Part shown: piece after piece, positions 1 through 64,000 of the stretch
Numbering within the stretch: position 1 is the stretch's first letter
Layout: the number at the start of each line of letters is the position of its first letter
Source: Cyanobium usitatum str. Tous
GTDB lineage: Bacteria > Cyanobacteriota > Cyanobacteriia > PCC-6307 > Cyanobiaceae
Length of the DNA: 64,000 bases
Reading direction: 5' to 3'
Assembly: GCF_963920485.1 (NCBI RefSeq)
Contig: NZ_OY986431.1
Span: 1,302,001-1,366,000, forward strand
Position numbers and translations under genes: made by a program
Notes under the pieces: model-generated
What the model was told of the DNA's origin: nothing
The model's input: the letters and a program-made list of their open reading frames with translations, nothing else
Databases searched by the model: none

Positions 1-2
1 GC

Positions 3-86
3 GCTCGTATCAGCTCCGATCTGCTGGGCCCTGACCATCCCTTGGCCCGCCTGCCGCTCTCTCAGGATCCCAGTCTCTGGACCTAG
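3..86 (+). CDS. C-terminal end of an unidentified protein (cut by window edge)
   Basis: An open frame enters from the left edge and ends at TAG 84-86, giving 27 residues that end in DPSLWT. Its stop overlaps the stop of the convergent acetyltransferase gene, a packing common in this genome. The fragment is too short to identify, and it could be a chance open frame. Confidence 0.4.
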   Translation, partial: ARISSDLLGPDHPLARLPLSQDPSLWT

Positions 87-571
87 GGCGAATACCAGAA
101 AGCGCAACGGCGCTGCAGCGGCTCAAGCTCCCAGCCCTGGGCCACATAAAAGGCCACCACCTCTGGGTCGGCAAACAGGCTGACCCGATCCACCTCCATC
201 GAGCGCAGCTGATCGAGGACGTAAACCATCAACTGCTTTCCCAGCCCAGCGCCCTGATAGAGGGGATGTACTGCCACATCCCAGACGGTGGCCTCAACGA
301 CGCCATCGCCGGTGCAGCGGGCGAAGCCCACCAGCTTGGGCATCCGGGCATCGTGGCGCCACAGACCCACCCGCAGCAGGCTGTGCTGCAGGGCTTTGCG
401 CACGCGGCGCAGGGGACGGCGGCTCCAGCCCACGGCATCGCAAAGTCGCTCAAGCTCGAATAAGTCGATTTCCCGCTCGCGGCTGAGCACCAGGCTGAGC
501 TGGGAATTGGGAGTGGGGCAGAGCCGGTGCTGGTCCCCGTAGAGGCTGGTGAGGAGCTCGGCCGAAGCCAC
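83..571 (-). CDS. GNAT family N-acetyltransferase
   Basis: Predicted acetyl-CoA-dependent N-acetyltransferase of unknown substrate. The C-terminal half has the GNAT core: a strand ending in VWDVAVHPLYQG, then the acetyl-CoA pyrophosphate loop QGAGLGKQL, and a final strand-turn ending VVAFYVAQGWELEP. The longest frame reaches 760 but would run deep into the divergent hydrolase gene. A GTG at 571 (162 residues) or a GTG at 490 (135 residues) is more reasonable, and the family is usually 140-170 residues. It is similar in feel to the small GNAT proteins kept in cyanobacteria and plastids. Start uncertain, family confident. Confidence 0.8.
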   Translation of the reverse strand: MASAELLTSLYGDQHRLCPTPNSQLSLVLSREREIDLFELERLCDAVGWSRRPLRRVRKALQHSLLRVGLWRHDARMPKLVGFARCTGDGVVEATVWDVAVHPLYQGAGLGKQLMVYVLDQLRSMEVDRVSLFADPEVVAFYVAQGWELEPLQRRCAFWYSP

Positions 572-579
572 AGGGGCAG

Positions 580-1401
580 GTGCTACGCAATGGAACGATC
601 CTGCCCGATGGTCGTTCGAGCTGCGATCGCTGCGCCAGCCTGGGGGGCCCGGATTGCCAAGCGCTGGTGCACCAAGCCCCCTCCCCCCTGCTGGTGGCAC
701 TGCATGGCTGGCTGCTGGCTGGCAGGCTGTGGACGCCCCTGGCCACCGCTCTGGCACCACGCTGGCAGCTGTGGGCGCCGGATCTACCCGGCTTCGGCCA
801 GCGGCCTAGGCCCCGGGGGCTGCAGCCAAACCTGGCCAGCTACGGCCGCTGGCTTGCCGCAGCGGCCCAGGAGCAGGCGGAAGGTAGACCAATAGTGCTA
901 CTGGGCCATTCGCTCGGGGGCAGCGTCGCCCTGCATGCGGCGCCCCTACTGGGCGAGCAACTGGTGGGGTTGATCCAGATTGCTGCCGGTGGTGGCGTGT
1001 ATCAGCCGCGAGCCTTTGCCCAGGTGCGCCGCGGCGGCGCCCTGTTTTTGCGCTGGCGGCCTGGCTGGCTGGCGGAGCTGCCGGGTAGCGATCCGGTGCG
1101 CAGCCCCCTGCTCGCCGAGCGCCGGGCTGCCCAGGGCCTGCTGGCCTGCAGCACTGGCCGAGGCGCGGTGCGCCAGCTGCCCCAGCTCACCGCCCGCCTG
1201 CAGGCGCCAAGCCTGTGGATTGCCGGCGAACGCGACCAGGTGATGGCATCTCGCTACGTGCGCCATTTGGCTGGGTACGCCCCCCAGCACGAGTTCATTG
1301 AGCTGGCTGGAGCTGGCCACCTGCCGATGGGCCAGATGCCGGAGCAACTAGCAGCGCCGATTCAGCAGTGGCTGAGCCAGTTGCCAGGGTCTGAAGATTG
1401 A
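580..1401 (+). CDS. alpha/beta hydrolase
   Basis: Predicted soluble serine hydrolase of unknown substrate, 273 residues. The alpha/beta-hydrolase order is complete: oxyanion-region HGW near residue 43, nucleophile elbow GHSLGGS near 109-115, an acid in GERDQV, and the catalytic His in AGAGHLPMG near the end. It starts with GTG at 580, only about 8 bases from the likely start of the divergent acetyltransferase, so the two share a very short promoter region. It ends 1 base before the stop of the convergent ABC exporter. Typical length for the family; nothing indicates its substrate. Confidence 0.85.
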   Translation: MLRNGTILPDGRSSCDRCASLGGPDCQALVHQAPSPLLVALHGWLLAGRLWTPLATALAPRWQLWAPDLPGFGQRPRPRGLQPNLASYGRWLAAAAQEQAEGRPIVLLGHSLGGSVALHAAPLLGEQLVGLIQIAAGGGVYQPRAFAQVRRGGALFLRWRPGWLAELPGSDPVRSPLLAERRAAQGLLACSTGRGAVRQLPQLTARLQAPSLWIAGERDQVMASRYVRHLAGYAPQHEFIELAGAGHLPMGQMPEQLAAPIQQWLSQLPGSED

Positions 1402-1402
1402 T

Positions 1403-3202
1403 TCAGAGCGCCGCCAGGCCCAGCTCCTGCAGGTCGGCCAACTGGGCATAGACGCCGCCGGCCAAGCGCAACTCGCTGTGGCTGCCCTGCTCAATCAAGT
1501 GCCCCTTGCGCAACACCAAGATGCGATCTGCGGCCTCCACCGTGGCAAGGCGGTGGGCAATCACGATGGCGGTGCGCTGCTGCAGCAGGCGCGAAAGATC
1601 CCGCTGCAGGGTGGCCTCGGTGGAGGGATCCATGAAGGCCGTGGCCTCATCCATCACCAGGACTGAGGGATCTCGGATCGCCACCCGGGCTACCGATAGA
1701 AGCTGGCGTTCACCGGAAGAGAGGTTGCCGCCGCGCTCCCGCAACTCGGTGGCCAGCCCATCAGGCAGGCGCTGCAGCAGGGGCTCTAGGCCCAGCTCAG
1801 CGCAGATCTGATGCAGGGCTTCGCTGCTGATCGGGGCGTCGAGGCGCAGGTTGTCAGCCACATTGCCGCTGAACAGAAAGGTGTCCTGCAGAACCACCCC
1901 AAGCCGCTGGCGCAGGGTGGTGATCGGCAATTGGCGGATGTCAATGCCATCGAGCAGGATCCGGCCGCGCTGGGGCTCATAGAGCCGGCATAACAGCCGG
2001 ATCACGGTGGTTTTGCCTGAGCCGGTAGGGCCCACCAGGGCCACGTGTTCACCGGGAGCAATGCGGAAGGAAAGATCGGTGAGGATCGGGTCGTCTTCTC
2101 GGTAGGCAAACGACACGTTGTCGAAGATCACTTCACCAGCACTGGCACGCTTGCTGCCGCTCTGAATGGCTGCAGCTGAACGTTCAGTAGCGGGTAGATC
2201 AGCGATCTCGATCGGTTGCTCAAGCAGCTCGCCGATGCGTTCAACAGCGGTGAGGCCGCCCTGGATCTGGGTGAAGCGCTCCGCCAGCTGGCGCAGGGGA
2301 TCAAACAACCGCTGGGAATAAAGGATGAAGGTGGTGAGGGTGCCTAGACCCATGGAGCTACCAAGCACCAGCCAACCGCCCAGGGCAAGCACCACGGCCA
2401 CGGCGCTCAGGGCCACCCATTCGATTAAGGCCGAGATAGCGCTGTCAAAGAAAATTGTGCCTTTGACGGCCTCGCGATAGGCGGCATTGACCTGGGCGAA
2501 ACGGGCGCTGTTCGCGGACTCTCGCCGAAACATCTGCACCACCTCCAAACCCTGGAGGTTTTCCTGCAGATCGGCATTGAGCTGGCTTAGCTCCTCACGC
2601 ACCCGGTAGTTTGCTTTACGGAAACGACTCTGCAACCAAATAATGCCAAGCACCACCGGCACCTGACTGACCAACAGCAGCAGGCCGAGCCGCCATTCAA
2701 TTGAGAGCATGGTGATCGCGATCACCAGCAGGGTGACCAAATCGGCCAGCACACCTACGGCGCCGCTGCCAAATACCTCAGCTAGGGCATCGACATCACT
2801 GGTGAGCCGGGTAAGCAGCTTGCCAACGGGGGTGCGGTCGTGGAAGCGCAACGACAGCGCCATGGCGTGGGCAAACAGCTCATCGCGGATGCGGGCGGTG
2901 AGCCGCTGGCCAACGAGCTGAACGTTGAAGGTTTGGATGCCCTGCAAACCCAAACGCACCAATACCGCGCCAACCAGCAACAGCACCAGCAGGCGCATTG
3001 CCTCCGACACCGCCATGCCATCAAGCCAGCCCAGGGTGGGCTCGCGCCGCAGCACGGCGATCGCCTGGCCCACCAGCAGCGGCTGCACTGCAGCGGCAAA
3101 TGCCACCGGGATCAGCAGCAGCAGGGTGAGACCGAGGCGGCGGCGATCACGGCCGAGGTAGGGAAGTAGGCGGGCTAGGCGTTGCCGGTCGAGGCTTGCC
3201 AT
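1403..3202 (-). CDS. ABC exporter, fused membrane and ATPase domains (MsbA/multidrug type)
   Basis: Half-transporter of 599 residues expected to homodimerise in the inner membrane and export a lipid, drug or peptide. Residues about 20-310 form the six-helix transmembrane domain; the ATPase domain follows about residue 345. Visible motifs are Walker A GPTGSGKTT, signature LSSGERQ, Walker B SVLVMDEATAFMD (Met in place of the usual Leu before DEAT) and the H-loop IVIAHRL. Its ATG (3202-3200) overlaps the TGA of hisG, so the two are probably translated from one message although their functions are unrelated. Substrate cannot be told from sequence. Confidence 0.9.
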   Translation of the reverse strand: MASLDRQRLARLLPYLGRDRRRLGLTLLLLIPVAFAAAVQPLLVGQAIAVLRREPTLGWLDGMAVSEAMRLLVLLLVGAVLVRLGLQGIQTFNVQLVGQRLTARIRDELFAHAMALSLRFHDRTPVGKLLTRLTSDVDALAEVFGSGAVGVLADLVTLLVIAITMLSIEWRLGLLLLVSQVPVVLGIIWLQSRFRKANYRVREELSQLNADLQENLQGLEVVQMFRRESANSARFAQVNAAYREAVKGTIFFDSAISALIEWVALSAVAVVLALGGWLVLGSSMGLGTLTTFILYSQRLFDPLRQLAERFTQIQGGLTAVERIGELLEQPIEIADLPATERSAAAIQSGSKRASAGEVIFDNVSFAYREDDPILTDLSFRIAPGEHVALVGPTGSGKTTVIRLLCRLYEPQRGRILLDGIDIRQLPITTLRQRLGVVLQDTFLFSGNVADNLRLDAPISSEALHQICAELGLEPLLQRLPDGLATELRERGGNLSSGERQLLSVARVAIRDPSVLVMDEATAFMDPSTEATLQRDLSRLLQQRTAIVIAHRLATVEAADRILVLRKGHLIEQGSHSELRLAGGVYAQLADLQELGLAAL

Positions 3203-3849
3203 CAGCGCCCTCTGGGGGTGGCAACCAGAGCGATGCGGTCGACGATTCCCTGTAGGGGACCGTCGTCTAGTCGCAGGGCTAAGGGGTGGCCCACCAGCCT
3301 GGCGGTGGAGTGGAAAAGGTCTTCAATGGCGATCAGGCCGTTTTCCTCCAAGGTGCGTCCGGTGGCTACCAGATCGACGATCGCCTCACTCATGCCGGTA
3401 ATCGGTCCCAACTCCACCGATCCAGCCAGATGGATCAACTCCACCGGTAGGTCCAGGGCATCAAAGAAGGCCTGGGCGCAGCCGGTGAATTTGCTAGCAA
3501 CGCGGCAGTGGGCGGGCAGGTCGGCGGCGCGGCGATAGCCACTACTTGCCTTGACCGCCACGCTCATGCGGCAACCACCGAAACCCAGATCGAGCAGCTG
3601 GGCCACCGGCAGCTGGTGTTCGCGGATCACGTCGTAGCCCACCACGCCGAGCTGGGCCTGGCCGTAGGCCACATAAACGGGCACATCGGCATTGCGCACC
3701 AGCAGGGCCCGGGCATGACCGCAGGCGCTGGGCACCATCAACTGGCGGTTGCCGGGCTCAAGTAGGCCAGCGAAATCAAGGCCAGCGGCCGCAAAGCGCG
3801 CCACCGAATCCTTCAGCAGGGCTCCTTTAGCGAGGGCGACGGTGATCAT
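3202..3849 (-). CDS. hisG: ATP phosphoribosyltransferase, short form
   Basis: First step of histidine biosynthesis: condenses ATP and PRPP to phosphoribosyl-ATP in the cytoplasm. The protein starts [15 protein letters not shown], typical of HisG, and at 215 residues lacks the C-terminal regulatory ACT-like domain, so it is the short form that works with HisZ (not in the window). The PRPP-binding loop region is seen at [14 protein letters not shown]. An upstream extension to 3945 exists in frame but would overlap the gloB start; ATG 3849 matches the family N terminus. It is divergent from gloB with about 50 bases between starts. Confidence 0.93.
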
Positions 3850-3901
3850 GCCGGGGCTGCAGCGGTGATCATGGAAAGGCGCCACAAACTGGACTTTAAC
3901 G

Positions 3902-4645
3902 ATGCAGCAACTCAGCGTCGGGCTGATTCCGGTACTGCGCGACAACTACATATTTCTGCTGCAACGCCAGGGACAGGCGGTGGTGGTCGATCCTGCGGTG
4001 GCAGAGCCAGTGATCGCTGCCCTCGAGCAGCAGGGGCTGGAGCTGGTGGCGATCCTGCACACCCACCACCACAGCGACCACATCGGCGGCACCCCCGGCC
4101 TGCTGGCCCGCTGGCCCAAGGCGGCGGTGCTGGCCAGCCGCGACGACCTGCAGCGAATTCCGCTGCAAACCAAGGGGGTGGGCGATGGCGACAGCTTTGA
4201 GTTGCTGGGTGAGCGGGTGCAGGTGATCGCCGTGCCGGGTCATACCCGCGCCCACATCGCCTACTACCTGCCCGCTTGCGGGCACCTGTTCTGCGGCGAC
4301 ACCCTGTTTGCTGGCGGTTGCGGGCGCTTGTTTGAGGGCAGCGCAGCCGAAATGCATGCATCGCTGCAGCGGCTGACCCAGCTACCTGCAGCCACCAAGG
4401 TGTGGTGCGCCCACGAATACACGCAAGCCAATTTGGGCTGGGCTGCCGCGGTGGTGGCAGCCAGCGATCCCTGCGCAGGCGCTATCGAGGCGCGGCTGGC
4501 GGCGGTTGGGGCGACGCGGGCCCGGGGGGAAGCCACCATTCCCAGCAGCGTGGAGCTGGAGCGGGCCACCAATTTGTTTGTGCGAGCCAGCGGCCCGGAG
4601 CAGTTCGCCGAGCTGCGACTTAGCAAGGACCACTGGCCCAGCTAG
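3902..4645 (+). CDS. gloB: hydroxyacylglutathione hydrolase (glyoxalase II)
   Basis: Metallo-beta-lactamase-fold enzyme that hydrolyses S-D-lactoylglutathione to D-lactate and glutathione, the second step of methylglyoxal detoxification. The metal-binding motif THHHSDH lies near residues 57-63, with further ligands in [17 protein letters not shown] and the late His of CAHEYT. Length 247 fits the family. Its last codons overlap by 4 bases with the end of the convergent ABC ATPase. The divergent hisG-gloB arrangement is recurrent in picocyanobacteria. Confidence 0.93.
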
Positions 4646-5811
4646 GGAGGGGGGAGAACCTGCAGGGCCTGCTGGGATGGGAACAGCACACCAAGGGCTC
4701 CGGGGCGCAGGGCTAGCCGGCAGCGTTGGCCCCGGCTGTATTCGGCCTCCAAAGGCAAGCGCAGCCGCAGTTTCAGATCACCGAGCTGGACTCGATAGAG
4801 CCATTCCCGGCCCAGGAATTCACGCCCCTGCACCCAGGCCTCGCCATCCGTATCTGGATGGAGGCCAATCGCTTCCGGACTGACCAGCACCTCCTCGCGA
4901 TCGCCTGCAACTCCCCCTTGGGGCTGCAGGGAGGAGCCGGTTGTGGCGTGCAGGCTGCCTAGGGCTGTGATCACCTGATCACCACGCCGCTGGGCCGGCA
5001 GCAGGTTGCCTTGGAGCACAAAACGCCCCACAAAGGAGGTAGCGGGGTGCTGTACAAGGTGCCTGGGGCTGGCGCATTGGTGCAGCACCCCATCGCGCAA
5101 CACCGCCACCCGATCACAGATGGCAAGTGCTTCTTCCGGATCGTGGGTAACGATCAGGCCGCTAGCACCACAGCGCGAAAGCACGGCGGGTAGCTCGCTG
5201 CGCAGCCGCAGGCGCACCTCCACATCGAGGTTCGAGAAGGGTTCATCGAGGAGCACGACGGAGGGGCCCGGCGCGAGGGCCCGAGCCAATGCGAGCCGCT
5301 GGCGCTGGCCGCCCGAAAGCTCGTGGGGATAGCGGCCCTCCAAGCCATTGAGCCCGAGAAGCTCCAGCAACCAACTAGCCCGGCTGCTGTCCTGACCGCG
5401 CCGCAGGCCAAAACAGGCATTGCGCCAAGCGTCGAGGTGGGGGAATAGGGCGTAGTCCTGGAAAACCATGCCAACGCCGCGACGCTCCGGTGGTAGCCAG
5501 CGGCCGGGACCGGCCACGGCCCGGCCATCGATCAGTACCGAGCCTCGCTCTGGGCGCTCAAAGCCGGCGATCAAGCGCAGCAGGGTGGTTTTGCCGCAAC
5601 CGGAGGGCCCAAGCAAGCCCACCAATTCGCCCTGATGGAGGGCTAGATCAATGCCCTGCAGCGTCCATTCGCCTGCGGTGGCATTGGCGTAGCGGTGCCA
5701 TAGGCCTTGCAGTTGCACGTGTTCGCGCAACGGCAACTCGGCAGGCATCAGCTCAGTAAGGGGGCTGGCGATCGGCGCAGGACCGGCTAGGGCCATAGGC
5801 TCAGCCACCAT
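4642..5811 (-). CDS. ABC transporter ATP-binding protein, FutC/FbpC-like
   Basis: Cytoplasmic ATPase of an importer of the ferric-iron/polyamine class, 389 residues at most. Motifs: Walker A GPSGCGKTT, Q-loop MVFQDYALFPHL, signature LSGGQRQR, Walker B VVLLDEPFSNLD, H-loop IVTHDPEEA, then a C-terminal TOBE-like region from about residue 270. No permease or binding protein is adjacent, so its partners must be elsewhere. The listed start leaves only 11 bases to ridA on the other strand; internal Met codons at 5796 and 5748 are possible true starts. Iron as substrate is inferred from the family only. Confidence 0.85.
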   Translation of the reverse strand: MVAEPMALAGPAPIASPLTELMPAELPLREHVQLQGLWHRYANATAGEWTLQGIDLALHQGELVGLLGPSGCGKTTLLRLIAGFERPERGSVLIDGRAVAGPGRWLPPERRGVGMVFQDYALFPHLDAWRNACFGLRRGQDSSRASWLLELLGLNGLEGRYPHELSGGQRQRLALARALAPGPSVVLLDEPFSNLDVEVRLRLRSELPAVLSRCGASGLIVTHDPEEALAICDRVAVLRDGVLHQCASPRHLVQHPATSFVGRFVLQGNLLPAQRRGDQVITALGSLHATTGSSLQPQGGVAGDREEVLVSPEAIGLHPDTDGEAWVQGREFLGREWLYRVQLGDLKLRLRLPLEAEYSRGQRCRLALRPGALGVLFPSQQALQVLPPP

Positions 5812-5822
5812 CCTGACCTGGC

Positions 5823-6224
5823 ATGAGTCACCCGATGCAGCCCGAAGCCGTAATCACCGCCAGCGCCCCTGCGCCAGTAGGCCCTTACAACCAGGCAGTG
5901 AAGGCGGGGGGAGTGCTGTATTGCTCTGGTCAGATCGCCCTTGATCCTGCCACTGGCTTGATGGTGGGGGCTGGCGATGTGGAGGCCGAGACCCGCCAGG
6001 TGCTCAGCAACTTGCAGGCCGTTTTGGAAGCTGGAGGCAGCAGCCCAGGGCAGGTGCTACGCACTACGGTCTTCCTGGCAGACCTAGGAGATTTCGCTCG
6101 GGTTAATGCGATTTATGCGGAGCTCTTTAGCGATGGGGTATCGCCGGCGCGGGCCTGCGTCGAAGTAGCGGCTCTTCCCAAGGGGGCTCGGGTGGAAATC
6201 GACTGCATTGCCCTAGCTGCTTAG
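5823..6224 (+). CDS. ridA: RidA family enamine/imine deaminase
   Basis: Small cytoplasmic protein (133 residues) that hydrolyses reactive 2-aminoacrylate and related imines from PLP enzymes. Family hallmarks: APAPVGPYNQAV at the N terminus, LYCSGQIALDP, and the C-terminal RACVEVAALPKGARVEID containing the substrate-binding Arg. ATG 5823 or the Met five codons later (5835) could start it. Divergent from the ABC ATPase gene. Confidence 0.93.
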   Translation: MSHPMQPEAVITASAPAPVGPYNQAVKAGGVLYCSGQIALDPATGLMVGAGDVEAETRQVLSNLQAVLEAGGSSPGQVLRTTVFLADLGDFARVNAIYAELFSDGVSPARACVEVAALPKGARVEIDCIALAA

Positions 6225-6242
6225 CAACTGATTGCAAAGGAA

Positions 6243-6446
6243 TTAGCTGGGTGGATTCAAGGGGCAATCCATCAGCCCGGCTGCTTGCTCGTCTACGGCG
6301 CTGAGTCGCTCCAGGATTGAACGCAGGTCGAGGACGGATAGCTCCCCATCCTGGCCCCACTTCATCACCGAGCGATCGATATCAGTGGAGTCGCCGTTGC
6401 CGGAGCTCATCTCCATGACCGGGTCCCCGAATGTTGATTTCAACAC
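6243..6446 (-). CDS. small hypothetical protein
   Basis: Acidic protein of 67 residues starting with GTG 6446 whose start overlaps the TAG of the gene upstream (TAGTG), suggesting translational coupling; an internal ATG at 6416 is an alternative. The C-terminal half LSVLDLRSILERLSAVDEQ looks like an amphipathic helix. No family recognised. Because it is coupled to the gene behind the SOS-like box at 6652, it may belong to a damage response. Confidence 0.5.
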   Translation of the reverse strand: MLKSTFGDPVMEMSSGNGDSTDIDRSVMKWGQDGELSVLDLRSILERLSAVDEQAAGLMDCPLNPPS

Positions 6447-6637
6447 TAGCCAGGCGCGGGGAGCAGGAATTCAAACAAGTCGCCCTGCACCAGCGCTGAG
6501 CTCGGGCAAGGCCCAGAGGCTTGAGGTCTACCCCTGACCGGAGCTCCGCAAACGGGCAGCAAAAGCGATGGCCAGTCTTCGGCGCGGAAGACGGCGTACG
6601 GGGAGGAGACCGGGGTGGAGGTTGAAGTGGAAACCAT
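6446..6637 (-). CDS. small hypothetical protein downstream of an SOS-like box
   Basis: About 63 residues from ATG 6637 (a TTG at 6649 is in frame upstream). It is rich in Ser, Pro and Leu, and ends GDLFEFLLPAPG. The near-consensus LexA box at 6652-6665 lies 15 bases before the ATG, so LexA-controlled transcription is plausible. Not recognised as SulA or UmuD, although its size would suit a small SOS effector. Together with the coupled gene 6243-6446 it forms a two-gene unit. Confidence 0.5.
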   Translation of the reverse strand: MVSTSTSTPVSSPYAVFRAEDWPSLLLPVCGAPVRGRPQASGPCPSSALVQGDLFEFLLPAPG

Positions 6638-6651
6638 GACCCTGAGCAATT

Positions 6652-6665
6652 AATACACCTGTACT
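6652..6665. promoter_or_regulatory. SOS/LexA-like box (one mismatch)
   Basis: The sequence AATACACCTGTACT fits the cyanobacterial LexA consensus RGTACNNNDGTWCB except for A in place of the first G of GTAC. It lies just upstream of the leftward gene ending at 6446 and about 90 bases before a rightward 48-residue protein. Confidence 0.5.
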
Positions 6666-6753
6666 GTAGGTGAAAAAATGCTTTGTCAAGTGCTCATTGC
6701 CTGGCCTGTCCAGGCCGGGACCAGGATGATGGACACGCCTGTCTGCGATTTAG

Positions 6754-6900
6754 ATGAAACTGCCAGAGGGTTGGCGGGTCTGGCTGCTGGTAATTGGGCT
6801 GAATGCCCTAGCCGGCTATCTCTGGTTTATCGATCGAGGCGTCGAGCCGCCAGCTGCTGGTGGCAACCTCCTGGACCTGATCCGATCCATAGGCCGCTGA
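6754..6900 (+). CDS. small single-pass membrane protein, 48 residues
   Basis: ATG 6754 to TGA 6898-6900. It has one hydrophobic helix (VWLLVIGLNALAGYLWFI) after a short basic N terminus and a polar C terminus ending LIRSIGR. The pattern is that of the many tiny membrane proteins of picocyanobacteria. It lies just before the tRNA-Pro remnant, so it is probably the last chromosomal gene before the island. Confidence 0.55.
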   Translation: MKLPEGWRVWLLVIGLNALAGYLWFIDRGVEPPAAGGNLLDLIRSIGR

Positions 6901-6943
6901 ACCCTTGCTTAATGGCGCCGACGCACCCCTAAGCTCTTTCCAG

Positions 6944-6983
6944 CGGGGCGTGGCGCAGCTTGGTAGCGCGGGTGCTTTGGGAG
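6944..6983 (+). other. orphan 5' half of tRNA-Pro(UGG): left boundary of the island (att site)
   Basis: These 40 bases are identical to bases 1-40 of the intact tRNA-Pro at 32133-32206, from acceptor strand through D arm to the anticodon loop, then diverge after CTTTGGGAG. This is the expected host scar when an element that carries its own 5' half recombines in the anticodon loop and rebuilds the gene at its other end. Confidence 0.85.
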
Positions 6984-7073
6984 TCCCGGTTGCAGCAAGC
7001 TAAACACCAGTCCTAGCCCTGATTTGACACCCGCGACGCCACCAAAAAAGTGACGGCGAGTGACAGAAGCCAA
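6975..7073 (+). repeat. element left-arm repeat, copy 1
   Basis: 99 bp starting at the crossover core CTTTGGGAG. It is about 94% identical to 18975-19073 (six mismatches by eye). Near its end are two 11-bp-spaced sites, AGTGACGG and CGAGTGACAGA (7048-7067). These match the three CGAGTGA sites next to the element A integrase start at 31995-32027, as expected for arm-type integrase sites on both sides of an attP. Confidence 0.75.
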
Positions 7074-7195
7074 AGCTGATGGCTTGGACGCCCTACGCCG
7101 ATTGGATTTTCACCGGAGTGAGCATCACCAGCTTGTTGGTGGTGGTGTGGCTGGTGCTGCGGCCAAGAGCTTGACCTCTGATGGCCTTGCGAGCT

Positions 7196-7209
7196 AGTAC
7201 TGAAGTACT
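7196..7209. promoter_or_regulatory. SOS/LexA box, perfect consensus match
   Basis: AGTACTGAAGTACT matches the cyanobacterial LexA consensus RGTACNNNDGTWCB at every defined position. It ends 15 bases before the start of the DUF1651 gene, where a bound repressor would block transcription or initiation. Confidence 0.65.
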
Positions 7210-7224
7210 TGCCGCAGGGGTGGC

Positions 7225-7473
7225 GTGAGCAAGCAGGCGTGGATCCAGGACCCCAAGACCGCCAGCACAATGCGGTTCCAATTCGATCCCAAGAGCTGGA
7301 GCGCACATCCGATGTACTTTGTCGATTTAGGCCGGCCGCTGCCTGGTGCGCCACCGCTGCTCAAGACCCGCAGTCATATGCGCCGTAACGACGCCAGGCA
7401 GCTTTGGCTAAGGCTGAAGGCCGAGGGGTGGAAGCAGGTAGACCCCCAGTGGGGCGCTGGCGTAGATGTCTGA
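7225..7473 (+). CDS. DUF1651 domain protein
   Basis: Small protein of 82 residues from GTG 7225. It has the cyanobacterial DUF1651 pattern: FDPKSWSAHPMYFVDLGRP, then LLKTRSHMRRNDARQLW, and a terminal GWKQVDPQWG. The function of the family is unknown; it occurs in many short copies in picocyanobacterial genomes. Here it is the first gene inside the island and sits directly behind a perfect LexA-box match, suggesting induction by DNA damage. Confidence 0.75.
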   Translation: MSKQAWIQDPKTASTMRFQFDPKSWSAHPMYFVDLGRPLPGAPPLLKTRSHMRRNDARQLWLRLKAEGWKQVDPQWGAGVDV

Positions 7474-7494
7474 GCAAAGCGAGTGACAGATGCC

Positions 7495-7695
7495 ATGAGC
7501 AGCTATCGGATCTGCCGCGACGACGGCATTAGCGACGGCATAGCCGGTCAGGTGTTCGACAGCTATGACGCGGCCTATGCAGTGGTTGAGCGCTACTACG
7601 CCGATGTGTGTTGCTCAGACGAGCGTGAGTACTACCGGATCGTGGACGACGGTGAGGAGCCGGGGATGGCATCGAGCGTGGAAAACAATGTGTAA
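7495..7695 (+). CDS. small hypothetical protein
   Basis: About 66 residues from ATG 7495 (a GTG at 7483 is in frame). It is acidic, with Tyr and Asp prominent (VFDSYDAAYAVVERYY) and two adjacent Cys. No family recognised. It follows the DUF1651 gene by about 20 bases and may be co-transcribed. A GCGAGTGACAGA string like the integrase arm motif lies just before it at about 7478. Confidence 0.5.
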   Translation: MSSYRICRDDGISDGIAGQVFDSYDAAYAVVERYYADVCCSDEREYYRIVDDGEEPGMASSVENNV

Positions 7696-8352
7696 GCGTT
7701 AAGGCACCCCAGGCCACCTAACACTGAGGAGTCTGGAGCCCATGTGGCCTTGCCCTGTCATCACTTTCATATACATAGTTACGCAGGGGTATCATCTATA
7801 GTGGTAGTGGGCCAAACCCACTAGACCAACTTCAGTGGTAATTTGGCCACAGCCTTACCTGCTTTGGCAACGATTCCCAGTTGGTTCTGCCCGCACACTG
7901 TTGCATGCCGTCGCGCACCTGCTTGATAGGCAGGGCAACTAGTCAGAGCTTAGTCTTGCGATTTCGCAGCTAGGCAACCCTATGGGGAGAACAAGTACCT
8001 CTTTGGTGACATAGGTCGAGCAGTTCCAGTTCAAGCAGCTACTCGCCTAGGTCACAAGAAAATCGCCTTCGACAAATGTTTGGTTATTGCTCCGACTATC
8101 GTCGGCACAGAAGTAGATGTGAGTGCCGATCTGCCTAGGGAGTTTCTGGACAACACCAGGGCTCTAGGCAGACAAACGTATGAGATTAATCTCCCTACTG
8201 CGAAGCCAATTTTTCTAGGCAGCTGTCCAGGCCTTCACTAGATTATTAGCGAGCAATCGTGATCATTAACTTCAAGGAAGTGACCAAGTTTCTGCGTGCT
8301 ACTGGCCAGCATCTTCGGATGCGACCCAGGCTTATTGCCACTGGATTGGGCT
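7696..8352. other. non-coding stretch with a decayed reading frame
   Basis: No gene with a credible start. A frame from 7954 to TAG 8239-8241 is open for 95 codons, but without ATG it encodes protein-like sequence (NKYLFGDIGRAVPVQAATRL), which suggests the remains of a coding region. AT content is higher than in the flanks, consistent with an eroding island segment. Confidence 0.4.
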
Positions 8353-9222
8353 TCAGGTGAGCTTGCGATCCAGCAATGGTCGAATTAGGAGAAATAACCC
8401 TACTGCCAAACAAGCCAACACCATCAAGCAGCTGCCAGCGGTGATGTCACCGTAGGGGGCCTCCAACACAACGGCAGTGAGAGAGAACTGGCCGGAATAT
8501 GCAGCGCGAATCGGTTCAATCGCGAAGGTAAGGGGATTCAGGGATGCAAGCCAGCCCAACCAACTCGGCATGAACGACAGGGGTGCCAACGCCGTGCTTG
8601 CAAAAAGCAGCGGCAAGTTGGCCACAAAGATCACAGCGATCAACTCAATGTGACCCGGCAGGGCAAAGGCCAAGCCCAGGCTCAAGGCCGTGACCGCAAA
8701 CACCAACAGCAACAGGGTGATGAGCACCAACAGCATGCCCACCCCCCCGGGCCAGCCGTAGCCCAACAGGGCAGCGGTAGCCATGATCGCCAAGCTCTGG
8801 ACCAGACTCAAGCTGGTGATGTAAAGCACGGAAGCCAGCACGATCGAACTGCGGGAGCGCAGGGGTGCCACGAGCAGCCTGTTGAGAAAGCCAAATTCCC
8901 GATCAAACATCACCGGTAGGCCGGCGTTGAGTGCCGCACTAAAGGCGGTGAAGACAATCACCCCAGCCCCAAGGAACCGCCCGTAGCTGATACCACCTGG
9001 CAGCAGGCCTGCGGGAGCCTTGGCAAACAAAGCCCCAAACAATACCAACCAGATCAGCGGTTGCAACACTCCAGCCACCAGGGTGGAGGGGCGGCGCTGC
9101 AACTGCAGGAACAGTCGCCTGGTGAGCGCCAGGGTTTCCTGGCTGATCTCGGCCAGGGCGGAGGGCTGCTCTGCAGCTTCCTGCGAGCGATTGGAGATGG
9201 TGGGATTGGAGATGGTCATCAC
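8353..9222 (-). CDS. ABC-2 type transporter permease
   Basis: Integral membrane subunit (289 residues) of an ABC-2 exporter. It has an N-terminal cytosolic segment followed by six hydrophobic stretches, including VLQPLIWLVLFGALFA and GMLLVLITLLLLVFAVTALS. The family exports drugs, polysaccharides or pigments. Its ATG overlaps by 4 bases the stop of the partner ATPase gene upstream, so the pair forms one translational unit. Substrate unknown; DrrB-like by overall pattern. Confidence 0.85.
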   Translation of the reverse strand: MMTISNPTISNRSQEAAEQPSALAEISQETLALTRRLFLQLQRRPSTLVAGVLQPLIWLVLFGALFAKAPAGLLPGGISYGRFLGAGVIVFTAFSAALNAGLPVMFDREFGFLNRLLVAPLRSRSSIVLASVLYITSLSLVQSLAIMATAALLGYGWPGGVGMLLVLITLLLLVFAVTALSLGLAFALPGHIELIAVIFVANLPLLFASTALAPLSFMPSWLGWLASLNPLTFAIEPIRAAYSGQFSLTAVVLEAPYGDITAGSCLMVLACLAVGLFLLIRPLLDRKLT

Positions 9223-10241
9223 ATGCTTGCTTTGCGTTCGGCTTTGAGATCGCGGCTACCGGCCACGGCCAGCTCCGAATCCATCAGGGTGCGGCCAGTG
9301 GCCTGGAGATACACATCGTCCAGGCTAGGGCGGCTCTGGGCTAAGGCAAACACGGGCAAGTCGGCGGTGGCCAATTGCTGGCGCAGCTGCTCCACCACCT
9401 CATCGTGCTCAATCACTAAGTTGAGCGAATAGCCCTGGGCCTGGTTGACCACCACCTGCCGCACCCCTGGGCAGTCTTGGAGCAGGGCTTGCACCGTGGC
9501 CGCTTCGTTGGCATCACTGAATTCCCGCACCCGCAAGGTGAGCCGATCACCGCCCAAGGCCGCCTTGAGGGAGGAGGGGGCCCCTTCGGCAATCACGGTG
9601 CCCGATTCTATAATCGCCAGGTGATCGGCCAGGGCATCCACCTCTTCGAGATAGTGGGTACTGAGCAGGACCGTGGTGCCGCCATCACGGAGTTGGCGCA
9701 ACACCTGCCAAATTCTGGCCCGACTCTCAATATCCAGGCCCACGGTGGGCTCGTCCAAGACCAACACCTGGGGACTGTGCAGCAAACCAGCTGCCAAATC
9801 GAGCCGGCGGCGCATCCCGCCCGAATAGCTGCCGCAGCGGCGATCGATCCAATCGCCCATGCCCATCAGATCGATCAATTCAGCCATTCGGCGATTGCGT
9901 TGGCGCCGTGGCAGGTGATAGAGGTCGCCCTGGAGCTGCAGCAATTCACGCCCCGTGAGGATCTTGTCGATCGCCACGTCCTGGGCCACGTAGCCCAGCA
10001 ACCGGCGCACCCCCCGGGGATCGGCCAGGGCGTCGAGGCCCGCTACCCGCACCGTGCCGCTGTCGGGTGCGAGCAGGGTACAAAGAATGCGCAGGGCGGT
10101 GCTTTTGCCGGCGCCATTGGGGCCAAGCAGGCCATAAAGGCTGCCCGCCGGCACCTGCAAGGAGAGATTATTAAGAGCGGAAATTGAGAGACCCTTGGGC
10201 GCATTGTAACGCTTGTTCAGACGATGCAGATCAATCACCAA
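9219..10241 (-). CDS. ABC-2 exporter ATP-binding protein (DrrA-like)
   Basis: ATPase partner of the permease encoded just downstream, 340 residues. Walker A GPNGAGKST, signature YSGGMRRRLDLA, Walker B VLVLDEPTVGLD and H-loop LSTHYLEEVD are intact; the C-terminal 100 residues form the DrrA-type extension. It follows a stretch with no gene, so its promoter lies in 10242-10400. Located inside element A, the pair may be cargo conferring export of a toxic compound. Confidence 0.88.
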   Translation of the reverse strand: MVIDLHRLNKRYNAPKGLSISALNNLSLQVPAGSLYGLLGPNGAGKSTALRILCTLLAPDSGTVRVAGLDALADPRGVRRLLGYVAQDVAIDKILTGRELLQLQGDLYHLPRRQRNRRMAELIDLMGMGDWIDRRCGSYSGGMRRRLDLAAGLLHSPQVLVLDEPTVGLDIESRARIWQVLRQLRDGGTTVLLSTHYLEEVDALADHLAIIESGTVIAEGAPSSLKAALGGDRLTLRVREFSDANEAATVQALLQDCPGVRQVVVNQAQGYSLNLVIEHDEVVEQLRQQLATADLPVFALAQSRPSLDDVYLQATGRTLMDSELAVAGSRDLKAERKASM

Positions 10242-11149
10242 ATACCTATAAAGAAAAACTCCTTATCAAAATTTTACATGAGGGCACCCAAGAAAATCAA
10301 TGACCGCGCTTGAGGAAATTCTCGAAACCAGACTGGCCAGCGGTCATTGCTGATTTTATTTTCTAGAAATGTCACAAAAAATCATGACCAGATCTGCGAA
10401 TTTGCGTCCTTAATGCATGGCATGCCACCCATTGCACTGGAGACGCAAAGACGGCCCAAAGCTTGAGGTAGGAGATGGAGATAATCCAGCAAGCTATTGC
10501 GCCTTCAAGGACAGAGTTGAATAATTGGCTAGTTGTGTGATGAAACAGTCTTTTGATAAACATGGGGATTCGGGCGTAAGTAAATAGTGATTCAAGACAA
10601 TCGAGAAGCGGTTTTCGTAGCGACAGGAGCTCAGGTCAGCGACTGAGGGAAATGTGTTGGAATGGTTGGGTTCTCGGGCATAAACTACATAGGCAAGTGC
10701 AGCACAAGTTGTAAGCTTTAAGTCAACCATAAATATCCTCCAGACCACCGACTCCCTTGCATTTGCCACGCAATTTACACCTTGCATTGCTGAAATTGCA
10801 CAAATACTTCGCTATTGGTACTTGAGCTGCGTATTTTGCACGGTGATCTCGCGCCCACTTATTGCGGTGGTCTGGTTTTTCTTGACAGCTCCCACCCCCA
10901 TTGACTCGGTTTGCCTCGATTCGGCAGAAAGTGATCAGAGCCATGCGGTAGTGAACCTGCGAGCGGCAATAGACTGCAGCTCGTAATTGATGTGGATGAG
11001 CTAACAGATCGTTAATTCACTACGCTCACGGTTACAGTAACCTTTAATCCAGAAATCAAGCTTTTTTTGCAGCTACTCGGCCGCTTGAAGCACTGGAGCC
11101 TCGTCATTGAGGTCTAGCTCCAACAGCTGAGCTAGCCCATGGTGGCGGG
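10242..11149. other. intergenic region, about 900 bases, no supported gene
   Basis: AT-richer than its surroundings. Several short leftward frames exist, but none has a ribosome-binding site, a family pattern or coding-like composition. The last 40 bases before the thermonuclease gene encode the remains of what should be its signal-peptide end, in frame but without a start. Confidence 0.4.
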
Positions 11150-11731
11150 GTGGATGCCAGCGGCTGCCATACCAACAAGAAAACAGGCGACTACCACTGC
11201 CACGGCGGCGGGAGCCCAAGCCCCAGCCCCAGTCCGAGCCGATCTGTTTACAGCGCACCGGCACCAGCACCAGCGCCAAGACGTAGCCAACCGAAGCCTG
11301 TAGCAGCTGCCGTTGCTGGCCCTGCAACGCTGGTATCAGTGGGTGATGGCGACACCATTCGGGTGACCACCGCCAAGGGGCAGAAGGTGACGATCCGCAT
11401 GGCTTGCATTGACGCACCAGAGACCGCCCAGGGGGAGAGCGGCACACAAGCAACCCTGGTTTTGAAGCAACTGCTGGGTGCTGGCCCAGTCGAGATCAAG
11501 CCGCAGACGGTTGACCGCTATGGCCGCACTGTTGCTGAGGTCTACGCGGGTGGCCGCAACATCAACCTGGAAATGGTGCGATTGGGCATGGCCTACGCCT
11601 ACCGGGACTACCTGAGCGGCTGCGATGCGAACGCTTACCTAGGCGCTGAGGCACAGGCTGAGCGGGGCCGGCAGGGTGTCTGGCGCTGGGGCAATGAGGC
11701 CAAGCCCTGGGACTTCAGGAAGGGGCAGTAG
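11150..11731 (+). CDS. thermonuclease (SNase) family protein, 5' end probably lost
   Basis: Predicted Ca-dependent extracellular or periplasmic nuclease, 193 residues from GTG 11150. The N-terminal part has a Cys/His motif, SGCHTNKKTGDYHCH, then a Ser/Pro-rich linker (residues 20-55) and the SNase fold from about 58: DGDTIRV, the active-site MACIDAPE, and VDRYGRTVAEV with the catalytic Arg. Relatives are exported, yet no signal peptide is encoded. Upstream in frame is HGGGVDASGCH preceded by a stop, so the leader has probably been lost or shifted. A second, complete nuclease is at 63029. Confidence 0.75.
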   Translation: MDASGCHTNKKTGDYHCHGGGSPSPSPSPSRSVYSAPAPAPAPRRSQPKPVAAAVAGPATLVSVGDGDTIRVTTAKGQKVTIRMACIDAPETAQGESGTQATLVLKQLLGAGPVEIKPQTVDRYGRTVAEVYAGGRNINLEMVRLGMAYAYRDYLSGCDANAYLGAEAQAERGRQGVWRWGNEAKPWDFRKGQ

Positions 11732-11763
11732 ACCACCACGCAACCGCCCCTAGGCAGCACCGT

Positions 11764-11925
11764 TCAGCTCGCCCCAATGCCGTCAAGGAAGACCCGTCCC
11801 TTCTGGCTGAGCAGTGCCAGGTTCCGCCTGCCTTCTCGGGGGTCCTGTTCAACTGCCACCAGACCGAAGCCCGGCTTGCCCTTGCGGTTGATGGCCGAGA
11901 GCCGCTGCACAGTCCGGCTGTTCGT
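11764..11925 (-). pseudogene. 3' fragment of a MarR-family gene
   Basis: About 53 codons nearly identical to the end of the intact MarR gene at 13785-14099 (RTVQRLSAINRKGKPGFGL onward), with a few substitutions. The similarity stops abruptly at the strand position where the intact gene continues into its recognition helix, and unrelated sequence follows. A truncated duplicate. Confidence 0.75.
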
Positions 11926-12145
11926 CGCTGTGCTGGTGCTCTCCCTGGGAGGCACGCTCCTCCTGGGAATCGACAGCTACCGCTTCCACACCGTGCCCGA
12001 ACATCGACTGGTGCAGCGGATGACGATCATCGTCGTGCCGATGCTGCAATCGACAGTCGTGATCGCGATCGCCCCGCTGCTTCAGGCGTATCGGATGCTG
12101 GCAGGCCGTGGCCGCGCAGGGGCTGGGCGGTCAAGGCGCCGCTGA
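11920..12145 (+). pseudogene. fragment of a membrane protein fused to the MarR remnant
   Basis: Rightward frame with two hydrophobic segments (LFVAVLVLSLGGTLLLGI and MTIIVVPMLQSTVVIAIAPL) and a basic tail. Its upstream part is only the antisense of the MarR fragment, so the true 5' end is missing. Probably a 5'-truncated gene joined at the duplication breakpoint. Confidence 0.5.
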
Positions 12146-12160
12146 GCAAACGGCAAAAGG

Positions 12161-12382
12161 TCAGGCCTTGTTGCCCAGACCCTTGAAGGCGTCGCCGACG
12201 GCATCGGCAGCATCCGCCACCTTGTCCTTGAGGCCACCGGCGGCATCGATCACCTTGGCCTGAAGCTGCTTGGCCTCGCCTGCGGCCTTGAGTTGATCAT
12301 CACCGGTGAGCTCACCGGCCGCAGCCTGCAGCTTGCCCTCGGCATCCTTGGCGGAGGCCTTGATCTTGTCTTCCAGGCTCAT
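12161..12382 (-). CDS. CsbD family stress protein
   Basis: 73 residues, starting MSLEDKIKASAKDAEGKLQ and rich in Ala, Lys, Asp and Gly in a helical heptad-like pattern, as in CsbD/YjbJ proteins induced by general stress. Exact function in the family is unknown. The neighbouring leftward gene encodes a GlsB/YeaQ-type stress membrane protein, so the two may be co-induced. Confidence 0.85.
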   Translation of the reverse strand: MSLEDKIKASAKDAEGKLQAAAGELTGDDQLKAAGEAKQLQAKVIDAAGGLKDKVADAADAVGDAFKGLGNKA

Positions 12383-12450
12383 GGCGATGAGGTGAAGGAA
12401 CTGGTGAGAACGTTAGGCCCAGCGAAGTGATGGATCCATGGAAGGAGGGA

Positions 12451-12696
12451 TCAGGCCCGTTTGAGCACCCTGAGCACCACCAGCAGGATCACCGCACCGA
12501 GGGTGGCCACCACAATGCTGCCCAGCAGGCCGCCGCCCACTGCCCCACCGAGACCGCTGAAGAGAAGACCACCGAGCAGGGCGCCGATGATGCCCACCAC
12601 CAGATCCCCGACGAGCCCGAAGCCTCCCCCTTTGACGAGAACCCCGGCAAGCCAGCCGGCAATCACGCCGACGAGGAGGAACCAGAGAACGTTCAT
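12451..12696 (-). CDS. GlsB/YeaQ/YmgE family membrane protein
   Basis: 81 residues from ATG 12696: MNVLWFLLVGVIAGWLAG, then glycine-rich hydrophobic helices (GIIGALLGGLLFSGLGG) and a short basic tail. This is the transglycosylase-associated/GlsB family of small stress-induced inner-membrane proteins. A longer upstream frame is an artefact. Pairs with the CsbD gene. Confidence 0.87.
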   Translation of the reverse strand: MNVLWFLLVGVIAGWLAGVLVKGGGFGLVGDLVVGIIGALLGGLLFSGLGGAVGGGLLGSIVVATLGAVILLVVLRVLKRA

Positions 12697-12831
12697 GGTG
12701 GAACCTGCTCGGGAGAGGAGCGCCATCGGATCGTAACCCTCGTGGTTGCGACCGCCATGGTCTCGTAGAACTTCGTAGTCCTTGCTACCGCCGTCGCCGC
12801 TCACAGCGATGGCCTGCCTGTCCCTCAGGCG

Positions 12832-13503
12832 GTGCTCGATCGCATGGCCGGTCGCAGCATCCGCAACAGCAGCGGCACCAGCAGGAAGCGCAGACCCTTC
12901 ACCCTGGAGGAGGCTGCAACGCTGATCCGCATCAGCCGCCACCAACAGGGCAGACCCCTCGACCGCTGGGCATTACCGCTGGGGCTGGCATTGGGGTGCA
13001 GGCTCGAAGAATTGGCCGGCATTAGGAAAGAAGACATCGCCCTGGTGGATGGCATCCCTGTGGTGAACATTCACCCCAGCGAAGAACGGCGACTGAAGAA
13101 TGATTCCAGCTGCCGGGTCATACCCATCCCTCAGGCGCTGCAACTGGAATCCTTCCTGGACTGGGTGGAGGGCCAATCAGATGGGTTGCTATTCCCAGAA
13201 CCCACACCACCAGCGGCAGACCCCAGGCTCAGCCACTACGCCTCAGTCCGATTGGGGAAGTTGATTCGGAAGCAGGCACTCATTACTGACCCCACAGCGG
13301 TGTTCCATTCGGCCCGGCATTTCACCGCTCAACAACTCGTCGATGCTGGCTGCGAACAGCGCATGATCGAGCAAGTACTGGGGCATGGGTCAAAGTCCAT
13401 GACCGCCAGATACAGCAGAGCAGGCATTCCTATCCCTCAGATGCTGACCGCAATGGAACAACGCGATTGGAGCTGGTGGCCAGATCTGCATGCAGGTTGC
13501 TGA
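12832..13503 (+). pseudogene. tyrosine recombinase, catalytic domain only (5'-truncated)
   Basis: 223 residues hold the full catalytic domain: Arg box GCRLEELAGI, HSARHFTAQ with His and Arg, LGHGSKSMTARYS with His and the nucleophilic Tyr. The core-binding and arm-binding N-terminal domains are missing, although the frame is open back to about 12769. It differs in sequence from the two full-length island integrases, so it is the residue of another mobile element. Could still be expressed, but is unlikely to recombine. Confidence 0.7.
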
Positions 13504-13771
13504 TGGCCCGGCCAACTGGCTGACCATTGCTCCCAACGCCCGCCAGATGGCCTTGAAGGAAGGGATGATCGACCCGCAGTATGTCGAGGAGGGCCCTGAC
13601 GGCAGCGTTCATGTTGCTTTGGATGAGCCGGTGCTGGAGCAGGAGATCAACGGCTTTACCTACGCCTGGCTGAACGAAGAGTGGGTGGTCCTGATCCCTG
13701 ACGACGCCATGCCGCTACCGCTCACGCCTGAGCAGGCCGAATTGCTGCGCAGCCTTGAGCCAGGGAGCTGA
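13490..13771 (+). CDS. hypothetical protein
   Basis: 93 residues overlapping the recombinase end by 14 bases. Acidic, with WLTIAPNARQMALKEGMI near the start and a middle part YAWLNEEWVVLIPDDAMPLP. No family recognised. Convergent with the MarR gene. Composition looks coding. Confidence 0.5.
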   Translation: MQVADGPANWLTIAPNARQMALKEGMIDPQYVEEGPDGSVHVALDEPVLEQEINGFTYAWLNEEWVVLIPDDAMPLPLTPEQAELLRSLEPGS

Positions 13772-13784
13772 TCAGCAGCACCGC

Positions 13785-14099
13785 TCAGCTCGCCTCAATG
13801 CCGTCGAGGAACACCCGTCCCCTCTGGCTGAGCAGTGCCAGATACCGCCGGCCCTCACGAGGATCACGCTCCACTGCGACCAGACCGAAGCCCGGCTTGC
13901 CCTTGCGGTTGATGGCCGAGAGCCGCTGCACAGTCCGGCTGACAGCTGAGTTACTCAGCGCCAGGTGGGAGCACAGCTGCTCATAGGTCTGGGGCCCGCG
14001 CTCCATGAGCAGGGCGATGATCTGGGCATCAGCAATGCGGGCATCGCCTCCCTGGGTCTCCAGCAGGCGCAGGGCTGAGCAGAGTTTGCGGAAGTCCAT
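13785..14099 (-). CDS. MarR-like winged-helix regulator
   Basis: 104 residues from ATG 14099; longer upstream frames are unlikely. A winged-helix DNA-binding fold is seen: ADAQIIALLMERGPQTYEQLCSH (helices 1-2), then LSNSAVSRTVQRL (recognition helix) and a wing with AVERDPREGRRYLALL. It is shorter than typical MarR (about 140), lacking parts of the dimerisation helices. Its last 53 codons are duplicated in the fragment at 11764. Target genes unknown. Confidence 0.7.
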   Translation of the reverse strand: MDFRKLCSALRLLETQGGDARIADAQIIALLMERGPQTYEQLCSHLALSNSAVSRTVQRLSAINRKGKPGFGLVAVERDPREGRRYLALLSQRGRVFLDGIEAS

Positions 14100-14292
14100 T
14101 GGATTGGTCGTTGCTTCCCCCGACTCTGCGGTGCCACCCACCCCTGCAAAACCGTTGCTGTGACAGGGATTTCTGCCAGCGGAACAAACGTCCGCTAACA
14201 AGCCAGCAGGGCTCCAGGGCGTGGTCTCAACTCTGCTGCGACTCTGCTGCTGGGTGCCGTCAACTGGCACACGAGTGGGTTGCAGGTGGGGG

Positions 14293-14550
14293 TCAGGGAT
14301 CGCTGCCGCCGCCATCCCCGTAGCTGCGCTGCACTTCCCTCCATCGTTCCCAGCCTTCTTCAGTCCAGCAGCGGCGCCATGCCTCCAGTTCAGTGGCGTC
14401 ATCAAGCGTGGCACCGGGCTCGTAACCAATGCACTCCCTCACTCCGAGGTAGGCGCGCTTCATGTTTTCGGTATTGCAGCTTTGAACGGTGAACAGGGCT
14501 CCGACCAAAGCTGCAGCGACTAGCCAGCCCCGTTTCCTATCGGGGTTCAT
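14293..14550 (-). CDS. small exported protein, possible lipoprotein
   Basis: 85 residues beginning with a basic N terminus and hydrophobic stretch (GWLVAAALVGALFTV) ending in a lipobox-like VQSC. The mature part is charged and has three more Cys. Its ATG overlaps the TGA of the DUF4041 gene (ATGA), so it is likely co-translated with that protein and may work with it. Confidence 0.65.
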   Translation of the reverse strand: MNPDRKRGWLVAAALVGALFTVQSCNTENMKRAYLGVRECIGYEPGATLDDATELEAWRRCWTEEGWERWREVQRSYGDGGGSDP

Positions 14551-15911
14551 TGATTCCAGCTGGTTTCCAGGTGCTTCCGCTTGGCCTCGCTCATTCGGTA
14601 TTCCTTGGCCTCTGCCAGCAGGGTCAGCCGCAATTCTGAGTCAATCCCTAGGTTGTTCCTCAGCTGATCCAGCTCTTGCCTGATCTCGTCGATGGACACC
14701 CGAAAGAACTCCTTGCGCTCGTTCTCCAAGTTCAGCCGGCGTTGGTTGAAGTGTTTGTGCAGTGCGTTCTCAAGGCTGGGCGCATCGCTGGTGCGAATCA
14801 TGGCGTGAACATCGAAGGGGAATGGCACGGAGGCATCGCCCAGTTCTTTAACCCGATCCATCGGCTCCAGTCTTCTGGTCATGCCGATCTTGTAGATGTT
14901 TTCCCCGAAGCTGCCAACGTTGCTGATGATGTAAACGTGGCCGGTTTTGGTGAGCATCGCCTGGCTGATCGCTCGCTTCTTCTCCTCGATCTCAGCGATG
15001 CGCTGCTGTAGCTCCTCGATCTTGGAGTTGAGCTTGGCCTTGTCCTTTTCGCTGGCAATCAAGACCTCCTGCTCGGCCTTCTGAAGCAGCTCCTGGTACT
15101 TGGACTCCTCTTTGTCGGCCTGCTGCTGTGCCTTCTCAGCTTCTCTTGCAGCCTTCTCCTCGTCCCTCATCTGCTCACGGACCTTCGCCTGCTCCTCCTT
15201 CTCCCGTTGCTTGGCCTCCTCCCATTCGTAGACCAGCTGCAGCTCCTGAACACGCAGGTCCAAGTAGCGAGGGTTTAGCTCGCAGAAATCGTATTTCTGG
15301 GTGATTGCGTTGATCGCATCAAACGCAGACCGGATGCGCTTCTCCATGGCTTCGGCGTTCCGGTAGCTGACACGGGCAATGAAGGAGTCACTCTCACCGT
15401 TAAAAGCTCGCAGGATCAGCTTGATGGTCTTCTTCTGGGCTGCTCGCCCTTGGGTTGCTGAGCCGTTAAAGGACAGGGATTGGGTAGCAAAAGCGGCGGC
15501 TCTCCTGTTGTCACCAGTTCCGTCCTCACGGAGCATGGCTTTCTGCTTCTCCCTGATCCGCTGTAGTTCAGCCTCGTAGCTGGGCAGGTCTTCAAAGTCG
15601 TAGCGCGGCTCGTAATAGCCGATCTCAACAAGGAAGGCTGCATCGTTTGCCAGCGCCAGCTCCTCATGGATACGGGTAAGGCCACGCTTGGCAGATTCGA
15701 TCTCAGCCTCGATGCGACCGTGCTGGACCATCAATTCGCTGAGCCGCTCCTTTGCCCGGTCAACCTCCTGATCGACGTCAACGATGGGCTTGTAGCGCTG
15801 CTCTAATAGCTCAAGCTCACGCTGGAGCTTGGCCTGGGCACGTTTCGAGGAACGGAGCTGGCTAATGCTCCAGACGATGGCAGCTATAGCCAGCAGAAGC
15901 AGCAGGACCAT
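14547..15911 (-). CDS. DUF4041 / GIY-YIG (T5orf172-type) nuclease-like protein, membrane-anchored
   Basis: 454 residues. An N-terminal hydrophobic anchor (MVLLLLLAIAAIVWSI) is followed by long coiled coil (residues 20-90), a DUF4041-like region (about 90-240, with SYRNAEAMEKRIRSAFDAIN), a second Glu/Lys/Gln-rich coiled coil (240-315) and a C-terminal GIY-YIG module: GHVYIISN, then YKIGMTRRLEPMDRVKELG and ENALHKHF. T5orf172/MUG113 proteins are common on phages and islands; some neighbours are defence genes. Nuclease activity and role are inferred. Overlaps the following small lipoprotein-like gene. Confidence 0.8.
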   Translation of the reverse strand: MVLLLLLAIAAIVWSISQLRSSKRAQAKLQRELELLEQRYKPIVDVDQEVDRAKERLSELMVQHGRIEAEIESAKRGLTRIHEELALANDAAFLVEIGYYEPRYDFEDLPSYEAELQRIREKQKAMLREDGTGDNRRAAAFATQSLSFNGSATQGRAAQKKTIKLILRAFNGESDSFIARVSYRNAEAMEKRIRSAFDAINAITQKYDFCELNPRYLDLRVQELQLVYEWEEAKQREKEEQAKVREQMRDEEKAAREAEKAQQQADKEESKYQELLQKAEQEVLIASEKDKAKLNSKIEELQQRIAEIEEKKRAISQAMLTKTGHVYIISNVGSFGENIYKIGMTRRLEPMDRVKELGDASVPFPFDVHAMIRTSDAPSLENALHKHFNQRRLNLENERKEFFRVSIDEIRQELDQLRNNLGIDSELRLTLLAEAKEYRMSEAKRKHLETSWNQ

Positions 15912-16008
15912 GGTTGGTGGTGGTGTTGATCTACAAGTAGGCCAGCCCTTGCCTTAGAGATTTCTGGGGCCTGAAATCCTTTACGAGGCTTGGCTCAGTG
16001 GAGAGGGG

Positions 16009-16264
16009 TCAGGCCTCTGGCAGCCAGCCTTTCTGGCGGTGCTGGCGCCACAGCTCCCGGGCGCGCGCCTGGCTGACCAGGCCATTGCGCCCCCAGGCGC
16101 CATGTCGCTTGCGGGTGTGCACCTCAACCTCCTCCGGCAGGCCAGGCCATGGCGCCGGCTTCGCGGAAGGAGGTGCCCCAAGCGCGAAGCTCAGACTGGG
16201 TAAACGCTTGCGCAGGGGTAGCGAGGGCAAGTGCAGCAAAAGCTGTGGCGAGGAGGGTTTTCAT
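16009..16264 (-). pseudogene. small exported protein with a probable frameshift
   Basis: From ATG 16264 the protein begins with a clear signal peptide (MKTLLATAFAALALATPAQA) and runs 46 residues to a stop. The next frame continues with protein-like sequence (PWPGLPEEVEVHTRKRHGAW onward) to 16009. One base change would join them into a product of about 84 residues. It is the last gene of the exported-protein operon 17638-16009 and has the same leader before its ATG. Confidence 0.5.
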
Positions 16265-16293
16265 GGGGTGACTCGGTAGGTGGGTGGTAGAGA

Positions 16294-16950
16294 TCAGCCG
16301 CGAGCGTTGAACTCAACGATCCTGCCGCTGCCACGGGTATGGGAGCCAAAGGTAAGGACAACTTTTTGCCCATAGCCTCCATAAGCTGTTTCATTGGTCC
16401 AACCGACAACAGTGCCGTTCTGGCTGATGTTCAGCCTTGCGTAGATGTCACCACAGGCGCGTTCTTTGCACCAGACCATGGCTCTCCAGGAATAGTCCTG
16501 ATAGCTTTCTTTGCCAGGGCAATAGCCATCATCACCGCCACACCAACGGACAAAGATTCCAGGCTCTTGCTCCCACCAACCCTCAGCTTTGAAGTCTGCT
16601 TCAGCTTTGGCCGCAGCTTGCTTGCGTTCGGCGTCTTGCTTGGCAAGAGCTGCGTCTGCTTTTTTGCGGGCTTCTACAAGGTCAGCTGCAATGCGGGCCT
16701 GCTGCTCTTTGGCAAGACGCTCTGTCTCAATGCGCTTTGCCAATGGCTTAGTAAAAGCAGGGTTGGTAACGCGGTCGCTAAAAGCAGTGGGAGCAGGAAG
16801 CGCTAGCAGTCTTGTGCAGGCGTGAGTATCGCGAGCGTTGCAGGATTTGATGTCGTCTTCAACCATCTGGGTGCCAAGGCTGGCTCCGATAAAGCCGAAG
16901 GCTGATAAGGCAGCCATGGCGGTGAGAGGGAAGAGGAAACGTTTTTTCAT
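16294..16950 (-). CDS. exported hypothetical protein with coiled coil
   Basis: 218 residues. N-terminal basic/hydrophobic segment (KKRFLFPLTAMAALSAFGFI) serves as signal or anchor; residues 75-125 form a Lys/Ala/Glu-rich coiled coil; the C-terminal 95 residues are beta-rich with Trp and Cys pairs (FVRWCGGDDGYCPG, WCKERACGD) and look like an extracellular domain. No family recognised. Third gene in the operon of small exported proteins; preceded by the shared leader. Confidence 0.65.
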   Translation of the reverse strand: MKKRFLFPLTAMAALSAFGFIGASLGTQMVEDDIKSCNARDTHACTRLLALPAPTAFSDRVTNPAFTKPLAKRIETERLAKEQQARIAADLVEARKKADAALAKQDAERKQAAAKAEADFKAEGWWEQEPGIFVRWCGGDDGYCPGKESYQDYSWRAMVWCKERACGDIYARLNISQNGTVVGWTNETAYGGYGQKVVLTFGSHTRGSGRIVEFNARG

Positions 16951-16978
16951 GGTGGTGACTCGGTGGTGGGTGGGGGGA

Positions 16979-17347
16979 TCAAAGACCTAAGGCGCTTTTG
17001 GCCTCGGTCTGTGTCTTGTGGCAATAAGCGACCATCACATAGTCCGTCCCCCACTTGGCAAGGCAGGCTGTTTTGATTGGGTCAACGGTTTGGACGGTCA
17101 CAGGTGAAGCGTCTGCAAGGTTGCAGGCTTTAACTGCCCTGTCGTTAATAAGGGCTTGGGTGGAGGCGCTCATGCCTTGCTTTACAGCTTCATTTTTTAC
17201 AAAGGTCATGGTTTTGCAGGCTCTGGCAAATTCACGATTCCGCACTTGAAGGGTTGCAACTTCGACCAAGGCAGGGATGTCAAAGGCTTGGGCAGGGGTT
17301 GCAGCGAGGGTGAGGGCTGCAGCGGCGAAGAAAGGGAAGAGTTTCAT
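16979..17347 (-). CDS. exported hypothetical protein
   Basis: 122 residues with a clean signal peptide ending in ATPAQA before FDIPALVEV. The mature part has four Cys (RACKTMTF, KACNLAD, TACLAKWG, AYCHKTQ) likely forming two disulphides. No family recognised. Member of the exported-protein operon; the 30-base spacer before its ATG carries the repeated leader. Confidence 0.65.
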   Translation of the reverse strand: MKLFPFFAAAALTLAATPAQAFDIPALVEVATLQVRNREFARACKTMTFVKNEAVKQGMSASTQALINDRAVKACNLADASPVTVQTVDPIKTACLAKWGTDYVMVAYCHKTQTEAKSALGL

Positions 17348-17377
17348 GGGGTGACTCGTTAGGTGGGTAGGTGGTGA
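17348..17377 (-). promoter_or_regulatory. repeated translation leader between exported-protein genes
   Basis: Read on the minus strand, the spacer before each of the four ATGs (16264, 16950, 17347, 17638) has C-rich ACC repeats, then the string GAGTCACC ending 2-9 bases from the ATG. The other copies are at 16265-16293, 16951-16978 and 17639-17675. None has a normal purine-rich Shine-Dalgarno site, so the leader itself may act in initiation. Confidence 0.55.
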
Positions 17378-17638
17378 TCAACGACAACCACCGTTCTGGA
17401 CGTACATCAGACGGGAGACCTGTTGCGCCATTGGATCGGTGGCGTAGCTGGTGCTGATGCCTTTCAGGCGCAAAGTCATTGCAGTGACAAGGCCGGCTTG
17501 TGACTCGTTGATGCGGCCTTTCATCACTGCGCATGTCGCGCCATAGAGGGCTCCGCCTGCATAGGCTTGTTCACGACCGCCAGCTTGAGCAGGAGCTGCA
17601 ATGAGGGTGATTGCTGCGAGTGCGGTGAAGAGTTTCAT
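17378..17638 (-). CDS. exported hypothetical protein
   Basis: 86 residues from ATG 17638. Signal peptide MKLFTALAAITLIAAPAQA, then a short mature part with two Cys (GATCAVMKG and the terminal NGGCR). First gene of the exported-protein operon. No family recognised. Confidence 0.65.
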   Translation of the reverse strand: MKLFTALAAITLIAAPAQAGGREQAYAGGALYGATCAVMKGRINESQAGLVTAMTLRLKGISTSYATDPMAQQVSRLMYVQNGGCR

Positions 17639-17841
17639 GGTGGTTGTCGGGTGACTCGGGGGTGCTCCCCCTCCGATGCATTCACCATCGCTCAATGCAA
17701 TGCACCCCTACATCACCCATCCGGGGGAATGTTGCGTCCCATCAAATGTTGTTTCTCGAAACCAAGAGATCCCCCAGATGGGGGATCAATCTCAATCGGA
17801 TGTGATGTCTACTGATCGCAGCGATCTAAATATTCGTGAGA

Positions 17842-18051
17842 ATGCGAAGTGACACCTACCAATGGGCGTCGGTGCTCCTGCTGGGTGGCGCTCTGGCATG
17901 CGCCGTCTCTTTTCAAGCCATCGGCTCACGGGTGGGGCCTGATGGAATCCTTCGGGAGCCGTTTGGCCTGATCCCAATTGGTTACGGCCTTGCCGCAGGG
18001 AGCATCGCCTCCTTGACGCTCTCCCTCATTTGGCGGCCCCGCAAGCCATGA
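17842..18051 (+). CDS. DUF3955-like small membrane protein, copy 1
   Basis: 69 residues from ATG 17842 (GTG 17836 also in frame). Two transmembrane helices flank a conserved loop SRVGPDGILREPFGLIPIGY. The same pattern is found at 22674-22886 (RVEADGTLREAFALIPIGY), so they are paralogues. Function unknown. Its TGA overlaps the ATG of the next gene. Confidence 0.65.
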   Translation: MRSDTYQWASVLLLGGALACAVSFQAIGSRVGPDGILREPFGLIPIGYGLAAGSIASLTLSLIWRPRKP

Positions 18052-18224
18052 ACAGGGATCTGGCCTTACGCCGATTTGAGGTGATCCTGCGATCAGCCAT
18101 CCCCAGCTCTGAAGAGCTTGAGGTTGTGCAGCTTCTGGCGCCAACGCGGCAGAGCGCCTGGCAGCAGGCCGCTCTCCTATATCCAGGGCTAGTCGCCGGC
18201 GTGATTGCCATCGACAACGACTGA
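18048..18224 (+). CDS. small hypothetical protein
   Basis: 58 residues, ATG overlapping the stop of the membrane protein (ATGA). Helical appearance (LALRRFEVILRSA), ending AIDND. No family recognised; the coupling to the preceding gene supports it as real. Confidence 0.45.
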   Translation: MNRDLALRRFEVILRSAIPSSEELEVVQLLAPTRQSAWQQAALLYPGLVAGVIAIDND

Positions 18225-18240
18225 GCGCACAATCGATGCG

Positions 18241-18939
18241 ATGGACATCACTCCCCGCATCCCCCAGCTAGCGGATAGCCGCGAGCAGATGTTCAACCTC
18301 ATGGCAGGCAGCAGCACGGTGGCCTGCTTTGGCAGCAGGGCTTTGCTATCGCTCTTTGTCTGCGCAGCACCTGAGCCCGCTTCGTTGGTGGGTGCGGTAA
18401 CCACTGAAGCTGAGGCTCTCGGGCTGATTGCACGCCATCAGCCGGGCTACCTGTTCGTGACTGAGCACCTGGAAGCCGGCAGCGGTCTCGGACTGGTGAA
18501 GCAAGCCCATGGGCTCTGCCCGGACCTGCGCACGCTGCTGATCCTCCAGAGTGAATCCCCTGCGCTGCTTCGTCAGGCGCTGGAGCTCGGCTGCAATGGC
18601 GTGGTGGTGGAGAGCCAGCTGGCCCAGGGCACGATGGTGGATGCCATCCGTGCAGTGGCAGGCGGCGGGATCTACGCCGACAAGCTAGGGGTCGATGCGT
18701 TGCGCTCCACCAACCGTGGTGATGGCCCAGATCCCTTAGACGCGTTGTCAGAGCGAGAGCAGGAGGTGCTGCAGCTGGTCACTCGTGGTTACACCAACAA
18801 GGAGATGGCGGAGGCCCTGATCGTCTCCGCCGAAACAATCAAAACCCACATCACCAACATCCTTTGCAAGCTCCAGGCCAAGGACCGTACCCACGCGGCT
18901 GTGATTGGCGTGCGGCGTGGGTTGGTCAGCGGTGAGTGA
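18241..18939 (+). CDS. LuxR/NarL-type response regulator with degenerate receiver
   Basis: 232 residues from ATG 18241. C-terminal HTH of the LuxR class is intact: LSEREQEVLQLVTRGYTNKE, then SAETIKTHITNILCKL. The N-terminal half resembles a receiver, but the phosphorylation position (YLFVTEHLEAG) has Thr-Glu where Asp is expected, so it is probably not phosphorylated and may be constitutive or ligand-controlled. Last gene before the repeat at 18975; it could control island cargo. Confidence 0.8.
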   Translation: MDITPRIPQLADSREQMFNLMAGSSTVACFGSRALLSLFVCAAPEPASLVGAVTTEAEALGLIARHQPGYLFVTEHLEAGSGLGLVKQAHGLCPDLRTLLILQSESPALLRQALELGCNGVVVESQLAQGTMVDAIRAVAGGGIYADKLGVDALRSTNRGDGPDPLDALSEREQEVLQLVTRGYTNKEMAEALIVSAETIKTHITNILCKLQAKDRTHAAVIGVRRGLVSGE

Positions 18940-18974
18940 CTGGGCTTCAGAGGGTTAAAGACCTGGAGGTCTGA

Positions 18975-19073
18975 CTTTGGGAGTCCCGGCTGCAGCAAGC
19001 TAGATCCCAGTCATAGCCTTGATTTGACACCCGCGACGCCACCAAAAAAGTGACGGCGAGTGACAGAAGCCAA
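18975..19073 (+). repeat. element left-arm repeat, copy 2
   Basis: 99 bp, six mismatches to 6975-7073, including core CTTTGGGAG and the two 11-bp-spaced AGTGAC sites at its end. Unlike copy 1 it is not preceded by a tRNA 5' half, but by AGACCTGGAGGTCT, a small palindrome. It probably marks the left end of an inner element within the composite region A. Confidence 0.7.
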
Positions 19074-19384
19074 GGGTTGCCCAAGGTTGTCCGGCTCACC
19101 CCTGCCCCCTGAGCCACGCCCTCAGAAGCTTGTGGCGGTCTTGGCCATCGAGTGGCTCAGCCGTCACTATCGACAGCCGCCCCGTCGGGTGCTGGGCGTG
19201 GGCTGCGTCCAACGCCATCGCCACCTAGACGCCAAAGCCTGCGCCGTGGGAGAAAAACACCGCAAATTGGAGCATCAGCAGGGCACCGGCTCACCCTGGT
19301 GGTCGCCGCGGAGCAGGCTCGCCCGCCGCCGCGTACGCATTCCACGCCCTACGTCATTTAATATGGGTCGCTCTACCCAGCTGC
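19074..19384. other. intergenic region, no supported gene
   Basis: GC-rich; frames open by composition only, with no family pattern or plausible start. It directly follows the inner left-arm repeat. Confidence 0.4.
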
Positions 19385-19765
19385 ATGACTCCCCACTGGC
19401 TGAAGCTGCGCTGGCCGGTCACAGCACTAGCGCTCGGCGGGATGGCACTCGCCGGCTTGGTGCGCCTCAGCAAACATCCAATCCAGGTGAAGCTGGAGCA
19501 CAGCTTTACGGAGCCGCTGCAACTCAGCGGCAAGATCAAGGGGGAGCTGAACATGCCAAGGGCGGTTCAGATTGAACCCACCCGCAGCCTGGCGGTGAAA
19601 GTGGTTGAGACAATTCCGATCAATCTGAGCGTGAGTAACAGAACGCCGGTGGAGGTGCAGGTACGCAATGCCCAGCCGATCCAGGTCAAGGTGGATGAGA
19701 GCAAACCGATCCAGGTGGAAAGAATGAATCCCCAGGCACCAGTGAAGGTAAAAGTTGGGTTCTGA
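19385..19765 (+). CDS. membrane-anchored beta-rich hypothetical protein
   Basis: 126 residues. N-terminal hydrophobic helix (WPVTALALGGMALAGLV) then a repetitive beta pattern in which PIQVKV-type units recur (HPIQVKLEHSF, QPIQVKVDESKPIQVE, APVKVKVGF). The regular alternation suggests a single extended beta-sheet or fibre-like domain outside the membrane. No family recognised. Confidence 0.6.
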   Translation: MTPHWLKLRWPVTALALGGMALAGLVRLSKHPIQVKLEHSFTEPLQLSGKIKGELNMPRAVQIEPTRSLAVKVVETIPINLSVSNRTPVEVQVRNAQPIQVKVDESKPIQVERMNPQAPVKVKVGF

Positions 19766-19839
19766 GATGTGACGAGGGCCATCACTGTCGACATCCTTCC
19801 CTGCGGGTGCTGGGCGCCGACGCCGTCAAAGAACATCGC

Positions 19840-19963
19840 TTAAGAGTTTGCAGAAAAACTGCCTTGCTGGCCGCGTTTTCCCTCCTGAACGCTGACCTCG
19901 CATCTCAGCTGGGCAGTTGGCCCATTTTCGCAGAGACGACGGGGTTTTTCAGCAAACTCTTAA
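19840..19963. mobile_element. MITE-like element, copy 1 (124 bp)
   Basis: Begins TTAAGAGTTTGCAGAAAAAC and ends with the inverted form with one mismatch in 20 bases. Identical in all 124 bases to 20895-21018. No coding capacity; likely mobilised by a transposase supplied elsewhere. Confidence 0.8.
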
Positions 19964-20055
19964 GCTCGAGGCCCCCGAGGCAGGCATTGTGCTGGTGATG
20001 CCTTTGTTCGGTGCTTTGCTATACATCGCTGAACGAGCGAATTCTTTATAAAGGA

Positions 20056-20502
20056 GTGAGTTTCGACAAGATCAACGTGCCCGGCCCGCTGAACCAAGAA
20101 CCAGAAGTGTGCAATGTGCTGGGGGACTCCATCACCCTGCGCCTCACCACCGAGCAGACCGACGGAAAATACAGCGTGGCCGAATTCGCAACACCCGGTG
20201 GGGTGGGCCAGCCCCCTCACACCCACGCCTGGGATGAAACCTATCTTGTGCTGGAAGGGGAGCTCAACCTCAACATCAATTGTGAAACCACCGTTGTGGG
20301 AACGGGTGGTTGCTATCAGGTCAAGGCTGGTGTCGTTCACGCTCCCACACCCAATGGCGACTTCTGCCGCTACGTGATGGTTGGTCAGCCTGGCGGTGTC
20401 GAATCCGTGTTCAAGAGCCTGAAGGCCAACGAAAAGGATCTTCACGACATGGCCAAGGTGGTCGAGATCGTGACCAAGGAAGGCGTCACCATCGCTGGTT
20501 GA
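20056..20502 (+). CDS. cupin-domain protein
   Basis: About 148 residues from GTG 20056, which follows AAAGGA. Single cupin barrel: motif 1 is PPHTHAWDETYLVLEGEL (two His, Glu), motif 2 includes CYQVKAGVVHAPTPNGDF with the final His. Metal binding is therefore likely; relatives include dioxygenases, isomerases and sensors. Lies with the next gene between the two MITE copies. Confidence 0.8.
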   Translation: MSFDKINVPGPLNQEPEVCNVLGDSITLRLTTEQTDGKYSVAEFATPGGVGQPPHTHAWDETYLVLEGELNLNINCETTVVGTGGCYQVKAGVVHAPTPNGDFCRYVMVGQPGGVESVFKSLKANEKDLHDMAKVVEIVTKEGVTIAG

Positions 20503-20541
20503 TTCACCGCTTTCCCATTCATCCCCATCCCGAATCAACCA

Positions 20542-20886
20542 ATGTCATCCCGCTTTTTTCATGTTCAGCACGAATTCCGTGCCGGAACCTCACAGAAATG
20601 GTTTGAGACCGTTCAAAAGGCCCTGGCCCCTGGTGGTGGCTGGGACGAAGCCGTAACCCGCAATCTTGAAGCTGGCTACTACAACCATTGTTTCAACCCC
20701 ACTGGTCTTGAAGGACCTGCCTTCTGCATCTGGGAAGTGCGTGATGGCATCAGCGACGTTGAATTCCAGGCCTTCATCGATGGCCCCAACGGTCCCGATA
20801 TGGGGACCGGCGCTTTGCTGAACATTTGCCGTGAGATCAACCTTGAACTGGCCGGGAACACCCCTTATCCCCGCAAGTTCGCCTGA
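20542..20886 (+). CDS. hypothetical protein
   Basis: 114 residues, starting MSSRFFHVQHEFRAGTSQKW. Compact alpha/beta pattern with GPAFCIWEVRDGISDVEFQ in the middle; resembles small ferredoxin-fold dabb/EthD-like proteins in length but no motif settles it. Follows the cupin gene by 39 bases and is probably co-transcribed. Confidence 0.6.
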   Translation: MSSRFFHVQHEFRAGTSQKWFETVQKALAPGGGWDEAVTRNLEAGYYNHCFNPTGLEGPAFCIWEVRDGISDVEFQAFIDGPNGPDMGTGALLNICREINLELAGNTPYPRKFA

Positions 20887-20894
20887 CGATTCGC

Positions 20895-21018
20895 TTAAGA
20901 GTTTGCAGAAAAACTGCCTTGCTGGCCGCGTTTTCCCTCCTGAACGCTGACCTCGCATCTCAGCTGGGCAGTTGGCCCATTTTCGCAGAGACGACGGGGT
21001 TTTTCAGCAAACTCTTAA
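20895..21018. mobile_element. MITE-like element, copy 2 (124 bp)
   Basis: Same orientation and identical sequence to 19840-19963. It begins 9 bases after the hypothetical gene ends, so the pair of copies brackets exactly the two-gene cupin unit. Confidence 0.8.
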
Positions 21019-21069
21019 TGGTGCATGGCGGTAAGAGCTGGCACCGTGATGCTGCCTCTCGGCCCGTAG

Positions 21070-21519
21070 CTAACCCTTGGGGTTGTAGAACTCCAAGCCC
21101 TCGATGCCCTTGGCGTCATTTTCGGTCATGCGTGCACGCAATTCCAGCGTGGTGCGGTCCGGGTCGCGCACAAACACCGAGACATGCCCGTCGCCGAACG
21201 TCACCGGCCCCTGCGTAATGGTGATGTTGTTTTCCCGCAGTGTGGCAATGGTCTCCCGAATGTCTTTGACGCGCAGCGCCACGTGTGTCAGGCCAGGATG
21301 TTTTTCAGGCACGTCCATCAGCACGTTCTTCCCGCCGGTGGTGTCGACACCGTTGATGATCAGGTTGAGCTCGACTCCAGCAGGGTTCTTGAGGATGGTC
21401 ACAGGCTCAAAATCGGACTCGACCTCGACCTTGAAGCCAAGCAGTGCGTAAAAGCGCAGCGCACACGCCTTATCGGTAATGCGTATGCCGATATGGTCGA
21501 CCTGTTCGATGCTGATCAT
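21070..21519 (-). CDS. VOC/glyoxalase superfamily protein
   Basis: 149 residues from ATG 21519. Vicinal oxygen chelate fold: DHIGIRITDKACALRFYALLGF, then GLTHVALRVKDIRETIATL, and a final VFVRDPDRTTLELRAR with Glu. Metal ligands His, His and Glu are present. Could be a lactoylglutathione-lyase-like, fosfomycin-resistance-like or dioxygenase enzyme; substrate not identifiable. Longer upstream frame is a shadow. Confidence 0.83.
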   Translation of the reverse strand: MISIEQVDHIGIRITDKACALRFYALLGFKVEVESDFEPVTILKNPAGVELNLIINGVDTTGGKNVLMDVPEKHPGLTHVALRVKDIRETIATLRENNITITQGPVTFGDGHVSVFVRDPDRTTLELRARMTENDAKGIEGLEFYNPKG

Positions 21520-21591
21520 GGTTTGGCCGCGATGCTGCTCATTCAACCTTGATTTCGCCCACTCCGCGACTACAGCGAGACGCCCCGGCGG

Positions 21592-21816
21592 GTGCTGTTT
21601 GTGCTGGGTTCCGGGAAGAGCCCAGCGGTGGAGGTGTTTGAGGCTGCAGCGCAGCAGCGCTCCACCAGCATCGATCCCCAGCACCTGGTGGAGATGGCCG
21701 CCGGCAGGCGCCGCTCGCTGACGCTCTGCACCCCGATGCAGATGGTGCCTGAGATCGTGCGCTCGCTTGCCCACAGCAATGTGGCCGTGTACCAGGTGCA
21801 GCTGCTGGAGGAGTGA
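21592..21816 (+). CDS. hypothetical protein, possibly 5'-truncated
   Basis: 74 residues from GTG 21592. Upstream in the same frame is protein-like sequence (FRPLRDYSETPRR) reaching back to a stop at 21550, so the gene may have lost its start. It has a loop FVLGSGKSPAVEV. No family recognised. Confidence 0.4.
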   Translation: MLFVLGSGKSPAVEVFEAAAQQRSTSIDPQHLVEMAAGRRRSLTLCTPMQMVPEIVRSLAHSNVAVYQVQLLEE

Positions 21817-21824
21817 GCCCAGAC

Positions 21825-22175
21825 TCACTCCATCGTGCGCACGGGGGTGGTGCACCAGCGGCTGCGGCCGATGCCGGCAGCACTCTGGAAGCGATCGTCG
21901 CGGAAGGCCGCTCGGCCGGTTCTGGGCTCAATGCGGGCCACCCGCCAGAGCTCCTGCTCGCAGTTGATCGTGACGGTGATGCGGGTGCCGTCGGTGGCGT
22001 TGATCCGCACGAAGCGCACACCGTCGTAGAGGCCCAGGGGCTGGCCGCCCGCTGCCTGAAGCAGCACCGCCAGGTTGCTGCCTGCCGGGGCTGCCAATGC
22101 GGCAGCCGGGTGGCTGACAAGGCAGCCGGCGATGGCCGTGAGCACCAGTGGGAGCCGGGAGAACAGGCTGGTCAT
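21825..22175 (-). CDS. exported hypothetical protein
   Basis: 116 residues from ATG 22175. Signal peptide (RLPLVLTAIAGCLVSHPAAA), then LYDGVRFVRINATDGTRITV and a Cys pair (NCEQELW, SRWCTTPV). Beta-rich mature domain. No family recognised. Divergent from the DUF1311 gene. Confidence 0.6.
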   Translation of the reverse strand: MTSLFSRLPLVLTAIAGCLVSHPAAALAAPAGSNLAVLLQAAGGQPLGLYDGVRFVRINATDGTRITVTINCEQELWRVARIEPRTGRAAFRDDRFQSAAGIGRSRWCTTPVRTME

Positions 22176-22260
22176 GGGGAAGAGGCGCGGCGACTCTGAA
22201 AACCAGCTCCCAGCATGACAATCTGTCTGGTGGCAAATCCGTCTGGAGAAAAGGCCCACG

Positions 22261-22677
22261 ATGCGCACCTGTCTCCACCTGCTGCTGGCTGCCTCCCTGG
22301 TGCCGCTGCTGCTGCCGCTGCCGGCACAAGCAGCGGAGGTCTGCACCCCTTCAGAAAGCACCGTGGCCGAAACCCGCTGCGTGATGGAAGCCCTCCAAGC
22401 CAAGGATCGGGAGCTGGAGAAGGCCTTGGTGCGGGTGGCCAGCGAGGCCAGGCAAGTGCCGAGCGAAACCTTCCAGACGCTCTGGCGCGCCAACCTCACC
22501 GGCTTCTACAAAACGAGTGCCGACCCAAACGAGCAGGCGCGTGCTTTCCGAGCCGAACGCCGCAAGGTGTGCGCCTACGCCAAGTCGGTGAGCTTCCAGG
22601 GGACGGGCTACGGCATCTTCACGACGCGCTGTGAGCTGGCGCTCACCCAGACCCTGCTGGAGCAGCTGCGGCCATGA
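22261..22677 (+). CDS. DUF1311/LprI-like exported protein
   Basis: 138 residues. Signal peptide ending LPAQAAEVC; Cys pattern CTPSESTVAETRC, later RKVCAYAKS and TTRCELA, and a long helical middle with LEKALVRVASEARQVPSETF. The LprI/DUF1311 family includes periplasmic lysozyme-inhibitor-like proteins. Its TGA overlaps the ATG of the following DUF3955-like gene. Confidence 0.7.
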   Translation: MRTCLHLLLAASLVPLLLPLPAQAAEVCTPSESTVAETRCVMEALQAKDRELEKALVRVASEARQVPSETFQTLWRANLTGFYKTSADPNEQARAFRAERRKVCAYAKSVSFQGTGYGIFTTRCELALTQTLLEQLRP

Positions 22678-22886
22678 AACGCCCGCTCATCCGGCTATCG
22701 CTGTTGCTGCTCACCGGCGCGGTGGCCTGCGCCGTGGCCTACCGACTGATCGGGGCGCGGGTAGAGGCCGATGGCACGCTCAGGGAGGCTTTCGCCCTGA
22801 TTCCAATCGGCTATCTCCTGGGCGGAGCCGGTATTGGGACCGGAATCGCCGGCCTGTTGTGGAGGAAGCCAGCCAAGCGCCGGTAA
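22674..22886 (+). CDS. DUF3955-like small membrane protein, copy 2
   Basis: 70 residues with two hydrophobic helices around RVEADGTLREAFALIPIGY; paralogue of the protein at 17842-18051. Coupled by ATGA overlap to the exported DUF1311-like protein, suggesting a membrane/periplasm partnership. Function unknown. Confidence 0.65.
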   Translation: MKRPLIRLSLLLLTGAVACAVAYRLIGARVEADGTLREAFALIPIGYLLGGAGIGTGIAGLLWRKPAKRR

Positions 22887-23123
22887 GGATCAGTACCGAG
22901 CCACTTCCGAACGCTATATGGGCGGATCCTAGTTAAAAAATAGCCAGGCCCCTGTTGGTCTGCATAAGAACCCGAAGTCATTACCACTTTGACCCTAAAC
23001 CCACTGCGTGGCAATCACTCTCGGGCAGATGGACCCTCAGGCCTGGTTCATATGCGGACCCTCATAAGAAACCGTGCCCCTCGCTCTGGCCGACTCGCTT
23101 GCCCAAATGATCTGTCTGGAGCC

Positions 23124-23550
23124 ATGCAGATCCTGCATGGACCTTCCCGCCGCTTATTGATCCCTCTGGCAATGGCTCTGACTCCACCAGCAGCCAGTGC
23201 CCACAACCCGCCGCCGCCGCTCAGCCTCCTCCAACAGCCCCACTTCCCCACCTGCGCTGCAAGCTGCCCAACCCCCCTGGTTGGAACACCCCACCCTCTC
23301 CGGCCTGAGGGATCGCCTGCAGCTGGTCTACGACTGCTGGACCCTGCTGGAGCTCCCCGACGGCACCAGCCTGTCCGCGTCTGGAATCCCGGCTGGAGGT
23401 GCGCTCATCACAGGCGGTCTCTGCGTGAGATGGAAGCGGGAATCCGACTGCCATACAGGCTTCAGCGGGAATAATATTCGGTGCAAGTCATTCAACATTT
23501 CGAGCGGCTACTTGTTTGTTGTCTATCTTTGCGGCGTAGAGCTTGCACCA
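23124..23550 (+). pseudogene. frameshifted exported protein
   Basis: ATG 23124 starts a signal peptide (LLIPLAMALTPPAASA). After about 30 codons the protein-like sequence moves to another frame (LRDRLQLVYDCWTLLELPDG, then GGALITGGLCVRWKRESDC). A shift at the run of C near 23272 or earlier would join them. The 3' end overlaps the end of the decarboxylase gene. Confidence 0.4.
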
Positions 23551-25251
23551 CTAACGGAGCGGTTTCGGCGTCCTCGTCTGGTGCATCGTTTCGATCACCT
23601 CCGCTGCCAACGGCTGGCTTTCCTCAGCTGGAATCAGCACTTCCAGATAGGCGGCGCCATCATAGACGTTGATCGCCGCCAGGGCCTGCTCCAGCTCCGC
23701 CACCGTTGAGGCCCGGCCGCACCACCAGCCTCTGCAGCCCAGCGCAGCGGGGATCTCGGCATAACGCCAGGGGGGCAGATTGTTGTAGGCATGCCCCGTT
23801 TCGCTGATCAGGGCCTCCACCCCGTAGAGGCCGTTGTTGAGAACAATCACCACCGGCCGCACCTCCGTGAAGCCCATCACCCCGATCTCCTGCACCGTGA
23901 GCTGATGGGCGCCATCGCCGCTTACCAGCACCACCCGGCGATCAGGATCCGCCAGCGCGCATCCCAGCGCGGCAGGCGTGCCCCAGCCGATCGAACTCCA
24001 GAGGGTCTGGCTCTCCATCGCCACACCGGCCGGCAGCCGCATCGCATTGAGCTGCAGCAGACAGGTGCCGGTATCGGACACCAGCAGATCCGTGGGCCGC
24101 AGAAACCGCTGCAGGCGTGGATAGAAGCTCGCTGAACCGGTGGGCTGATCACCGGCACCGCTGAGGGGAAGCAGAGGCTGGGGCTGCACCGGGCGCCGAT
24201 CCCCCCAGGATGAAGTCCGCTGCGACCCGGCCTGGAACCGCCTGGTCAGCCCGACGAGCACATCGCTGATGCTCACGCTGGTGAATACCTGATCGCCTGC
24301 CTGCACCCAGTCGGCTGACAACGCCACCGTGCGGCTGGCATCAAGACGTCCGCTCCACAGGCCGGTGTTGAGGTCCTCCATCACCAGCCCGCCCACATCG
24401 AGCAGCAGGTCGGCACCTTCCACCACGGCTTGCAGAGCTGCCGGAGTGGAGCGTGCGCCGTTGTACATCCCCAGGAAGGCGGGATGGTCTTCAGCGATCA
24501 CAGCCTTGTCCATCGGCGTGGTGGCATAGGCCAACCCTGAGGCCTTAAGAAACGCCTCAAACGCCTCCACCAGCCCGTAGCGCCGCAGGGTGATCGTGGG
24601 CAGCACCACCGGCCGCTCTGCCGCTGCAATCCGCCCCATCAACAGATCGAGCACAGCATCCAGTTCCACCGCCACGCTGTCGTGCTGATTGATGGTGCCG
24701 ATCGGAGCCCCCTGGATCGGTGTGCCGGTGATCGGCATCAGGGCCAGATCCATGGGGAAGGTGAGATAGGCCGGCCTGGATTCCTCCAGCGCCTTGTCAA
24801 TCACCCGCTCCAGTTCGATCACGGCGTTCTCCGGCGTAAGCCGGGCGCTCACGCAGCTGGCAGCAGCGGAAATCGCCTCGAAACGGTCGTAGACACGGTC
24901 GCCCAGCGTGTGATGACAGATCAGCCCCTGGCGCACGATGCGCAGGCTGGGGGTACCCACCAGATGGAACACCGGCAGGCGCTCGGCCATGGCGCCCATC
25001 AGACCGTTAAGGGCACTGAGTTCGCCCACGCCATAGGTGGTGCATACGATCCCGGCCCCACGCCGACGGGCATAGCCATCCGCCGCATAGGCCGCATTCA
25101 ACTCATTGGCCGATGGCACCCACTGCAGGCGTGGGTGCACTTCCACCGCATCATTGAGGGGGAAGGCGTAATCACCCGGCACGCCGAACACATGGCCGAT
25201 GCCGAGATCGGCGAGGCGATCCAATGCGTAGGTCACCACAGAAGGAGACAT
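23551..25251 (-). CDS. thiamine-diphosphate 2-oxoacid decarboxylase (pyruvate/indolepyruvate decarboxylase type)
   Basis: 566 residues from ATG 25251. Predicted to decarboxylate pyruvate, indolepyruvate or another 2-oxo acid to the aldehyde. Conserved catalytic features: GVPGDYAFPLND with Asp, the cofactor Glu in SANELNAAYAADGYAR, the HH pair in LICHHTLGD, and the thiamine-diphosphate motif GDGAHQLTVQE ending NNGLYGVE. Length is typical. Acetaldehyde or indole-acetaldehyde formation is unusual cargo for an integrative element in a picocyanobacterium. Substrate not resolvable by eye. Confidence 0.88.
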   Translation of the reverse strand: MSPSVVTYALDRLADLGIGHVFGVPGDYAFPLNDAVEVHPRLQWVPSANELNAAYAADGYARRRGAGIVCTTYGVGELSALNGLMGAMAERLPVFHLVGTPSLRIVRQGLICHHTLGDRVYDRFEAISAAASCVSARLTPENAVIELERVIDKALEESRPAYLTFPMDLALMPITGTPIQGAPIGTINQHDSVAVELDAVLDLLMGRIAAAERPVVLPTITLRRYGLVEAFEAFLKASGLAYATTPMDKAVIAEDHPAFLGMYNGARSTPAALQAVVEGADLLLDVGGLVMEDLNTGLWSGRLDASRTVALSADWVQAGDQVFTSVSISDVLVGLTRRFQAGSQRTSSWGDRRPVQPQPLLPLSGAGDQPTGSASFYPRLQRFLRPTDLLVSDTGTCLLQLNAMRLPAGVAMESQTLWSSIGWGTPAALGCALADPDRRVVLVSGDGAHQLTVQEIGVMGFTEVRPVVIVLNNGLYGVEALISETGHAYNNLPPWRYAEIPAALGCRGWWCGRASTVAELEQALAAINVYDGAAYLEVLIPAEESQPLAAEVIETMHQTRTPKPLR

Positions 25252-25397
25252 CAGGCCGGCACGCTCACCACCTTTTGATTGTGGCAGTGGCGCCCTTGAG
25301 TGCTTGTGGGAATCCAGCGGGAGTACCTGTGACGCCATGAGCCACCTGAGCACCGGTCCCATCGGCAACGAGCTGCCACTCAGGCCACCTCCGTCGC

Positions 25398-25685
25398 TCA
25401 GCCCTGCTGCCGGGTCATGTCATCTGTCCAGCCTTGGCAGCGGCTGGTGAGGTGCTCGCCGTGGGCGATCAACCCCTGGTGCAGCTGGCAGGTGAGCACC
25501 GGGATGCAGTTCACCCCGGCGTGGTGCCTAAACCAGTGGCAGGTCGTGCAGACCATGCGGCTGCGGCTGGAGCGGAGCACCGCATGATCCAACCAAGGCC
25601 AGTCCTCGATCTCCCCCTTGCGAGAGGGCCCTAGGCGGGAGAGGGGGCCGCCGCGATGGTGACTCCAGCATTCGTACGCCTGCAC
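25398..25685 (-). CDS. small Cys/His-rich hypothetical protein
   Basis: 95 residues with MVCTTCHWFRHHAGVNCIPV, then LTCQLHQGL and a final SRCQGWTDDM. The spacing of Cys and His suggests a zinc site. The pattern looks like a conserved cyanobacterial protein; function unknown. Confidence 0.6.
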   Translation of the reverse strand: MQAYECWSHHRGGPLSRLGPSRKGEIEDWPWLDHAVLRSSRSRMVCTTCHWFRHHAGVNCIPVLTCQLHQGLIAHGEHLTSRCQGWTDDMTRQQG

Positions 25686-25934
25686 TAAGGGATGGGCTGC
25701 TGGGCGGCAGGGTGATTTGCTTTAGCTGCCGCTGGTGTCGCTAAGCACTGCATTGAAAAAGGCTGCAGTCGCAGCATTTGCTCTAGCTAAGTCAGCCCAT
25801 AATTTTGCCGGCTAATTGTGACTTACTTGCAATATGGGTCCTTCTTGAGTGATTGTTGTGAGAGATAATTCGGGCCGCACCGGTGGACCAGGTACAGGGC
25901 TGATGTTTTAGGACAACCACCAAAATCGGCTAAT

Positions 25935-26366
25935 GTGGCTATAGCGACCCCTGCCAGCCACCCCTGTGCCAGGAGCGCCCCTGTTGCTTGTCAGGAGTCC
26001 CCAGTGGAAGTGAGCATCACAGAAGCATCGATAGCGCTTGGATTTCGGAGCCGCAGCACGATCTACAGGCTGCTCAAGAATGGATCATTGAGTGATTTCG
26101 AGCGCACCAGCCCATCCGGTGCACGCTGCCTTGAACTCAATGGACTAGCGGACACAGTTAGGAGATTGATTAGGAGGCAGGCCAATAGCGCCATCTCGAT
26201 GCCCAGCACTGCAACTGCTCAGGACTGGTGGGGTGACGTTGCCTCTATCTGTAACCGCTACCTAGAACTTGATTGCTGGGGACCACCGCCATGGAGCCCT
26301 CTGCAGTGGTCTGTGCTGGTGGGGATAGCTCAAATGGCTGCTGATGAGTTTGAGAATGCAGGCTGA
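25935..26366 (+). CDS. helix-turn-helix protein, island regulator or excisionase-like
   Basis: 143 residues from GTG 25935; a GTG at 26004 just before EVSITEASIALGF may be the real start. The N-terminal part has a MerR/excisionase-type helix-turn-helix: ITEASIALGFRSRSTIYRLL followed by KNGSL. The rest is helical with Trp. It overlaps the ligase-like gene, so the two are probably translated together. Confidence 0.6.
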   Translation: MAIATPASHPCARSAPVACQESPVEVSITEASIALGFRSRSTIYRLLKNGSLSDFERTSPSGARCLELNGLADTVRRLIRRQANSAISMPSTATAQDWWGDVASICNRYLELDCWGPPPWSPLQWSVLVGIAQMAADEFENAG

Positions 26367-27132
26367 AGTTCTTGTCCGCTCCAGGGGCCAGGGGCACCTC
26401 GGCCTCCGCAGTGCCATACGCACTGCTGATGCCGCCTACCGGGAGGGCCAGGCGTACCTCAGCGATGCCGAATTTGACGAGCTGGTGGCAGAGCTGCAGC
26501 AACTCGACCCCACTGCGCCTGAGTTGCTTACTCCCGGCGGGGGCAGCAAGCTGCTGAGCCTGGACAAACAGGACCTGAGCGATTGGCTCGCGGGTCTTGG
26601 TGCTGCCGCTGCTGGCCTCTTCTCGGTGACACCCAAGCTCGACGGCTGCGCCATAGCGCTGGAGTACCGCCAGGGCCAGCTCACGGCAGCGTGGACACGC
26701 AGCGGTGCTGATGCCATGCACCTGCTGCCCCTGGTGGGCACCGTGCCGCCCAGGCTCAGCGCACCGATAAGTGTGCAGATCCGTGGTGAGATCTACGGCC
26801 TTGACGGGCGGCAGAGCACACCCGCCGCCGCCCTGCGCCGCAAGGTGCCCAGCGGTAACGGACTGGTGTTCGCTGCATTTGAGGTGATGCAGAGTGCGGC
26901 CAATCACTCCAGCCAACTGCTTGCGCTAGAGCGCTGGGGTCTGCCCATCCCCCCATACCTGCTTTGTGGCGCTGCACAGCTGGCACGCCACCACCATTCA
27001 TGGCTGCAGTGTCGGCTGTGGAGCGAGTTGCCCACCGATGGGTTGGTGGCGCAGCTGGATGACGGCCAGCAGCGCAGAAAGCTCGGTGTCAATAGCGTTG
27101 CGCCCCGCTACGCCCTGGCGCTGAAGCGGTGA
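26344..27132 (+). CDS. miniature NAD-dependent DNA ligase-like protein (domain Ia plus adenylation domain only)
   Basis: 262 residues. The first 60 match the LigA Ia domain (AAYREGQAYLSDAEFDELVA, then LLSLDKQDLSDWL). Next is the nucleotidyltransferase core: motif I PKLDGCAIALEYRQG with the adenylated Lys, motif III IRGEIYG, WGLPIPPYLLC, motif IV DGLVAQLDD, and motif V ALALKR. It stops there, with no OB fold, zinc finger, HhH or BRCT domain, while normal LigA has about 670 residues. In motif IV Gln replaces the usual Lys. It probably binds NAD and may self-adenylate, but ligation is doubtful without the OB domain. Overlaps the HTH gene. Confidence 0.8.
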   Translation: MSLRMQAEVLVRSRGQGHLGLRSAIRTADAAYREGQAYLSDAEFDELVAELQQLDPTAPELLTPGGGSKLLSLDKQDLSDWLAGLGAAAAGLFSVTPKLDGCAIALEYRQGQLTAAWTRSGADAMHLLPLVGTVPPRLSAPISVQIRGEIYGLDGRQSTPAAALRRKVPSGNGLVFAAFEVMQSAANHSSQLLALERWGLPIPPYLLCGAAQLARHHHSWLQCRLWSELPTDGLVAQLDDGQQRRKLGVNSVAPRYALALKR

Positions 27133-27649
27133 GTCGGCCGCCTTTTGTAGGGGTAGGGGACCATCCAGGCGATCACGAGAATGCCTTTCCATGAGCCAGA
27201 TCCCCACTGGCACATTGGCTTTGCCCCCATCACGTCTCGAAGTGGGATGAGGCTGGTGGGATCGCCAACGCTCCAGGTATGAGGCCGAGGATGTGCTGAG
27301 GTGCAGTCTTCTTGCTGTGTCCAATCCTCTCCAGTGCGTCGGCCTGGGACTAGCTGCCGGTTTCCACCCTTTGTCCACCCACATCTCCCGCTTGGTGACC
27401 ACCCAACATCCTTGTCACTCCAATGCATCTCAGCGAAACAGGTGGACCAATCGGTGTACAGCAGTGTGGTGCGCGTGCCAGCCCGATTGCTTGATCGCTC
27501 CAGGTCGATGGAAGAAGGAGAGCAGAAGGGGGGGGGGGTGTCTCTTTGACCACCTCTTTACCTAAGAATCCAGTCCCTCACAGGCATGTAAGGGGGGATT
27601 ATGAGGTGGACAACCGGGTGGTCCGAGAGTGGACAAAGGGGGGACAGCC
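27133..27649. other. intergenic region with an 11-G tract
   Basis: About 515 bases between convergent genes. No gene seen. An uninterrupted run of 11 G lies at 27528-27538. Further on, GGACAACCGGGTGGTCC can form a hairpin and GACAAAGGGGGGA recurs in inverted form at the equivalent place in element B (36270-36290). Confidence 0.5.
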
Positions 27650-29980
27650 TCACCGCACCACCCTGAGTTCCTTGCCGCCATCGAGCAGCTGAACCAACCC
27701 GCGGCTTTGCAGCATCGTTGCAATCTGCTTCAGCTCCTCCAATGTCGGACGGCTGCGGGATGGCCACCCCTTTCGGAGACTCGAGAGAGTAACCCCTTTC
27801 CCTCCAGCCTTCCCTTGAAGTTTTCTCGCGATCTCCATCATCCGATCTGCCCTGTCCAGCATTGGGTTGGCTGCCCGTTCATGTAGTTCAACCGCCCGTG
27901 TCTTACCAGCCATCACCAAATTGGCAGCCAGCTGGAGTGATCGGCTGCTGACCACCGTGGCCTTGTTCACGAATTCGCGTTCCACTAAATCTTCCTGGCC
28001 AGTCGTCACTCGAATGAAGTGCACAGCTGCTGCCACTCTGAGCACCTGACCTGGCGCCTTTGCCCACAACGCCTCCACCTCTTCGCTGTTCGCCTGGAGC
28101 GATAGCTCCTCCAACTGATTGAACAGAGCCAGGAAAGTCGCCTCAGCTTCGCCCGACAGGACATAGAGAGGATTGCTATCTTCTAATGCCGCCAGGTACA
28201 ATTCACCAAGCTGATCAGTCAGTCTTTCACTCTGCTCATCCGGCTGTATCAATTCACGTTTATGGCGAGGCAAGTGAACAAACAGTGGCCTGCTGTTGAA
28301 GCCATTGGCATTCCCTGCTTCCAATTGGTCTAGGAATACCTTCGGCTGGATCCCACCAATCACTGCAAGTTTCCCGTTACGCACGTCGCGTGATTTCTTG
28401 GCATCGGCGAACACGTCGTTTGAATATGCGCCGTCATAGCTCGATAGCCAGAACTCGACGTCGCCAACACTGGCACCGTCTTCCTTAGCCATCTGCTTCA
28501 GCCATCCGCTCAGCTCATCTCGAACTAAAAGCCCTGGCACTTCTTCACCGTGCTCTGCAAGATCTGCCCGAATCCCCTGAGTAGTTGGAGAAGTATAAAT
28601 TAGGTTCCTCTTGCGGTACTGAGGCAGTTCATCTCCAGCCTCACTAGCAGTTTTTCGGCGCTCCTTTTCTCGATCATTCCAGCTGTCTATCAAAGCCATT
28701 GGCTTGGCCATCGGCTTGTTGATCAGCATGCTTAACAGGACCGATTTGGCGGTTCCGCTGGTGCCGATATGAAATAACCACACGATTATAATTTCCACCA
28801 TCGACCACCCTCTGATGCGGACACAAGGTGGGAACATTGCGGCCACCCCAGCCATCACTGTCATCACGATTGCTTCATCACTGAACTTTAGGCCTTTCCG
28901 GAGTATCCGAAACATTGGCAACCAATTTGCTGGTACGTAATCCGCAAGATTGATTGCAGGTGGTGCTCCACGAAGAAGAAGATCTTCAAGAGCATTGAGG
29001 AGGTCCTGGCGGCGCTCGAGCTCAAGACGGCACTGGTCTGCGAACTTCGCCAAGCCAGTTTGGTTATATCCACCAGCCTGCTGATTGATCAGCTCCTGGA
29101 TTTCTGTCGCACTTGCGCCCACCTCAACCATTGAGCGAATCTTGGTGTGGGCATCGTTCTGGTGAGCATTTAGTGCCTCTGTCGCAGTCTTTTCGCGTCC
29201 GGGACACAACCCGAGGCGGGCAAGCTCAACCCTATCAAGAAACTCTTTTAAAGGCTCATCCCAGTTTCTACGGTTGTAGGGTTTTATTATGTTTGCCCAG
29301 TCCTCTTTGCTGCATTTATCGGGACGTTCCAACTGGTCCTTCGGTAGCAACCAGAGGTCTGCGTGGTAGTGGTCTCCCTTCTTGCGCAGCTCATTGGATT
29401 TCGCAATATCCCGTTCTTCGATTCTGGCTTTGTGGATGAGTCCATCAGGATCGATGTGTCTCTCCAGCTCAATCCAAAGGTTGCAGACCTCCCAATAACG
29501 ATTTTGCTTAGTTAATGGATCGAGGTAATCATAATTTGCCCACAGTAAGTTGCCTTCTTCCGCCAGGTCGCCGTCAAGGCATATTTTATTGCCATCCGCG
29601 TAATACTCTGCAAGCTGGAAGCGCTCGAATTGCTGCCATCCTTTGATCAAGATATTGGTGGCTTTGTCAACCCACTCATTTACGTCAGCTACCAACGATT
29701 CTGGTACTGCATCCTCCTCGGCTGGTCGCCAGGTCTGCACTTCTTGCAGTGGTTCCAGCTGATCCCAAAGCCACTCCGCTAGATGATCGATTGGTGGAAG
29801 CTCTTGATCTTTAGGGGTAGCATCTGGCTGGTCAAACCACTCCTGCAGCAGCTGTTCAGCGTGAGCCCGCTGTTCGATCCAATTTTCAATGCCCCCAAGT
29901 TGCTGGAGCATCTCAATGGCAGCATAAATCTCTTCAAGTGATCGAGAATCCTCATTGGGGCCTAAAATGGCTTGAGTCAT
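27650..29980 (-). CDS. DUF3987 helicase/primase-like replication protein of element A
   Basis: 776 residues. The N-terminal 300 residues are charged and helical without recognised motif. The DUF3987 P-loop region starts about 350: LADYVPANWLPMFRILRKG, Walker A HIGTSGTAKSVLL near 408, RKRNLIYTSPTTQGI, LLVRDELSGW as the Walker B-like strand, and GGIQPKVF as sensor region. The family are replication proteins of phages, plasmids and integrative elements. Likely replicates the excised element. Its start overlaps the small upstream gene (ATGA-type overlap), and both lie downstream of the HTH and integrase genes. Confidence 0.8.
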   Translation of the reverse strand: MTQAILGPNEDSRSLEEIYAAIEMLQQLGGIENWIEQRAHAEQLLQEWFDQPDATPKDQELPPIDHLAEWLWDQLEPLQEVQTWRPAEEDAVPESLVADVNEWVDKATNILIKGWQQFERFQLAEYYADGNKICLDGDLAEEGNLLWANYDYLDPLTKQNRYWEVCNLWIELERHIDPDGLIHKARIEERDIAKSNELRKKGDHYHADLWLLPKDQLERPDKCSKEDWANIIKPYNRRNWDEPLKEFLDRVELARLGLCPGREKTATEALNAHQNDAHTKIRSMVEVGASATEIQELINQQAGGYNQTGLAKFADQCRLELERRQDLLNALEDLLLRGAPPAINLADYVPANWLPMFRILRKGLKFSDEAIVMTVMAGVAAMFPPCVRIRGWSMVEIIIVWLFHIGTSGTAKSVLLSMLINKPMAKPMALIDSWNDREKERRKTASEAGDELPQYRKRNLIYTSPTTQGIRADLAEHGEEVPGLLVRDELSGWLKQMAKEDGASVGDVEFWLSSYDGAYSNDVFADAKKSRDVRNGKLAVIGGIQPKVFLDQLEAGNANGFNSRPLFVHLPRHKRELIQPDEQSERLTDQLGELYLAALEDSNPLYVLSGEAEATFLALFNQLEELSLQANSEEVEALWAKAPGQVLRVAAAVHFIRVTTGQEDLVEREFVNKATVVSSRSLQLAANLVMAGKTRAVELHERAANPMLDRADRMMEIARKLQGKAGGKGVTLSSLRKGWPSRSRPTLEELKQIATMLQSRGLVQLLDGGKELRVVR

Positions 29981-30273
29981 GTGCGGCTTCCTCCTGGAAA
30001 GTTGTGTGTGTTTGACGGAAGCAGGGCCTGGGCCTGAAGAACTTCAGCCCCACTTCCGTGTGAGCATTTGTTAGCAGACAGAATCAATATCTCCCTAGCC
30101 CAGTGCATCTGTACCGCTGAGATCAGCAAGCGAGCTAGTCCTGAGGAACTGGCTTCCAGTTGGATTGCCTTAGCCGCCAAATTGGTCGCTATGTGCTTGG
30201 ACACACCAAGCGAATACGGCGGATTTACAGCCAAATACCGCTCACGATCTCGCCTTTCAATTAGTACCCGCAT
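29977..30273 (-). CDS. small hypothetical protein
   Basis: 98 residues, overlapping the replication gene by 4 bases. Starts MRVLIERRDRERYLAVNPPY; helical, ends NFPGGSRT. No family recognised. Position suggests a replication or copy-control accessory. Confidence 0.5.
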   Translation of the reverse strand: MRVLIERRDRERYLAVNPPYSLGVSKHIATNLAAKAIQLEASSSGLARLLISAVQMHWAREILILSANKCSHGSGAEVLQAQALLPSNTHNFPGGSRT

Positions 30274-30386
30274 GAAATCACCTCCACGCTAAGTGGAGCA
30301 AAATATTCATGTGAAATAGATTCACCCGAGGCGGAACAGGCTTGATGCTTTTGTTAAACAGTGAACTAGTCATATTGATTTCAAGG

Positions 30387-30632
30387 TCACTTCAGCACAC
30401 CTGTCCATCCAGCCATTGCGAGCCGCACTGCAGCTGTTGACCACATGCGTGGACTAGTGCGATGTGGCCCAGCAGCGATGAAGTGTTCTCCAGCGCGGAG
30501 ATACCCATCACGGCTGCGACGTAACAGCGTGTCGCGGCTAATGCCAAGCTCGGTGACGGCATCAGATGTTCGGAGCCATGGCCCAGCAGCGATGAATTGC
30601 TGAGGTAGCTTTTTGAAATTAGACAGGGACAC
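30387..30632 (-). CDS. excisionase-like HTH protein of element A
   Basis: 81 residues with LRTSDAVTELGISRDTLLRR, a MerR/Xis-type helix-turn-helix, followed by a wing region GEHFIAAGPHRTSPR. It lies between the integrase and the replication gene, the same place as the HTH gene of element B, and may direct excision or control the replication operon. Confidence 0.7.
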   Translation of the reverse strand: MSLSNFKKLPQQFIAAGPWLRTSDAVTELGISRDTLLRRSRDGYLRAGEHFIAAGPHRTSPRMWSTAAVRLAMAGWTGVLK

Positions 30633-30770
30633 AGTTGCATTCCCAAAGAACGGGGGATCTGCTCGCTGCGTATGCCTATTTTGTGTGCACGCTTGATCAA
30701 AGGATCAGGCATGTGGCATTGGCCCCGGCCATTACGGGTTTGCTGACTGCTAAGTCCATCAGCCATCTCA

Positions 30771-31982
30771 TTATACAGATTCTTGCGTTTGCGTCAACTT
30801 GCGATAGCGCATGGCTGCTTCCATCGCACTGTCGATTGTTGCCTCGTCGGTCCACCTGCCGTAATGCCGAGAGTGAGTCTCGACAGAGTGGCCCATCAGA
30901 GCTGCAGCCACTCGTGCACTCAGCCCATACGCCTGGTGCGCACGTAAGGCATACCCGTGTCGGAATCCGTAGCAGGTGGCTCCTAACGCTGTTAGCTCTT
31001 CCCAGCCTTGATGGCGGCTTAGGTAGCGACGGGCGGCATCAGCCACTCCACCACCAAACGGAGGCAACCCCTCACCTGCTTCGAGCCGCTCACGCAGCTG
31101 CCAATCTGCTTCCCACTCGGGATGCAGGGCCCGCAGCTGACGCGGCCTGGTCGATCCCCCACCACTTCGTTTTACGTAGTCACACCACAGAGAACCTGTT
31201 GGCTCAAGCCGCAGGTGCAGAACCTCGACGGGACGCAATCCGTAAGCAGCCATCAGCTGCAAGGCGTACCGCCACCTCTGACCTGCCGAGTCTTGCGGCA
31301 ATCCTCCGATCAAGCTGAGAATTTGTTCGTCACTCAGGGGAACACCGTCCACCCGGCTGGCAACTTTTTCGCCGACAAAGCTTTTCAGGATTTGAGGTGG
31401 AGTCCAACGGTCGGGAGGCAAAAGGTCTGCTTCAACAGCCCAGCGACACATTGCAGAGAGGTGCTGCAAAACCACTTGGCGCCGTCGCGACCCAGGGGGC
31501 CAGGCTTCTCCCGCAAATGTCAGCAGTGACTTGGCATCGACTGCCTTGGCAGCCACTACCTGCAATCGCTTGGCCGTCTTGCCGTAATCGACAAGCCAGG
31601 TGCTGGCCTTGATCTGACCGGTTCGATGAACTTTGTGCTTTCCGAAAGCTTCCCAAGCGGCAAGCAACTCTTGCCCCGCTGGACCGGCGGCAGGTGCGGG
31701 TGCGGGGGAGGAAAGCCCCTCGATCAGTTCCAGTGATTGCCGCAGAGTGCGGCCCATGGAGAGTTGCTGAGCGACACGCTCCACAGTCTCTTGAATTTGC
31801 CGCGCCTGTGCAGGAACCCACTGAACAGGAAGGACCGCCGTTCCTCTGCTGCCATCGGCATAGCGGACATCCAGCTTGGCCTTGCCGCGTTGCTCAACCA
31901 ACCGGTAGGCAGGTCCAACAGTGCTGCGCAGCTGAGCCCTTAAGCCCTGTACCCAAATTGGTGAGTCGGATCGACGGGGCAT
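30771..31982 (-). CDS. tyrosine recombinase (integrase) of element A
   Basis: 403 residues from ATG 31982; the extra upstream frame covers the arm-site repeats. Catalytic domain: Arg box AYGLRPVEVLHLRL, box II CYGFRHGYALRAH (Tyr in the place of the usual first His), then LMGHSVETHSRHYGRW with His and the nucleophile Tyr. The N-terminal 120 residues are the arm/SAM-like part. It begins about 150 bases before the intact tRNA-Pro, so it sits at the right end of element A and probably recognises the CGAGTGA repeats just upstream of its start. Confidence 0.9.
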   Translation of the reverse strand: MPRRSDSPIWVQGLRAQLRSTVGPAYRLVEQRGKAKLDVRYADGSRGTAVLPVQWVPAQARQIQETVERVAQQLSMGRTLRQSLELIEGLSSPAPAPAAGPAGQELLAAWEAFGKHKVHRTGQIKASTWLVDYGKTAKRLQVVAAKAVDAKSLLTFAGEAWPPGSRRRQVVLQHLSAMCRWAVEADLLPPDRWTPPQILKSFVGEKVASRVDGVPLSDEQILSLIGGLPQDSAGQRWRYALQLMAAYGLRPVEVLHLRLEPTGSLWCDYVKRSGGGSTRPRQLRALHPEWEADWQLRERLEAGEGLPPFGGGVADAARRYLSRHQGWEELTALGATCYGFRHGYALRAHQAYGLSARVAAALMGHSVETHSRHYGRWTDEATIDSAMEAAMRYRKLTQTQESV

Positions 31983-31994
31983 GGCCCAACGGGG

Positions 31995-32027
31995 CGAGTG
32001 ACAGACGAGTGATAGACGAGTGACGCT
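31995..32027. repeat. arm-type integrase sites of element A, right end
   Basis: Three repeats CGAGTGACAGA, CGAGTGATAGA and CGAGTGACGCT start at 31995, 32006 and 32017, exactly 11 bp apart. The same motif lies at both left-arm repeats (7048-7067 and 19048-19067). Confidence 0.7.
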
Positions 32028-32132
32028 CAGCCCCAACATGCTGACATTCGCGCCTAACCGCTACAACCCCCAAACCCGTTGGCACAGCAAGAATCCAGTA
32101 CTGGCCTGCAGTCCCCTACTATTACAAAGGAA

Positions 32133-32206
32133 CGGGGCGTGGCGCAGCTTGGTAGCGCGGGTGCTTTGGGAGCACTAGGTCGCAGGTTCGAATCCTGTCG
32201 CCCCGA
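32133..32206 (+). tRNA. tRNA-Pro (anticodon UGG), intact
   Basis: 74 nt without encoded CCA. Acceptor CGGGGCG pairs with CGCCCCG, D arm GCGCAGCTTGGTAGCGC, anticodon loop TTTGGGA (32165-32171; anticodon 32167-32169), T arm with GGTTCGAATCC, discriminator A. It is rebuilt at the junction of elements A and B and is the only complete copy in the window. Confidence 0.95.
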
Positions 32207-32208
32207 TT
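32161..32208 (+). repeat. attL of element B (48-bp direct repeat within the tRNA 3' part)
   Basis: Identical to 41101-41148. It runs from the anticodon stem to two bases past the tRNA end. The bases before it differ (tRNA 5' half here, element sequence there), marking the crossover region. Confidence 0.9.
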
Positions 32209-32246
32209 TTCAAAAGCCAGTAACAGCAGCGGTTTTGGCCGTTGAT

Positions 32247-32297
32247 GACGGCAAGGCTGATTCTGCCGTCAAGATTCTGACGGCAATCTGACGGCAA
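32247..32297. repeat. arm-type integrase sites of element B, left end
   Basis: GACGGCAA at 32247, 32279 and 32290 (the last two 11 bp apart) and one inverted copy at 32265. The same octamer recurs in pairs 11 bp apart at 40992 and 41003 next to the element B integrase. Confidence 0.7.
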
Positions 32298-32390
32298 TAG
32301 CCGAAATCCATTGGTATGACAGAAGTGCCGCAAGCACTGGGTTTTGTGCTGTTTTTTCGTCCAAGCTGCGGTGAATCTGGCCCCTGATCC

Positions 32391-32522
32391 ATGACACTTG
32401 GCCGCTTCGCAATCCTGTTTGCCTTGGGCTTGGTGGCTGCCATTGCGTTCAAGCTCACATGGCTTTACTGGCTGCTAGCTGCCGCTCTGGTGTTGGTTCT
32501 GGTCAGGCTGCGGCTCAGCTGA
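32391..32522 (+). CDS. small membrane protein, 43 residues
   Basis: ATG 32391 to TGA 32520-32522. Almost wholly hydrophobic (FAILFALGLVAAIAF, then WLYWLLAAALVLVLV) with a basic end RLRLS: probably one or two membrane helices. Short but composition and the immediately following similar gene support it. Confidence 0.5.
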   Translation: MTLGRFAILFALGLVAAIAFKLTWLYWLLAAALVLVLVRLRLS

Positions 32523-32526
32523 GCCG

Positions 32527-32622
32527 ATGAACCCAGAACAGCTTCAGAGCCTTGCTGTGCTGGCTCTGGCGATGGTGCCGGTGGCGGTGCTCTGGTGGGT
32601 CTGGATTCAGATGCTGGATTGA
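32527..32622 (+). CDS. small membrane protein, 31 residues
   Basis: ATG 32527, four bases after the previous gene. One helix (LAVLALAMVPVAVLWWVWI) after MNPEQLQS. Such tiny membrane proteins can be toxins or photosystem-like subunits, but nothing here decides it. Confidence 0.45.
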   Translation: MNPEQLQSLAVLALAMVPVAVLWWVWIQMLD

Positions 32623-32726
32623 CCCTGCAGAGCGATAGGGGTGCATCCAGCTGACTTCGCTGTCTTGCGGCTAGCTCTTGCTGGCAATCTTTGCCCTATC
32701 GTTCTAACGACTATCTGCTGAGCATC

Positions 32727-33095
32727 GTGAAGAAGTCCTTACGTCTGATTGGCATTAAAACCATATCCGCGTTGGCTCTTGTGGGTATTTTGCTGCAAGC
32801 ATGCGGACAGCCAGAGGTAAAGACTGTTCCTAAAGTTGACCTCAGTTCAGCATGTAAAAAATATATTGGAGAGCTTATGGGGCGCCCAGTGTCTTCAATG
32901 AATGTTGACCGTGTAGACGACGATGGATCCCTTGTCGCAATAAGCTATATCAGGTCGGATGACCAGAAGCTCTTCAAGTACGAATGCAAGCTAGATGGCG
33001 AAAATATTGTGTGGAGGGGAGTGGATATTTTTGCGCCAGGCGAAGGACCCGGTAGATGGCGCGACGAAGACGCTAAGCCTGTTTCGGCCCTTTGA
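32727..33095 (+). CDS. lipoprotein, unknown function
   Basis: About 122 residues from GTG 32727. Signal peptide KKSLRLIGIKTISALALVG with lipobox LLQAC. Mature domain has two Cys and a beta pattern (GSLVAISYIRSDDQKLFKYE, then NIVWRGVDIFA). AT-richer codon use than the core genes. Followed after 2 bases by another exported protein gene. Confidence 0.65.
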   Translation: MKKSLRLIGIKTISALALVGILLQACGQPEVKTVPKVDLSSACKKYIGELMGRPVSSMNVDRVDDDGSLVAISYIRSDDQKLFKYECKLDGENIVWRGVDIFAPGEGPGRWRDEDAKPVSAL

Positions 33096-33097
33096 CG

Positions 33098-33358
33098 ATG
33101 ACACTTAAGTTAAGTATTTTGGTGGGTTTGTCTCTGCTGGCAGGGATGCAAATACTGCCTTCCGAGGCATATCCCCAGTCAGAAATGAACTCATGTGTTG
33201 CCAATGGTATGAAAGGCGTTATCGATAAGCAACTCAGGTCGACGCTTTCTGATGTCAACAAATACTGCAACTGTGCACTTTCGAAGATAATTGACCAAGG
33301 GAAGCCTATCGCCACATCCATCGACTATTGCAATAGAGTGTACATATTGAATAGATAA
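33098..33358 (+). CDS. small exported Cys-containing protein
   Basis: 86 residues from ATG 33098. Signal peptide LKLSILVGLSLLAGMQILP; mature part with four Cys (NSCVANGMKG, KYCNCALSK, DYCNRVY). Co-directional and adjacent to the lipoprotein gene, and ends before a hairpin terminator. Function unknown. Confidence 0.6.
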   Translation: MTLKLSILVGLSLLAGMQILPSEAYPQSEMNSCVANGMKGVIDKQLRSTLSDVNKYCNCALSKIIDQGKPIATSIDYCNRVYILNR

Positions 33359-33390
33359 CCGGATTCGTCCTGTCGCGGCTTTTCGGTAAA

Positions 33391-33418
33391 AAGCCTTCGG
33401 GCACAACTCCGAAGGCTT
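33391..33418 (+). terminator. hairpin terminator
   Basis: Stem AAGCCTTCGG with perfect complement CCGAAGGCTT, loop of 8. It lies 33 bases after the exported-protein gene. The T run after it is weak (TGCTGTTT). Confidence 0.6.
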
Positions 33419-33454
33419 GCTGTTTGCCGGTGGGTACTTCCTCTAACACTTTAA

Positions 33455-33688
33455 ATGAACACGACATTACGCGTCGCCTTAACCGCCATCATCTCCACTG
33501 CTGCTGTCATGGCAGCACCATTCCTATCCTTTGGTGGTTCTCAGTTTTTTAACACCCTGGCATGGCAGATGAGTACGGTGCTTCCTTATGGAATGGTCGG
33601 TCCGGTGGCGTGGTTGTTTCTCGTTGCTGCGGTATCTCTTGCCATCACTTTCCTTGTTCTGGCTATTGTTCGCATCTGGAAGAAGTAG
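33455..33688 (+). CDS. small two-helix membrane protein
   Basis: 77 residues with two strongly hydrophobic segments (ALTAIISTAAVMAAPFL and MVGPVAWLFLVAAVSLAITF) and a basic C terminus IVRIWKK. No family recognised. Confidence 0.55.
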   Translation: MNTTLRVALTAIISTAAVMAAPFLSFGGSQFFNTLAWQMSTVLPYGMVGPVAWLFLVAAVSLAITFLVLAIVRIWKK

Positions 33689-33758
33689 GTCATTTGCTTA
33701 GCAAGATCTAGTTTGTCCAAAGCCTTTAGAATGTGATGGTTAAAAAGGTTTTGGAATC

Positions 33759-33929
33759 ATGCCAACACCGCATCTAACATTTGTAGCCGGCTCTGCTGTA
33801 TTAGCGGCGCTACAAGCTGAGGCAACACTTGCAAGGCTTGCTGATGATGATCTGCCTCGGGTGCCGGAAACGGATTGCCTTGCATCCCCACAATCACGCC
33901 GCCCCTTACCCGTAACGGTGCACAACTAA
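33759..33929 (+). CDS. small protein, first of a four-gene coupled operon
   Basis: 56 residues, ATG 33759 preceded by an AAGG about 12 bases upstream. Starts MPTPHLTFVAGSAVLAALQA and becomes acidic, with one Cys. Its TAA shares a base with the ATG of the next gene (TAATG). Too short for most gene finders; the tight coupling is the main support. Confidence 0.5.
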   Translation: MPTPHLTFVAGSAVLAALQAEATLARLADDDLPRVPETDCLASPQSRRPLPVTVHN

Positions 33930-34345
33930 TGACTGACATTGATGCACGGATTGATGCCGACCATCGCAAAGCGGCCGCAGCTGAAAATGATGCTCGCGCC
34001 ATTGTTTCCAGGATGGCCAAGATCGAAGATATGGACAGGTTTCTGGCTTATGGACGCCGGGAACACGGCCAGGTGCCGAATCCATACCGCGTCGGGAATC
34101 TGACCGCAATCGGACTGCTTGAACTCAACGATCCGGCGTTGGCTAGCTATTTGGCCGCTGCGGCCGGTAAGGGAACATCAGCACCCGATTACGCCCGTCA
34201 GGAAGCCGAGGCAGAACGTCAACAGCAGATCGAACGGATGAAGGCTGCCACCTCTGAATTGCAAGCCACCAACACTGCCCACAGGCAGCACCTGGACCGC
34301 GCCTTTGTCGTTGGTGTTTCACCCACAACCGGGAGGCGTTGGTAA
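33929..34345 (+). CDS. helical hypothetical protein, second of the coupled operon
   Basis: 138 residues from ATG 33929. Long helices: MTDIDARIDADHRKAAAAEN, then a middle LTAIGLLELNDPALASYLAA, and a coiled-coil-like C terminal part (RQEAEAERQQQIERMKAATS). It could be a phage-like structural or scaffold protein, but no family is recognised. Its TAA overlaps the next ATG (TAATG). Confidence 0.6.
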   Translation: MTDIDARIDADHRKAAAAENDARAIVSRMAKIEDMDRFLAYGRREHGQVPNPYRVGNLTAIGLLELNDPALASYLAAAAGKGTSAPDYARQEAEAERQQQIERMKAATSELQATNTAHRQHLDRAFVVGVSPTTGRRW

Positions 34346-34650
34346 TGGCACACATCGCCAAAATGCACCCAACAGCAAACTGGCTACGGGTGCCGGACCA
34401 CATCTACCGACAGGCACTGGACCGCAACATCGAACTAGGCAAGCCTGATACCGATCACTTCTGGTCCACAGAACTGCCTCGCTTGGTGGCTGATCCTGGA
34501 TACCAAAAGCAGATCGAAGATCGTCGCATTGAATTGCAGCAAAAGTTGCAACAACTAGGTGACGACCTTCGGCAAATTGCTGGTGGCCTTATCGACCAGC
34601 AAAGCGAGTGCGATCTGGAACTTGCCCTACTGAATCAGGTTTTGCCATGA
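34345..34650 (+). CDS. hypothetical protein, third of the coupled operon
   Basis: 101 residues from ATG 34345. N-terminal MHPTANWLRVPDHIYRQALD, then a helical C-terminal coiled coil (QIEDRRIELQQKLQQLGDDL). No family recognised. Its TGA overlaps the ATG of the fourth gene (ATGA). Confidence 0.6.
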   Translation: MAHIAKMHPTANWLRVPDHIYRQALDRNIELGKPDTDHFWSTELPRLVADPGYQKQIEDRRIELQQKLQQLGDDLRQIAGGLIDQQSECDLELALLNQVLP

Positions 34651-34850
34651 ACGTGATCGAATACGCCTGCCAGATGCAGGACGCCAGATTGGCGGCGCTT
34701 AAGGCACAAGCTCAGGTGCCCACCGTTGAAGCGTTCAAAGCGGCAACCCGTTCGGCTATTCAGGCACTTGAACTGTTCACCCATTCCGAAAAGGTTGGCC
34801 TGATCGGTGAAATTGAAGACGCCTGGAAACGGCTTGAGCAAAAAGACTAA
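34647..34850 (+). CDS. small helical protein, fourth of the coupled operon
   Basis: 67 residues from ATG 34647: helical throughout (YACQMQDARLAALKAQAQVP, ending IEDAWKRLEQKD). Small acidic helical partner-like protein at the end of the operon. Function unknown. Confidence 0.6.
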   Translation: MNVIEYACQMQDARLAALKAQAQVPTVEAFKAATRSAIQALELFTHSEKVGLIGEIEDAWKRLEQKD

Positions 34851-34871
34851 TTGATTTTAGACAGTTCGCGA

Positions 34872-35480
34872 TTAATTGCTAAAAGGAAGAGAAGAGTGGT
34901 GCAAGACAATCCGCACAGAGGCATCTGGTTCTTTGATAAAGCTCCAGGTTTTATCAACTCTGGTGACTTTCCCGGTGCTATCGGTTAGATCTACATTGCC
35001 CATTGTGATTGCCTGTGCCCCATTGAGCTGAATCACCTCATTCACCACCTCGCACTTGCGCCATGGCCTCAGTGCAAATCCTGTGTCGCTTGGGTAGGCG
35101 GGATTGTTGCCAACAAAATAGGCCAAGGCGCCTTCGCGGGTGGCGCGAAATGTCTGCTTGCCCGAGGCAAGTGTTGGCGCAAAAGCAACCGGTCCGTACT
35201 GATATGCATAAGCCTTATCAATGACAGCCTCTGCTTTTTTTGTAGCAGCACCTATGCCAGAATTAGCGTAGGTGCTGCTAATGCTAAGCAACGCATCGCA
35301 CCAGCCATTCTGTGCTGCTATTACCTCTGCCTGGGTGAAATTTAGGTTCATCACCTTCACTGTAGGGCGTGCTAGGCCAGCGGATGGGGACAATATTGAT
35401 GCAGGGATTGCTAGGCAAATTGCCCCACCCAGCGTGATAGCCCTGTGAAATGTGGTTGGAGTCTTGACAAAGGTTTTCAC
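34872..35480 (-). CDS. exported NTF2/SnoaL-like protein
   Basis: 202 residues. Signal peptide (AITLGGAICLAIPASI), then QAEVIAAQNGWCDALLSIS, AEAVIDKAYAYQYGPVAFAP, EGALAYFVGNNPAYPSDTG and the final DASVRIVLHHSSLPF. This pattern is that of periplasmic SnoaL/NTF2-fold proteins often misnamed phosphoribosyl-AMP cyclohydrolase in databases. It lacks HisI metal motifs. Role unknown; cargo of element B. Confidence 0.65.
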   Translation of the reverse strand: MKTFVKTPTTFHRAITLGGAICLAIPASILSPSAGLARPTVKVMNLNFTQAEVIAAQNGWCDALLSISSTYANSGIGAATKKAEAVIDKAYAYQYGPVAFAPTLASGKQTFRATREGALAYFVGNNPAYPSDTGFALRPWRKCEVVNEVIQLNGAQAITMGNVDLTDSTGKVTRVDKTWSFIKEPDASVRIVLHHSSLPFSN

Positions 35481-35661
35481 GATAAAAAATCTGATTTGCC
35501 ATATAAAAGCATGGATGGGTCCGCTGCGGCCGCGGGTGAGCAGATTATTTAAAAAAGGTTACCTCTTGTTGTTTGGATTAGTTGTGGTGAGCTAGTAATG
35601 CGCCAAAGCTCTCGGTTGCTGCTGCGATAATGGTGTCATAAGTAAAGGTTGGTATTGGGAG

Positions 35662-36018
35662 ATGCGCACCAGTAAGGCTGAACGCAAACGACGTCGTGAG
35701 GCCGCCCTAGCGCGCGTTGCAGATGGCTACGGCTTCACTGATGTTGTGACTTTCATGATGGCGCAATGGGGATGCTCGCGCTCAACCGCACAACGGGACT
35801 GTGGCTGGGCACATGGCCAACTTGCTGCGAGCCTTCAGGGAGCCGACATTAAGCACTTAGTGGCTCACCTTTGCACTAGCGCTCAACGGGTAGCTCTGAA
35901 GGCTGAACAGGCTGGTCAGTACGCCGCAGCAATCGGTGCGTTGAAGCTTCTGCATGAAATGGTGGTGGTGCCGCACACCAACCCCAAGGAACGAACTTTT
36001 CGGCGTGGGTTGCGGTGA
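35662..36018 (+). CDS. terminase-small-subunit-like HTH protein
   Basis: 118 residues. Basic start RTSKAERKRRREAALARVAD, then MAQWGCSRSTAQRDCGWAHG, a helix-turn-helix as in phage terminase small subunits and related packaging or regulatory proteins, and a helical end with GQYAAAIGALKLLHEMV. No large subunit or capsid genes are in the window, so the element might hijack packaging of a helper phage, or this may be a simple regulator. Confidence 0.5.
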   Translation: MRTSKAERKRRREAALARVADGYGFTDVVTFMMAQWGCSRSTAQRDCGWAHGQLAASLQGADIKHLVAHLCTSAQRVALKAEQAGQYAAAIGALKLLHEMVVVPHTNPKERTFRRGLR

Positions 36019-36255
36019 GGCTGGCTTGGTTGTGTGTGCCAGTTGGCGCGGTCCTGCTGAGACGCTGAAGACTGGACAAAGGCGGTTGAATTACGAAACA
36101 CCGGCTGGCCACGATTGTTGTACTACAGCCCCGAGGTAGCGGCGAATAGGTGCCGAGAACCCAGTGCGGGTGGTGGATGAGACGCAGCCGTCGCAGTGAA
36201 CTGTCCTGAGCATCTGTCAAGCCAGCAATGCCGCTGATGGGCGTGGGTAAAGAAG

Positions 36256-36284
36256 AAAGGGGGATTTTTGACAATCCCCCCTTT
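36256..36284. terminator. bidirectional hairpin between convergent genes
   Basis: AAAGGGGGATT pairs with AATCCCCCCTTT around a short loop. It lies between the terminase-like gene and the primase-helicase gene, giving A- or T-runs on both sides. The AAAGGGGGGA part recurs near the end of the element A replication gene. Confidence 0.6.
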
Positions 36285-36303
36285 GTCAAAAGTCCTAGTC
36301 GTG

Positions 36304-39225
36304 TCACCAGTTTGCAAAAACTTCTTTTCTGTACTGCTCGGCCTCCTCTGGGGTCATCAGAGGCACGCCTGGTTCCAGCTCGCTTGGTGAGTGCCAGTGC
36401 GCAAAAGCTTCATTGCATTGACGCTCCGCCTCCTCAGGTGTGAGGCGTGGCGCACCCGGTTCGGGCGCCAACACCCGGGGTCCCCATGCTGGATCATCCT
36501 CGTCGTCAAACGCATCGGCGCCACTACCCACTGTTTTCGCCTCAATTACCTCAACTACCTCTGAGCTGTTCTGGCGCAGTTGTTTTCGGTGTTGAGGCCG
36601 AATCTCAACTACCTCAACTGGAGTTTGAGTAGCGGGTGGGGGGGTAGCTGTAGTTGAGGTAGTTGAGGTAGTTGAGATTTCGCACTGAAGCTGAGATCCA
36701 TTGCCTTGCAGGGTCTCAGAGGTAGTTGAGGTAGTTGAAGCTGATTTTGAGTACTGGTGATTTTTGTTGTCTTCGCTTAAGGCTGAAAACGTGTATTCGT
36801 TCCCTGCCCTCACCCGCTGGATCTTGGAGTCATCCGCCAGCCGCTTGAGTGCAGTGCGCACCCTGACTGCATCAGCACCGCTTCCTAGACCCCACTTCAA
36901 ATCCAACGCTTCAACTGTTTCTCGGCATGTCAGCCATGCCCCCACACGTTCCTCCATGAGATCAAGTATTTGATCTTGCGTTGTGGTGCGGCTTGTTTCA
37001 CGCTTCTTTTCGTCCTTGGCATCTTTCAGCTGTTGCTGCCATGTGCTGAACTCACTCACCCGATAGAAACCACCAGTGCCGGGATTGGGACTTAGGACTA
37101 GGTCACATCCTTCACCGCTTCGTGCTTCACGCACCAGGCGGCGCTGGTTGTTTTGTTTATCCGGCTTCCCGCTGTCATCTGGGCAGTAGTGCAAGGTGAT
37201 AACCGTGTTTGCTGCACCCGCAATGGCACTGTGGCCACTGAGTGCCTCTACGCCGATGAGGTCGTTGGTTTTGTTCGCGTGGTGGATAAGCACCAACGAT
37301 CCACCCGCCTCGAGGACACTCTGCTTGAGGTCATAAAGGCAGGCCCCCATCTCAGGATCGTTTTCGCTGCAACCAAGTGACCGCGTGATGCTTCGGAGTG
37401 AATCCAGTACAACCAGTGCACCTGGGTTGGCTTTGATGTCGGCAAGGAGCTTGTCTAGATCGGTTTCGTTCACCCGGAAATGGGGAGACCATTTCAAGCG
37501 TGCGTGGCTCCAGATCTTGAGGCTATCGAGCATGTCGGCCGTATCACCATCGGCCTGGTCATCGGTCACCAGCAGCACCGAGCAGGTTTGCTCTGGTGAC
37601 CCAAAACCGATGAACTCGTCGCCGGTCAAGATTGCGGCAACTAGGGCAACGGCAAGTCGTGTTTTACCGACCTTGGGTCTGCCGCCGATGATTGACATGT
37701 CCCCATAGGGGATCAGGTTTTTGATCAACCAATGCACCTCAGGCCGCTCCATAGCCAGGCGTGCCGCAGCGTCGAGGCTTTGGTACTGATGGCCCTGCTG
37801 GCGATCCTTTTCCGTCAAGACAAGCTGTGCAATGTCCTTGCGGTTTATGAACTGTTTAATACCTAGATCGTCGGCGATTTTCAGTAAACGTGATTGGCGG
37901 GTGAGTGTGTTGCGTTGTCTGCGTGATAACACAGCAACGCATTTGTAGAAACACTGCATTTTGCGATCAAGCGTGAGGTTGCGTGACTTGGCCTTGCGTT
38001 GCGCCGTCTCTTGCGCTGCTCTATTCGTGGGATTGGGTTGCCGCTTCAGCTGATACCCGTTCTGTCTGGCTATCGCCCAGAAACTTCCAGCATTGCGGGT
38101 AATAGTGGAGTCGAGCACTTGAGCCGCCTGCCGTTCCCCGTGTTCCCATAGGTGCGCCATGAGGTTGATGGCTTCACCGTCAGGGTTCGGGTGGTTGACC
38201 TCAGCCAGCGCGGCCGAGCACCCGCACAAGGCGTTGCGGTACTCCTCGTAGGTCTGGGGGGTACGTGACGGCAGTACAGCCACTGCATCACGGATCTCCT
38301 GCATGTCGCGGGGGGCGTAACCAACGCTTTGGCGATGCTTAATCAGGCCAGGCTTTGGCGTTGGCTTCACCACCTCGGGGATCGCGGGTGTGGGGAGGCA
38401 GGCTTCGATTTCCTCGGCGGTGTAGGACACGTCGGCCTGGTGGATCAACTCAGCACGGTTGCTGGTTACTTCCCCGTTTTCCTTGTTGACATAGAAAAAC
38501 CCAGGCACCCGCATCAACCGGCTGGGGTTTTTGCATGTCTTGTCGCCTCCGGCGAAGTTGATCAGGCGTTCTTGCAGCGCCCGCCATCCATCAGGCTGCA
38601 TGGGTTCGTTGAGCACCCAATAGCAATGCACGGACTTCCCGCCGGTGGTGATCATCGCGGTGGGTTCGGGTAGGTCTAGTTCACGCCATGCCGACATCTG
38701 CCACTCGATTGGCTTGTCGTCGTGTTCGACGAAAACAGCACGGCATGAGTGCACGTCTTCGTCTTCGACGCCGCCCCTTTTGCCACTGGCTTTTTTGGCT
38801 TCACCCGTTATGAAGTAAACGGATGCGCCGGCGTTGTTGTCTGCTTCTAGAACGGCAGCATCGAAGCCGAGCAGGTCTCTCCCGTAGCGGCTGCGGTTGG
38901 CACCTTTGCCGGGTGTGATGGTCCGAAACCAGGTTTTCGCTGGATCCTTGCCAAGAAGGCTCAGGAAGCGTTCCGCCTCGTGGCGTACCTGCATTGGGTG
39001 CAGTGACATTTCCGTGTTTGCTGTCTCACCACCCGCGTGGGGGTCGGATTCATGGGGATCTGCCGGTGTGTTTTGAGACTGCGCATCGTCAACGCAGTCG
39101 GTGTTGTGTCCAGATTTGTGGGTGTCGCATGGCCAGACGGCATGAGACAAAGGCTGACCTACAATGGCTTCAGGATTGTTTGCCATCACTAGGTCGCCCT
39201 GGCAGGCGGCCTTTTTCATGTTCAT
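36304..39225 (-). CDS. primase-helicase replication protein of element B
   Basis: 973 residues. The N-terminal third resembles an archaeo-eukaryotic-type primase/RepB domain: ERFLSLLGKDPAKTWFRTI, an acidic VEHDDKPIEW, TTGGKSVHCYWVLNEP with the sxH motif, and NPSRLMRVPGF. From about residue 480 follows a RecA/RepA-like ATPase: Walker A GGRPKVGKTRLA, VLLVTDDQADG, Walker B ALVVLDSLRSI, VLIHHANK. A winged-helix-like region and a Thr/Ser/Val-rich low-complexity tail (with nonamer DNA repeats) end the protein. It probably starts replication of the excised element. ATG overlaps the HTH gene's stop. Confidence 0.85.
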   Translation of the reverse strand: MNMKKAACQGDLVMANNPEAIVGQPLSHAVWPCDTHKSGHNTDCVDDAQSQNTPADPHESDPHAGGETANTEMSLHPMQVRHEAERFLSLLGKDPAKTWFRTITPGKGANRSRYGRDLLGFDAAVLEADNNAGASVYFITGEAKKASGKRGGVEDEDVHSCRAVFVEHDDKPIEWQMSAWRELDLPEPTAMITTGGKSVHCYWVLNEPMQPDGWRALQERLINFAGGDKTCKNPSRLMRVPGFFYVNKENGEVTSNRAELIHQADVSYTAEEIEACLPTPAIPEVVKPTPKPGLIKHRQSVGYAPRDMQEIRDAVAVLPSRTPQTYEEYRNALCGCSAALAEVNHPNPDGEAINLMAHLWEHGERQAAQVLDSTITRNAGSFWAIARQNGYQLKRQPNPTNRAAQETAQRKAKSRNLTLDRKMQCFYKCVAVLSRRQRNTLTRQSRLLKIADDLGIKQFINRKDIAQLVLTEKDRQQGHQYQSLDAAARLAMERPEVHWLIKNLIPYGDMSIIGGRPKVGKTRLAVALVAAILTGDEFIGFGSPEQTCSVLLVTDDQADGDTADMLDSLKIWSHARLKWSPHFRVNETDLDKLLADIKANPGALVVLDSLRSITRSLGCSENDPEMGACLYDLKQSVLEAGGSLVLIHHANKTNDLIGVEALSGHSAIAGAANTVITLHYCPDDSGKPDKQNNQRRLVREARSGEGCDLVLSPNPGTGGFYRVSEFSTWQQQLKDAKDEKKRETSRTTTQDQILDLMEERVGAWLTCRETVEALDLKWGLGSGADAVRVRTALKRLADDSKIQRVRAGNEYTFSALSEDNKNHQYSKSASTTSTTSETLQGNGSQLQCEISTTSTTSTTATPPPATQTPVEVVEIRPQHRKQLRQNSSEVVEVIEAKTVGSGADAFDDEDDPAWGPRVLAPEPGAPRLTPEEAERQCNEAFAHWHSPSELEPGVPLMTPEEAEQYRKEVFANW
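36541..36739. repeat. iteron-like GTAGTTGAG nonamers inside the primase-helicase gene
   Basis: GTAGTTGAG occurs three times in tandem (36650, 36659, 36668) and twice more at 36722 and 36731 (last one with one change). Inverted copies stand at 36541, 36550 and 36604. The opposite orientations could fold into a cruciform. May be a replication origin, or simply a slippage-prone repeat encoding T-T-S and V-E units. Confidence 0.55.
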
Positions 39226-39479
39226 GCGAAGGCCACCTCCATCGCGCGGTGGCCAAGTTGGTCTTGTTCGAGGTACGCAGCTCTAGTTGCTACGCATAAG
39301 GCGTCTTCACATGCCGCCAAGTGGTAGAGCACATGGCTGTTGGCATTGGTTGGGATTTTTCGGTGCCAGCATTCACCAGCAGCCAATAGTCCGTCACGGC
39401 GCAAACGGATCAAGGTCCGTTCACTGAGGCGAAGGTGATCAGCAGCCTCGCGCTGAGTCACCCACTTAGTAGTGGTCAT
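39222..39479 (-). CDS. excisionase-like HTH protein of element B
   Basis: 85 residues: KWVTQREAADHLRLSERTLI is a MerR/Xis-type helix-turn-helix, followed by RRDGLLAAGECWHRK as a wing. Overlaps the primase-helicase start by ATGA. In the same place as the HTH gene of element A relative to integrase and replication genes. Confidence 0.7.
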   Translation of the reverse strand: MTTTKWVTQREAADHLRLSERTLIRLRRDGLLAAGECWHRKIPTNANSHVLYHLAACEDALCVATRAAYLEQDQLGHRAMEVAFA

Positions 39480-39704
39480 TGGGGATAAAGCGATTTATGG
39501 CTTAGATCCCCGTTCCGGTCTTTCCTACTGAATCAAAGCCAGATTCAGCGGTCCCGGATTATTGCTGAGGTTTCCTTCTCTGGTTAGAGGCTGGATCTAA
39601 TGATCCAACCAGAAGGCGCCTTGGCGACGGAGTGGTGTTACCACCAAAGAAAATGTAGCACCAGTTTTCTGGTTTTTGTCAACCTTGCACTGACAGGCTA
39701 CGAA
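39480..39704. other. intergenic region between integrase and HTH genes
   Basis: 225 bases, no gene. Contains several TGATCCAACC/TGAATC-like repeated strings (39540-39610) that could be operators for the HTH protein; not resolved. Confidence 0.3.
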
Positions 39705-40979
39705 CTACCCCGCGATGAGTGGCTCGTGGGCTTTGGCAAATGCATCGGCAGTGCTTGATCTTTCTGCCCATGGATAGTGCTGGCAGTGGGTCTGAATCGA
39801 ATGTCCCATGCTTGTAGCCATGGATCCTGAATCAATGCCACGCCTAGTACCTCTGACGCTATAGCTGTGTCTGAAGCTGTAGGCGGTCAACCGTTTGTCT
39901 TCCTGGCTGAGCATCAACTCCTTCAATGACACCCATGCTGGTCGGCGCACAAAATACGTTTTCCAGCATTCACCGGCACCGTTTCCTGACTCCAGGGGCG
40001 GAAGCTTAATTAGACCGGCACGCCACCTCGCCATCAGGTTCCACTGCTGCACCTCGCCATCAGCACCCACTAACGGGAGTGGGTAGATGCGTCGCGCCTT
40101 GGTAGCACCGTTGCCACCTTTCTTTTCGTAGGTACACCACCAATACGCTTCACCGCTGATTTCTTCTGTTTTCACCTTCAGGTGCAGCAGTTCAATGGGT
40201 CGCAATCCCAGCTCAGCCAGCAACCGGGTGGCATCTGCCCACTGCATTGCTGCTTCACGGTCACGCTGTGGGCCGACTTCAGTTGGCAGCGACTCGATCA
40301 GGTCGATGATTTGCTGGTCATGGGCAAAGGCATCAGCTTTCCGCCGTATCGCTTCGGCCGGCTTCTCTGTACCAATCAGTGGCTTGAGGTTCTTGGGTGG
40401 CGCCCAGGCATCTGGCAGGTGGTGCTGATCCACGCAGTAGCTAAGGAAGCTGACCAGGCTGCGGACACGGATTTTGCGCATACGGCAACCAGTCCGAAAT
40501 TCACTGACGCAAGCCAGTACCAAAGCTTGAGCCGTGATTGGAGCCTTTTTGGCAGTGAGCAACCCGATAGCCATCGTGATGACTGGCTCGTAGTCGTGCT
40601 CCCAGGTGGTGAGTTTGATTCCGCTGTCGGCGGTCATTTTCCAATGCTTGAAATCCTTGGCGTAGGCGGCCCAGTTGCGGTTCTTGCTGGGAGCTTTTGC
40701 CTGGGCCAGTTCAGCGGCTTCAACCAGGGTGTGTCCCTTCGCTGCATAGGCGTAAACGTTTCGGATGCGGACGTAGCAATCGCCCCATTGGCGCTCACAC
40801 CACTCAAAGGGCAGCGTGATGCGGTTGCCTGGCTGGCGTGGCCGCATGGACAGTTCGACCTTGTTTCGGACCGACTTGGCGATTGTCAGCAGTGGCTTTT
40901 TACCTTCCACCGCGCTGAGTTCTGAAATCTGCCGTCTTGCCGTCAAAACCCACTGATTTTCCGAAATCGGTTGTGGCAT
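39705..40979 (-). CDS. tyrosine recombinase (integrase) of element B
   Basis: 424 residues. Catalytic motifs: Arg box LAELGLRPIELLHLKV, box II AYSFRHSYSVRG (Tyr in place of first His), SMGHSIQTHCQHYPWA with His and Tyr. Same order and sister-like to the element A integrase but clearly diverged. Starts 121 bases before the 41101 att copy. Arm-type GACGGCAA sites flank both ends of its element. Confidence 0.9.
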   Translation of the reverse strand: MPQPISENQWVLTARRQISELSAVEGKKPLLTIAKSVRNKVELSMRPRQPGNRITLPFEWCERQWGDCYVRIRNVYAYAAKGHTLVEAAELAQAKAPSKNRNWAAYAKDFKHWKMTADSGIKLTTWEHDYEPVITMAIGLLTAKKAPITAQALVLACVSEFRTGCRMRKIRVRSLVSFLSYCVDQHHLPDAWAPPKNLKPLIGTEKPAEAIRRKADAFAHDQQIIDLIESLPTEVGPQRDREAAMQWADATRLLAELGLRPIELLHLKVKTEEISGEAYWWCTYEKKGGNGATKARRIYPLPLVGADGEVQQWNLMARWRAGLIKLPPLESGNGAGECWKTYFVRRPAWVSLKELMLSQEDKRLTAYSFRHSYSVRGTRRGIDSGSMATSMGHSIQTHCQHYPWAERSSTADAFAKAHEPLIAG

Positions 40980-40991
40980 AACGGTTTAGGC

Positions 40992-41010
40992 GACGGCAAA
41001 ACGACGGCAA
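40992..41010. repeat. arm-type integrase sites of element B, right end
   Basis: GACGGCAA at 40992 and 41003, 11 bp apart, just upstream of the integrase start; an inverted copy lies inside the gene at 40939. Matches the left-end set at 32247-32297. Confidence 0.7.
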
Positions 41011-41100
41011 AACCAGCATATTTGGTCATGACAGGACCTGCAAGACCCTGTCAGAAGCCATTCATAGTCTAAAATCCTAGTGTCAGAAAAGCTTCTTTCA

Positions 41101-41148
41101 GTGCTTTGGGAGCACTAGGTCGCAGGTTCGAATCCTGTCGCCCCGATT
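41101..41148 (+). repeat. attR of element B: orphan 3' part of tRNA-Pro
   Basis: 48 bp identical to 32161-32208 (anticodon stem to tRNA end plus two bases). No 5' half precedes it, so it is not a functional tRNA. It marks the right boundary of element B. Confidence 0.9.
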
Positions 41149-41176
41149 GACTTTTTACCGATAGGCCGCTGACCCT

Positions 41177-41219
41177 GCGGTCAAATTGCGGTCAAACTGG
41201 CACCGCGGTCAATGACCGC
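41177..41219. repeat. third set of arm-like repeats just outside attR
   Basis: GCGGTCAA at 41177, 41188 (11 bp apart) and 41205, the last merging into an inverted copy (GCGGTCAATGACCGC). The distance from the att core matches that of the left arms of A and B, but the sequence differs, suggesting the left end of a further element with its own recombinase. Confidence 0.5.
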
Positions 41220-41287
41220 CACATGTCAGTCGCCATCAGGCAAGCAGCGATTGTTGAGGGCCGAGCGGCGTCCGCGAGGATCAACCC

Positions 41288-41950
41288 ATGAACCCTGCTG
41301 ATACGGCTGCTCCTCGGTTGCTCGATGGTCCAGTCGACGCTCTTGGCACCGTTGTGCTGGCCCATGGGGCCGGTGCACCGATGGATAGCCCCTTCATGGC
41401 TGCTATCGCCAGCGGTCTGGCACAACACGGCTGGCGGGTGCTGCGCTTTGAATTTGCCTACATGGCACGGCAGCGCATCCTTGAGCGCCGCCAAGGGCCC
41501 GATCGAATGCCTGTCTTGCAGCAGGCCCTCCGCCAGCAGGTGCAGCTGGAGAGGCAGCTCAATCCAAACCTGCCCCTTTTTATTGGCGGCAAGTCGATGG
41601 GCGGCCGGGTAGCGAGCCTTCTGCTGGATGAGCTTGCAGCCAGCTACGGGGTGAAGGGTTGCCTTTGCCTTGGCTATCCCTTCCATCCACCAGGCAAACC
41701 GCTGCAGCTACGCACTGAGCACCTGGCCACCCTGCAGACGCCAGCACTGATCTTGCAGGGCGAACGCGACAGCTTTGGGCGCCGTGACGAGGTTGACTCC
41801 TACAGCCTCTCGCAACAGATACAGCTGCGCTGGATACCTAGTGGTGACCACAGCTTTAAGCCCACCCGCAGCTCTGGTCTGAGCGAGGCGGAGAACTGGA
41901 CAACAGCTGTGGAATTCAGTGATCAGTTCCTGCGGCTGCTGCTGGGTTGA
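41288..41950 (+). CDS. alpha/beta hydrolase, KANL3/Tex30-like
   Basis: 220 residues. Starts with LGTVVLAHGAGAPMDSPFM, nucleophile loop GGKSMGGRVAS, LILQGERDSFGRRDEV with the acid, and late SGDHSFKPTRSS with the His. This matches the small alpha/beta hydrolases common in proteobacteria and cyanobacteria. Substrate unknown. First gene right of the tRNA-Pro scar. Confidence 0.85.
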   Translation: MNPADTAAPRLLDGPVDALGTVVLAHGAGAPMDSPFMAAIASGLAQHGWRVLRFEFAYMARQRILERRQGPDRMPVLQQALRQQVQLERQLNPNLPLFIGGKSMGGRVASLLLDELAASYGVKGCLCLGYPFHPPGKPLQLRTEHLATLQTPALILQGERDSFGRRDEVDSYSLSQQIQLRWIPSGDHSFKPTRSSGLSEAENWTTAVEFSDQFLRLLLG

Positions 41951-42243
41951 TGGGGTGAGACGCCGTGAACTTACTGCGCTGAATTGAGCAATGTCATGGG
42001 GTCAGCCGTAGACACGTTGGCCTGCGACTGATGCCTAAGGCGTACTGATGGATGGGTGCGTGAGGTCTGGGTCGATGGGTCGCACCTCAACCCGTAGCGA
42101 CCTCACACCCCCTTGTCAGCTGAACAACCTGCTGAGACAGAACAGCTGGCCCCTGCTCCTGTAAGTCCTTCTCAGCGGATTCTGATGTCGGTGCGAACCT
42201 CCATCAGCACGGAGGTTCTCCCACTAGCCCTTGAACCTTTGCT
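41951..42243. other. intergenic, no gene seen
   Basis: About 290 bases, GC-rich, with no frame or repeat that can be supported. Confidence 0.4.
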
Positions 42244-42558
42244 CGGCTGCTCCTAATTGAGCCCGATAGACCAGAAAACCACCCTATCTACGAATTTGAG
42301 CAGGCTGTGGTCGACCGTCTGTTTGAGGTTGCTGAGCCGGCCGACGTCGATCTTGTGGATGATGTGCGTCTGCTGAATCGCGACTAGGATTTACTCGGCG
42401 CTGCCAACCTTCAGGAAGACGTGGCCAAGGCCAATCGCCTGTGGGGCCTCAACCGGTGGCCACTGCAGACTTGGACTTGCGCCATTTGGGCCGCCCGCTT
42501 CTGCCCCATGAAGGAGAGGCCGACTGAACAGGTCGGCTCCAGCTGCGGCAGGACTTAG
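42244..42558 (+). pseudogene. decayed gene with one in-frame stop
   Basis: Frame 42244-42558 reads as natural protein (RLLLIEPDRPENHPIYEFEQ, then VADVDL-like acidic stretch, NLQEDVAKANRLWGLNRWPL) interrupted only by TAG at 42385-42387. No start codon is evident. Family not recognised. Confidence 0.5.
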
Positions 42559-42692
42559 CTGGACTAAGCGGCGTCAGCCCCCGCCATCTCTAGCTGGTGC
42601 TGGGCGGCGCTGATGGCCGTCGTTTGCGCTTGCCCCTCCCGGGTGTATGATTAAGAATAGACAAAAAATGACACGCGCTGCTCCCTACTCAA

Positions 42693-43469
42693 TTGCCCAT
42701 GGCTAAAACATTTTCTTTAAAATCCGACGACCCTCTGAAGTTCCTGTCTCAGGAAGAGTTCGGTAGTCGGGCCAGCATGGATGACAGTGACGACGATACT
42801 GGTGATGACAGCTCCTCAGGTTCCAGTCGCGATGATGACGACGACGACGAAGATGATGACGACAGCTCCTCGGGCTCTAGTCGCGACGACAATGACGATT
42901 TCGTGCTGATTGACGGTGTTTTCGTAAAGCTGCGAGGAGACGGCAGTGTTGACGACAGCCAGCCAGGTGGGCTGCGGGACGATTTCGTGCAGATTGACGG
43001 TGTCTTCGTAAAGCTGCGAGGAGACGGCAGTGTTGACGATTCTCAGCCAAACGGCTTGATCCCGGCAAACGGAGGCTTCAAGTTGCGTGGCGATGGCAGC
43101 ATTGACGACAGCCAGCCAGGTGAGCTGTGGATCGTGGGTACTCGTAAGGACGATCAAATCATTGGAACTGGCGTCACGCGTGAGTACCTGTATGGCCGCA
43201 AAGGATCTGACGACTTCATCCTGGGGAACCGCAAGGATCCTTACTACCAGGATGGTCGCAAGGATCGCACCTACGCGATTATGAAGGATTTCTCAGGAAA
43301 GGATGAGGTGATTCTGCATGGTTCGCGCTCTGATTACAAGTTCACACCGACTAAGGTGTCGGGGGTTAAAGGAACGGGCATCTTCTACAAAGATGATGAC
43401 GGAACTGATCTGATAGGGCTGATTGCTGGAAAGGGAAATCTGAGCAACGGCTCCCTGGGCTTCCTCTAG
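42693..43469 (+). CDS. Asp-rich repeat protein with RTX-like C terminus
   Basis: 258 residues, very acidic. Residues 28-68 are two blocks of Asp/Ser (DDSSSGSSRDDDDDDEDDDD type). Three repeats follow of the form VKLRGDGSVDDSQPGGL (about 73-145). The C-terminal 110 residues resemble the end of RTX/calcium-binding cyanobacterial proteins: GTRKDDQIIGTG, LYGRKGSDDFILG. No signal peptide is seen; type I-like secretion is possible. Calcium binding is inferred from the Asp/Gly pattern. A strong terminator follows. Confidence 0.7.
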   Translation: MPMAKTFSLKSDDPLKFLSQEEFGSRASMDDSDDDTGDDSSSGSSRDDDDDDEDDDDSSSGSSRDDNDDFVLIDGVFVKLRGDGSVDDSQPGGLRDDFVQIDGVFVKLRGDGSVDDSQPNGLIPANGGFKLRGDGSIDDSQPGELWIVGTRKDDQIIGTGVTREYLYGRKGSDDFILGNRKDPYYQDGRKDRTYAIMKDFSGKDEVILHGSRSDYKFTPTKVSGVKGTGIFYKDDDGTDLIGLIAGKGNLSNGSLGFL

Positions 43470-43507
43470 GGCACTCCCTGCCGATCAGCGGCCATGCAGT
43501 GAGGCGG

Positions 43508-43539
43508 CCATGGACGTGCATATGCGTCCATGGTCTTTT
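43508..43539 (+). terminator. Rho-independent terminator
   Basis: Stem CCATGGACG with CGTCCATGG, loop of 8, followed by TCTTTTC. Lies 39 bases after the Asp-rich protein gene. Confidence 0.8.
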
Positions 43540-43729
43540 CGTTTCTCTCAGCAATTGGGCGAGCCTCAATCGCGTTATCTTCCATTTTTTTCAGAGCCAG
43601 GTCTCCGCCTTCTGCTGCGTCATGCGCCGGCGCCGGGTTCAAATTGTGTTGGTCGTCATTGGGCGCTGTGGTTGCCATGGTGTGACCCCTAACTAGTCAT
43701 GCTGAGCGGCGGAAGAGAAAACCCATGGT

Positions 43730-44053
43730 TCAGCGGCTCTTGACGCAGTACCCACCTGATGAATACCAACCCAGGGGGCATCCCTTGCCGCTCTTTTGAA
43801 TCGCCTCGCGCTCGTTACTGGGGCTGCTGAGGCAGTAATTGCCAGATGAGTAAAACCCCAGCGGACAGCCGGCACCACTTTTCTCAATGGCGCCGCGGGT
43901 GTTACCACCAGAGCTCGGCACGCAGTAGCCGCCAGAGCTGTAATAACCCAGCGGGCAACTGCCCACTTTGGGCAGGGGTTGCACCGGTTGCTGGGCAAGG
44001 ACAGTGCTGGCACTCAGCAGCATCCCGGCGGCGACCAACAGGGCCTTACGCAT
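43730..44053 (-). CDS. exported protein with three CPLGYYSSGGYC repeats
   Basis: About 107 residues from ATG 44053. Signal peptide MRKALLVAAGMLLSASTVLA, then three copies of CPLG(Y/F/W)YSSG(G/N)YC at roughly 28-residue spacing separated by Ser/Gly/Lys linkers. Each unit probably forms one disulphide. No family name known to me. Its start overlaps the ribbon-helix-helix gene. Confidence 0.7.
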   Translation of the reverse strand: MRKALLVAAGMLLSASTVLAQQPVQPLPKVGSCPLGYYSSGGYCVPSSGGNTRGAIEKSGAGCPLGFYSSGNYCLSSPSNEREAIQKSGKGCPLGWYSSGGYCVKSR

Positions 44054-44216
44054 CGCTGGTGGGCTTTGCCAGTTCATCGAGCAGGCGGCTCACCAGGTCC
44101 CCACGGCTGCGCACTCCCCACTCCTTGCGCAAGTCATCCAGCCACACCACGGTGGATTGGCGCAGCTCAACGCTCATCCGCACATAGGGATCGTCACTGG
44201 AATCGCCTGGGGACAT
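44046..44216 (-). CDS. ribbon-helix-helix (CopG-like) protein
   Basis: About 56 residues from ATG 44216. VRMSVELRQSTVVWLDDLRK is the strand and first helix, GVRSRGDLVSRLLDELA the second, as in CopG/Arc-type DNA-binding proteins. It precedes and overlaps the repeat-protein gene, so it may autoregulate the pair or be an orphan antitoxin. Confidence 0.65.
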   Translation of the reverse strand: MSPGDSSDDPYVRMSVELRQSTVVWLDDLRKEWGVRSRGDLVSRLLDELAKPTSDA

Positions 44217-44605
44217 TTGCAGGTGGCTGGGAGTTCCAACGATCGGTCTGCTGCTGCTCTTGTGCAAGAGCAATGGGGGCAGACTTGAGCAACCAATAGC
44301 CGAGGGGCGACCGCGCGATGCCCACCAACACCCAGATGGAGCGCTGCATCTCCAGCGAGCGTGGTGCGCTGGTCTTCAGGTCACCGGAGGTGCAGCACCG
44401 CAAGCCAGGAAGGGTAGCGCCCCTCCGAGTGGTGTAACTCAGGCGGTCCTGTGACCCTTTCCGGAGGGTGAACAGATGCAGTCAAGGGGTGACTGCTTGG
44501 AAGCTGATTACTCAGCTCCGTTTATCCACTATGAACCCTGATCGCTGAATTGGAAACTCAGCGATCGATCTGTTCTGTGTAGATCGAGGAAGGATGTGTT
44601 GCGCT

Positions 44606-45862
44606 TCAGCTGGTGATTGCTGACGGCTGGGCAGTCGGATCAGCATCAGTGAGCTCCAGCGGCTCTTCTGGTTCCGGGATCTTGGCCATGGTCGCCTCGG
44701 AGAAGAACCGGCGGCGCTCCAGCTGCCATTCCTCCTGCTGCTCCAGCAGCTGGCTGCCCACCAGCCGCACGATCGCAGCGTCGTTGGGGAAGATGCCGAC
44801 CACGTTGGTGCGGCGTTTGATCTCCTTATTGAGCCGCTCGAGCGGGTTGGTGCTCCACACCTTGCGCCAGTGCTCCTGGGGAAAGTGGAGGAAGGCCAGC
44901 ACGTCGTCTCGGGCGGCGTCCATCACGGGCACAGCTGTCGGGAACTGCTTGCGGAGCATCTCGGTGACTCGCTGCCAGTGGGAGCGCACCTGATCGGGGG
45001 CCTGGATGACGAACACCGCTTTCATGGCAGCGGCCACCATGTCCTGGCCGGCTTTGGGCACATGGCTGAGCAGGTTGCGCAGAAAGTGCACCCGGCACCG
45101 CTGCCAGCTGCTGCCCTGGAACATGCGCTTGATCGCCGCCGTCAGCCCCAGGTGAGCATCGGAGATCACCAGTCGTGTGCCAGTCAAACCACGCTCTTTG
45201 AGCGAGCCCAGGAACTGGCGCCAGAAGCCCTCGGCCTCACTGTCGCCAACGGCGATGCCGAGGACCTCGCGGTAACCGAGGCCGTTGATGCCGATGGCGA
45301 CGACAACGGCCCTGGAACAGACCTGCATGTTGCAGCCCAGGCGGCCGTGGAGGTAGGTGGCGTCGAGGTAGAGGTAGGGGAAGCGGGCATGGTCCAAAGG
45401 CCGGCCCAGAAAGGCCTTCACCTGCTCGTCGAGTCCAGCGCAGATGCGGCTCACCTCCGATTTGGAGATGCCGCTCGCCCCTCCCAGCGCCTCCACCAGT
45501 GAATCGACCTTTCGTGTGGAGATGCCGCCGGTGTAGGCCTCCATCACCACGGCGTAAAGAGCTTTGTCGACCCTGCGGCGCGGCTCGAGCCAGTCGGGGA
45601 AGAAGCTGCCCTGACGCAGTTTGGGGATAGCCAGGCTGAGATCGCCCACCTGGGTGGTGAGCAGCCGCTGGCGGTAGCCGTTGCGGTGGGTGGAGCGCTC
45701 GTCAGGGCAGCGCTCATGGCGCGTGGCACCAATGGCCGCGGAGACCTCGGCTTCCAGCAGTTCCTGGAAGCCCCGGCGCACGATCTCAGGGATCAGGGCG
45801 CCAGCGGTGGTGCCCTCCATGAGCTGAGCCAGCTCGGAGGCGCCACTATGGGTAAGGGTCAT
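44606..45862 (-). CDS. IS256-family (mutator type) transposase
   Basis: About 418 residues from ATG 45862. DDE residues are visible: Asp in YLYLDATYLHGR, Asp in LVISDAHLGLTAAIKR, and Glu in WSTNPLERLNKEIKRR. The conserved HFLRNLLSHVPK and the N-terminal LMEGTTAGALIPEIVRRG match the family. The frame is intact, so it is potentially active. Confidence 0.92.
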   Translation of the reverse strand: MTLTHSGASELAQLMEGTTAGALIPEIVRRGFQELLEAEVSAAIGATRHERCPDERSTHRNGYRQRLLTTQVGDLSLAIPKLRQGSFFPDWLEPRRRVDKALYAVVMEAYTGGISTRKVDSLVEALGGASGISKSEVSRICAGLDEQVKAFLGRPLDHARFPYLYLDATYLHGRLGCNMQVCSRAVVVAIGINGLGYREVLGIAVGDSEAEGFWRQFLGSLKERGLTGTRLVISDAHLGLTAAIKRMFQGSSWQRCRVHFLRNLLSHVPKAGQDMVAAAMKAVFVIQAPDQVRSHWQRVTEMLRKQFPTAVPVMDAARDDVLAFLHFPQEHWRKVWSTNPLERLNKEIKRRTNVVGIFPNDAAIVRLVGSQLLEQQEEWQLERRRFFSEATMAKIPEPEEPLELTDADPTAQPSAITS

Positions 45863-45951
45863 GGTCTGTGTTCGGTTCGGTGGTAGTGCTCCGAACAGGG
45901 TCACAGACCGGCCCACCCATTGCCACAGCACAGACGTGAGGGAGGCGAGCC

Positions 45952-45978
45952 GTCAGCCCCGGCTACGCCGGGGCTGAC
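45952..45978. terminator. strong GC hairpin in the IS right end
   Basis: GTCAGCCCCGGC and GCCGGGGCTGAC are perfectly complementary around TAC. It may shield the transposase gene from outside transcription or be part of the transposon end. Confidence 0.55.
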
Positions 45979-46120
45979 CCCCCCGAGTTACACCACTTGC
46001 TGGGACGCCGCTGGCTGTTAATCCGCAGCCCGCTCCGGTGCCAGCGGAACAAGGACAACCCCAGGTGGATTGCTCGATAGATGGCCTGCTGGGTGGCTCA
46101 GTTTTCGATGTCGCCTGAAA

Positions 46121-46180
46121 GCCGCTAAGCGCACCTCACGGTCGGGCACCGGCATGGCGCTGATCTCGAGCTGCTAGGCA
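46121..46180 (-). pseudogene. fragment of a sigma-factor gene
   Basis: About 60 bases are roughly 80% identical to the 3' region of the sigma gene at 55044-55105 (GCGCACCTCACGG, then ATGGCGCTGAT, CAGCTGCT-like). An in-frame stop and lack of flanking similarity show it is a relic. Confidence 0.5.
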
Positions 46181-46608
46181 GCGGCGCGGACTGAAATGCA
46201 TTCCCGGTGCCTGCGCCGGTGCTTTTGATCGCCGTGGTTGTGCCATTGGTTGCGCGGCCCTGTCGCCTTCTGCGCTCGCGGAGCGGGCCGGTCCGATCAG
46301 GCTGGAGGGCAGCACTTTCAGCCAACGCCATGCTCCGCATCCACGGCGATCGCAACAGCCTGCTGGCAGCCCTTGCTGCCCACTGGGTCGACCAGCAACT
46401 GCAGATCCCACCGCCGCTCAAGCCGCAGGTGCGGCCGATCCGCCGAGGTGTTCCCGCCAGGCATTGATTAAGTAGATGGGATTTGCTCTTGGTGTAGATG
46501 AAGTCGGTCGGAGTCCGAAGGTAGTCGTGTGTCAGAGCGAATCGTCAGGTCTAAGGCCAACAAGTCACCAGTGCAGCCGCTGACTGGGGAATGAATTAGC
46601 GACTATTT
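46181..46608. other. region with no secure gene
   Basis: A rightward frame ending at 46467 contains a protein-like tail (MLRIHGDRNSLLAALAAHW from 46330), possibly the remains of a gene, but nothing recognisable. Together with the sigma fragment this suggests an eroded stretch next to the IS. Confidence 0.35.
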
Positions 46609-47400
46609 TCACGTCATGGACATGTAAATGTGCTCGTCGATGGTGAGCTGTGGCTCGCTGGTCGATGACCCTAGGGTCCAAGTAATGTCATCCCAGAATG
46701 TTGCTCGTTCCTGTTCAACACGGGTCCTTAAAGCGGCGACTTCGTCGAGCTTCAAGGGTTGGTGTTTGCAAAGCTCAATTACTATGTCTTCGGCTAAGGG
46801 GCCATGGCTGTCGCCATCCAAGGCAATGTGACGCTCGAGGTACCAGAGCAGAATTGGTGCATGCAGGGAGGCCCCCACCAATTGATCACGTAGTTCTCTA
46901 AACAGACCGGATACGAGTTGTTCCCGTCCGTAGCAGAAGGCTGCTGCAAGCAGGTGAGCCTTGGAGGACCTGATAACCAGCTGGGTGGCAGCCATGAAGC
47001 GTTGTGATGGCTGTGGGATCGCCGGGTGTTTCAGTGCGGCCTCCAACCCATTACTGGTGACAAGTTGGAGTAAGGCTTTGATCGGAGCCGTATCGGCGCC
47101 AACCTCCTCCATAGCCAGAAGATAAATTTCAAAGTGACTCAGATAACACGGGCCACCTAGTTGAACCGGCAGACAGTCGCATTCCTCTTCCGCAATGAGC
47201 TGATTGATCAAGCTGGCCGCACGCGGATGCGGCGAGGGCAGCCATGGAGACCCCGAGGGAGCCAGCTGCTGCTGGAGAGCTTTCAGCAGCAACATGAAAT
47301 CCCAAACGGCAAACACATGGTGCTGCATGAACAGACGCAGCTGTCCCATGGTCTGAATTGGCAGGGAGGCAGCCATTACAGAGGAAGCATCAGAGCCCAA
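46609..47400 (-). CDS. DUF3050 (haem-oxygenase-like fold) protein
   Basis: 263 residues with [20 protein letters not shown], the family's opening helix, then [32 protein letters not shown] and a late [20 protein letters not shown] with conserved His and Asp. DUF3050 proteins have a haem-oxygenase-like helical fold; activity unknown. It lies at the downstream end of the leftward Nit1C transcription unit. Confidence 0.82.
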
Positions 47401-47858
47401 GCTCTGTCAGACCAGGGAAGTTCTCAGGTCGCGGCCCATCTCCCCATGTGAATAGCCTGTCGCTTTCTTGAATGGGCACATCGTTAATACTTGCTTCGCG
47501 GCGTTGCATCAGTCCAGTTTCCGAGAACTCCCAGTTTTCGTTGCCGTGGGAGCGAAAAAAATCACCGGATTCATCGTGCCATTCATACTGGAAGCGCACC
47601 GCAATACGATTGTCGGTGTACGCCCACACCTCTTTGATTAGCCTGTAATCAAGTTCCTTAGCCCATTTACGCTTTAGAAACTGGAGAATCTGGTCGCGGC
47701 CTTGGATGAATTCCGCTGCGGTTTCGCCAGCGGCTGTCTTCTGTATAGGCCATGGCAACGGCCTGTGGATCACGGCCATTCCAGGCATTTTCAGCCATCC
47801 GAGCTTTCTGGATGGCGGTTTCAAGAGTGAATGGCGGGAAAGGAGGCTTGCTGGTCAT
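47390..47858 (-). pseudogene. DUF1348 / NTF2-like protein with a frameshift
   Basis: The start frame (from 47858: [20 protein letters not shown], ending DSRWRNRS) and the 3' frame ([20 protein letters not shown] to PGLTELGL) together give a full-length DUF1348 protein of about 155 residues. One extra base near 47717 breaks the frame between WRNR and AEF. Either a recent pseudogene or a sequencing error. Lies between MSMEG_0570 and the DUF3050 gene. Confidence 0.8.
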
Positions 47859-47890
47859 GGTTGTGTACTGAAGGGGTTGTTTCGCTGTAA

Positions 47891-48172
47891 TCAGGTATTA
47901 AGGGCGCTGATGCGAACATTCTCGCTAGCGCTGTAGTTGGCGATCTTTTTCTTCAGCTTCACTGCCTCCTCATCGGTGCGGGTGCAGGCAAAGCCATAAC
48001 GCGCTCGCACACGCTCAGAGGCCTCTTGCAAGGCGGCAAGAGCCTTCTGCTCCAGCTCGGCGATGCTGAGGGTGTCGCCGGGTTTGAAAAAGTCATAGAT
48101 CACCGTGGATGGGGAATAGAAACTGCTGGCGTCGCCATCAGGCCAGCACAGCTGAAGAACAACTTCGGGCAT
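47891..48172 (-). CDS. MSMEG_0570 family nitrogen-starvation protein
   Basis: 93 residues: [20 protein letters not shown], then [19 protein letters not shown] and [20 protein letters not shown]. This is the small conserved protein of the Nit1C cluster; function unknown. Last Nit1C gene of the leftward operon. Confidence 0.85.
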
Positions 48173-48240
48173 GAGAATGGTTTGTTTTTATTGGCTTTTG
48201 TGGGAGTGAAGACTGCGTTCTGCAGTGCGGGCAACGGCGG

Positions 48241-49233
48241 CTACGTGCTCATGGCCGCACTGAAGCCTGTGAGTGGTGTTGCGGCATTCCAAACCTGTTC
48301 GTTTTGTCCTTGGCTGATTAGCCATACGCCGGTGATCTCTTGGCTGAATTGGCCGATCTGGCAGTTGATCAGATTGCTGTAGGGCTGCAACATCCTCTGG
48401 AGATCAGAGAGCCTGTCTGATGGAACTGCCAACAGGAAGCCAAAGCTGGGAAAGCAGCTGAGCCACGCCAGCTCATCGACACCCGTGGGACGCTCCACGG
48501 CATCCCGAGCGATCTCGATACCCAGTCCACTGGCCTCGCAGAACATGGCCGCAGTGCCCACAAGGCCGCCCATGCTGATGTCCTTTGCGGCTCGGGTGAT
48601 CCCGGCCTGGCTTAGCTGGGGGAGCAGGCTCAGTTGGGTCTGCAGGCGCTTGGGATCAGCGCTGGTGGCTGCATCCCAGAAGGGGTAGTGGCGATAGAAG
48701 CTGCCGTCGCCATCGATCAGCAACACCAGGGCATCGCCCGCCTGCGCAGAGCGTGCCGAGAGAACCGGTCCCTCAGCAACACCCAACACAGCAACGGACA
48801 GCGCCGTGTAGGGGCTGTGGCTGTTGGTATGGCCACCCACCATCGGAATCGAAAACTTGTCACAGGCGAAACGCATCCCCTCCAGAAGCGGGGCGGCCGC
48901 CTCTTCCCCCACGCTCCAGATGCTGTTGACCAGCGCCAGTGGCCGGCCACCCATGGCGGCAATATCGCTGAGATTTACCAGCACAGCACTCCAGCCCGCG
49001 AACCAGGGGTCTTCATCCACCAGGTCCGGGTGCATTCCTTCACAGGCCAGCAGCAGCCCACCGCGCTGGGCCGGCAGGAGGGCTGCATCGTCGCCAAGCA
49101 GGGCAGCAACACCAAGATCAGGAAAGGGTTGGTGGGCGAAGACAGCTGCCGCTGCCTGGATGTCGCGTTTCGACTGCAGACCACTTAGCGCCCTGAGCTG
49201 GTCTGCCAGAACGGGGTGCTCGACCGTGTTCAT
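48241..49233 (-). CDS. AIR-synthase-like (PurM/SelD fold) protein of the Sll0787 family
   Basis: 330 residues. ATP-binding PurM-type features: LGDDAALLPAQRGGLLLACEG near the start, NLSDIAAMGGRPLALVNS, VGGHTNSHSPY, and AAKDISMGGLVGTAAM. Part of the Nit1C cluster; the substrate phosphorylated or cyclised is unknown. Its start overlaps the end of the N-acetyltransferase gene. Confidence 0.87.
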   Translation of the reverse strand: MNTVEHPVLADQLRALSGLQSKRDIQAAAAVFAHQPFPDLGVAALLGDDAALLPAQRGGLLLACEGMHPDLVDEDPWFAGWSAVLVNLSDIAAMGGRPLALVNSIWSVGEEAAAPLLEGMRFACDKFSIPMVGGHTNSHSPYTALSVAVLGVAEGPVLSARSAQAGDALVLLIDGDGSFYRHYPFWDAATSADPKRLQTQLSLLPQLSQAGITRAAKDISMGGLVGTAAMFCEASGLGIEIARDAVERPTGVDELAWLSCFPSFGFLLAVPSDRLSDLQRMLQPYSNLINCQIGQFSQEITGVWLISQGQNEQVWNAATPLTGFSAAMST

Positions 49234-49877
49234 ACCACCTGCATGCTGCAGGGACGCCGCTCTCCGGAAGGCAGGTAGTAGGGCAGATCAGCCTCCATCA
49301 GGTGATGACGGATGCCTTGAATCTCCAATTCAGCGATGGATGACCAGTGCAGCCTTTGGAAGAACCGCACGTTCTGGATCTGCACGGTGGCCAGAAAACG
49401 ATCGCAACCCCAGCCATTAGCCGTTGTGACCGCTTTCCAGATCAACCCTTTGCCGATCTGGTTGTGGCGGCGGAAGGCGTGATGAACGCCGAGGCGACCT
49501 CCGTACCAGAGACGGGGGCTCTGCTCCACGATCCGCACAACGCCGACCACTTGGCCGCCATGGTTTTCCCCGTGGTGCACAGCTGCGATCGGGTAAGCGC
49601 GCTCGTCAAGCTCATCGAGATCGCTGGTTTCAAAAAGGTGCTGCTCTTCGCAGAAGATCGCACTGCGCAGTTGCCAGTAACCATCTATCAAGGAGGATCT
49701 ATTCCTCAGCAGGTGAAACGAGAAGCGATCAGAGCTTGCCGTTGGGGAGAGTCGGAAATCATCGGCGTCGATACCGATGCCCCAACGCACCGAGGGAGTA
49801 AACGAGGCCGGAGCTGAACTGGGGCTTCGGCCGATGTCATGGCTACTGGGATCGATGAAGAACATGGAGGTCAACAA
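49230..49877 (-). CDS. GNAT-family N-acetyltransferase of the Nit1C cluster (Sll0786/MSMEG_0567 type)
   Basis: Up to 215 residues. The acetyltransferase core is seen: LRSAIFCEEQHLFETSDLDE, VVGVVRIVEQSPRLWYGGRL, RRHNQIGKGLIWKAV (CoA loop), FFQRLHWSS. In other genomes this domain is fused to the AIR-synthase-like protein; here they are separate but overlapping genes. Start uncertain within the first 30 codons. Confidence 0.82.
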   Translation of the reverse strand: MLTSMFFIDPSSHDIGRSPSSAPASFTPSVRWGIGIDADDFRLSPTASSDRFSFHLLRNRSSLIDGYWQLRSAIFCEEQHLFETSDLDELDERAYPIAAVHHGENHGGQVVGVVRIVEQSPRLWYGGRLGVHHAFRRHNQIGKGLIWKAVTTANGWGCDRFLATVQIQNVRFFQRLHWSSIAELEIQGIRHHLMEADLPYYLPSGERRPCSMQVV

Positions 49878-50968
49878 TCGGTTTCAAACAACGAAAGAGC
49901 TGAACAAGCGCCGCACTTCGCACATCCGGCGGCCATGGCTTCAGAGCTGATATCCGACTCCCTGAGCCGGGTCGCAACTGCGGAGTAGATCTCCACCATG
50001 AAGTCGGTGGATGGAGCGGGGTGGTCCTCGAGGGGAGTCCCCGAGATCGGTACGAAAGGAACCACAAAGGGGTAAACCCCCAGCTCAATCAGCTTTTTGC
50101 TGCAGGTGATCAGGGACTCGGCACTATCGCCGAGTCCGGCCAACAGGTAGGTGGAGACCTGGCCGCGACCAAAAACCAGCACAGCCTGCTCGAAGGCCCG
50201 GTAGTAGTCGTCGAGGGTGATCTCGGATTTGCCAGGCAGAATCCGGCGCCGTACCTCTGGCTCGACCACCTCCAAATGCATGCCAAGGCTGTCGACACCG
50301 GCCTGCTTCATGCGCGAGTACCAGATCGGATCTTCAGGTGGTTCGCACTGCGCCTGGATGGGAATATCCACCAGCTTTTTCACAGCCATGGCGGTTTCCG
50401 CCATCATTCGCGCCCCCCGGTCATCGCTGTTCGGGGTGCCGGTTGTCATCACGAGCTGCTTGATGCCATCCAACCGAACGGCGGCTTCTGCGACCTCCGC
50501 GATCTGCTCTGGTGTCTTGCGGACAATCGTGCGGGAATCCTCAAGGGATTGCTCGATGGCGCAGAACTGGCAGGAGTCGGTTCGATCGCGGAAGCGAATG
50601 CAGGTCTGAAGCAGGGTGGTGGCCAATACATCTCGCCCGTGCAGGAGCGCGATGGATCGATAGGGGGTGCCGTCGGCCGTGGAGAGGCTGTAGAAGGAGG
50701 GTTCGCTTGTGACAGCGACGGAACTCAGCGCCTCACTTGCACGGCTGGCGAGTGCGATGCCGCCCTGTGGATCGGCCTCCAAGCTGTATGGGGATGCCTT
50801 AGATGCCGCGTTGTAAACGGGCACCATCACGGTGGCGCCATCGATAGTGATAGCCCGGTGATCGGATGGACCGGCGCCTCCACGCCGGCCTTTGTTGCCA
50901 GGGAGTGAAGGGTCGGCAACGCCATGCACCTGCAGCTCCGTGATCAAGCGACCCAGTTCAGACATCAC
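49871..50968 (-). CDS. radical SAM protein of the MSMEG_0568 family
   Basis: 365 residues. The iron-sulphur Cys set appears as TCIRFRDRTDSCQFC, with nine residues between the first two Cys instead of the usual three. SAM-binding strand LVMTTGTPNSDD, and IQAQCEPPEDPIWYSRM, plus a Cys-rich end (AAGCAKCGACSALSLFETDC). Predicted to perform a radical reaction in the Nit1C pathway. Overlaps both neighbours by about 10 bases. Confidence 0.87.
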   Translation of the reverse strand: MMSELGRLITELQVHGVADPSLPGNKGRRGGAGPSDHRAITIDGATVMVPVYNAASKASPYSLEADPQGGIALASRASEALSSVAVTSEPSFYSLSTADGTPYRSIALLHGRDVLATTLLQTCIRFRDRTDSCQFCAIEQSLEDSRTIVRKTPEQIAEVAEAAVRLDGIKQLVMTTGTPNSDDRGARMMAETAMAVKKLVDIPIQAQCEPPEDPIWYSRMKQAGVDSLGMHLEVVEPEVRRRILPGKSEITLDDYYRAFEQAVLVFGRGQVSTYLLAGLGDSAESLITCSKKLIELGVYPFVVPFVPISGTPLEDHPAPSTDFMVEIYSAVATRLRESDISSEAMAAGCAKCGACSALSLFETDC

Positions 50969-51950
50969 TCATCTCCTGGTTGAAGGTCATCAACTCCGTG
51001 GCATCTAGCGGCTCAACAGCCATTCCCATGGCAGAAACCTGTGCAGCGGCTGTGTGATTAATGCGAAGGCTCAGCAGATCAGGGCGGCTGTAATGCCCCA
51101 CGCTGTCCATCATTCGCTTGCGTTTGGTGATCAAGGCACGATCCAGCTCGGCGATGGCGAGCCCTTCGCCATCTGGCAGTGGACCAGCCAGATAGCGCCC
51201 CTCGGGGCTGATCACAGCGGTGTGGCAACCACCCTGAAACGCCTTGTGCAGAGAGGTATCGGGCGTGATGGTGCTGTAGTCGTCGGGGTCGAGCCAGGCT
51301 GTGGAGCAGATCACAAAGCAGCCGGCCTCCAGCGCGTGATGCCGCATGGTGACGGCCGTCTGTTCGCTGAAGATCGGACCCACCAGAGAGCCTGGGAACT
51401 GAGCGCAATGAATCTCCTCGCCCTGGGCCATCAGGGAGAAGCGCGCCAGCGGGTTGTAGTGCTCCCAGCAGGCGAGAGCACCCACCTTGCCGAGGCTGGT
51501 GGAAACCACCTTCAGACCAGCTCCATCCCCTTGCCCCCACACCATGCGCTCGTGGTAGGTGGGTGTGATCTTGCGGCGTTTGAGCACGATTTCGCCGTTG
51601 GCATCAATTAAGAGCTGGGTGTTGTAGAGACTGCCGCCATCGCGTTCGTTGATTCCCAGTAAGACGTGCATGCCGTATTGACGTGCTGCAGCAGCAATGG
51701 CATCCGTTGCTGGACCAGGGACAGTGACAGCCTGCTCATAAAGCGCCAGATGGGAGCGTCCCATCAGCACGGCAGGCTCGACGAACGAGAAGTAGGGGTA
51801 ATAGGGGAGGAACGTCTCGGGGAAAACGATCAGTTCCACCCCTTCGCCTGCCGCTTCTTCCATGGCCGACAGCACCCGCTGAACTGAGCCTTTAAGGCTG
51901 AACAAAACCGGGCGGATCTGAGCTGCAGCAACCTTGATCGTGTTGACCAT
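50958..51950 (-). CDS. nitrilase of the Nit1C cluster
   Basis: 330 residues. Carbon-nitrogen hydrolase with the Glu-Lys-Cys triad: VFPETFLPYYPYF (Glu), RRKITPTYHERMVWGQGD (Lys) and GALACWEHYNPLARF (Cys). It converts a nitrile to the acid and ammonia. Nit1C nitrilases have been tied to cyanide assimilation and to the nitrogen-starvation response. Second gene of the operon. Confidence 0.92.
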   Translation of the reverse strand: MVNTIKVAAAQIRPVLFSLKGSVQRVLSAMEEAAGEGVELIVFPETFLPYYPYFSFVEPAVLMGRSHLALYEQAVTVPGPATDAIAAAARQYGMHVLLGINERDGGSLYNTQLLIDANGEIVLKRRKITPTYHERMVWGQGDGAGLKVVSTSLGKVGALACWEHYNPLARFSLMAQGEEIHCAQFPGSLVGPIFSEQTAVTMRHHALEAGCFVICSTAWLDPDDYSTITPDTSLHKAFQGGCHTAVISPEGRYLAGPLPDGEGLAIAELDRALITKRKRMMDSVGHYSRPDLLSLRINHTAAAQVSAMGMAVEPLDATELMTFNQEMSDV

Positions 51951-51971
51951 TTCGGCAGAAGGCGCAGTGAA

Positions 51972-52454
51972 TCAGAGGGTCCAGGTGTCGAGAATGAAGG
52001 CATTCTCCTTGCGGTGCATCAACACGATGTCGAGAACATCGAGTGGGTTGACGGGCCGGATTCCAGGCATCAGAGCTCCTTCGCCATGGCCGTAGAGAGC
52101 CTGCAATGCAAACCGGCAGGCATACACCTTGCCGCCCTGATCCATGAACTTCTGCAGACGTGCATTGAAGTTGAGATGGCCATCGAAGGCTGCATCACCA
52201 AGCTTCGGGAAACCGCGCTGAACGCCAAGCGTGACACCAGGGCCGTAAAGGAGAATCGATGTTTCAAATCCCTTGTTAATCAGGCGACTTCCCTGGAGCA
52301 GGTTCACCAGGCCGATCGAGCCCTCGAAGGCCACCGTGTGAAAAGTGATCAGTGCTTTTTCGCCCGGTTCGGCTTTGACGTCGGGAAAGACCTTCTCCTC
52401 GTAATCAACCAAAAAATCGCCCGGCTCGTTTGCAGGACGGCTGACAGCAGGCAT
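51972..52454 (-). CDS. Sll0783/MSMEG_0572 family nitrogen-starvation protein
   Basis: 160 residues from ATG 52454 (an ATG at 52487 and a longer frame to 52559 also exist). [20 protein letters not shown], then [20 protein letters not shown] and a DsrE-like end with [20 protein letters not shown]. In Synechocystis the homologue Sll0783 is strongly induced by nitrogen starvation and its mutant is impaired in polyhydroxybutyrate formation. First gene of the leftward Nit1C operon. Confidence 0.88.
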
Positions 52455-52570
52455 GAGTGAATGTGAGGACTGGTGCGGCCTGAGCATTGCCTTGTGAGGT
52501 GGGGCACAAATGTCGCCGATGCCACCAAACGTGCTTATTCGCTGAGACTCATGTTGCATTGAGCGGTTTC

Positions 52571-52584
52571 GTGCGCATCGATAC
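52571..52584. promoter_or_regulatory. possible NtcA box (one mismatch)
   Basis: GTGCGCATCGATAC fits GTA-N8-TAC with G for the third base. It lies in the divergent promoter region between the Sll0783-like gene and the flavoprotein gene, where NtcA control would be expected. Spacing to a -10 element is not ideal. Confidence 0.3.
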
Positions 52585-52635
52585 AGACATCAACAGTGAA
52601 TACGTTGAAGATAAAAAGTTGATGTTGCTGCCGCT

Positions 52636-53931
52636 TTGAACGGATACTCTCAGGCTCGGCATCACAGTGTTGTGGTTGTAGGTGGTGGCCAGGCAGGACT
52701 TTCTGTTGCTCATGCACTTCAGAAGCGAGGCGTCACACCAGTGGTGCTCGAAAAGAACAGGGTGGGTTACGCCTGGGATCAACAGCGCTGGGATTCTTTC
52801 TGCTTGGTAACCCCCAATTGGCAGTGCCGTCTGCCGGATTTTCCTTATGACGGCCCCGACCCTGACGGGTTCATGGTGAAGTCCGAGATCGTTGCCTATC
52901 TGCAGAGCTTCGCAGCGTTTGTCGGCGCTGATGTGCGTGAGGGTGTGAGTGTCGAACGGCTCGTGCACAACGGCACTGGCTACCGCTTATTTACAACTGA
53001 GGGAGAGATTCTTGCCGACCATGTTGTGGTGGCCACGGGTGGCTATCACGCTCCTCGCCGGCATCTGGAATCACCGCGTATACCTTCATCAACGCTGCAG
53101 CTTGATGCCCGTGAGTACCGGTGTTCCGCGTCCCTGCCAGAAGGTCCGGTTCTGGTCGTAGGTAGTGGCCAATCTGGCGCCCAGATTGCGGAGGATCTGT
53201 TCCTCGAAGGCCGTGAAGTTCATCTGAGCGTAGGGTCCGCGCCACGCTCACCCCGGCGCTATCGCGGCAAGGACACGGTGGATTGGCTGGATCGCATGGG
53301 CTACTACTCCATGCCGATCGGTCAGCATCCGGATCCGCGAGCCGTGCGCACTAAAACCAACCACTACCTCACGGGACGTGATGGGGGCAGGGAGATTGAC
53401 CTGCGGACTCGCGCCTTGGAGGGGATGCATCTGCATGGAAGACTCCGCTCGATCACGGCCGATCAGATCCGTTTTGGCGATGACCTGGCGACCAACCTCG
53501 ACCAGGCCGATGCGGTGTACTGCCGAATCCGAACCAGCATCGACAACTGGATAGCTAAGGAGGGCATCGAGGCCCCGGAAGAAGCTGCCTATTCGCCTTG
53601 CTGGCAGCCCGGACCGGGCGAGGATCCGGGTCTCGATCTGCGGTCCCAACCGCTGGCGGCTGTGATCTGGTGCACCGGCTACAGCAGCGATTTCCACTGG
53701 ATCGACGTGCCTGTGTTTGACGGCTCTGGTCATCCGGCCCATGACCGCGGCATGACCCAGAGCCCGGGTCTCTATTTCCTTGGCTTGCCCTGGCTGCACA
53801 CCTGGGGCTCGGCCCGCTTCTGCGGCGTGGCTGATGACGCCGAACACCTTGCCAGCATGATCACGCTGCGTCTGCAGCGGCGCGATGCAAGCCAAGAACG
53901 GTTGGAATGCACGGCGTTATTGGGGTCTTGA
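52636..53931 (+). CDS. MSMEG_0569 family flavin-dependent oxidoreductase
   Basis: 431 residues from TTG 52636. Two Rossmann motifs: FAD site VVVVGGGQAGLSVAHAL at the N terminus and a second VLVVGSGQSGAQIAEDL near 170, as in flavin-containing monooxygenases. WDSFCLVTPNWQCRLPDFPY is typical of the family. Transcribed divergently from the rest of the Nit1C cluster. Probably oxygenates the pathway's nitrile or an amine precursor. Confidence 0.87.
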   Translation: MNGYSQARHHSVVVVGGGQAGLSVAHALQKRGVTPVVLEKNRVGYAWDQQRWDSFCLVTPNWQCRLPDFPYDGPDPDGFMVKSEIVAYLQSFAAFVGADVREGVSVERLVHNGTGYRLFTTEGEILADHVVVATGGYHAPRRHLESPRIPSSTLQLDAREYRCSASLPEGPVLVVGSGQSGAQIAEDLFLEGREVHLSVGSAPRSPRRYRGKDTVDWLDRMGYYSMPIGQHPDPRAVRTKTNHYLTGRDGGREIDLRTRALEGMHLHGRLRSITADQIRFGDDLATNLDQADAVYCRIRTSIDNWIAKEGIEAPEEAAYSPCWQPGPGEDPGLDLRSQPLAAVIWCTGYSSDFHWIDVPVFDGSGHPAHDRGMTQSPGLYFLGLPWLHTWGSARFCGVADDAEHLASMITLRLQRRDASQERLECTALLGS

Positions 53932-54202
53932 TGCTGTCCTGCTGATTCACCACAACCAGGCTCAACCTCTATCTGCCTGCCTGAGAGACCCTGAGGCCAT
54001 CTGATGCGCTGGCAGAACCTGTGAGGTTCATTCCTCTTTGCAGGATCGGCTGTGCAACGCGCGATCGACCATTGCATTTCACACAAGGATCTGACCGTCT
54101 CTTCACGGCGGTTGGGTCACCGGCTCAGGCGAATAGACCTCCATTGCACCTAGAGGGAGGAGCAGCTCAAGGTCCTGATATTTCCCGCATGCCGTCCCCC
54201 GA
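53932..54202. other. intergenic region, no gene seen
   Basis: About 270 bases between convergent genes. No terminator of note and no credible frame. Confidence 0.35.
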
Positions 54203-54607
54203 TCAGATCTTGCGCAAGCGCGGCTTATTGAGGTGATGCACCGCATGCACCACCACGCCAAACAGCCCTGAGCGATCAAAGACCTCCAGGTCCAAAAGAA
54301 TTTCTGCCTCTCCTGGCCGCACCGGCTCAAGTAACCACTGCTCCCCCTGCCTCAAGAGCGGCCGCATCAAGAAGCTGCCCTGGTGGGCTACGACGACAAC
54401 ATGGCCGGAGCAGGGTTCCACACTGCGGTCGATCACCATCAGGTCGCCGTCGTTGATCCCGTGCTGGCGCATGCCATTGCCGCTGGCCCGCATGTAGAAG
54501 GTGCAGACCGGGTTGGGAATCAGGGCGGCCTGGAGATCCAAACCCTCACCCAACGAGCCCGGGCAGAAGGGCACAGGCTCGCCAATGGGCAGGTCGGCCA
54601 AGATCAA
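54203..54607 (-). CDS. orphan UmuD/LexA-like S24 protein lacking both catalytic residues
   Basis: 134 residues. The UmuD fold is clear: CTFYMRASGNGMRQHGINDG, DLMVIDRSVEPCSGHVVVV, and GLFGVVVHAVHHLNK. UmuD normally has Ser before Met in ASGDSM and a Lys in GEFTVKKL; here the positions read ASGNGM (Gly) and GSFLMRPL (Arg). So it should not self-cleave. No umuC is next to it. A perfect LexA-box match lies 16 bases upstream. It may act as a fixed UmuD-like partner or competitor in translesion synthesis. Confidence 0.82.
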   Translation of the reverse strand: MILADLPIGEPVPFCPGSLGEGLDLQAALIPNPVCTFYMRASGNGMRQHGINDGDLMVIDRSVEPCSGHVVVVAHQGSFLMRPLLRQGEQWLLEPVRPGEAEILLDLEVFDRSGLFGVVVHAVHHLNKPRLRKI

Positions 54608-54622
54608 ACCAGCAGCGGCAGC

Positions 54623-54636
54623 AGTACAGCTGTTCT
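54623..54636. promoter_or_regulatory. SOS/LexA box, perfect consensus match
   Basis: AGTACAGCTGTTCT matches the cyanobacterial consensus RGTACNNNDGTWCB. It ends 16 bases upstream of the UmuD-like gene's start (54607). Confidence 0.65.
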
Positions 54637-54663
54637 ACTCCTGGTGAGGCGGGTTGGGCCGGC

Positions 54664-54903
54664 TCAGCTGCCTGCTTCTGGCCAGGGAACCAGCGTCATA
54701 TCCCCCACCCTGTTCCAGGTTTTGCATTTGGGATCAGCCAGCCGATAGAGGGCGTTGCCGTCTAGCCCGTTCTTAGTGACGACCAGTACCGGAGCACCAG
54801 GCCAGCCGATCCGCCAAAGCTGCTCACCATCGGCCAACACGATCAGATCGCCAGTGGCGGGGTGCTTGAGGTCTGGGGCCATCGCTGCACCGTAGAAAGC
54901 CAT
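54664..54903 (-). CDS. small conserved hypothetical protein
   Basis: 79 residues from ATG 54903 (or 72 from ATG 54882, MAPDLKHPATGDL). Beta-rich: GDLIVLADGEQLWRIGWPGA, VLVVTKNGLDGNALYRLADP, TWNRVGDMTLVPWPEAG. Looks like a conserved picocyanobacterial protein; function unknown. It follows the sigma gene. Confidence 0.6.
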   Translation of the reverse strand: MAFYGAAMAPDLKHPATGDLIVLADGEQLWRIGWPGAPVLVVTKNGLDGNALYRLADPKCKTWNRVGDMTLVPWPEAGS

Positions 54904-54988
54904 TGGCGATCGGCTGCCGAGCCGCAGAGCAATCGGTAGGGGCGCGCACGGATCAGTTGCACCTGGCTCCGCGCCAGGCGGGTGGGCA

Positions 54989-55597
54989 CTAGGCCACCAG
55001 CTGCTGGCGCAGCGCTTCAAGCGCTTTCTTCTGGGCCCGCTGCGCCGCTAGGCGCACCTCACGGTGCGACACGAACATGGCGCTGATTTGCAGCTGCTCC
55101 GCTGCAGCCCTCAGAGAGAGGCCCTCAAGGACGGCGAGCCGCAGGGCCGTGGCTTGCGGCGCAGGCAGCTGATCTACCAGCTGCTCCAGCGCCAGATCAT
55201 CAGCGGGGCTGGCTGCTTCTTGCTCTGGGCTGGCTAGCTGATCGAGCAGGCACGACTCGCCAGCGGCATGGACATCAAGGCTGATGTGACCCAGGGGGCA
55301 CTGACCCTGCTCATGCAGCCGGCGCGGAATGCGCACCAGCCGCACCCGATCGCGCAGGTGATGCTGCAAGGCCCCTGAGATGCAGCGGCGCAGATAGGGC
55401 TCTGCCGGCTCACCTGCTTTGCAGCGCAGCACTGAACGGAGCAGGGCTTCTCTAGCCACCTGGATCAGATCCTCCCGCTCAACCAAAGGGAAGAAGCGGC
55501 GGGCTACAGCTGAGGCAACGGCATCAGCCAAAGGCAGGTGCTGGAGCACCAGGGCATCACGGGCACGGAAAGCAGAGCGGGAAAGCGGGGCAGCCAT
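54989..55597 (-). CDS. sigma-70 family RNA polymerase sigma factor
   Basis: 202 residues. Region 2: LPLADAVASAVARRFFPLVE, REDLIQVAREALLRSV; region 4 at the end with LRLAVLEGLSLRAAAEQLQI and a helix of Arg/Lys/Gln. No region 1.1 or 3, so a group 3/4-like alternative sigma factor. No anti-sigma gene is adjacent. A relic of a similar gene is at 46121-46180. Confidence 0.8.
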   Translation of the reverse strand: MAAPLSRSAFRARDALVLQHLPLADAVASAVARRFFPLVEREDLIQVAREALLRSVLRCKAGEPAEPYLRRCISGALQHHLRDRVRLVRIPRRLHEQGQCPLGHISLDVHAAGESCLLDQLASPEQEAASPADDLALEQLVDQLPAPQATALRLAVLEGLSLRAAAEQLQISAMFVSHREVRLAAQRAQKKALEALRQQLVA

Positions 55598-55669
55598 CTG
55601 GGGACGGCAGAGAACCCCACCCCCAACGGCCAGCCGCAGGGATGTGACAAGGAAGCCCCAACGGGGCGC

Positions 55670-55960
55670 ATGGCCCGATCCTTGACGCAGCGCGAGGACA
55701 GGACGAGGGATTTAGACGACACCGACCGCACCGACTTCCGCGGTGTGCAGGGCAGCTACGGCCACCGCGTAGCGGGCTGTGTGTTCTGCGCGCTGGAGGG
55801 CAGCGGCCGGGTGCTGCTGGAGAACGAGCTGGCGCTCTGCATCGCCGATGCCTATCCCGTGAGCGAGGGGCACAGCCTGGTGATCCCTCGTAGTCATGGG
55901 GCCGTCGGCCTAGAGCTGCACCAGCCGGAGTGGAACGCCGTGGTGGAGCTGATGAACTAG
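55670..55960 (+). pseudogene. HIT-family protein truncated at its 3' end
   Basis: 96 residues from ATG 55670. CVFCALEGSGRVLLENELAL and ADAYPVSEGHSLVIPRSHGA are the N-terminal half of a HIT hydrolase. The frame stops at TAG 55958-55960, before the active-site HxHxHxx triad. The DUF2075 gene begins at once after, so the missing part was probably replaced when that module arrived. Confidence 0.75.
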
Positions 55961-56022
55961 AGCCTTCCCCTCCCAAGAACGCCAGAATCTGCCCAAACCC
56001 CACAGGAGCACCTTTTGACGCC

Positions 56023-57888
56023 TTGATCATCTACCTCGCCACCCGGGAGGTGTTCCTCCAGCACGTGCGCGAGCAGCGCATCGAGGAGGAGGTGCGTGAG
56101 CGCTACATCGCCATCACCGGACACAAGGTGGCTGCTAACGAATTCCGCGCCTGGCAGAACTCACTCCAGTGCGTGGGCAACGTGCTGCAGTTCAAGGAGA
56201 TCCCGCGCGAGCTGGGCGTAGCCATCGAGTTCAAAATCCACAACACTGCCAAGCGGATCGATCTGCTGCTTTCCGGCCGCAACGCCAACGGCGCACCGGC
56301 GGCTGTGATCGTGGAACTGAAGCAGTGGGAAACGGTGGAGCCCACCGAGCTGGACGGGGTGGTACGCACGTTCTTAGGCAAAGGGCCGCGCGAGACCACG
56401 CACCCCTCATATCAGGCGATGAGCTATAGGGCGCTGCTTCGGGGCTTCAACACGGCGGTGGTAGAGCACGGGATCGAGCTGCAGCCCTGCGCCTACCTGC
56501 ACAACTGCCTCGACGGCAGAGGCCTCACCGATTCCCGCTACCGGCCCTATCTGGAGCAGGCGCCGGTGTTCCTGCGCCACGACAACGCCGCCATGGCGGC
56601 CTTCCTGCGCCGCTGCCTTGAAGTGGGCGACCAAGGCCGCACGATTGAGCGGATCCGTGACGGCAAGGCCAAGCCCAGCCAGCAGCTGGCGGATTCCGTG
56701 GAGCGGATGCTCAAGGGCAACAGTGATTTTGTGCTGATCGATGAGCAGAAGGTGGTGTATGAGCAGGCCATAGCCCTGGCGAGGCAACTGCGCGAAGGTC
56801 GGCACACGGTGCTGCTGGTGCAGGGCGGGCCGGGTACGGGCAAATCAGTGGTGGCGGTGAACCTGCTGGCCAGGATGCTGGGGATGGGCCTGAACTCCCG
56901 CTACGTGAGCAAGAACGCGGCCCCGCGGGCGGTGTACCGGGCCAAGCTCACCGGTTCAATGCGCCGCAACGAATACGACAACCTCTTCTGCGGTTCGGCC
57001 TGTTTTGTGGGCTGCCCGGAGGGCTTCTACGACGTGCTGATCGTGGATGAGAGCCACCGATTGATGACCAAGACCATCTACGACAAGGCAGGCGAAAACC
57101 AGGTCAAGGAGATCATCCACGCCAGCAAATTGGCGGTGTTCTTCCTCGATGAAGACCAGCGCGTCACCTTCGATGACATCGGCAGCACGGCCGAGATCGA
57201 GAAATGGAGCCAGTACCACGAGGCGCAGCTGAAGCGTGAGGTGTTGCCGTCGCAGTTCCGCTGTGCGGGCTCCGATGGCTACCTGGCCTGGCTGGATTCC
57301 ACCCTCGGCATTCGCGAGACGGCCAACGAACGGCTCGACCCCGAAGCGTTCGATTTTCGCGTGTTCGACGATCCAGTAGCCCTGCACCAGGCGATCCGCG
57401 ACCGCAACGGAGGCAACGGGGCGCGCATGGTGGCCGGCTACTGCTGGAACTGGGCGTCGAAGTATCACCCCAACGCCTGGGACATCGAACTGGAGCCCTG
57501 GGGCTACCGGGCCCGCTGGAACCTGAGCAAAGACGGCAGCGTCTGGATCATGAAGCAGGGCACGGTGGAGGAGGTGGGCTGCATCCACACCTGCCAGGGT
57601 CTGGAGCTGGAGACGGTGGGCGTGATCATCGGGCCCGACCTCGCCTACAGCGAGGGTTCGGTGGCGACGGTGCCATCCAGGCGAGCGCGCACGGACCAAT
57701 CACTGAAGGGATACAAGGTGGGGCTGAAGCGGGATCCGCAGGCGATTCGGCTCAAGGCCGATGCGATCATCCGCAACACCTACCGCACGTTGATGAGCCG
57801 GGGGATGCGGGCCTGTTATGTGTTCGCCTGTGATCCGGCGTTGAATGACTATCTCAAGCAGACGGCTGGGCAGGTCGGAAGCCACTGA
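56023..57888 (+). CDS. DUF2075 helicase with N-terminal PD-(D/E)XK nuclease-like domain
   Basis: About 621 residues from TTG 56023, which follows AGGAG 14 bases upstream; longer frames overlap the HIT fragment. Residues 1-130 have the nuclease pattern KRIDLLLSG, then AVIVELKQW. The superfamily 1-like helicase follows: Walker A GGPGTGKSVVAVN near 268, LIVDESHRL near 341, EDQRVTF, and late HTCQGLELETVGVIIGPDL. Such schlafen/DUF2075 proteins occur in phage-defence islands. Its stop shares one base with the ATG of the next gene (TGATG). Confidence 0.82.
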   Translation: MIIYLATREVFLQHVREQRIEEEVRERYIAITGHKVAANEFRAWQNSLQCVGNVLQFKEIPRELGVAIEFKIHNTAKRIDLLLSGRNANGAPAAVIVELKQWETVEPTELDGVVRTFLGKGPRETTHPSYQAMSYRALLRGFNTAVVEHGIELQPCAYLHNCLDGRGLTDSRYRPYLEQAPVFLRHDNAAMAAFLRRCLEVGDQGRTIERIRDGKAKPSQQLADSVERMLKGNSDFVLIDEQKVVYEQAIALARQLREGRHTVLLVQGGPGTGKSVVAVNLLARMLGMGLNSRYVSKNAAPRAVYRAKLTGSMRRNEYDNLFCGSACFVGCPEGFYDVLIVDESHRLMTKTIYDKAGENQVKEIIHASKLAVFFLDEDQRVTFDDIGSTAEIEKWSQYHEAQLKREVLPSQFRCAGSDGYLAWLDSTLGIRETANERLDPEAFDFRVFDDPVALHQAIRDRNGGNGARMVAGYCWNWASKYHPNAWDIELEPWGYRARWNLSKDGSVWIMKQGTVEEVGCIHTCQGLELETVGVIIGPDLAYSEGSVATVPSRRARTDQSLKGYKVGLKRDPQAIRLKADAIIRNTYRTLMSRGMRACYVFACDPALNDYLKQTAGQVGSH

Positions 57889-60800
57889 TGAGGACAGGCC
57901 ATTCCCTGACACCCGGCTTCTACGACCAGCTCCTCACCGAGGCCCTCGGCCAGGACCTGGCGGAGCTCCAGCCTGAGCTGCAAACGCTCGATCGCCTCGA
58001 CCCCGAAGAAGCACCCCAGCGGCTCTCGCGTCACCTCGCTGCGCTATTGCGCAGCGCCCTGGCCAGCCTTCCAGGTGGGCATCCCACTACTTCCCAGTTG
58101 GAACTTGTGAATCAGCTGGTGGCCTTGCTGATCGCCGAGGTGCCAAGGGCCGTCGGCCCCGGTGATGCTGTCCACACCAGCGGTCAGAGCCTCAGCCGTA
58201 TTCGGGCCGCGCCGTTGCTTTCTGGCCAGGCCGAGGCGCTGCGGCCGCTAATCCCCCTGGCTGACAGCACCCTGCTGGTGAACGCCGGCGGCGAACCGTC
58301 GGTGGGACAGGCGCTGATCCATGAAATCCCCTCCGCCCAGCAGGTGGACCTGCTCTGCGCCTTCATCAAGTGGAGCGGCCTACGTCTGTTGCAGGAGCCC
58401 TTGGCCGAACTGCTGCGTTCCGGCCGATCGTTGCGCGTGCTCACCACCGTCTACATGGGCGCCACCGACCGCCGCGCCCTCGATTGGCTCGTGGCCCACG
58501 GCGCCGAGGTGCGCGTCAGCTACGACACCCGCCGCACCCGCCTGCACGCCAAAGCCTGGCTGTTCCATCGCGCCTCTGGCTCCTCCACCGCCTACATCGG
58601 CTCTTCCAACCTCTCCACCGCCGCATTGCACGACGGCCTGGAGTGGAACGTGCGCCTCTCCGCCCAAGACAATGAGGGCATCCTGTCCAAGTTCCAGGCC
58701 ACCTTTGAGAGCTACTGGGAGGAGGGCGAATTTGAGCCCTACCGTGCCAGCGAGATCGAGCAGCGCCGCTTTGATCGGGCCTCAGAGAACGAAACCAGCA
58801 GCGACGCCACCCCGCTCAGCTTCTTCGACATCCGCCCCTACGCCTACCAGCAGGAGATCCTCGACAAGCTGTCGGCCGAGCGCAGTCTCCATGGCCGCTG
58901 GCGCAACCTGGTGGTGGCCGCCACCGGCACCGGCAAAACCGTGGTCGCTGCCCTCGATTACGCCCGCCAGGCCGGTCCTGATCACCCGACCCTGCTTTTC
59001 GTAGCCCACCGGCGCGAGATCCTGCAGCAGAGCCTCGCCACCTTCCGCCAGGTGCTGCGTGATGGATCCTTCGGCGAGCTGCTGGTGGATGGCCAGCGTC
59101 CCAGCCAGTGGCGCCATGTGTTCGCCTCGGTGCAGTCGCTCGCGGGGATCGATCCGGCGAACCTGGCGCCAGACACGTTCGACGTGGTGATCGTCGATGA
59201 GTTCCACCACGCCGCCTCCGCCAGCTACGAGCGTTGGCTTCACCACCTGGCGCCCGTCCTGCTACTGGGCCTCACCGCCACCCCCGAGCGCACCGGCGGC
59301 GAGGACATCCTCCATTGGTTTGACGGCCGCATTGCCGCCGAGCTGCGCCTCTGGAGCGCGTTGGAGCAGGGCCTTCTGACACCCTTCCACTACTTCGGCC
59401 TCCACGACGGCACCGATCTCTCGCTGATCGAATGGCGCCGCAACGGCTACGCCACCGAGGCCCTCTCCAACCTCTACACCGCCGACGACGCCCGCCTGCG
59501 CCTGATCCTGCGCGAACTCGAGGACAAGGTCACCAATCTGGAGGCGATGCGTGCCTTGGGCTTCTGCGTGAGCGTGGAGCACGCCCGTTGGATGGCCCGC
59601 AAGTTCGTGGCGGCCGGCCTTCGCGCCGCCGCGTTGGATGCCTCCAGCCCCCGCGATGAGCGCGCCGAGCAGATCCGGCGCCTGCGATCCGGTGAGCTGC
59701 AGATCCTCTTCGCGGTGGATCTCTTCAACGAAGGCCTCGACATCCCCGAGATCGACACGGTGCTGTTCCTGCGACCCACCGAAAGCGCGATCGTGTTCCT
59801 GCAGCAGCTCGGCCGCGGTCTGCGCCTGCACCCGTCCAAGAGTTGCCTCACGGTGCTGGATTTCATCGGCCAAGCCCACCGGAGCTTCCGCTACGACCTG
59901 CGCTACCGCGCCCTGCTCGGCGGCACGCGCGACCAACTGGAACAGCAGATCAAGGAGGGTTTTCCCTTCCTGCCGGCCGGCTGCAGCCTCCAGCTCGATC
60001 GGGTTTCCAGCGAGCGGGTGCTTTCCAATTTGCGCGAATCGCTGCCCACGCGCCGGCCCCAGCTGCTCGCCGAGGCCCGCCTCCTCGGGCGCTGTTCGCT
60101 GGAGGGTTTGCTGGAGGGGCTGGGGATGGAGCTGGGGGAATTTTACCGGGTGGCGGGCTCCTGGGCTTTGCTGCAACTGGAGCTGGGGTGGTTGGTGGCG
60201 GGGGCGGCCTCGGGTGAGCCCAGCGACGATGAAAAGCGGCTGGGTCGAGGCATCGCCGGCGGCTTGCTGCATCTGGACGACCCAGAGCGACTGCGCTGGC
60301 TGGTGGATCAGCTGCGCAGGCCCATCGCCCCCGATCCGGCGGGCTTCGATCCCACCACCGAGCGCAGCTGGCGCATGCTGATGGCCCAGCTCTGGGGCAG
60401 TGGCCGCCAACACTTGCCCCTGGCCGATGCCCTGGTGCGGCTTTGGGCTGCCGCCGATCTCAGCGCCGAGCTGGTCGAGCTGTTTGAGCTGCTGCTGGAG
60501 CGCACCGACCACCTGGTGACCGCGCTCGACTGGGGCCGCACCGATCCGCCCCCCATCCCCCTCAAACTCCACGGTCGCTATTCCCGCGCCGAGGTGTTCG
60601 CCGCGTTTGGGTTGCTAAACGAAGCCCGCCCGTTCCCCGGGCGGGAGGGAGTCTTCGTCGATGAAGCCACCCAGTGCGACGTCTTCTTCATCACCCTCAA
60701 GAAGTCTGAGCGCCTCTTCTCCCCCACCACCCGCTACAACGACTACGCCATCTCCCCGTGGGAGTTCCACTGGGAGAGCCAGAGCCTCACCCGCGAAGAC

Positions 60801-61022
60801 TCCGCCACGGGGCAGCGCTACATCCACCACGCCGAGCGGGGCAGCCGGGTGCTGCTGTTTGTGCGGGAGGAGAACAAGCGCGGCGGGGTGACGCAGCCGT
60901 TCCTATGTCTGGGCTTTGCCGACTACGTGAGCCACGAAGGAGAACGGCCGATGGCGATTCGCTGGCGGCTGCACAGGGCAATTCCGGCAGCGTTCGTTCC
61001 GGAGCTGGCGTTGGCGGTGTGA
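57888..61022 (+). CDS. PLD-like nuclease / SF2 helicase / DUF3427 protein
   Basis: 1044 residues. Phospholipase-D-like domain about 130-270 (LHAKAWLFHRASG and GSSNLS give the HxK and Asn). DEAD/DEAH-type helicase: Walker A ATGTGKTVVAALD near 344, VIVDEFHHAAS near 436, LTATPERTGGED, and QLGRGLRLHPSK motif VI. The C-terminal DUF3427 about 890-1044: SPWEFHWESQSLTRED, RVLLFVREENK, PFLCLGFADYVSHEG. The combination is known from phage-defence and DNA-degradation contexts. Coupled to the DUF2075 gene. Confidence 0.87.
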   Translation: MRTGHSLTPGFYDQLLTEALGQDLAELQPELQTLDRLDPEEAPQRLSRHLAALLRSALASLPGGHPTTSQLELVNQLVALLIAEVPRAVGPGDAVHTSGQSLSRIRAAPLLSGQAEALRPLIPLADSTLLVNAGGEPSVGQALIHEIPSAQQVDLLCAFIKWSGLRLLQEPLAELLRSGRSLRVLTTVYMGATDRRALDWLVAHGAEVRVSYDTRRTRLHAKAWLFHRASGSSTAYIGSSNLSTAALHDGLEWNVRLSAQDNEGILSKFQATFESYWEEGEFEPYRASEIEQRRFDRASENETSSDATPLSFFDIRPYAYQQEILDKLSAERSLHGRWRNLVVAATGTGKTVVAALDYARQAGPDHPTLLFVAHRREILQQSLATFRQVLRDGSFGELLVDGQRPSQWRHVFASVQSLAGIDPANLAPDTFDVVIVDEFHHAASASYERWLHHLAPVLLLGLTATPERTGGEDILHWFDGRIAAELRLWSALEQGLLTPFHYFGLHDGTDLSLIEWRRNGYATEALSNLYTADDARLRLILRELEDKVTNLEAMRALGFCVSVEHARWMARKFVAAGLRAAALDASSPRDERAEQIRRLRSGELQILFAVDLFNEGLDIPEIDTVLFLRPTESAIVFLQQLGRGLRLHPSKSCLTVLDFIGQAHRSFRYDLRYRALLGGTRDQLEQQIKEGFPFLPAGCSLQLDRVSSERVLSNLRESLPTRRPQLLAEARLLGRCSLEGLLEGLGMELGEFYRVAGSWALLQLELGWLVAGAASGEPSDDEKRLGRGIAGGLLHLDDPERLRWLVDQLRRPIAPDPAGFDPTTERSWRMLMAQLWGSGRQHLPLADALVRLWAAADLSAELVELFELLLERTDHLVTALDWGRTDPPPIPLKLHGRYSRAEVFAAFGLLNEARPFPGREGVFVDEATQCDVFFITLKKSERLFSPTTRYNDYAISPWEFHWESQSLTREDSATGQRYIHHAERGSRVLLFVREENKRGGVTQPFLCLGFADYVSHEGERPMAIRWRLHRAIPAAFVPELALAV

Positions 61023-61242
61023 GGGGGGGAGAGCCCCGCGGCTCAACGTGCCCTAGATCCCCCTGATTCCCGCAGGCTTTTCATCTCATCGTGGGCAACG
61101 CCAATCGCAATCCAGTTGTGGCTTCCCAAGACCAGCACTCTCATTGGTTCTCTGATTTCCCGGGCGCGAAATACCGCTAATGGCTTGGCCTTAGTTGCCC
61201 GCGTCAGCCACTTCGCCCCATAAACCAAAATTTTCTAGAGCT

Positions 61243-61704
61243 ATGGCTGACCTCTCCCAGATTCACCAGGCCCTGGTTGAGGACTACCGCGAGTCCTTTG
61301 TGATTGCAGCCGGCCAGCTGCTCGCCCAGCCCAGCTGGAACCTGGAGGCCACTGTGGTGCTGATGCACCTAAACAGCGGCGGAGTCACGATCGGGCCGGT
61401 ACGCAGCCTTCCCCTATGGCTGGAACACCTCCCGCCTGAGCTCGATGTCTTCGTGCGATTACAGGAGCAGGGGGTGAGCTTTGAGGCGGCCTATGCCCAG
61501 TGCCTGGCCGAGCAGGGGCAGGAGTTTGTCGATGCTTGCGAAACCGCCAAACAGAACAAACCGCTGGTCACCCACGACAACCTGGCCGAGCTCACGGCTC
61601 TCTCCCAGAAAGGCTTTGCCCGGGAGCCCCGCGAGCTGCTGGCAATAGCCCAATGGTCCGACCATGTCAGCGGCTTTTTGGTCTCCTGCGAGCCTTACCG
61701 CTGA
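61243..61704 (+). CDS. hypothetical protein
   Basis: 153 residues from ATG 61243. Helical start IHQALVEDYRESFVIAAGQL, then VVLMHLNSGGVTIGPVRSL and a helical end. No family recognised. It lies between the nuclease/helicase pair and the toxin-antitoxin genes. Confidence 0.6.
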   Translation: MADLSQIHQALVEDYRESFVIAAGQLLAQPSWNLEATVVLMHLNSGGVTIGPVRSLPLWLEHLPPELDVFVRLQEQGVSFEAAYAQCLAEQGQEFVDACETAKQNKPLVTHDNLAELTALSQKGFAREPRELLAIAQWSDHVSGFLVSCEPYR

Positions 61705-61728
61705 GTAGAAAGAGAAGGCCTCCAGCTA

Positions 61729-61806
61729 TCAGGCGCACTCCTCTTCTGGGCTGCCTAACGGAATCAGCTTGATCTCGAATTCATCGCCGGGCTTGAGTTT
61801 GAGCCG
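61729..61806 (-). pseudogene. 3' fragment of a cyAbrB gene
   Basis: Reads LKPGDEFEIKLIPLGSPEEE, nearly the C-terminal end of the intact cyAbrB gene at 62522-62890, with several codons deleted. No upstream part. A relic of duplication near the toxin-antitoxin unit. Confidence 0.75.
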
Positions 61807-61870
61807 TTACAAGGGATGGCGTTTAACGTTGGCTAGTTGCTCCATGCAGTCAGCGCGGGGCGCTGCCGCC

Positions 61871-62101
61871 ATGACCCCTGCCGATTACGCCACTGAACAG
61901 CCCGAGGCTCCCTTCTCCGTGCGCCGCAGGCAGCGCGGGGGACGTCGCATCGTGCAGGTGAGCAGCTCGCTCAGCGCTATGGATGCTCTGCGGGCACGGA
62001 TCCGTTCCCAGAGCAAAGCGGTGGCAGAGCACATCGCCACCGATGCGGAGGCCAGTGCCTTCATTGCCGACTGGGCCACGCCTGAACCCCTCAACCGCTG
62101 A
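61871..62101 (+). CDS. probable antitoxin of the MazF pair
   Basis: 76 residues from ATG 61871 (ATG 61844 also possible). Arg-rich middle VRRRQRGGRRIVQVSSSLSA and helical acidic C-terminal half (ATDAEASAFIADWATPEP). It ends 8 bases before the toxin gene and has typical antitoxin size and position. DNA-binding class not recognised. Confidence 0.6.
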   Translation: MTPADYATEQPEAPFSVRRRQRGGRRIVQVSSSLSAMDALRARIRSQSKAVAEHIATDAEASAFIADWATPEPLNR

Positions 62102-62109
62102 AGACAGGC

Positions 62110-62490
62110 GTGGACTTGCGGGCTGGGCAGATCATCACCGTTGATTGGCGCAAAGATCCAAACGACCCTGGGCTGGGCCCTCAGCCTCCGGAGCCCAACA
62201 AGCTCCGGCCAGCTGTCGTCGTGCAGGACTGCGAGCTGTTTGACCCTGCCTATCCAACAGTGCTGGTGGTGCCGATGACTGGCGACCCCTCGCTGGCTAT
62301 AGCCGATCTGACTGTCGTGCTCCAACCCAACAGCACCAACGGCTGCAGGAAGGTGAGCTATCTGCTGCCACAGAACCTGACCTGTGTGGCCAAGACTCGC
62401 ATCACAGATGCCACCGAATGCTGCGTGACTACCACCGAGCTGCAGCAACTCCGCCAGCTGGTTGTATTGGTGATCGGGGGCTTCTCTTGA
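62110..62490 (+). CDS. MazF/PemK-type toxin
   Basis: 126 residues from GTG 62110. Family features: GQIITVDWRKDPNDPG, then KLRPAVVVQDCELF with the RPAVV motif, and TVLVVPMTGDPSLA; a two-Cys end. It would be an endoribonuclease cleaving mRNA at a specific short sequence. Paired with the upstream antitoxin-like gene. Confidence 0.8.
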   Translation: MDLRAGQIITVDWRKDPNDPGLGPQPPEPNKLRPAVVVQDCELFDPAYPTVLVVPMTGDPSLAIADLTVVLQPNSTNGCRKVSYLLPQNLTCVAKTRITDATECCVTTTELQQLRQLVVLVIGGFS

Positions 62491-62521
62491 AGAGCGGCAA
62501 GGAGTTCAACCGAGGAGCAGC

Positions 62522-62890
62522 TCACTCCTCTTCTGTGCTGCCCAGGGGGACGAGCTTGATCTGCTTTTTGCCCAGCTTGATCTCGAACTCATCGCCCGGC
62601 TTGAGGTCGAGCATGGCGGTGTAAGCCTTGCCCACCATGAGATTGCCGTTGAACTGGATCTTGGTGGTGTAGCTCAGCTTGCGGCCACCCTTGCCAGTGC
62701 TCCGGCCGTCGCTATCTGTTCCAAGGTTCACTCCCTTGGCATTTAGCAGTGCCTCGTAGAACGCAGTGAAGTTGAGGCGCTCGCTGCCATCTTTTTTAGT
62801 GCTCAAGTAGCCGCACTCGCGCACCAGCTCAGATTTAGAGACATCTCCGAGTTCCTTGACTTTGGAGAGCAGTTCGGGGCCGGTAAGCAT
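62522..62890 (-). CDS. cyAbrB transcription regulator
   Basis: 122 residues. Starts MLTGPELLSKVKELGDVSKS, ECGYLSTKKDGSERLNFTAF and ends in the AbrB-type domain, with GRKLSYTTKIQFNGNLMVG and LKPGDEFEIKLGKKQIKLVP. cyAbrB proteins are abundant cyanobacterial DNA-binding proteins controlling carbon/nitrogen balance. The lone C-terminal copy at 61729 derives from such a gene. Confidence 0.9.
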   Translation of the reverse strand: MLTGPELLSKVKELGDVSKSELVRECGYLSTKKDGSERLNFTAFYEALLNAKGVNLGTDSDGRSTGKGGRKLSYTTKIQFNGNLMVGKAYTAMLDLKPGDEFEIKLGKKQIKLVPLGSTEEE

Positions 62891-63028
62891 GAAAACATTT
62901 GGATTGCCTTCTCAACATACCAAACCCACATGCTGTGTCAATCCGCTACTTCTGCAGGCAATATTTTGCTTCTGCTGTCTTCCATAGCAACCAGTAATGG
63001 AGCTACGCGATATGGAAAAAGACGACTG
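62891..63028. other. promoter region of cyAbrB
   Basis: 138 AT-rich bases between cyAbrB and the nuclease end. No gene. TTCTCAACATACC near the cyAbrB start may be part of the promoter; not resolved. Confidence 0.3.
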
Positions 63029-63673
63029 TCAGCGGAGTGCTTCACAGGCTTTTCCATTTCCATCTCCGTCTAGATAGCTGTGCCATTGACGCAGTAGCTC
63101 CTGGGCTTTGGCATAGGAGCTGATCTCGCTGCAGCGGTAACGGCGGCCGCCTGGTGTTGTGCCATCAGGAATAACGGCTGAGCGGCGACCTCGCCGGAAG
63201 TCCCACGGCCGGGTGATGCCGCCTTGCACCTGCCAGATCCCATAGCGGCGCCGGCTGGCACGGTATTCCGCGTCCAGATACTCCTTGGCATCGCAGCCGC
63301 TCAGGTACTGCCGATACGCGAATGCCTGACCGTCTTCCACCAGCGCCAGGTTGATGTTGATGTCAGAGATCACCTCGGCAACTGAGCGGCCGTAGCGATC
63401 GGTGGTTTTGATCTTGAGGCTTACATCCCTGCTGATCGGTAGGCGCTGCTGCAAATACGTGCGGGCCTGCTGGCCGTATGGGCTTTGGGCCGTCTCTGGG
63501 GCATCAATGCAGGCCAGGCGCACGGTGAGGGCCTTGCCCGCCTGACGCACGCGGATGGTGTCGCCGTCGCCGATGGAGAGCACGGTGGCAGCCATGTTCT
63601 GAGCGCCCACTTCAGGCGGCCAGCCAGCTGAGAGCATCAGAACGATTCCGACCAGTGCGCCTCCTGATCTCAT
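63029..63673 (-). CDS. exported thermonuclease with C-terminal Excalibur domain
   Basis: 214 residues. Signal peptide (VGIVLMLSAGWPPEVGA); SNase domain with GDGDTIRV, the active-site ACIDAPETAQ, and TDRYGRSVAEVIS; then a C-terminal Excalibur Ca-binding module YLDGDGNGKACEAL. Similar in the SNase part to 11150-11731 but complete. Expected to degrade extracellular DNA or RNA. Overlaps by 4 bases with the small upstream gene. Confidence 0.88.
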   Translation of the reverse strand: MRSGGALVGIVLMLSAGWPPEVGAQNMAATVLSIGDGDTIRVRQAGKALTVRLACIDAPETAQSPYGQQARTYLQQRLPISRDVSLKIKTTDRYGRSVAEVISDININLALVEDGQAFAYRQYLSGCDAKEYLDAEYRASRRRYGIWQVQGGITRPWDFRRGRRSAVIPDGTTPGGRRYRCSEISSYAKAQELLRQWHSYLDGDGNGKACEALR

Positions 63674-63825
63674 TCGGCCCTTTGCCGCTCAAGAAAACTG
63701 GCTGCCCAGGCTGCAGCTGCAATGCCATCTGGAACAGCGGCCAGGTAAAAATCGCTGCCAAGGATCCGGCTAACGGTTCGTCTCAGCTGATCCACCGAGC
63801 GTCTACAGGGCAATGGAAGCCTCAT
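63670..63825 (-). CDS. small hypothetical protein
   Basis: 51 residues from ATG 63825. Basic N-terminal half RLPLPCRRSVDQLRRTVSRI, then hydrophobic IAAAAWAASFLER. It begins 1 base after the stop of the upstream gene and overlaps the nuclease start, so all three are one operon. Confidence 0.5.
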   Translation of the reverse strand: MRLPLPCRRSVDQLRRTVSRILGSDFYLAAVPDGIAAAAWAASFLERQRAE

Positions 63826-63826
63826 C

Positions 63827-64000
63827 TCAAGAGACCTCCATCCAGTCGCAGAGACTTGCTGCAATGTCCATGACCAGCGGATCGCGCCGACAAGCCAGCA
63901 GCATTGGCCTGCCCAATGAGCGCTTCACCTCCACCAACACCAATTCAGCATTACCGGCTCGATCCTCGAAAGATTGAGCCTCCTCAAGAGCAACAGCATC
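63827..64000 (-). CDS. C-terminal part of an unidentified protein (cut by window edge)
   Basis: At least 57 residues enter from the right edge and end at TGA 63827-63829: ELVLVEVKRSLGRPMLLACR, then MDIAASLRDWMEVS. First visible gene of the operon with the 51-residue protein and the thermonuclease. Family not recognised. Confidence 0.55.
   Translation of the reverse strand, partial: DAVALEEAQSFEDRAGNAELVLVEVKRSLGRPMLLACRRDPLVMDIAASLCDWMEVS

What the first reader, a model, noticed from the sequence alone, without database searches (positions are those of the whole stretch)
26344..27132. Miniature NAD-dependent ligase-like protein on the integrative element
It has the NAD-binding Ia domain and the adenylation domain with motif I, III and V, but ends before the OB fold, at 262 residues, and has Gln in place of the motif IV Lys. 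It is an intact frame coupled to an HTH gene and beside the element's replication gene. Possible roles: AMP transfer to another protein or nucleic acid, NAD depletion, or a split ligase needing a partner. This is not a plain truncation because the ending is clean at a domain border.
Basis: partly seen in the sequence, partly recalled or inferred. Interest (0 to 1): 0.75.

Follow-up and report, generated by a model that had tools for sequence, protein, structure and literature searches.

The report
Miniature DNA ligase of cyanobacterial satellites
The gene encodes a cut-down DNA-ligase-like protein that keeps the AMP-loading half but lacks the DNA-gripping half; it belongs to a whole family of such proteins carried by small mobile elements of picocyanobacteria and by marine viral sequences, often right next to the enzyme that inserts the element into a tRNA gene.

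Summary
The 262-aa ORF is an intact LigA-type domain Ia plus adenylation domain that stops one residue after motif V. It is not a one-off truncation: it belongs to a well-supported clade of OB-less LigA-like proteins, separate from LigA and T5-type split ligases. Matches occur in 122 of 400 genomes of the window's family (a few weak ones may be LigA) and the short form in 33 IMG/VR contigs. Window pairs show purifying selection, omega 0.21-0.33.

Many host copies lie in tRNA-Pro(TGG)-targeting elements. In 7 loci the gene overlaps a tyrosine-integrase gene by exactly 4 bp. Four repeat-bounded elements of 8.2-9.5 kb also carry a capsid-protease gene.

The motif IV Lys-to-Gln change is one half of a coupled adenine-pocket change (E113T/K290Q); the core catalytic residues are intact.

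Best mechanism, inferred and not shown: a NAD+-driven AMP transferase acting on DNA nicks during element integration or replication. Side finding: one Prochlorococcus-like genus has a full LigA in only 2 of 60 near-complete genomes.

The parts
26344..27132 (+). mini-ligase: LigA-type domain Ia + nucleotidyltransferase, 262 aa (258 aa if started at 26356); no OB, Zn, HhH or BRCT
26392..26505 (+). domain Ia-like helices, residues 17-54, with Y32, D41, F44, D45
   Evidence: sequence pattern, not a Pfam hit
26629..26637 (+). T96-P97-K98: T96 is at the E113 (adenine N6) position, K98 is the nucleophile Lys of KxDG
   Evidence: coordinates read
27052..27054 (+). Q237 at the motif IV Lys (K290) position
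   Evidence: coordinates read
25935..26366 (+). HTH-like protein, 143 aa (conserved part starts near 26004), overlapping the mini-ligase start; same pair in L004, L035, L036
   Evidence: (sub-cutoff HTH matches)
25398..25685 (-). small ORF (cluster c6) collinear with the G195 element in L036
27650..29980 (-). DUF3987 protein, 776 aa, replication-type
   Evidence: PF13148; helicase/primase PHROGs; homologue in L036
30387..30632 (-). small HTH-like protein, 81 aa
   Evidence: sub-cutoff HTH matches
30771..32039 (-). tyrosine integrase, 422 aa, of the family that is operonic with mini-ligases elsewhere
32133..32206 (+). tRNA-Pro (TGG), intact attachment gene
6944..6983 (+). 40-bp repeat of the 5' half of tRNA-Pro, possible left border
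41101..41148 (+). 48-bp repeat of the 3' part of tRNA-Pro, right border of the neighbouring island

Best explanation
The gene is the window's copy of a conserved family of OB-less NAD+-ligase-like proteins (domain Ia + nucleotidyltransferase). The family is a module of tRNA-Pro-targeting integrative elements, including capsid-encoding satellite-like ones, and is shared with marine viral contigs. Shown here: the clade, its fixed architecture, active-site retention in mobile and viral members, purifying selection, and frequent linkage to a tyrosine integrase and the tRNA-Pro attachment site. Inferred: the protein binds NAD+, loads AMP on K98 and releases NMN (step 1). It then transfers AMP to 5'-phosphates of nicked DNA made while the element integrates, excises or replicates, and seals them alone or held on DNA by a partner such as the integrase. 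The window copy is a sub-lineage with a changed adenine pocket (T96/Q237 for E113/K290).
For: One clade of all 61 short rows, support 100/99, apart from LigA and T5 subunit A. K115, D117, G118, E173, D285 and K314 all kept in 46 of 48 mobile, viral and Prochlorococcus-D rows (Cyanobium 5/5, Synechococcus 8/8, Prochlorococcus mobile 7/9, 240-aa type 2/2, D 5/5, viral 19/19; row G335, labelled D in the call, is set apart because the tree puts it with E). Ends 0-11 residues after motif V in 61 rows, 77-79 in T5 subunit A. Omega of window pairs 0.21-0.33. Integrase-ligase overlap of exactly 4 bp in 7 loci; integrase or remnant within 400 bp in 13 of 44 ligase ORFs, all among the 30 I class as mobile type. 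tRNA-Pro pieces within 1.5 kb in 18 of those 30 and 0 of the other 14 (classes were made after seeing the loci, so this is no independent test). Capsid-protease in repeat-bounded elements. Viral contigs: VRR-NUC in 24, ResIII helicase in 22, VapE-type in 22 and RusA in 4 of 33 (clusters; annotated on L101 and L114). The T/Q adenine pair resembles T/R of T5 subunit A.
Against: No biochemistry exists. The GDGxxGE loop is gone in all 61 short rows and R200 is Gln in 53 and Arg in only 1 of 61. No DNA-binding domain. The domain Ia call rests on a residue pattern. Fixed relatives have lost catalytic residues (Pro_E, Syn_degen, three other host copies), and Pro_E and Syn_degen still show omega 0.11-0.50, so a non-catalytic role exists in the family. 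Pairs among G195's own copies reach omega 0.57. Of 30 mobile-type loci, 14 have no integrase match (one of them, L047, has a remnant) and 9 no tRNA-Pro piece; some contigs are short. In the 33 viral contigs neither that integrase family nor tRNA-Pro pieces were found, and the gene just upstream is a minor-tail-type protein in 27 of 33, not a DNA enzyme.
Confidence: 0.45

Rival explanations
1. Non-ligase regulator: an NAD+/AMP-sensing or decoy protein that competes with host or phage ligase, or governs element entry or superinfection, with catalysis dispensable.
For: Fixed paralogues in genus g18 (Pro_E) and g56 (210/228 aa) lost K314 and mostly D285, the latter also E173 and mostly D117, yet show omega 0.11-0.50. 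Solo Nlig-Ia domains in phages have been proposed as NAD+ sensors (PMC9503650, passages seen).
Against: Viral members keep all six core residues in 19 of 19 rows, which a pure decoy does not need.
Confidence: 0.25
2. Split ligase: the Ia-NTase half works with a separate OB-bearing subunit, as in heterodimeric phage ligases.
For: Fold match to the PR1 phage heterodimeric ligase (9hu3, 9i5i) and the same one-residue gap in domain Ia as T5 subunit A.
Against: PF03120 is found in 2 of 2 T5-type controls but in 0 of 13 short-form virus records, and nowhere in G358, G258 or G095, which carry short forms. Short forms end 0-11 residues after motif V against 77-79. Virus records may be fragments, and a diverged OB partner would be missed.
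Confidence: 0.12
3. AMP transfer to another target: a protein, RNA or tRNA end, for example repair of tRNA-Pro whose gene is the target.
For: No duplex-DNA domains; a Pfam RNA_ligase match at E 1e-4, below cut-off, for viral homologue L101; many host copies lie at tRNA-Pro.
Against: tRNA-Pro adjacency is explained by the attachment site; DNA enzymes lie nearby in 29 of 33 viral contigs.
Confidence: 0.12
4. Decaying fragment of a ligase gene with no function.
For: G195 holds a fragment copy (128 aa, L038) and a copy whose first 52 residues do not match (L037).
Against: Uniform architecture across a separate clade, purifying selection, 4-bp overlap operons.
Confidence: 0.03

Closest known systems
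LigA, bacterial NAD+-dependent DNA ligase (PF01653, TIGR00575)
   Same: Fold of adenylation domain (Z 23.4), KxDG, motif III Glu, motif V Lys, domain Ia residue pattern
   Different: No OB, Zn, HhH or BRCT; lacks the GDGxxGE loop and R200; TIGR00575 score 83.7 against cut-off 444; separate clade
Split (heterodimeric) phage NAD ligase subunit A: T5-type rows; PR1 phage 9hu3/9i5i (that PR1 is T5-type is my inference)
   Same: Ia + NTase in one chain; changed E113/K290 pair (T/R there, T/Q here)
   Different: T5-type subunit A runs 77-79 aa past motif V and the phage carries a PF03120 partner; neither holds here; 25-30% identity
Solo Nlig-Ia proteins of phages (PMC9503650, passages)
   Same: Partial NAD-ligase module standing alone
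   Different: Those lack the nucleotidyltransferase; here both domains are present
tRNA-targeting integrative elements of picocyanobacteria (tycheposons; VEIMEs) and capsid-encoding satellites
   Same: Tyrosine integrase, tRNA target; some with helicase-like and capsid genes
   Different: The primary papers did not turn up in the library; the passages I read mention no ligase module

Membership tests
LigA (NAD+-dependent DNA ligase) | KxDG nucleophile motif, motif III Glu, motif V Lys | tested here: met
LigA (NAD+-dependent DNA ligase) | OB domain (PF03120) | tested here: not met
   protein ends one residue after motif V; the only PF03120 hit in the genome lies at the full LigA
LigA (NAD+-dependent DNA ligase) | NCBIfam equivalog score TIGR00575 (444) | tested here: not met
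   83.7 bits
LigA (NAD+-dependent DNA ligase) | nick sealing with NAD+ | not testable with these tools
   needs an enzyme assay
PF01653 adenylation-domain family | Pfam gathering score 27 | tested here: met
   64.9 bits
NAD+-binding domain Ia (PF22745 Nlig-Ia) | profile match and NMN-site residues | tested here: inconclusive
   no profile hit for the window protein at E 0.1, weak sub-cutoff hit for L101; residue pattern kept
T5-type split ligase subunit A | separate OB subunit encoded in the same element or phage | tested here: not met
   0 of 13 short-form virus records, 2 of 2 T5-type controls; records may be fragments
T5-type split ligase subunit A | groups with T5 subunit A in a tree | tested here: not met
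   T5 subunit A clade 100/100 and short clade 100/99 are distinct
tRNA-targeting integrative element | tyrosine integrase next to a tRNA or tRNA piece, with a repeat of part of that tRNA at the far end | tested here: met
   four repeat-bounded elements with mini-ligase in L040, L156, L157, L168; in the window integrase and tRNA-Pro are adjacent, the far border (6944) is uncertain
Tycheposon | recombinase family and gene set of the original description | not testable with these tools
   original paper not among the listings

The most novel reading that the evidence does not exclude
An OB-less NAD+-dependent ligase, smaller than any ligase I know of, evolved as a dedicated partner of a tyrosine integrase in capsid-encoding satellites and in phages of picocyanobacteria. 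The recombinase supplies the DNA grip and the mini-ligase supplies AMP. Hosts then domesticated it more than once, with pseudoenzyme paralogues fixed in one Prochlorococcus-like genus that also lost LigA.
Probability: 0.25. Interest if true: 0.85.

Novelty: new variant of a known kind. Interest (0 to 1): 0.62.

Why it matters
The DNA ligases I know of use an OB domain to grip and reshape the nick (recalled, not searched). A selected, recurrent family that dispenses with it and travels with an integrase would be a testable new way to finish recombination or replication. It also gives a marker gene for satellite-like elements of picocyanobacteria. PMC9503650 reports NAD-ligases only in viruses above about 68 kb (passage); here the short form lies in elements of 8.2-9.5 kb, so such surveys may have missed it.

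Tried and rejected
One-off truncation: rejected by the clade and by omega. DUF3987 as the general partner: seen beside the gene only in the window and L036 among the 22 sources. Anti-phage defence: PADLOC gave no hit at E 0.01 for 6 proteins. A pattern scan of viral contigs with the single protein found nothing; the alignment A1 then found 46 loci: 33 short forms, 8 proteins of 316-341 aa that I call T5-type, 5 long ligases. The same pattern method in genome contigs found one locus, L004. Plasmids: 24 records at E 1e-5; of the 10 listed, all are replicons above 400 kb and three are annotated LigA. Isolated phages: 57, 145 and 620 records, all under 60% identity; the listed rows are mostly annotated NAD-dependent ligase, their domain lengths were not checked, and three Microcystis phage records counted were not listed or looked at. 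tRNA-Pro pieces and the integrase family were not found in the 33 viral contigs held, so the attachment-site link is shown for host elements only. The quick tree held two wrong rows (wrong ORFs for L144, L145); one search replaces it. Row ProD_G335 was labelled D by me but falls with E and lies near a tRNA-Val as E does; I set it apart in the counts. Literature: searches listed no paper that, by title, abstract start or the passages I opened, describes the mini-ligase or LigA loss in Prochlorococcus; most subscription papers are not held, and the original tycheposon, VEIME and island papers did not appear. Papers opened for passages only: PMC10872708, PMC10187409 (section 7 read), PMC6698739, PMC3940434, PMC2663038, PMC3397958, PMC11357015, PMC2806865, PMC9503650, PMC5052709, PMC7824862.

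Full report
Names. I take the window's family to be Cyanobiaceae and speak of Cyanobium-, Synechococcus- (g56) and Prochlorococcus-like (g18) groups from genome size, sequence and the title of L004 (Cyanobium sp. NIES-981 MAG). These names are inference.

Observation. The ORF 26344-27132 is open and encodes 262 aa. It matches the NAD-ligase adenylation domain at 64.9 bits against a cut-off of 27. The AlphaFold2 model (pLDDT 87.3) matches LigA adenylation domains (Z 23.4, rmsd 2.1 over 198 residues). Most rows cover residues 64-262; two E. coli LigA rows align over 1-262 at rmsd about 7, so domain Ia rests mainly on its residue pattern. K98, D100, G101, E149, D232 and K261 are kept; position 237 is Gln. 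The chromosome has its own full LigA of 687 aa.

Is it a one-off? No. Protein search of 400 genomes of the family gave 122 with a match at 1e-5 (a few of the weakest may be LigA); in the capped list shown no open frame exceeds 328 aa. In a class-wide sample of 291 genomes, 21 matched: 14 of the window's family with short forms, 7 outside it with ligase-length open frames of 604-720 aa. A profile search found 46 viral-contig loci: 33 encode the short form (239-289 aa, plus one cut at a contig end), 8 encode 316-341 aa proteins and 5 long ligases of 588-713 aa. A tree of 77 rows puts the 61 short rows in one clade (100/99), separate from LigA and T5 subunit A; the window copy groups with four other Cyanobium-type copies and one viral row (100/99). 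The LigA outgroup is not quite one side of the tree (one long viral row, L131, joins T5), so deep rooting is unsure. NG86 omega is 0.21-0.33 for the window against five relatives, 0.07-0.20 for D copies (some dS saturated), 0.11-0.32 for Synechococcus-type mobile copies, and up to 0.57 among G195's own copies.

Architecture and active site. Short forms stop 0-11 residues after motif V Lys, T5 subunit A runs 77-79 further. The GDGxxGE loop is absent in all 61 short rows and R200 is Gln in 53 of 61, Arg in one. Mobile, viral and D copies keep the six core catalytic residues in 46 of 48 rows (exceptions G361 D117H and G269 K314N; G335 set apart). The Lys-to-Gln change lies at the residue that contacts adenine N1, and E113 contacts N6 (PMC5052709, passages). 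In 77 rows, Lys at 290 occurs only with Glu or Gln at 113 (61 rows); Thr at 113 occurs only with Arg, Gln, Thr or Ala at 290 (15 rows); one row is Gln/Arg. These are related sequences and independent changes are few, but the window's Gln is one half of a coupled change also seen in T5 subunit A (T/R). It should not be read as a dead active site.

Genomic setting. In the window, HTH, mini-ligase, DUF3987, small ORFs, integrase and tRNA-Pro follow each other; integrase, DUF3987, ligase, HTH and a small ORF beyond it come in the same order in genome G195 (L036). Of 44 host ligase ORFs with flanks held, I class 30 as mobile type (7 Cyanobium, 10 Synechococcus-type, 9 Prochlorococcus-type, 4 of the 240-aa type) and 14 as fixed or divergent, by clade and synteny and after seeing the loci. 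An integrase or its remnant lies within 400 bp in 13 of 30 and 0 of 14; in 7 the two genes overlap by exactly 4 bp on one strand (L040, L051, L150, L156, L157, L162, L168; the integrase of L162 is a fragment); three more have an integrase at 3.6-4.9 kb, the window among them, and 14 have none (one search adds a remnant in L047). Pieces of tRNA-Pro(TGG) lie within 1.5 kb in 18 of 30 and 0 of 14, farther off in 3 including the window, and in 9 none was found. In L036, L039, L045 and L046 the ORF as called reads through the tRNA piece, so the gene starts just after it. L048, L154 and L155 look like one element in three genomes and L157 resembles L168, so these are not all independent. Several contigs are under 5 kb, so absences there say little.

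Satellite-like elements. L168, L156, L157 and L040 hold elements of 8.2-9.5 kb between tRNA-Pro pieces. L168 has integrase, mini-ligase, an HTH-like gene (below cut-off), a 539-aa fused prohead protease and major capsid protein, an AAA helicase-like protein and an excisionase-like protein. The capsid gene is shared by L040, L156, L157 and L160 (45-94% identity), the excisionase by L040, L156 and L157, and the AAA gene by L157 and L160. In the 33 viral contigs the same ORF clusters recur: VRR-NUC in 24, ResIII helicase in 22, VapE-type in 22, a primase-type protein in 3, RusA in 4; 29 have at least one of these (annotated on L101, L086 and L114). The gene directly upstream of the ligase is a phrog_1924 (minor tail) type protein in 27 of 33. 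I infer a role in finishing DNA joints during element or phage replication or integration. That step is not shown.

Partner question. PF03120 OB domains above cut-off were found once each in G000, G195, G130, G052 and G161, in open frames of LigA length (691-711 aa), and in both T5-type controls, but in none of 13 short-form virus records and in none of three g18 genomes. A LigA-type OB partner in trans is therefore unlikely in those hosts.

Side finding. In genus g18 (1.5-1.8 Mb genomes) a full LigA is found in only 2 of 60 genomes at least 95% complete. Downstream of the same 141-162 aa gene, 8 of 8 sampled LigA-less genomes carry a 444-452 aa ORF with a KLDG motif where G389, G749 and G003 carry LigA. 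The one tested (L176) contains a PF01068 match and best resembles ATP-dependent ligases in NCBIfam, below its curated cut-offs. A search of 200 family genomes finds it in 38, all g18 (E 1e-20). [quoted passage not shown] strains were not matched here. PMC11357015 lists an NAD-dependent ligase family among those unique to low-light strains (passage), which agrees.

Verdict. A real, conserved, mobile-element protein family, a new variant of a known enzyme kind. The architecture and linkage are shown; the chemistry is inferred.

Noticed in passing
genus g18 genomes, loci L172-L179 against L170, L171, L180: A Prochlorococcus-like genus has a full LigA in only 2 of 60 near-complete genomes; a 444-452 aa ATP-dependent-ligase-like ORF occupies the ligA place in 8 of 8 LigA-less genomes checked and was found only in this genus among 200 family genomes.
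   Followed up: partly
L146 (G179:C4:29383-29616): A 93-aa open frame matching only the LigA C-terminus (query 602-679, 47% identity), perhaps a remnant of the lost LigA.
   Followed up: no
L168:1155-9905, L156:6727-15077, L157:2956-11158, L040:6551-16063: Satellite-like elements of 8.2-9.5 kb between tRNA-Pro pieces with integrase, mini-ligase and a fused prohead protease-capsid gene.
   Followed up: partly
window 32161-41148: A second tRNA-Pro island with its own tyrosine integrase, an HTH-like small gene and a 973-aa AAA_25 protein, in which no mini-ligase was found.
   Followed up: partly
L054, L041, L044: Chromosomally fixed mini-ligase paralogues that lost catalytic residues (Pro_E: K314E, mostly D285N; Synechococcus-type 210/228 aa: E173, D285, K314 and mostly D117) but show omega 0.11-0.50.
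   Followed up: partly
L163 (G335): An E-like copy near tRNA-Val that still keeps the six core catalytic residues, so the E lineage may have lost them late.
   Followed up: no
window 25398-25685; L036:15787-16065; L049:10114-10347; L053:9602-9835: A small cysteine-containing protein family recurs near mini-ligase genes in Cyanobium elements and in fixed Prochlorococcus-type D loci.
   Followed up: no
window 6944-6983: 40-bp copy of the 5' half of tRNA-Pro; with the copy at 41101 it suggests tandem insertions that split the gene within its anticodon arm.
   Followed up: no
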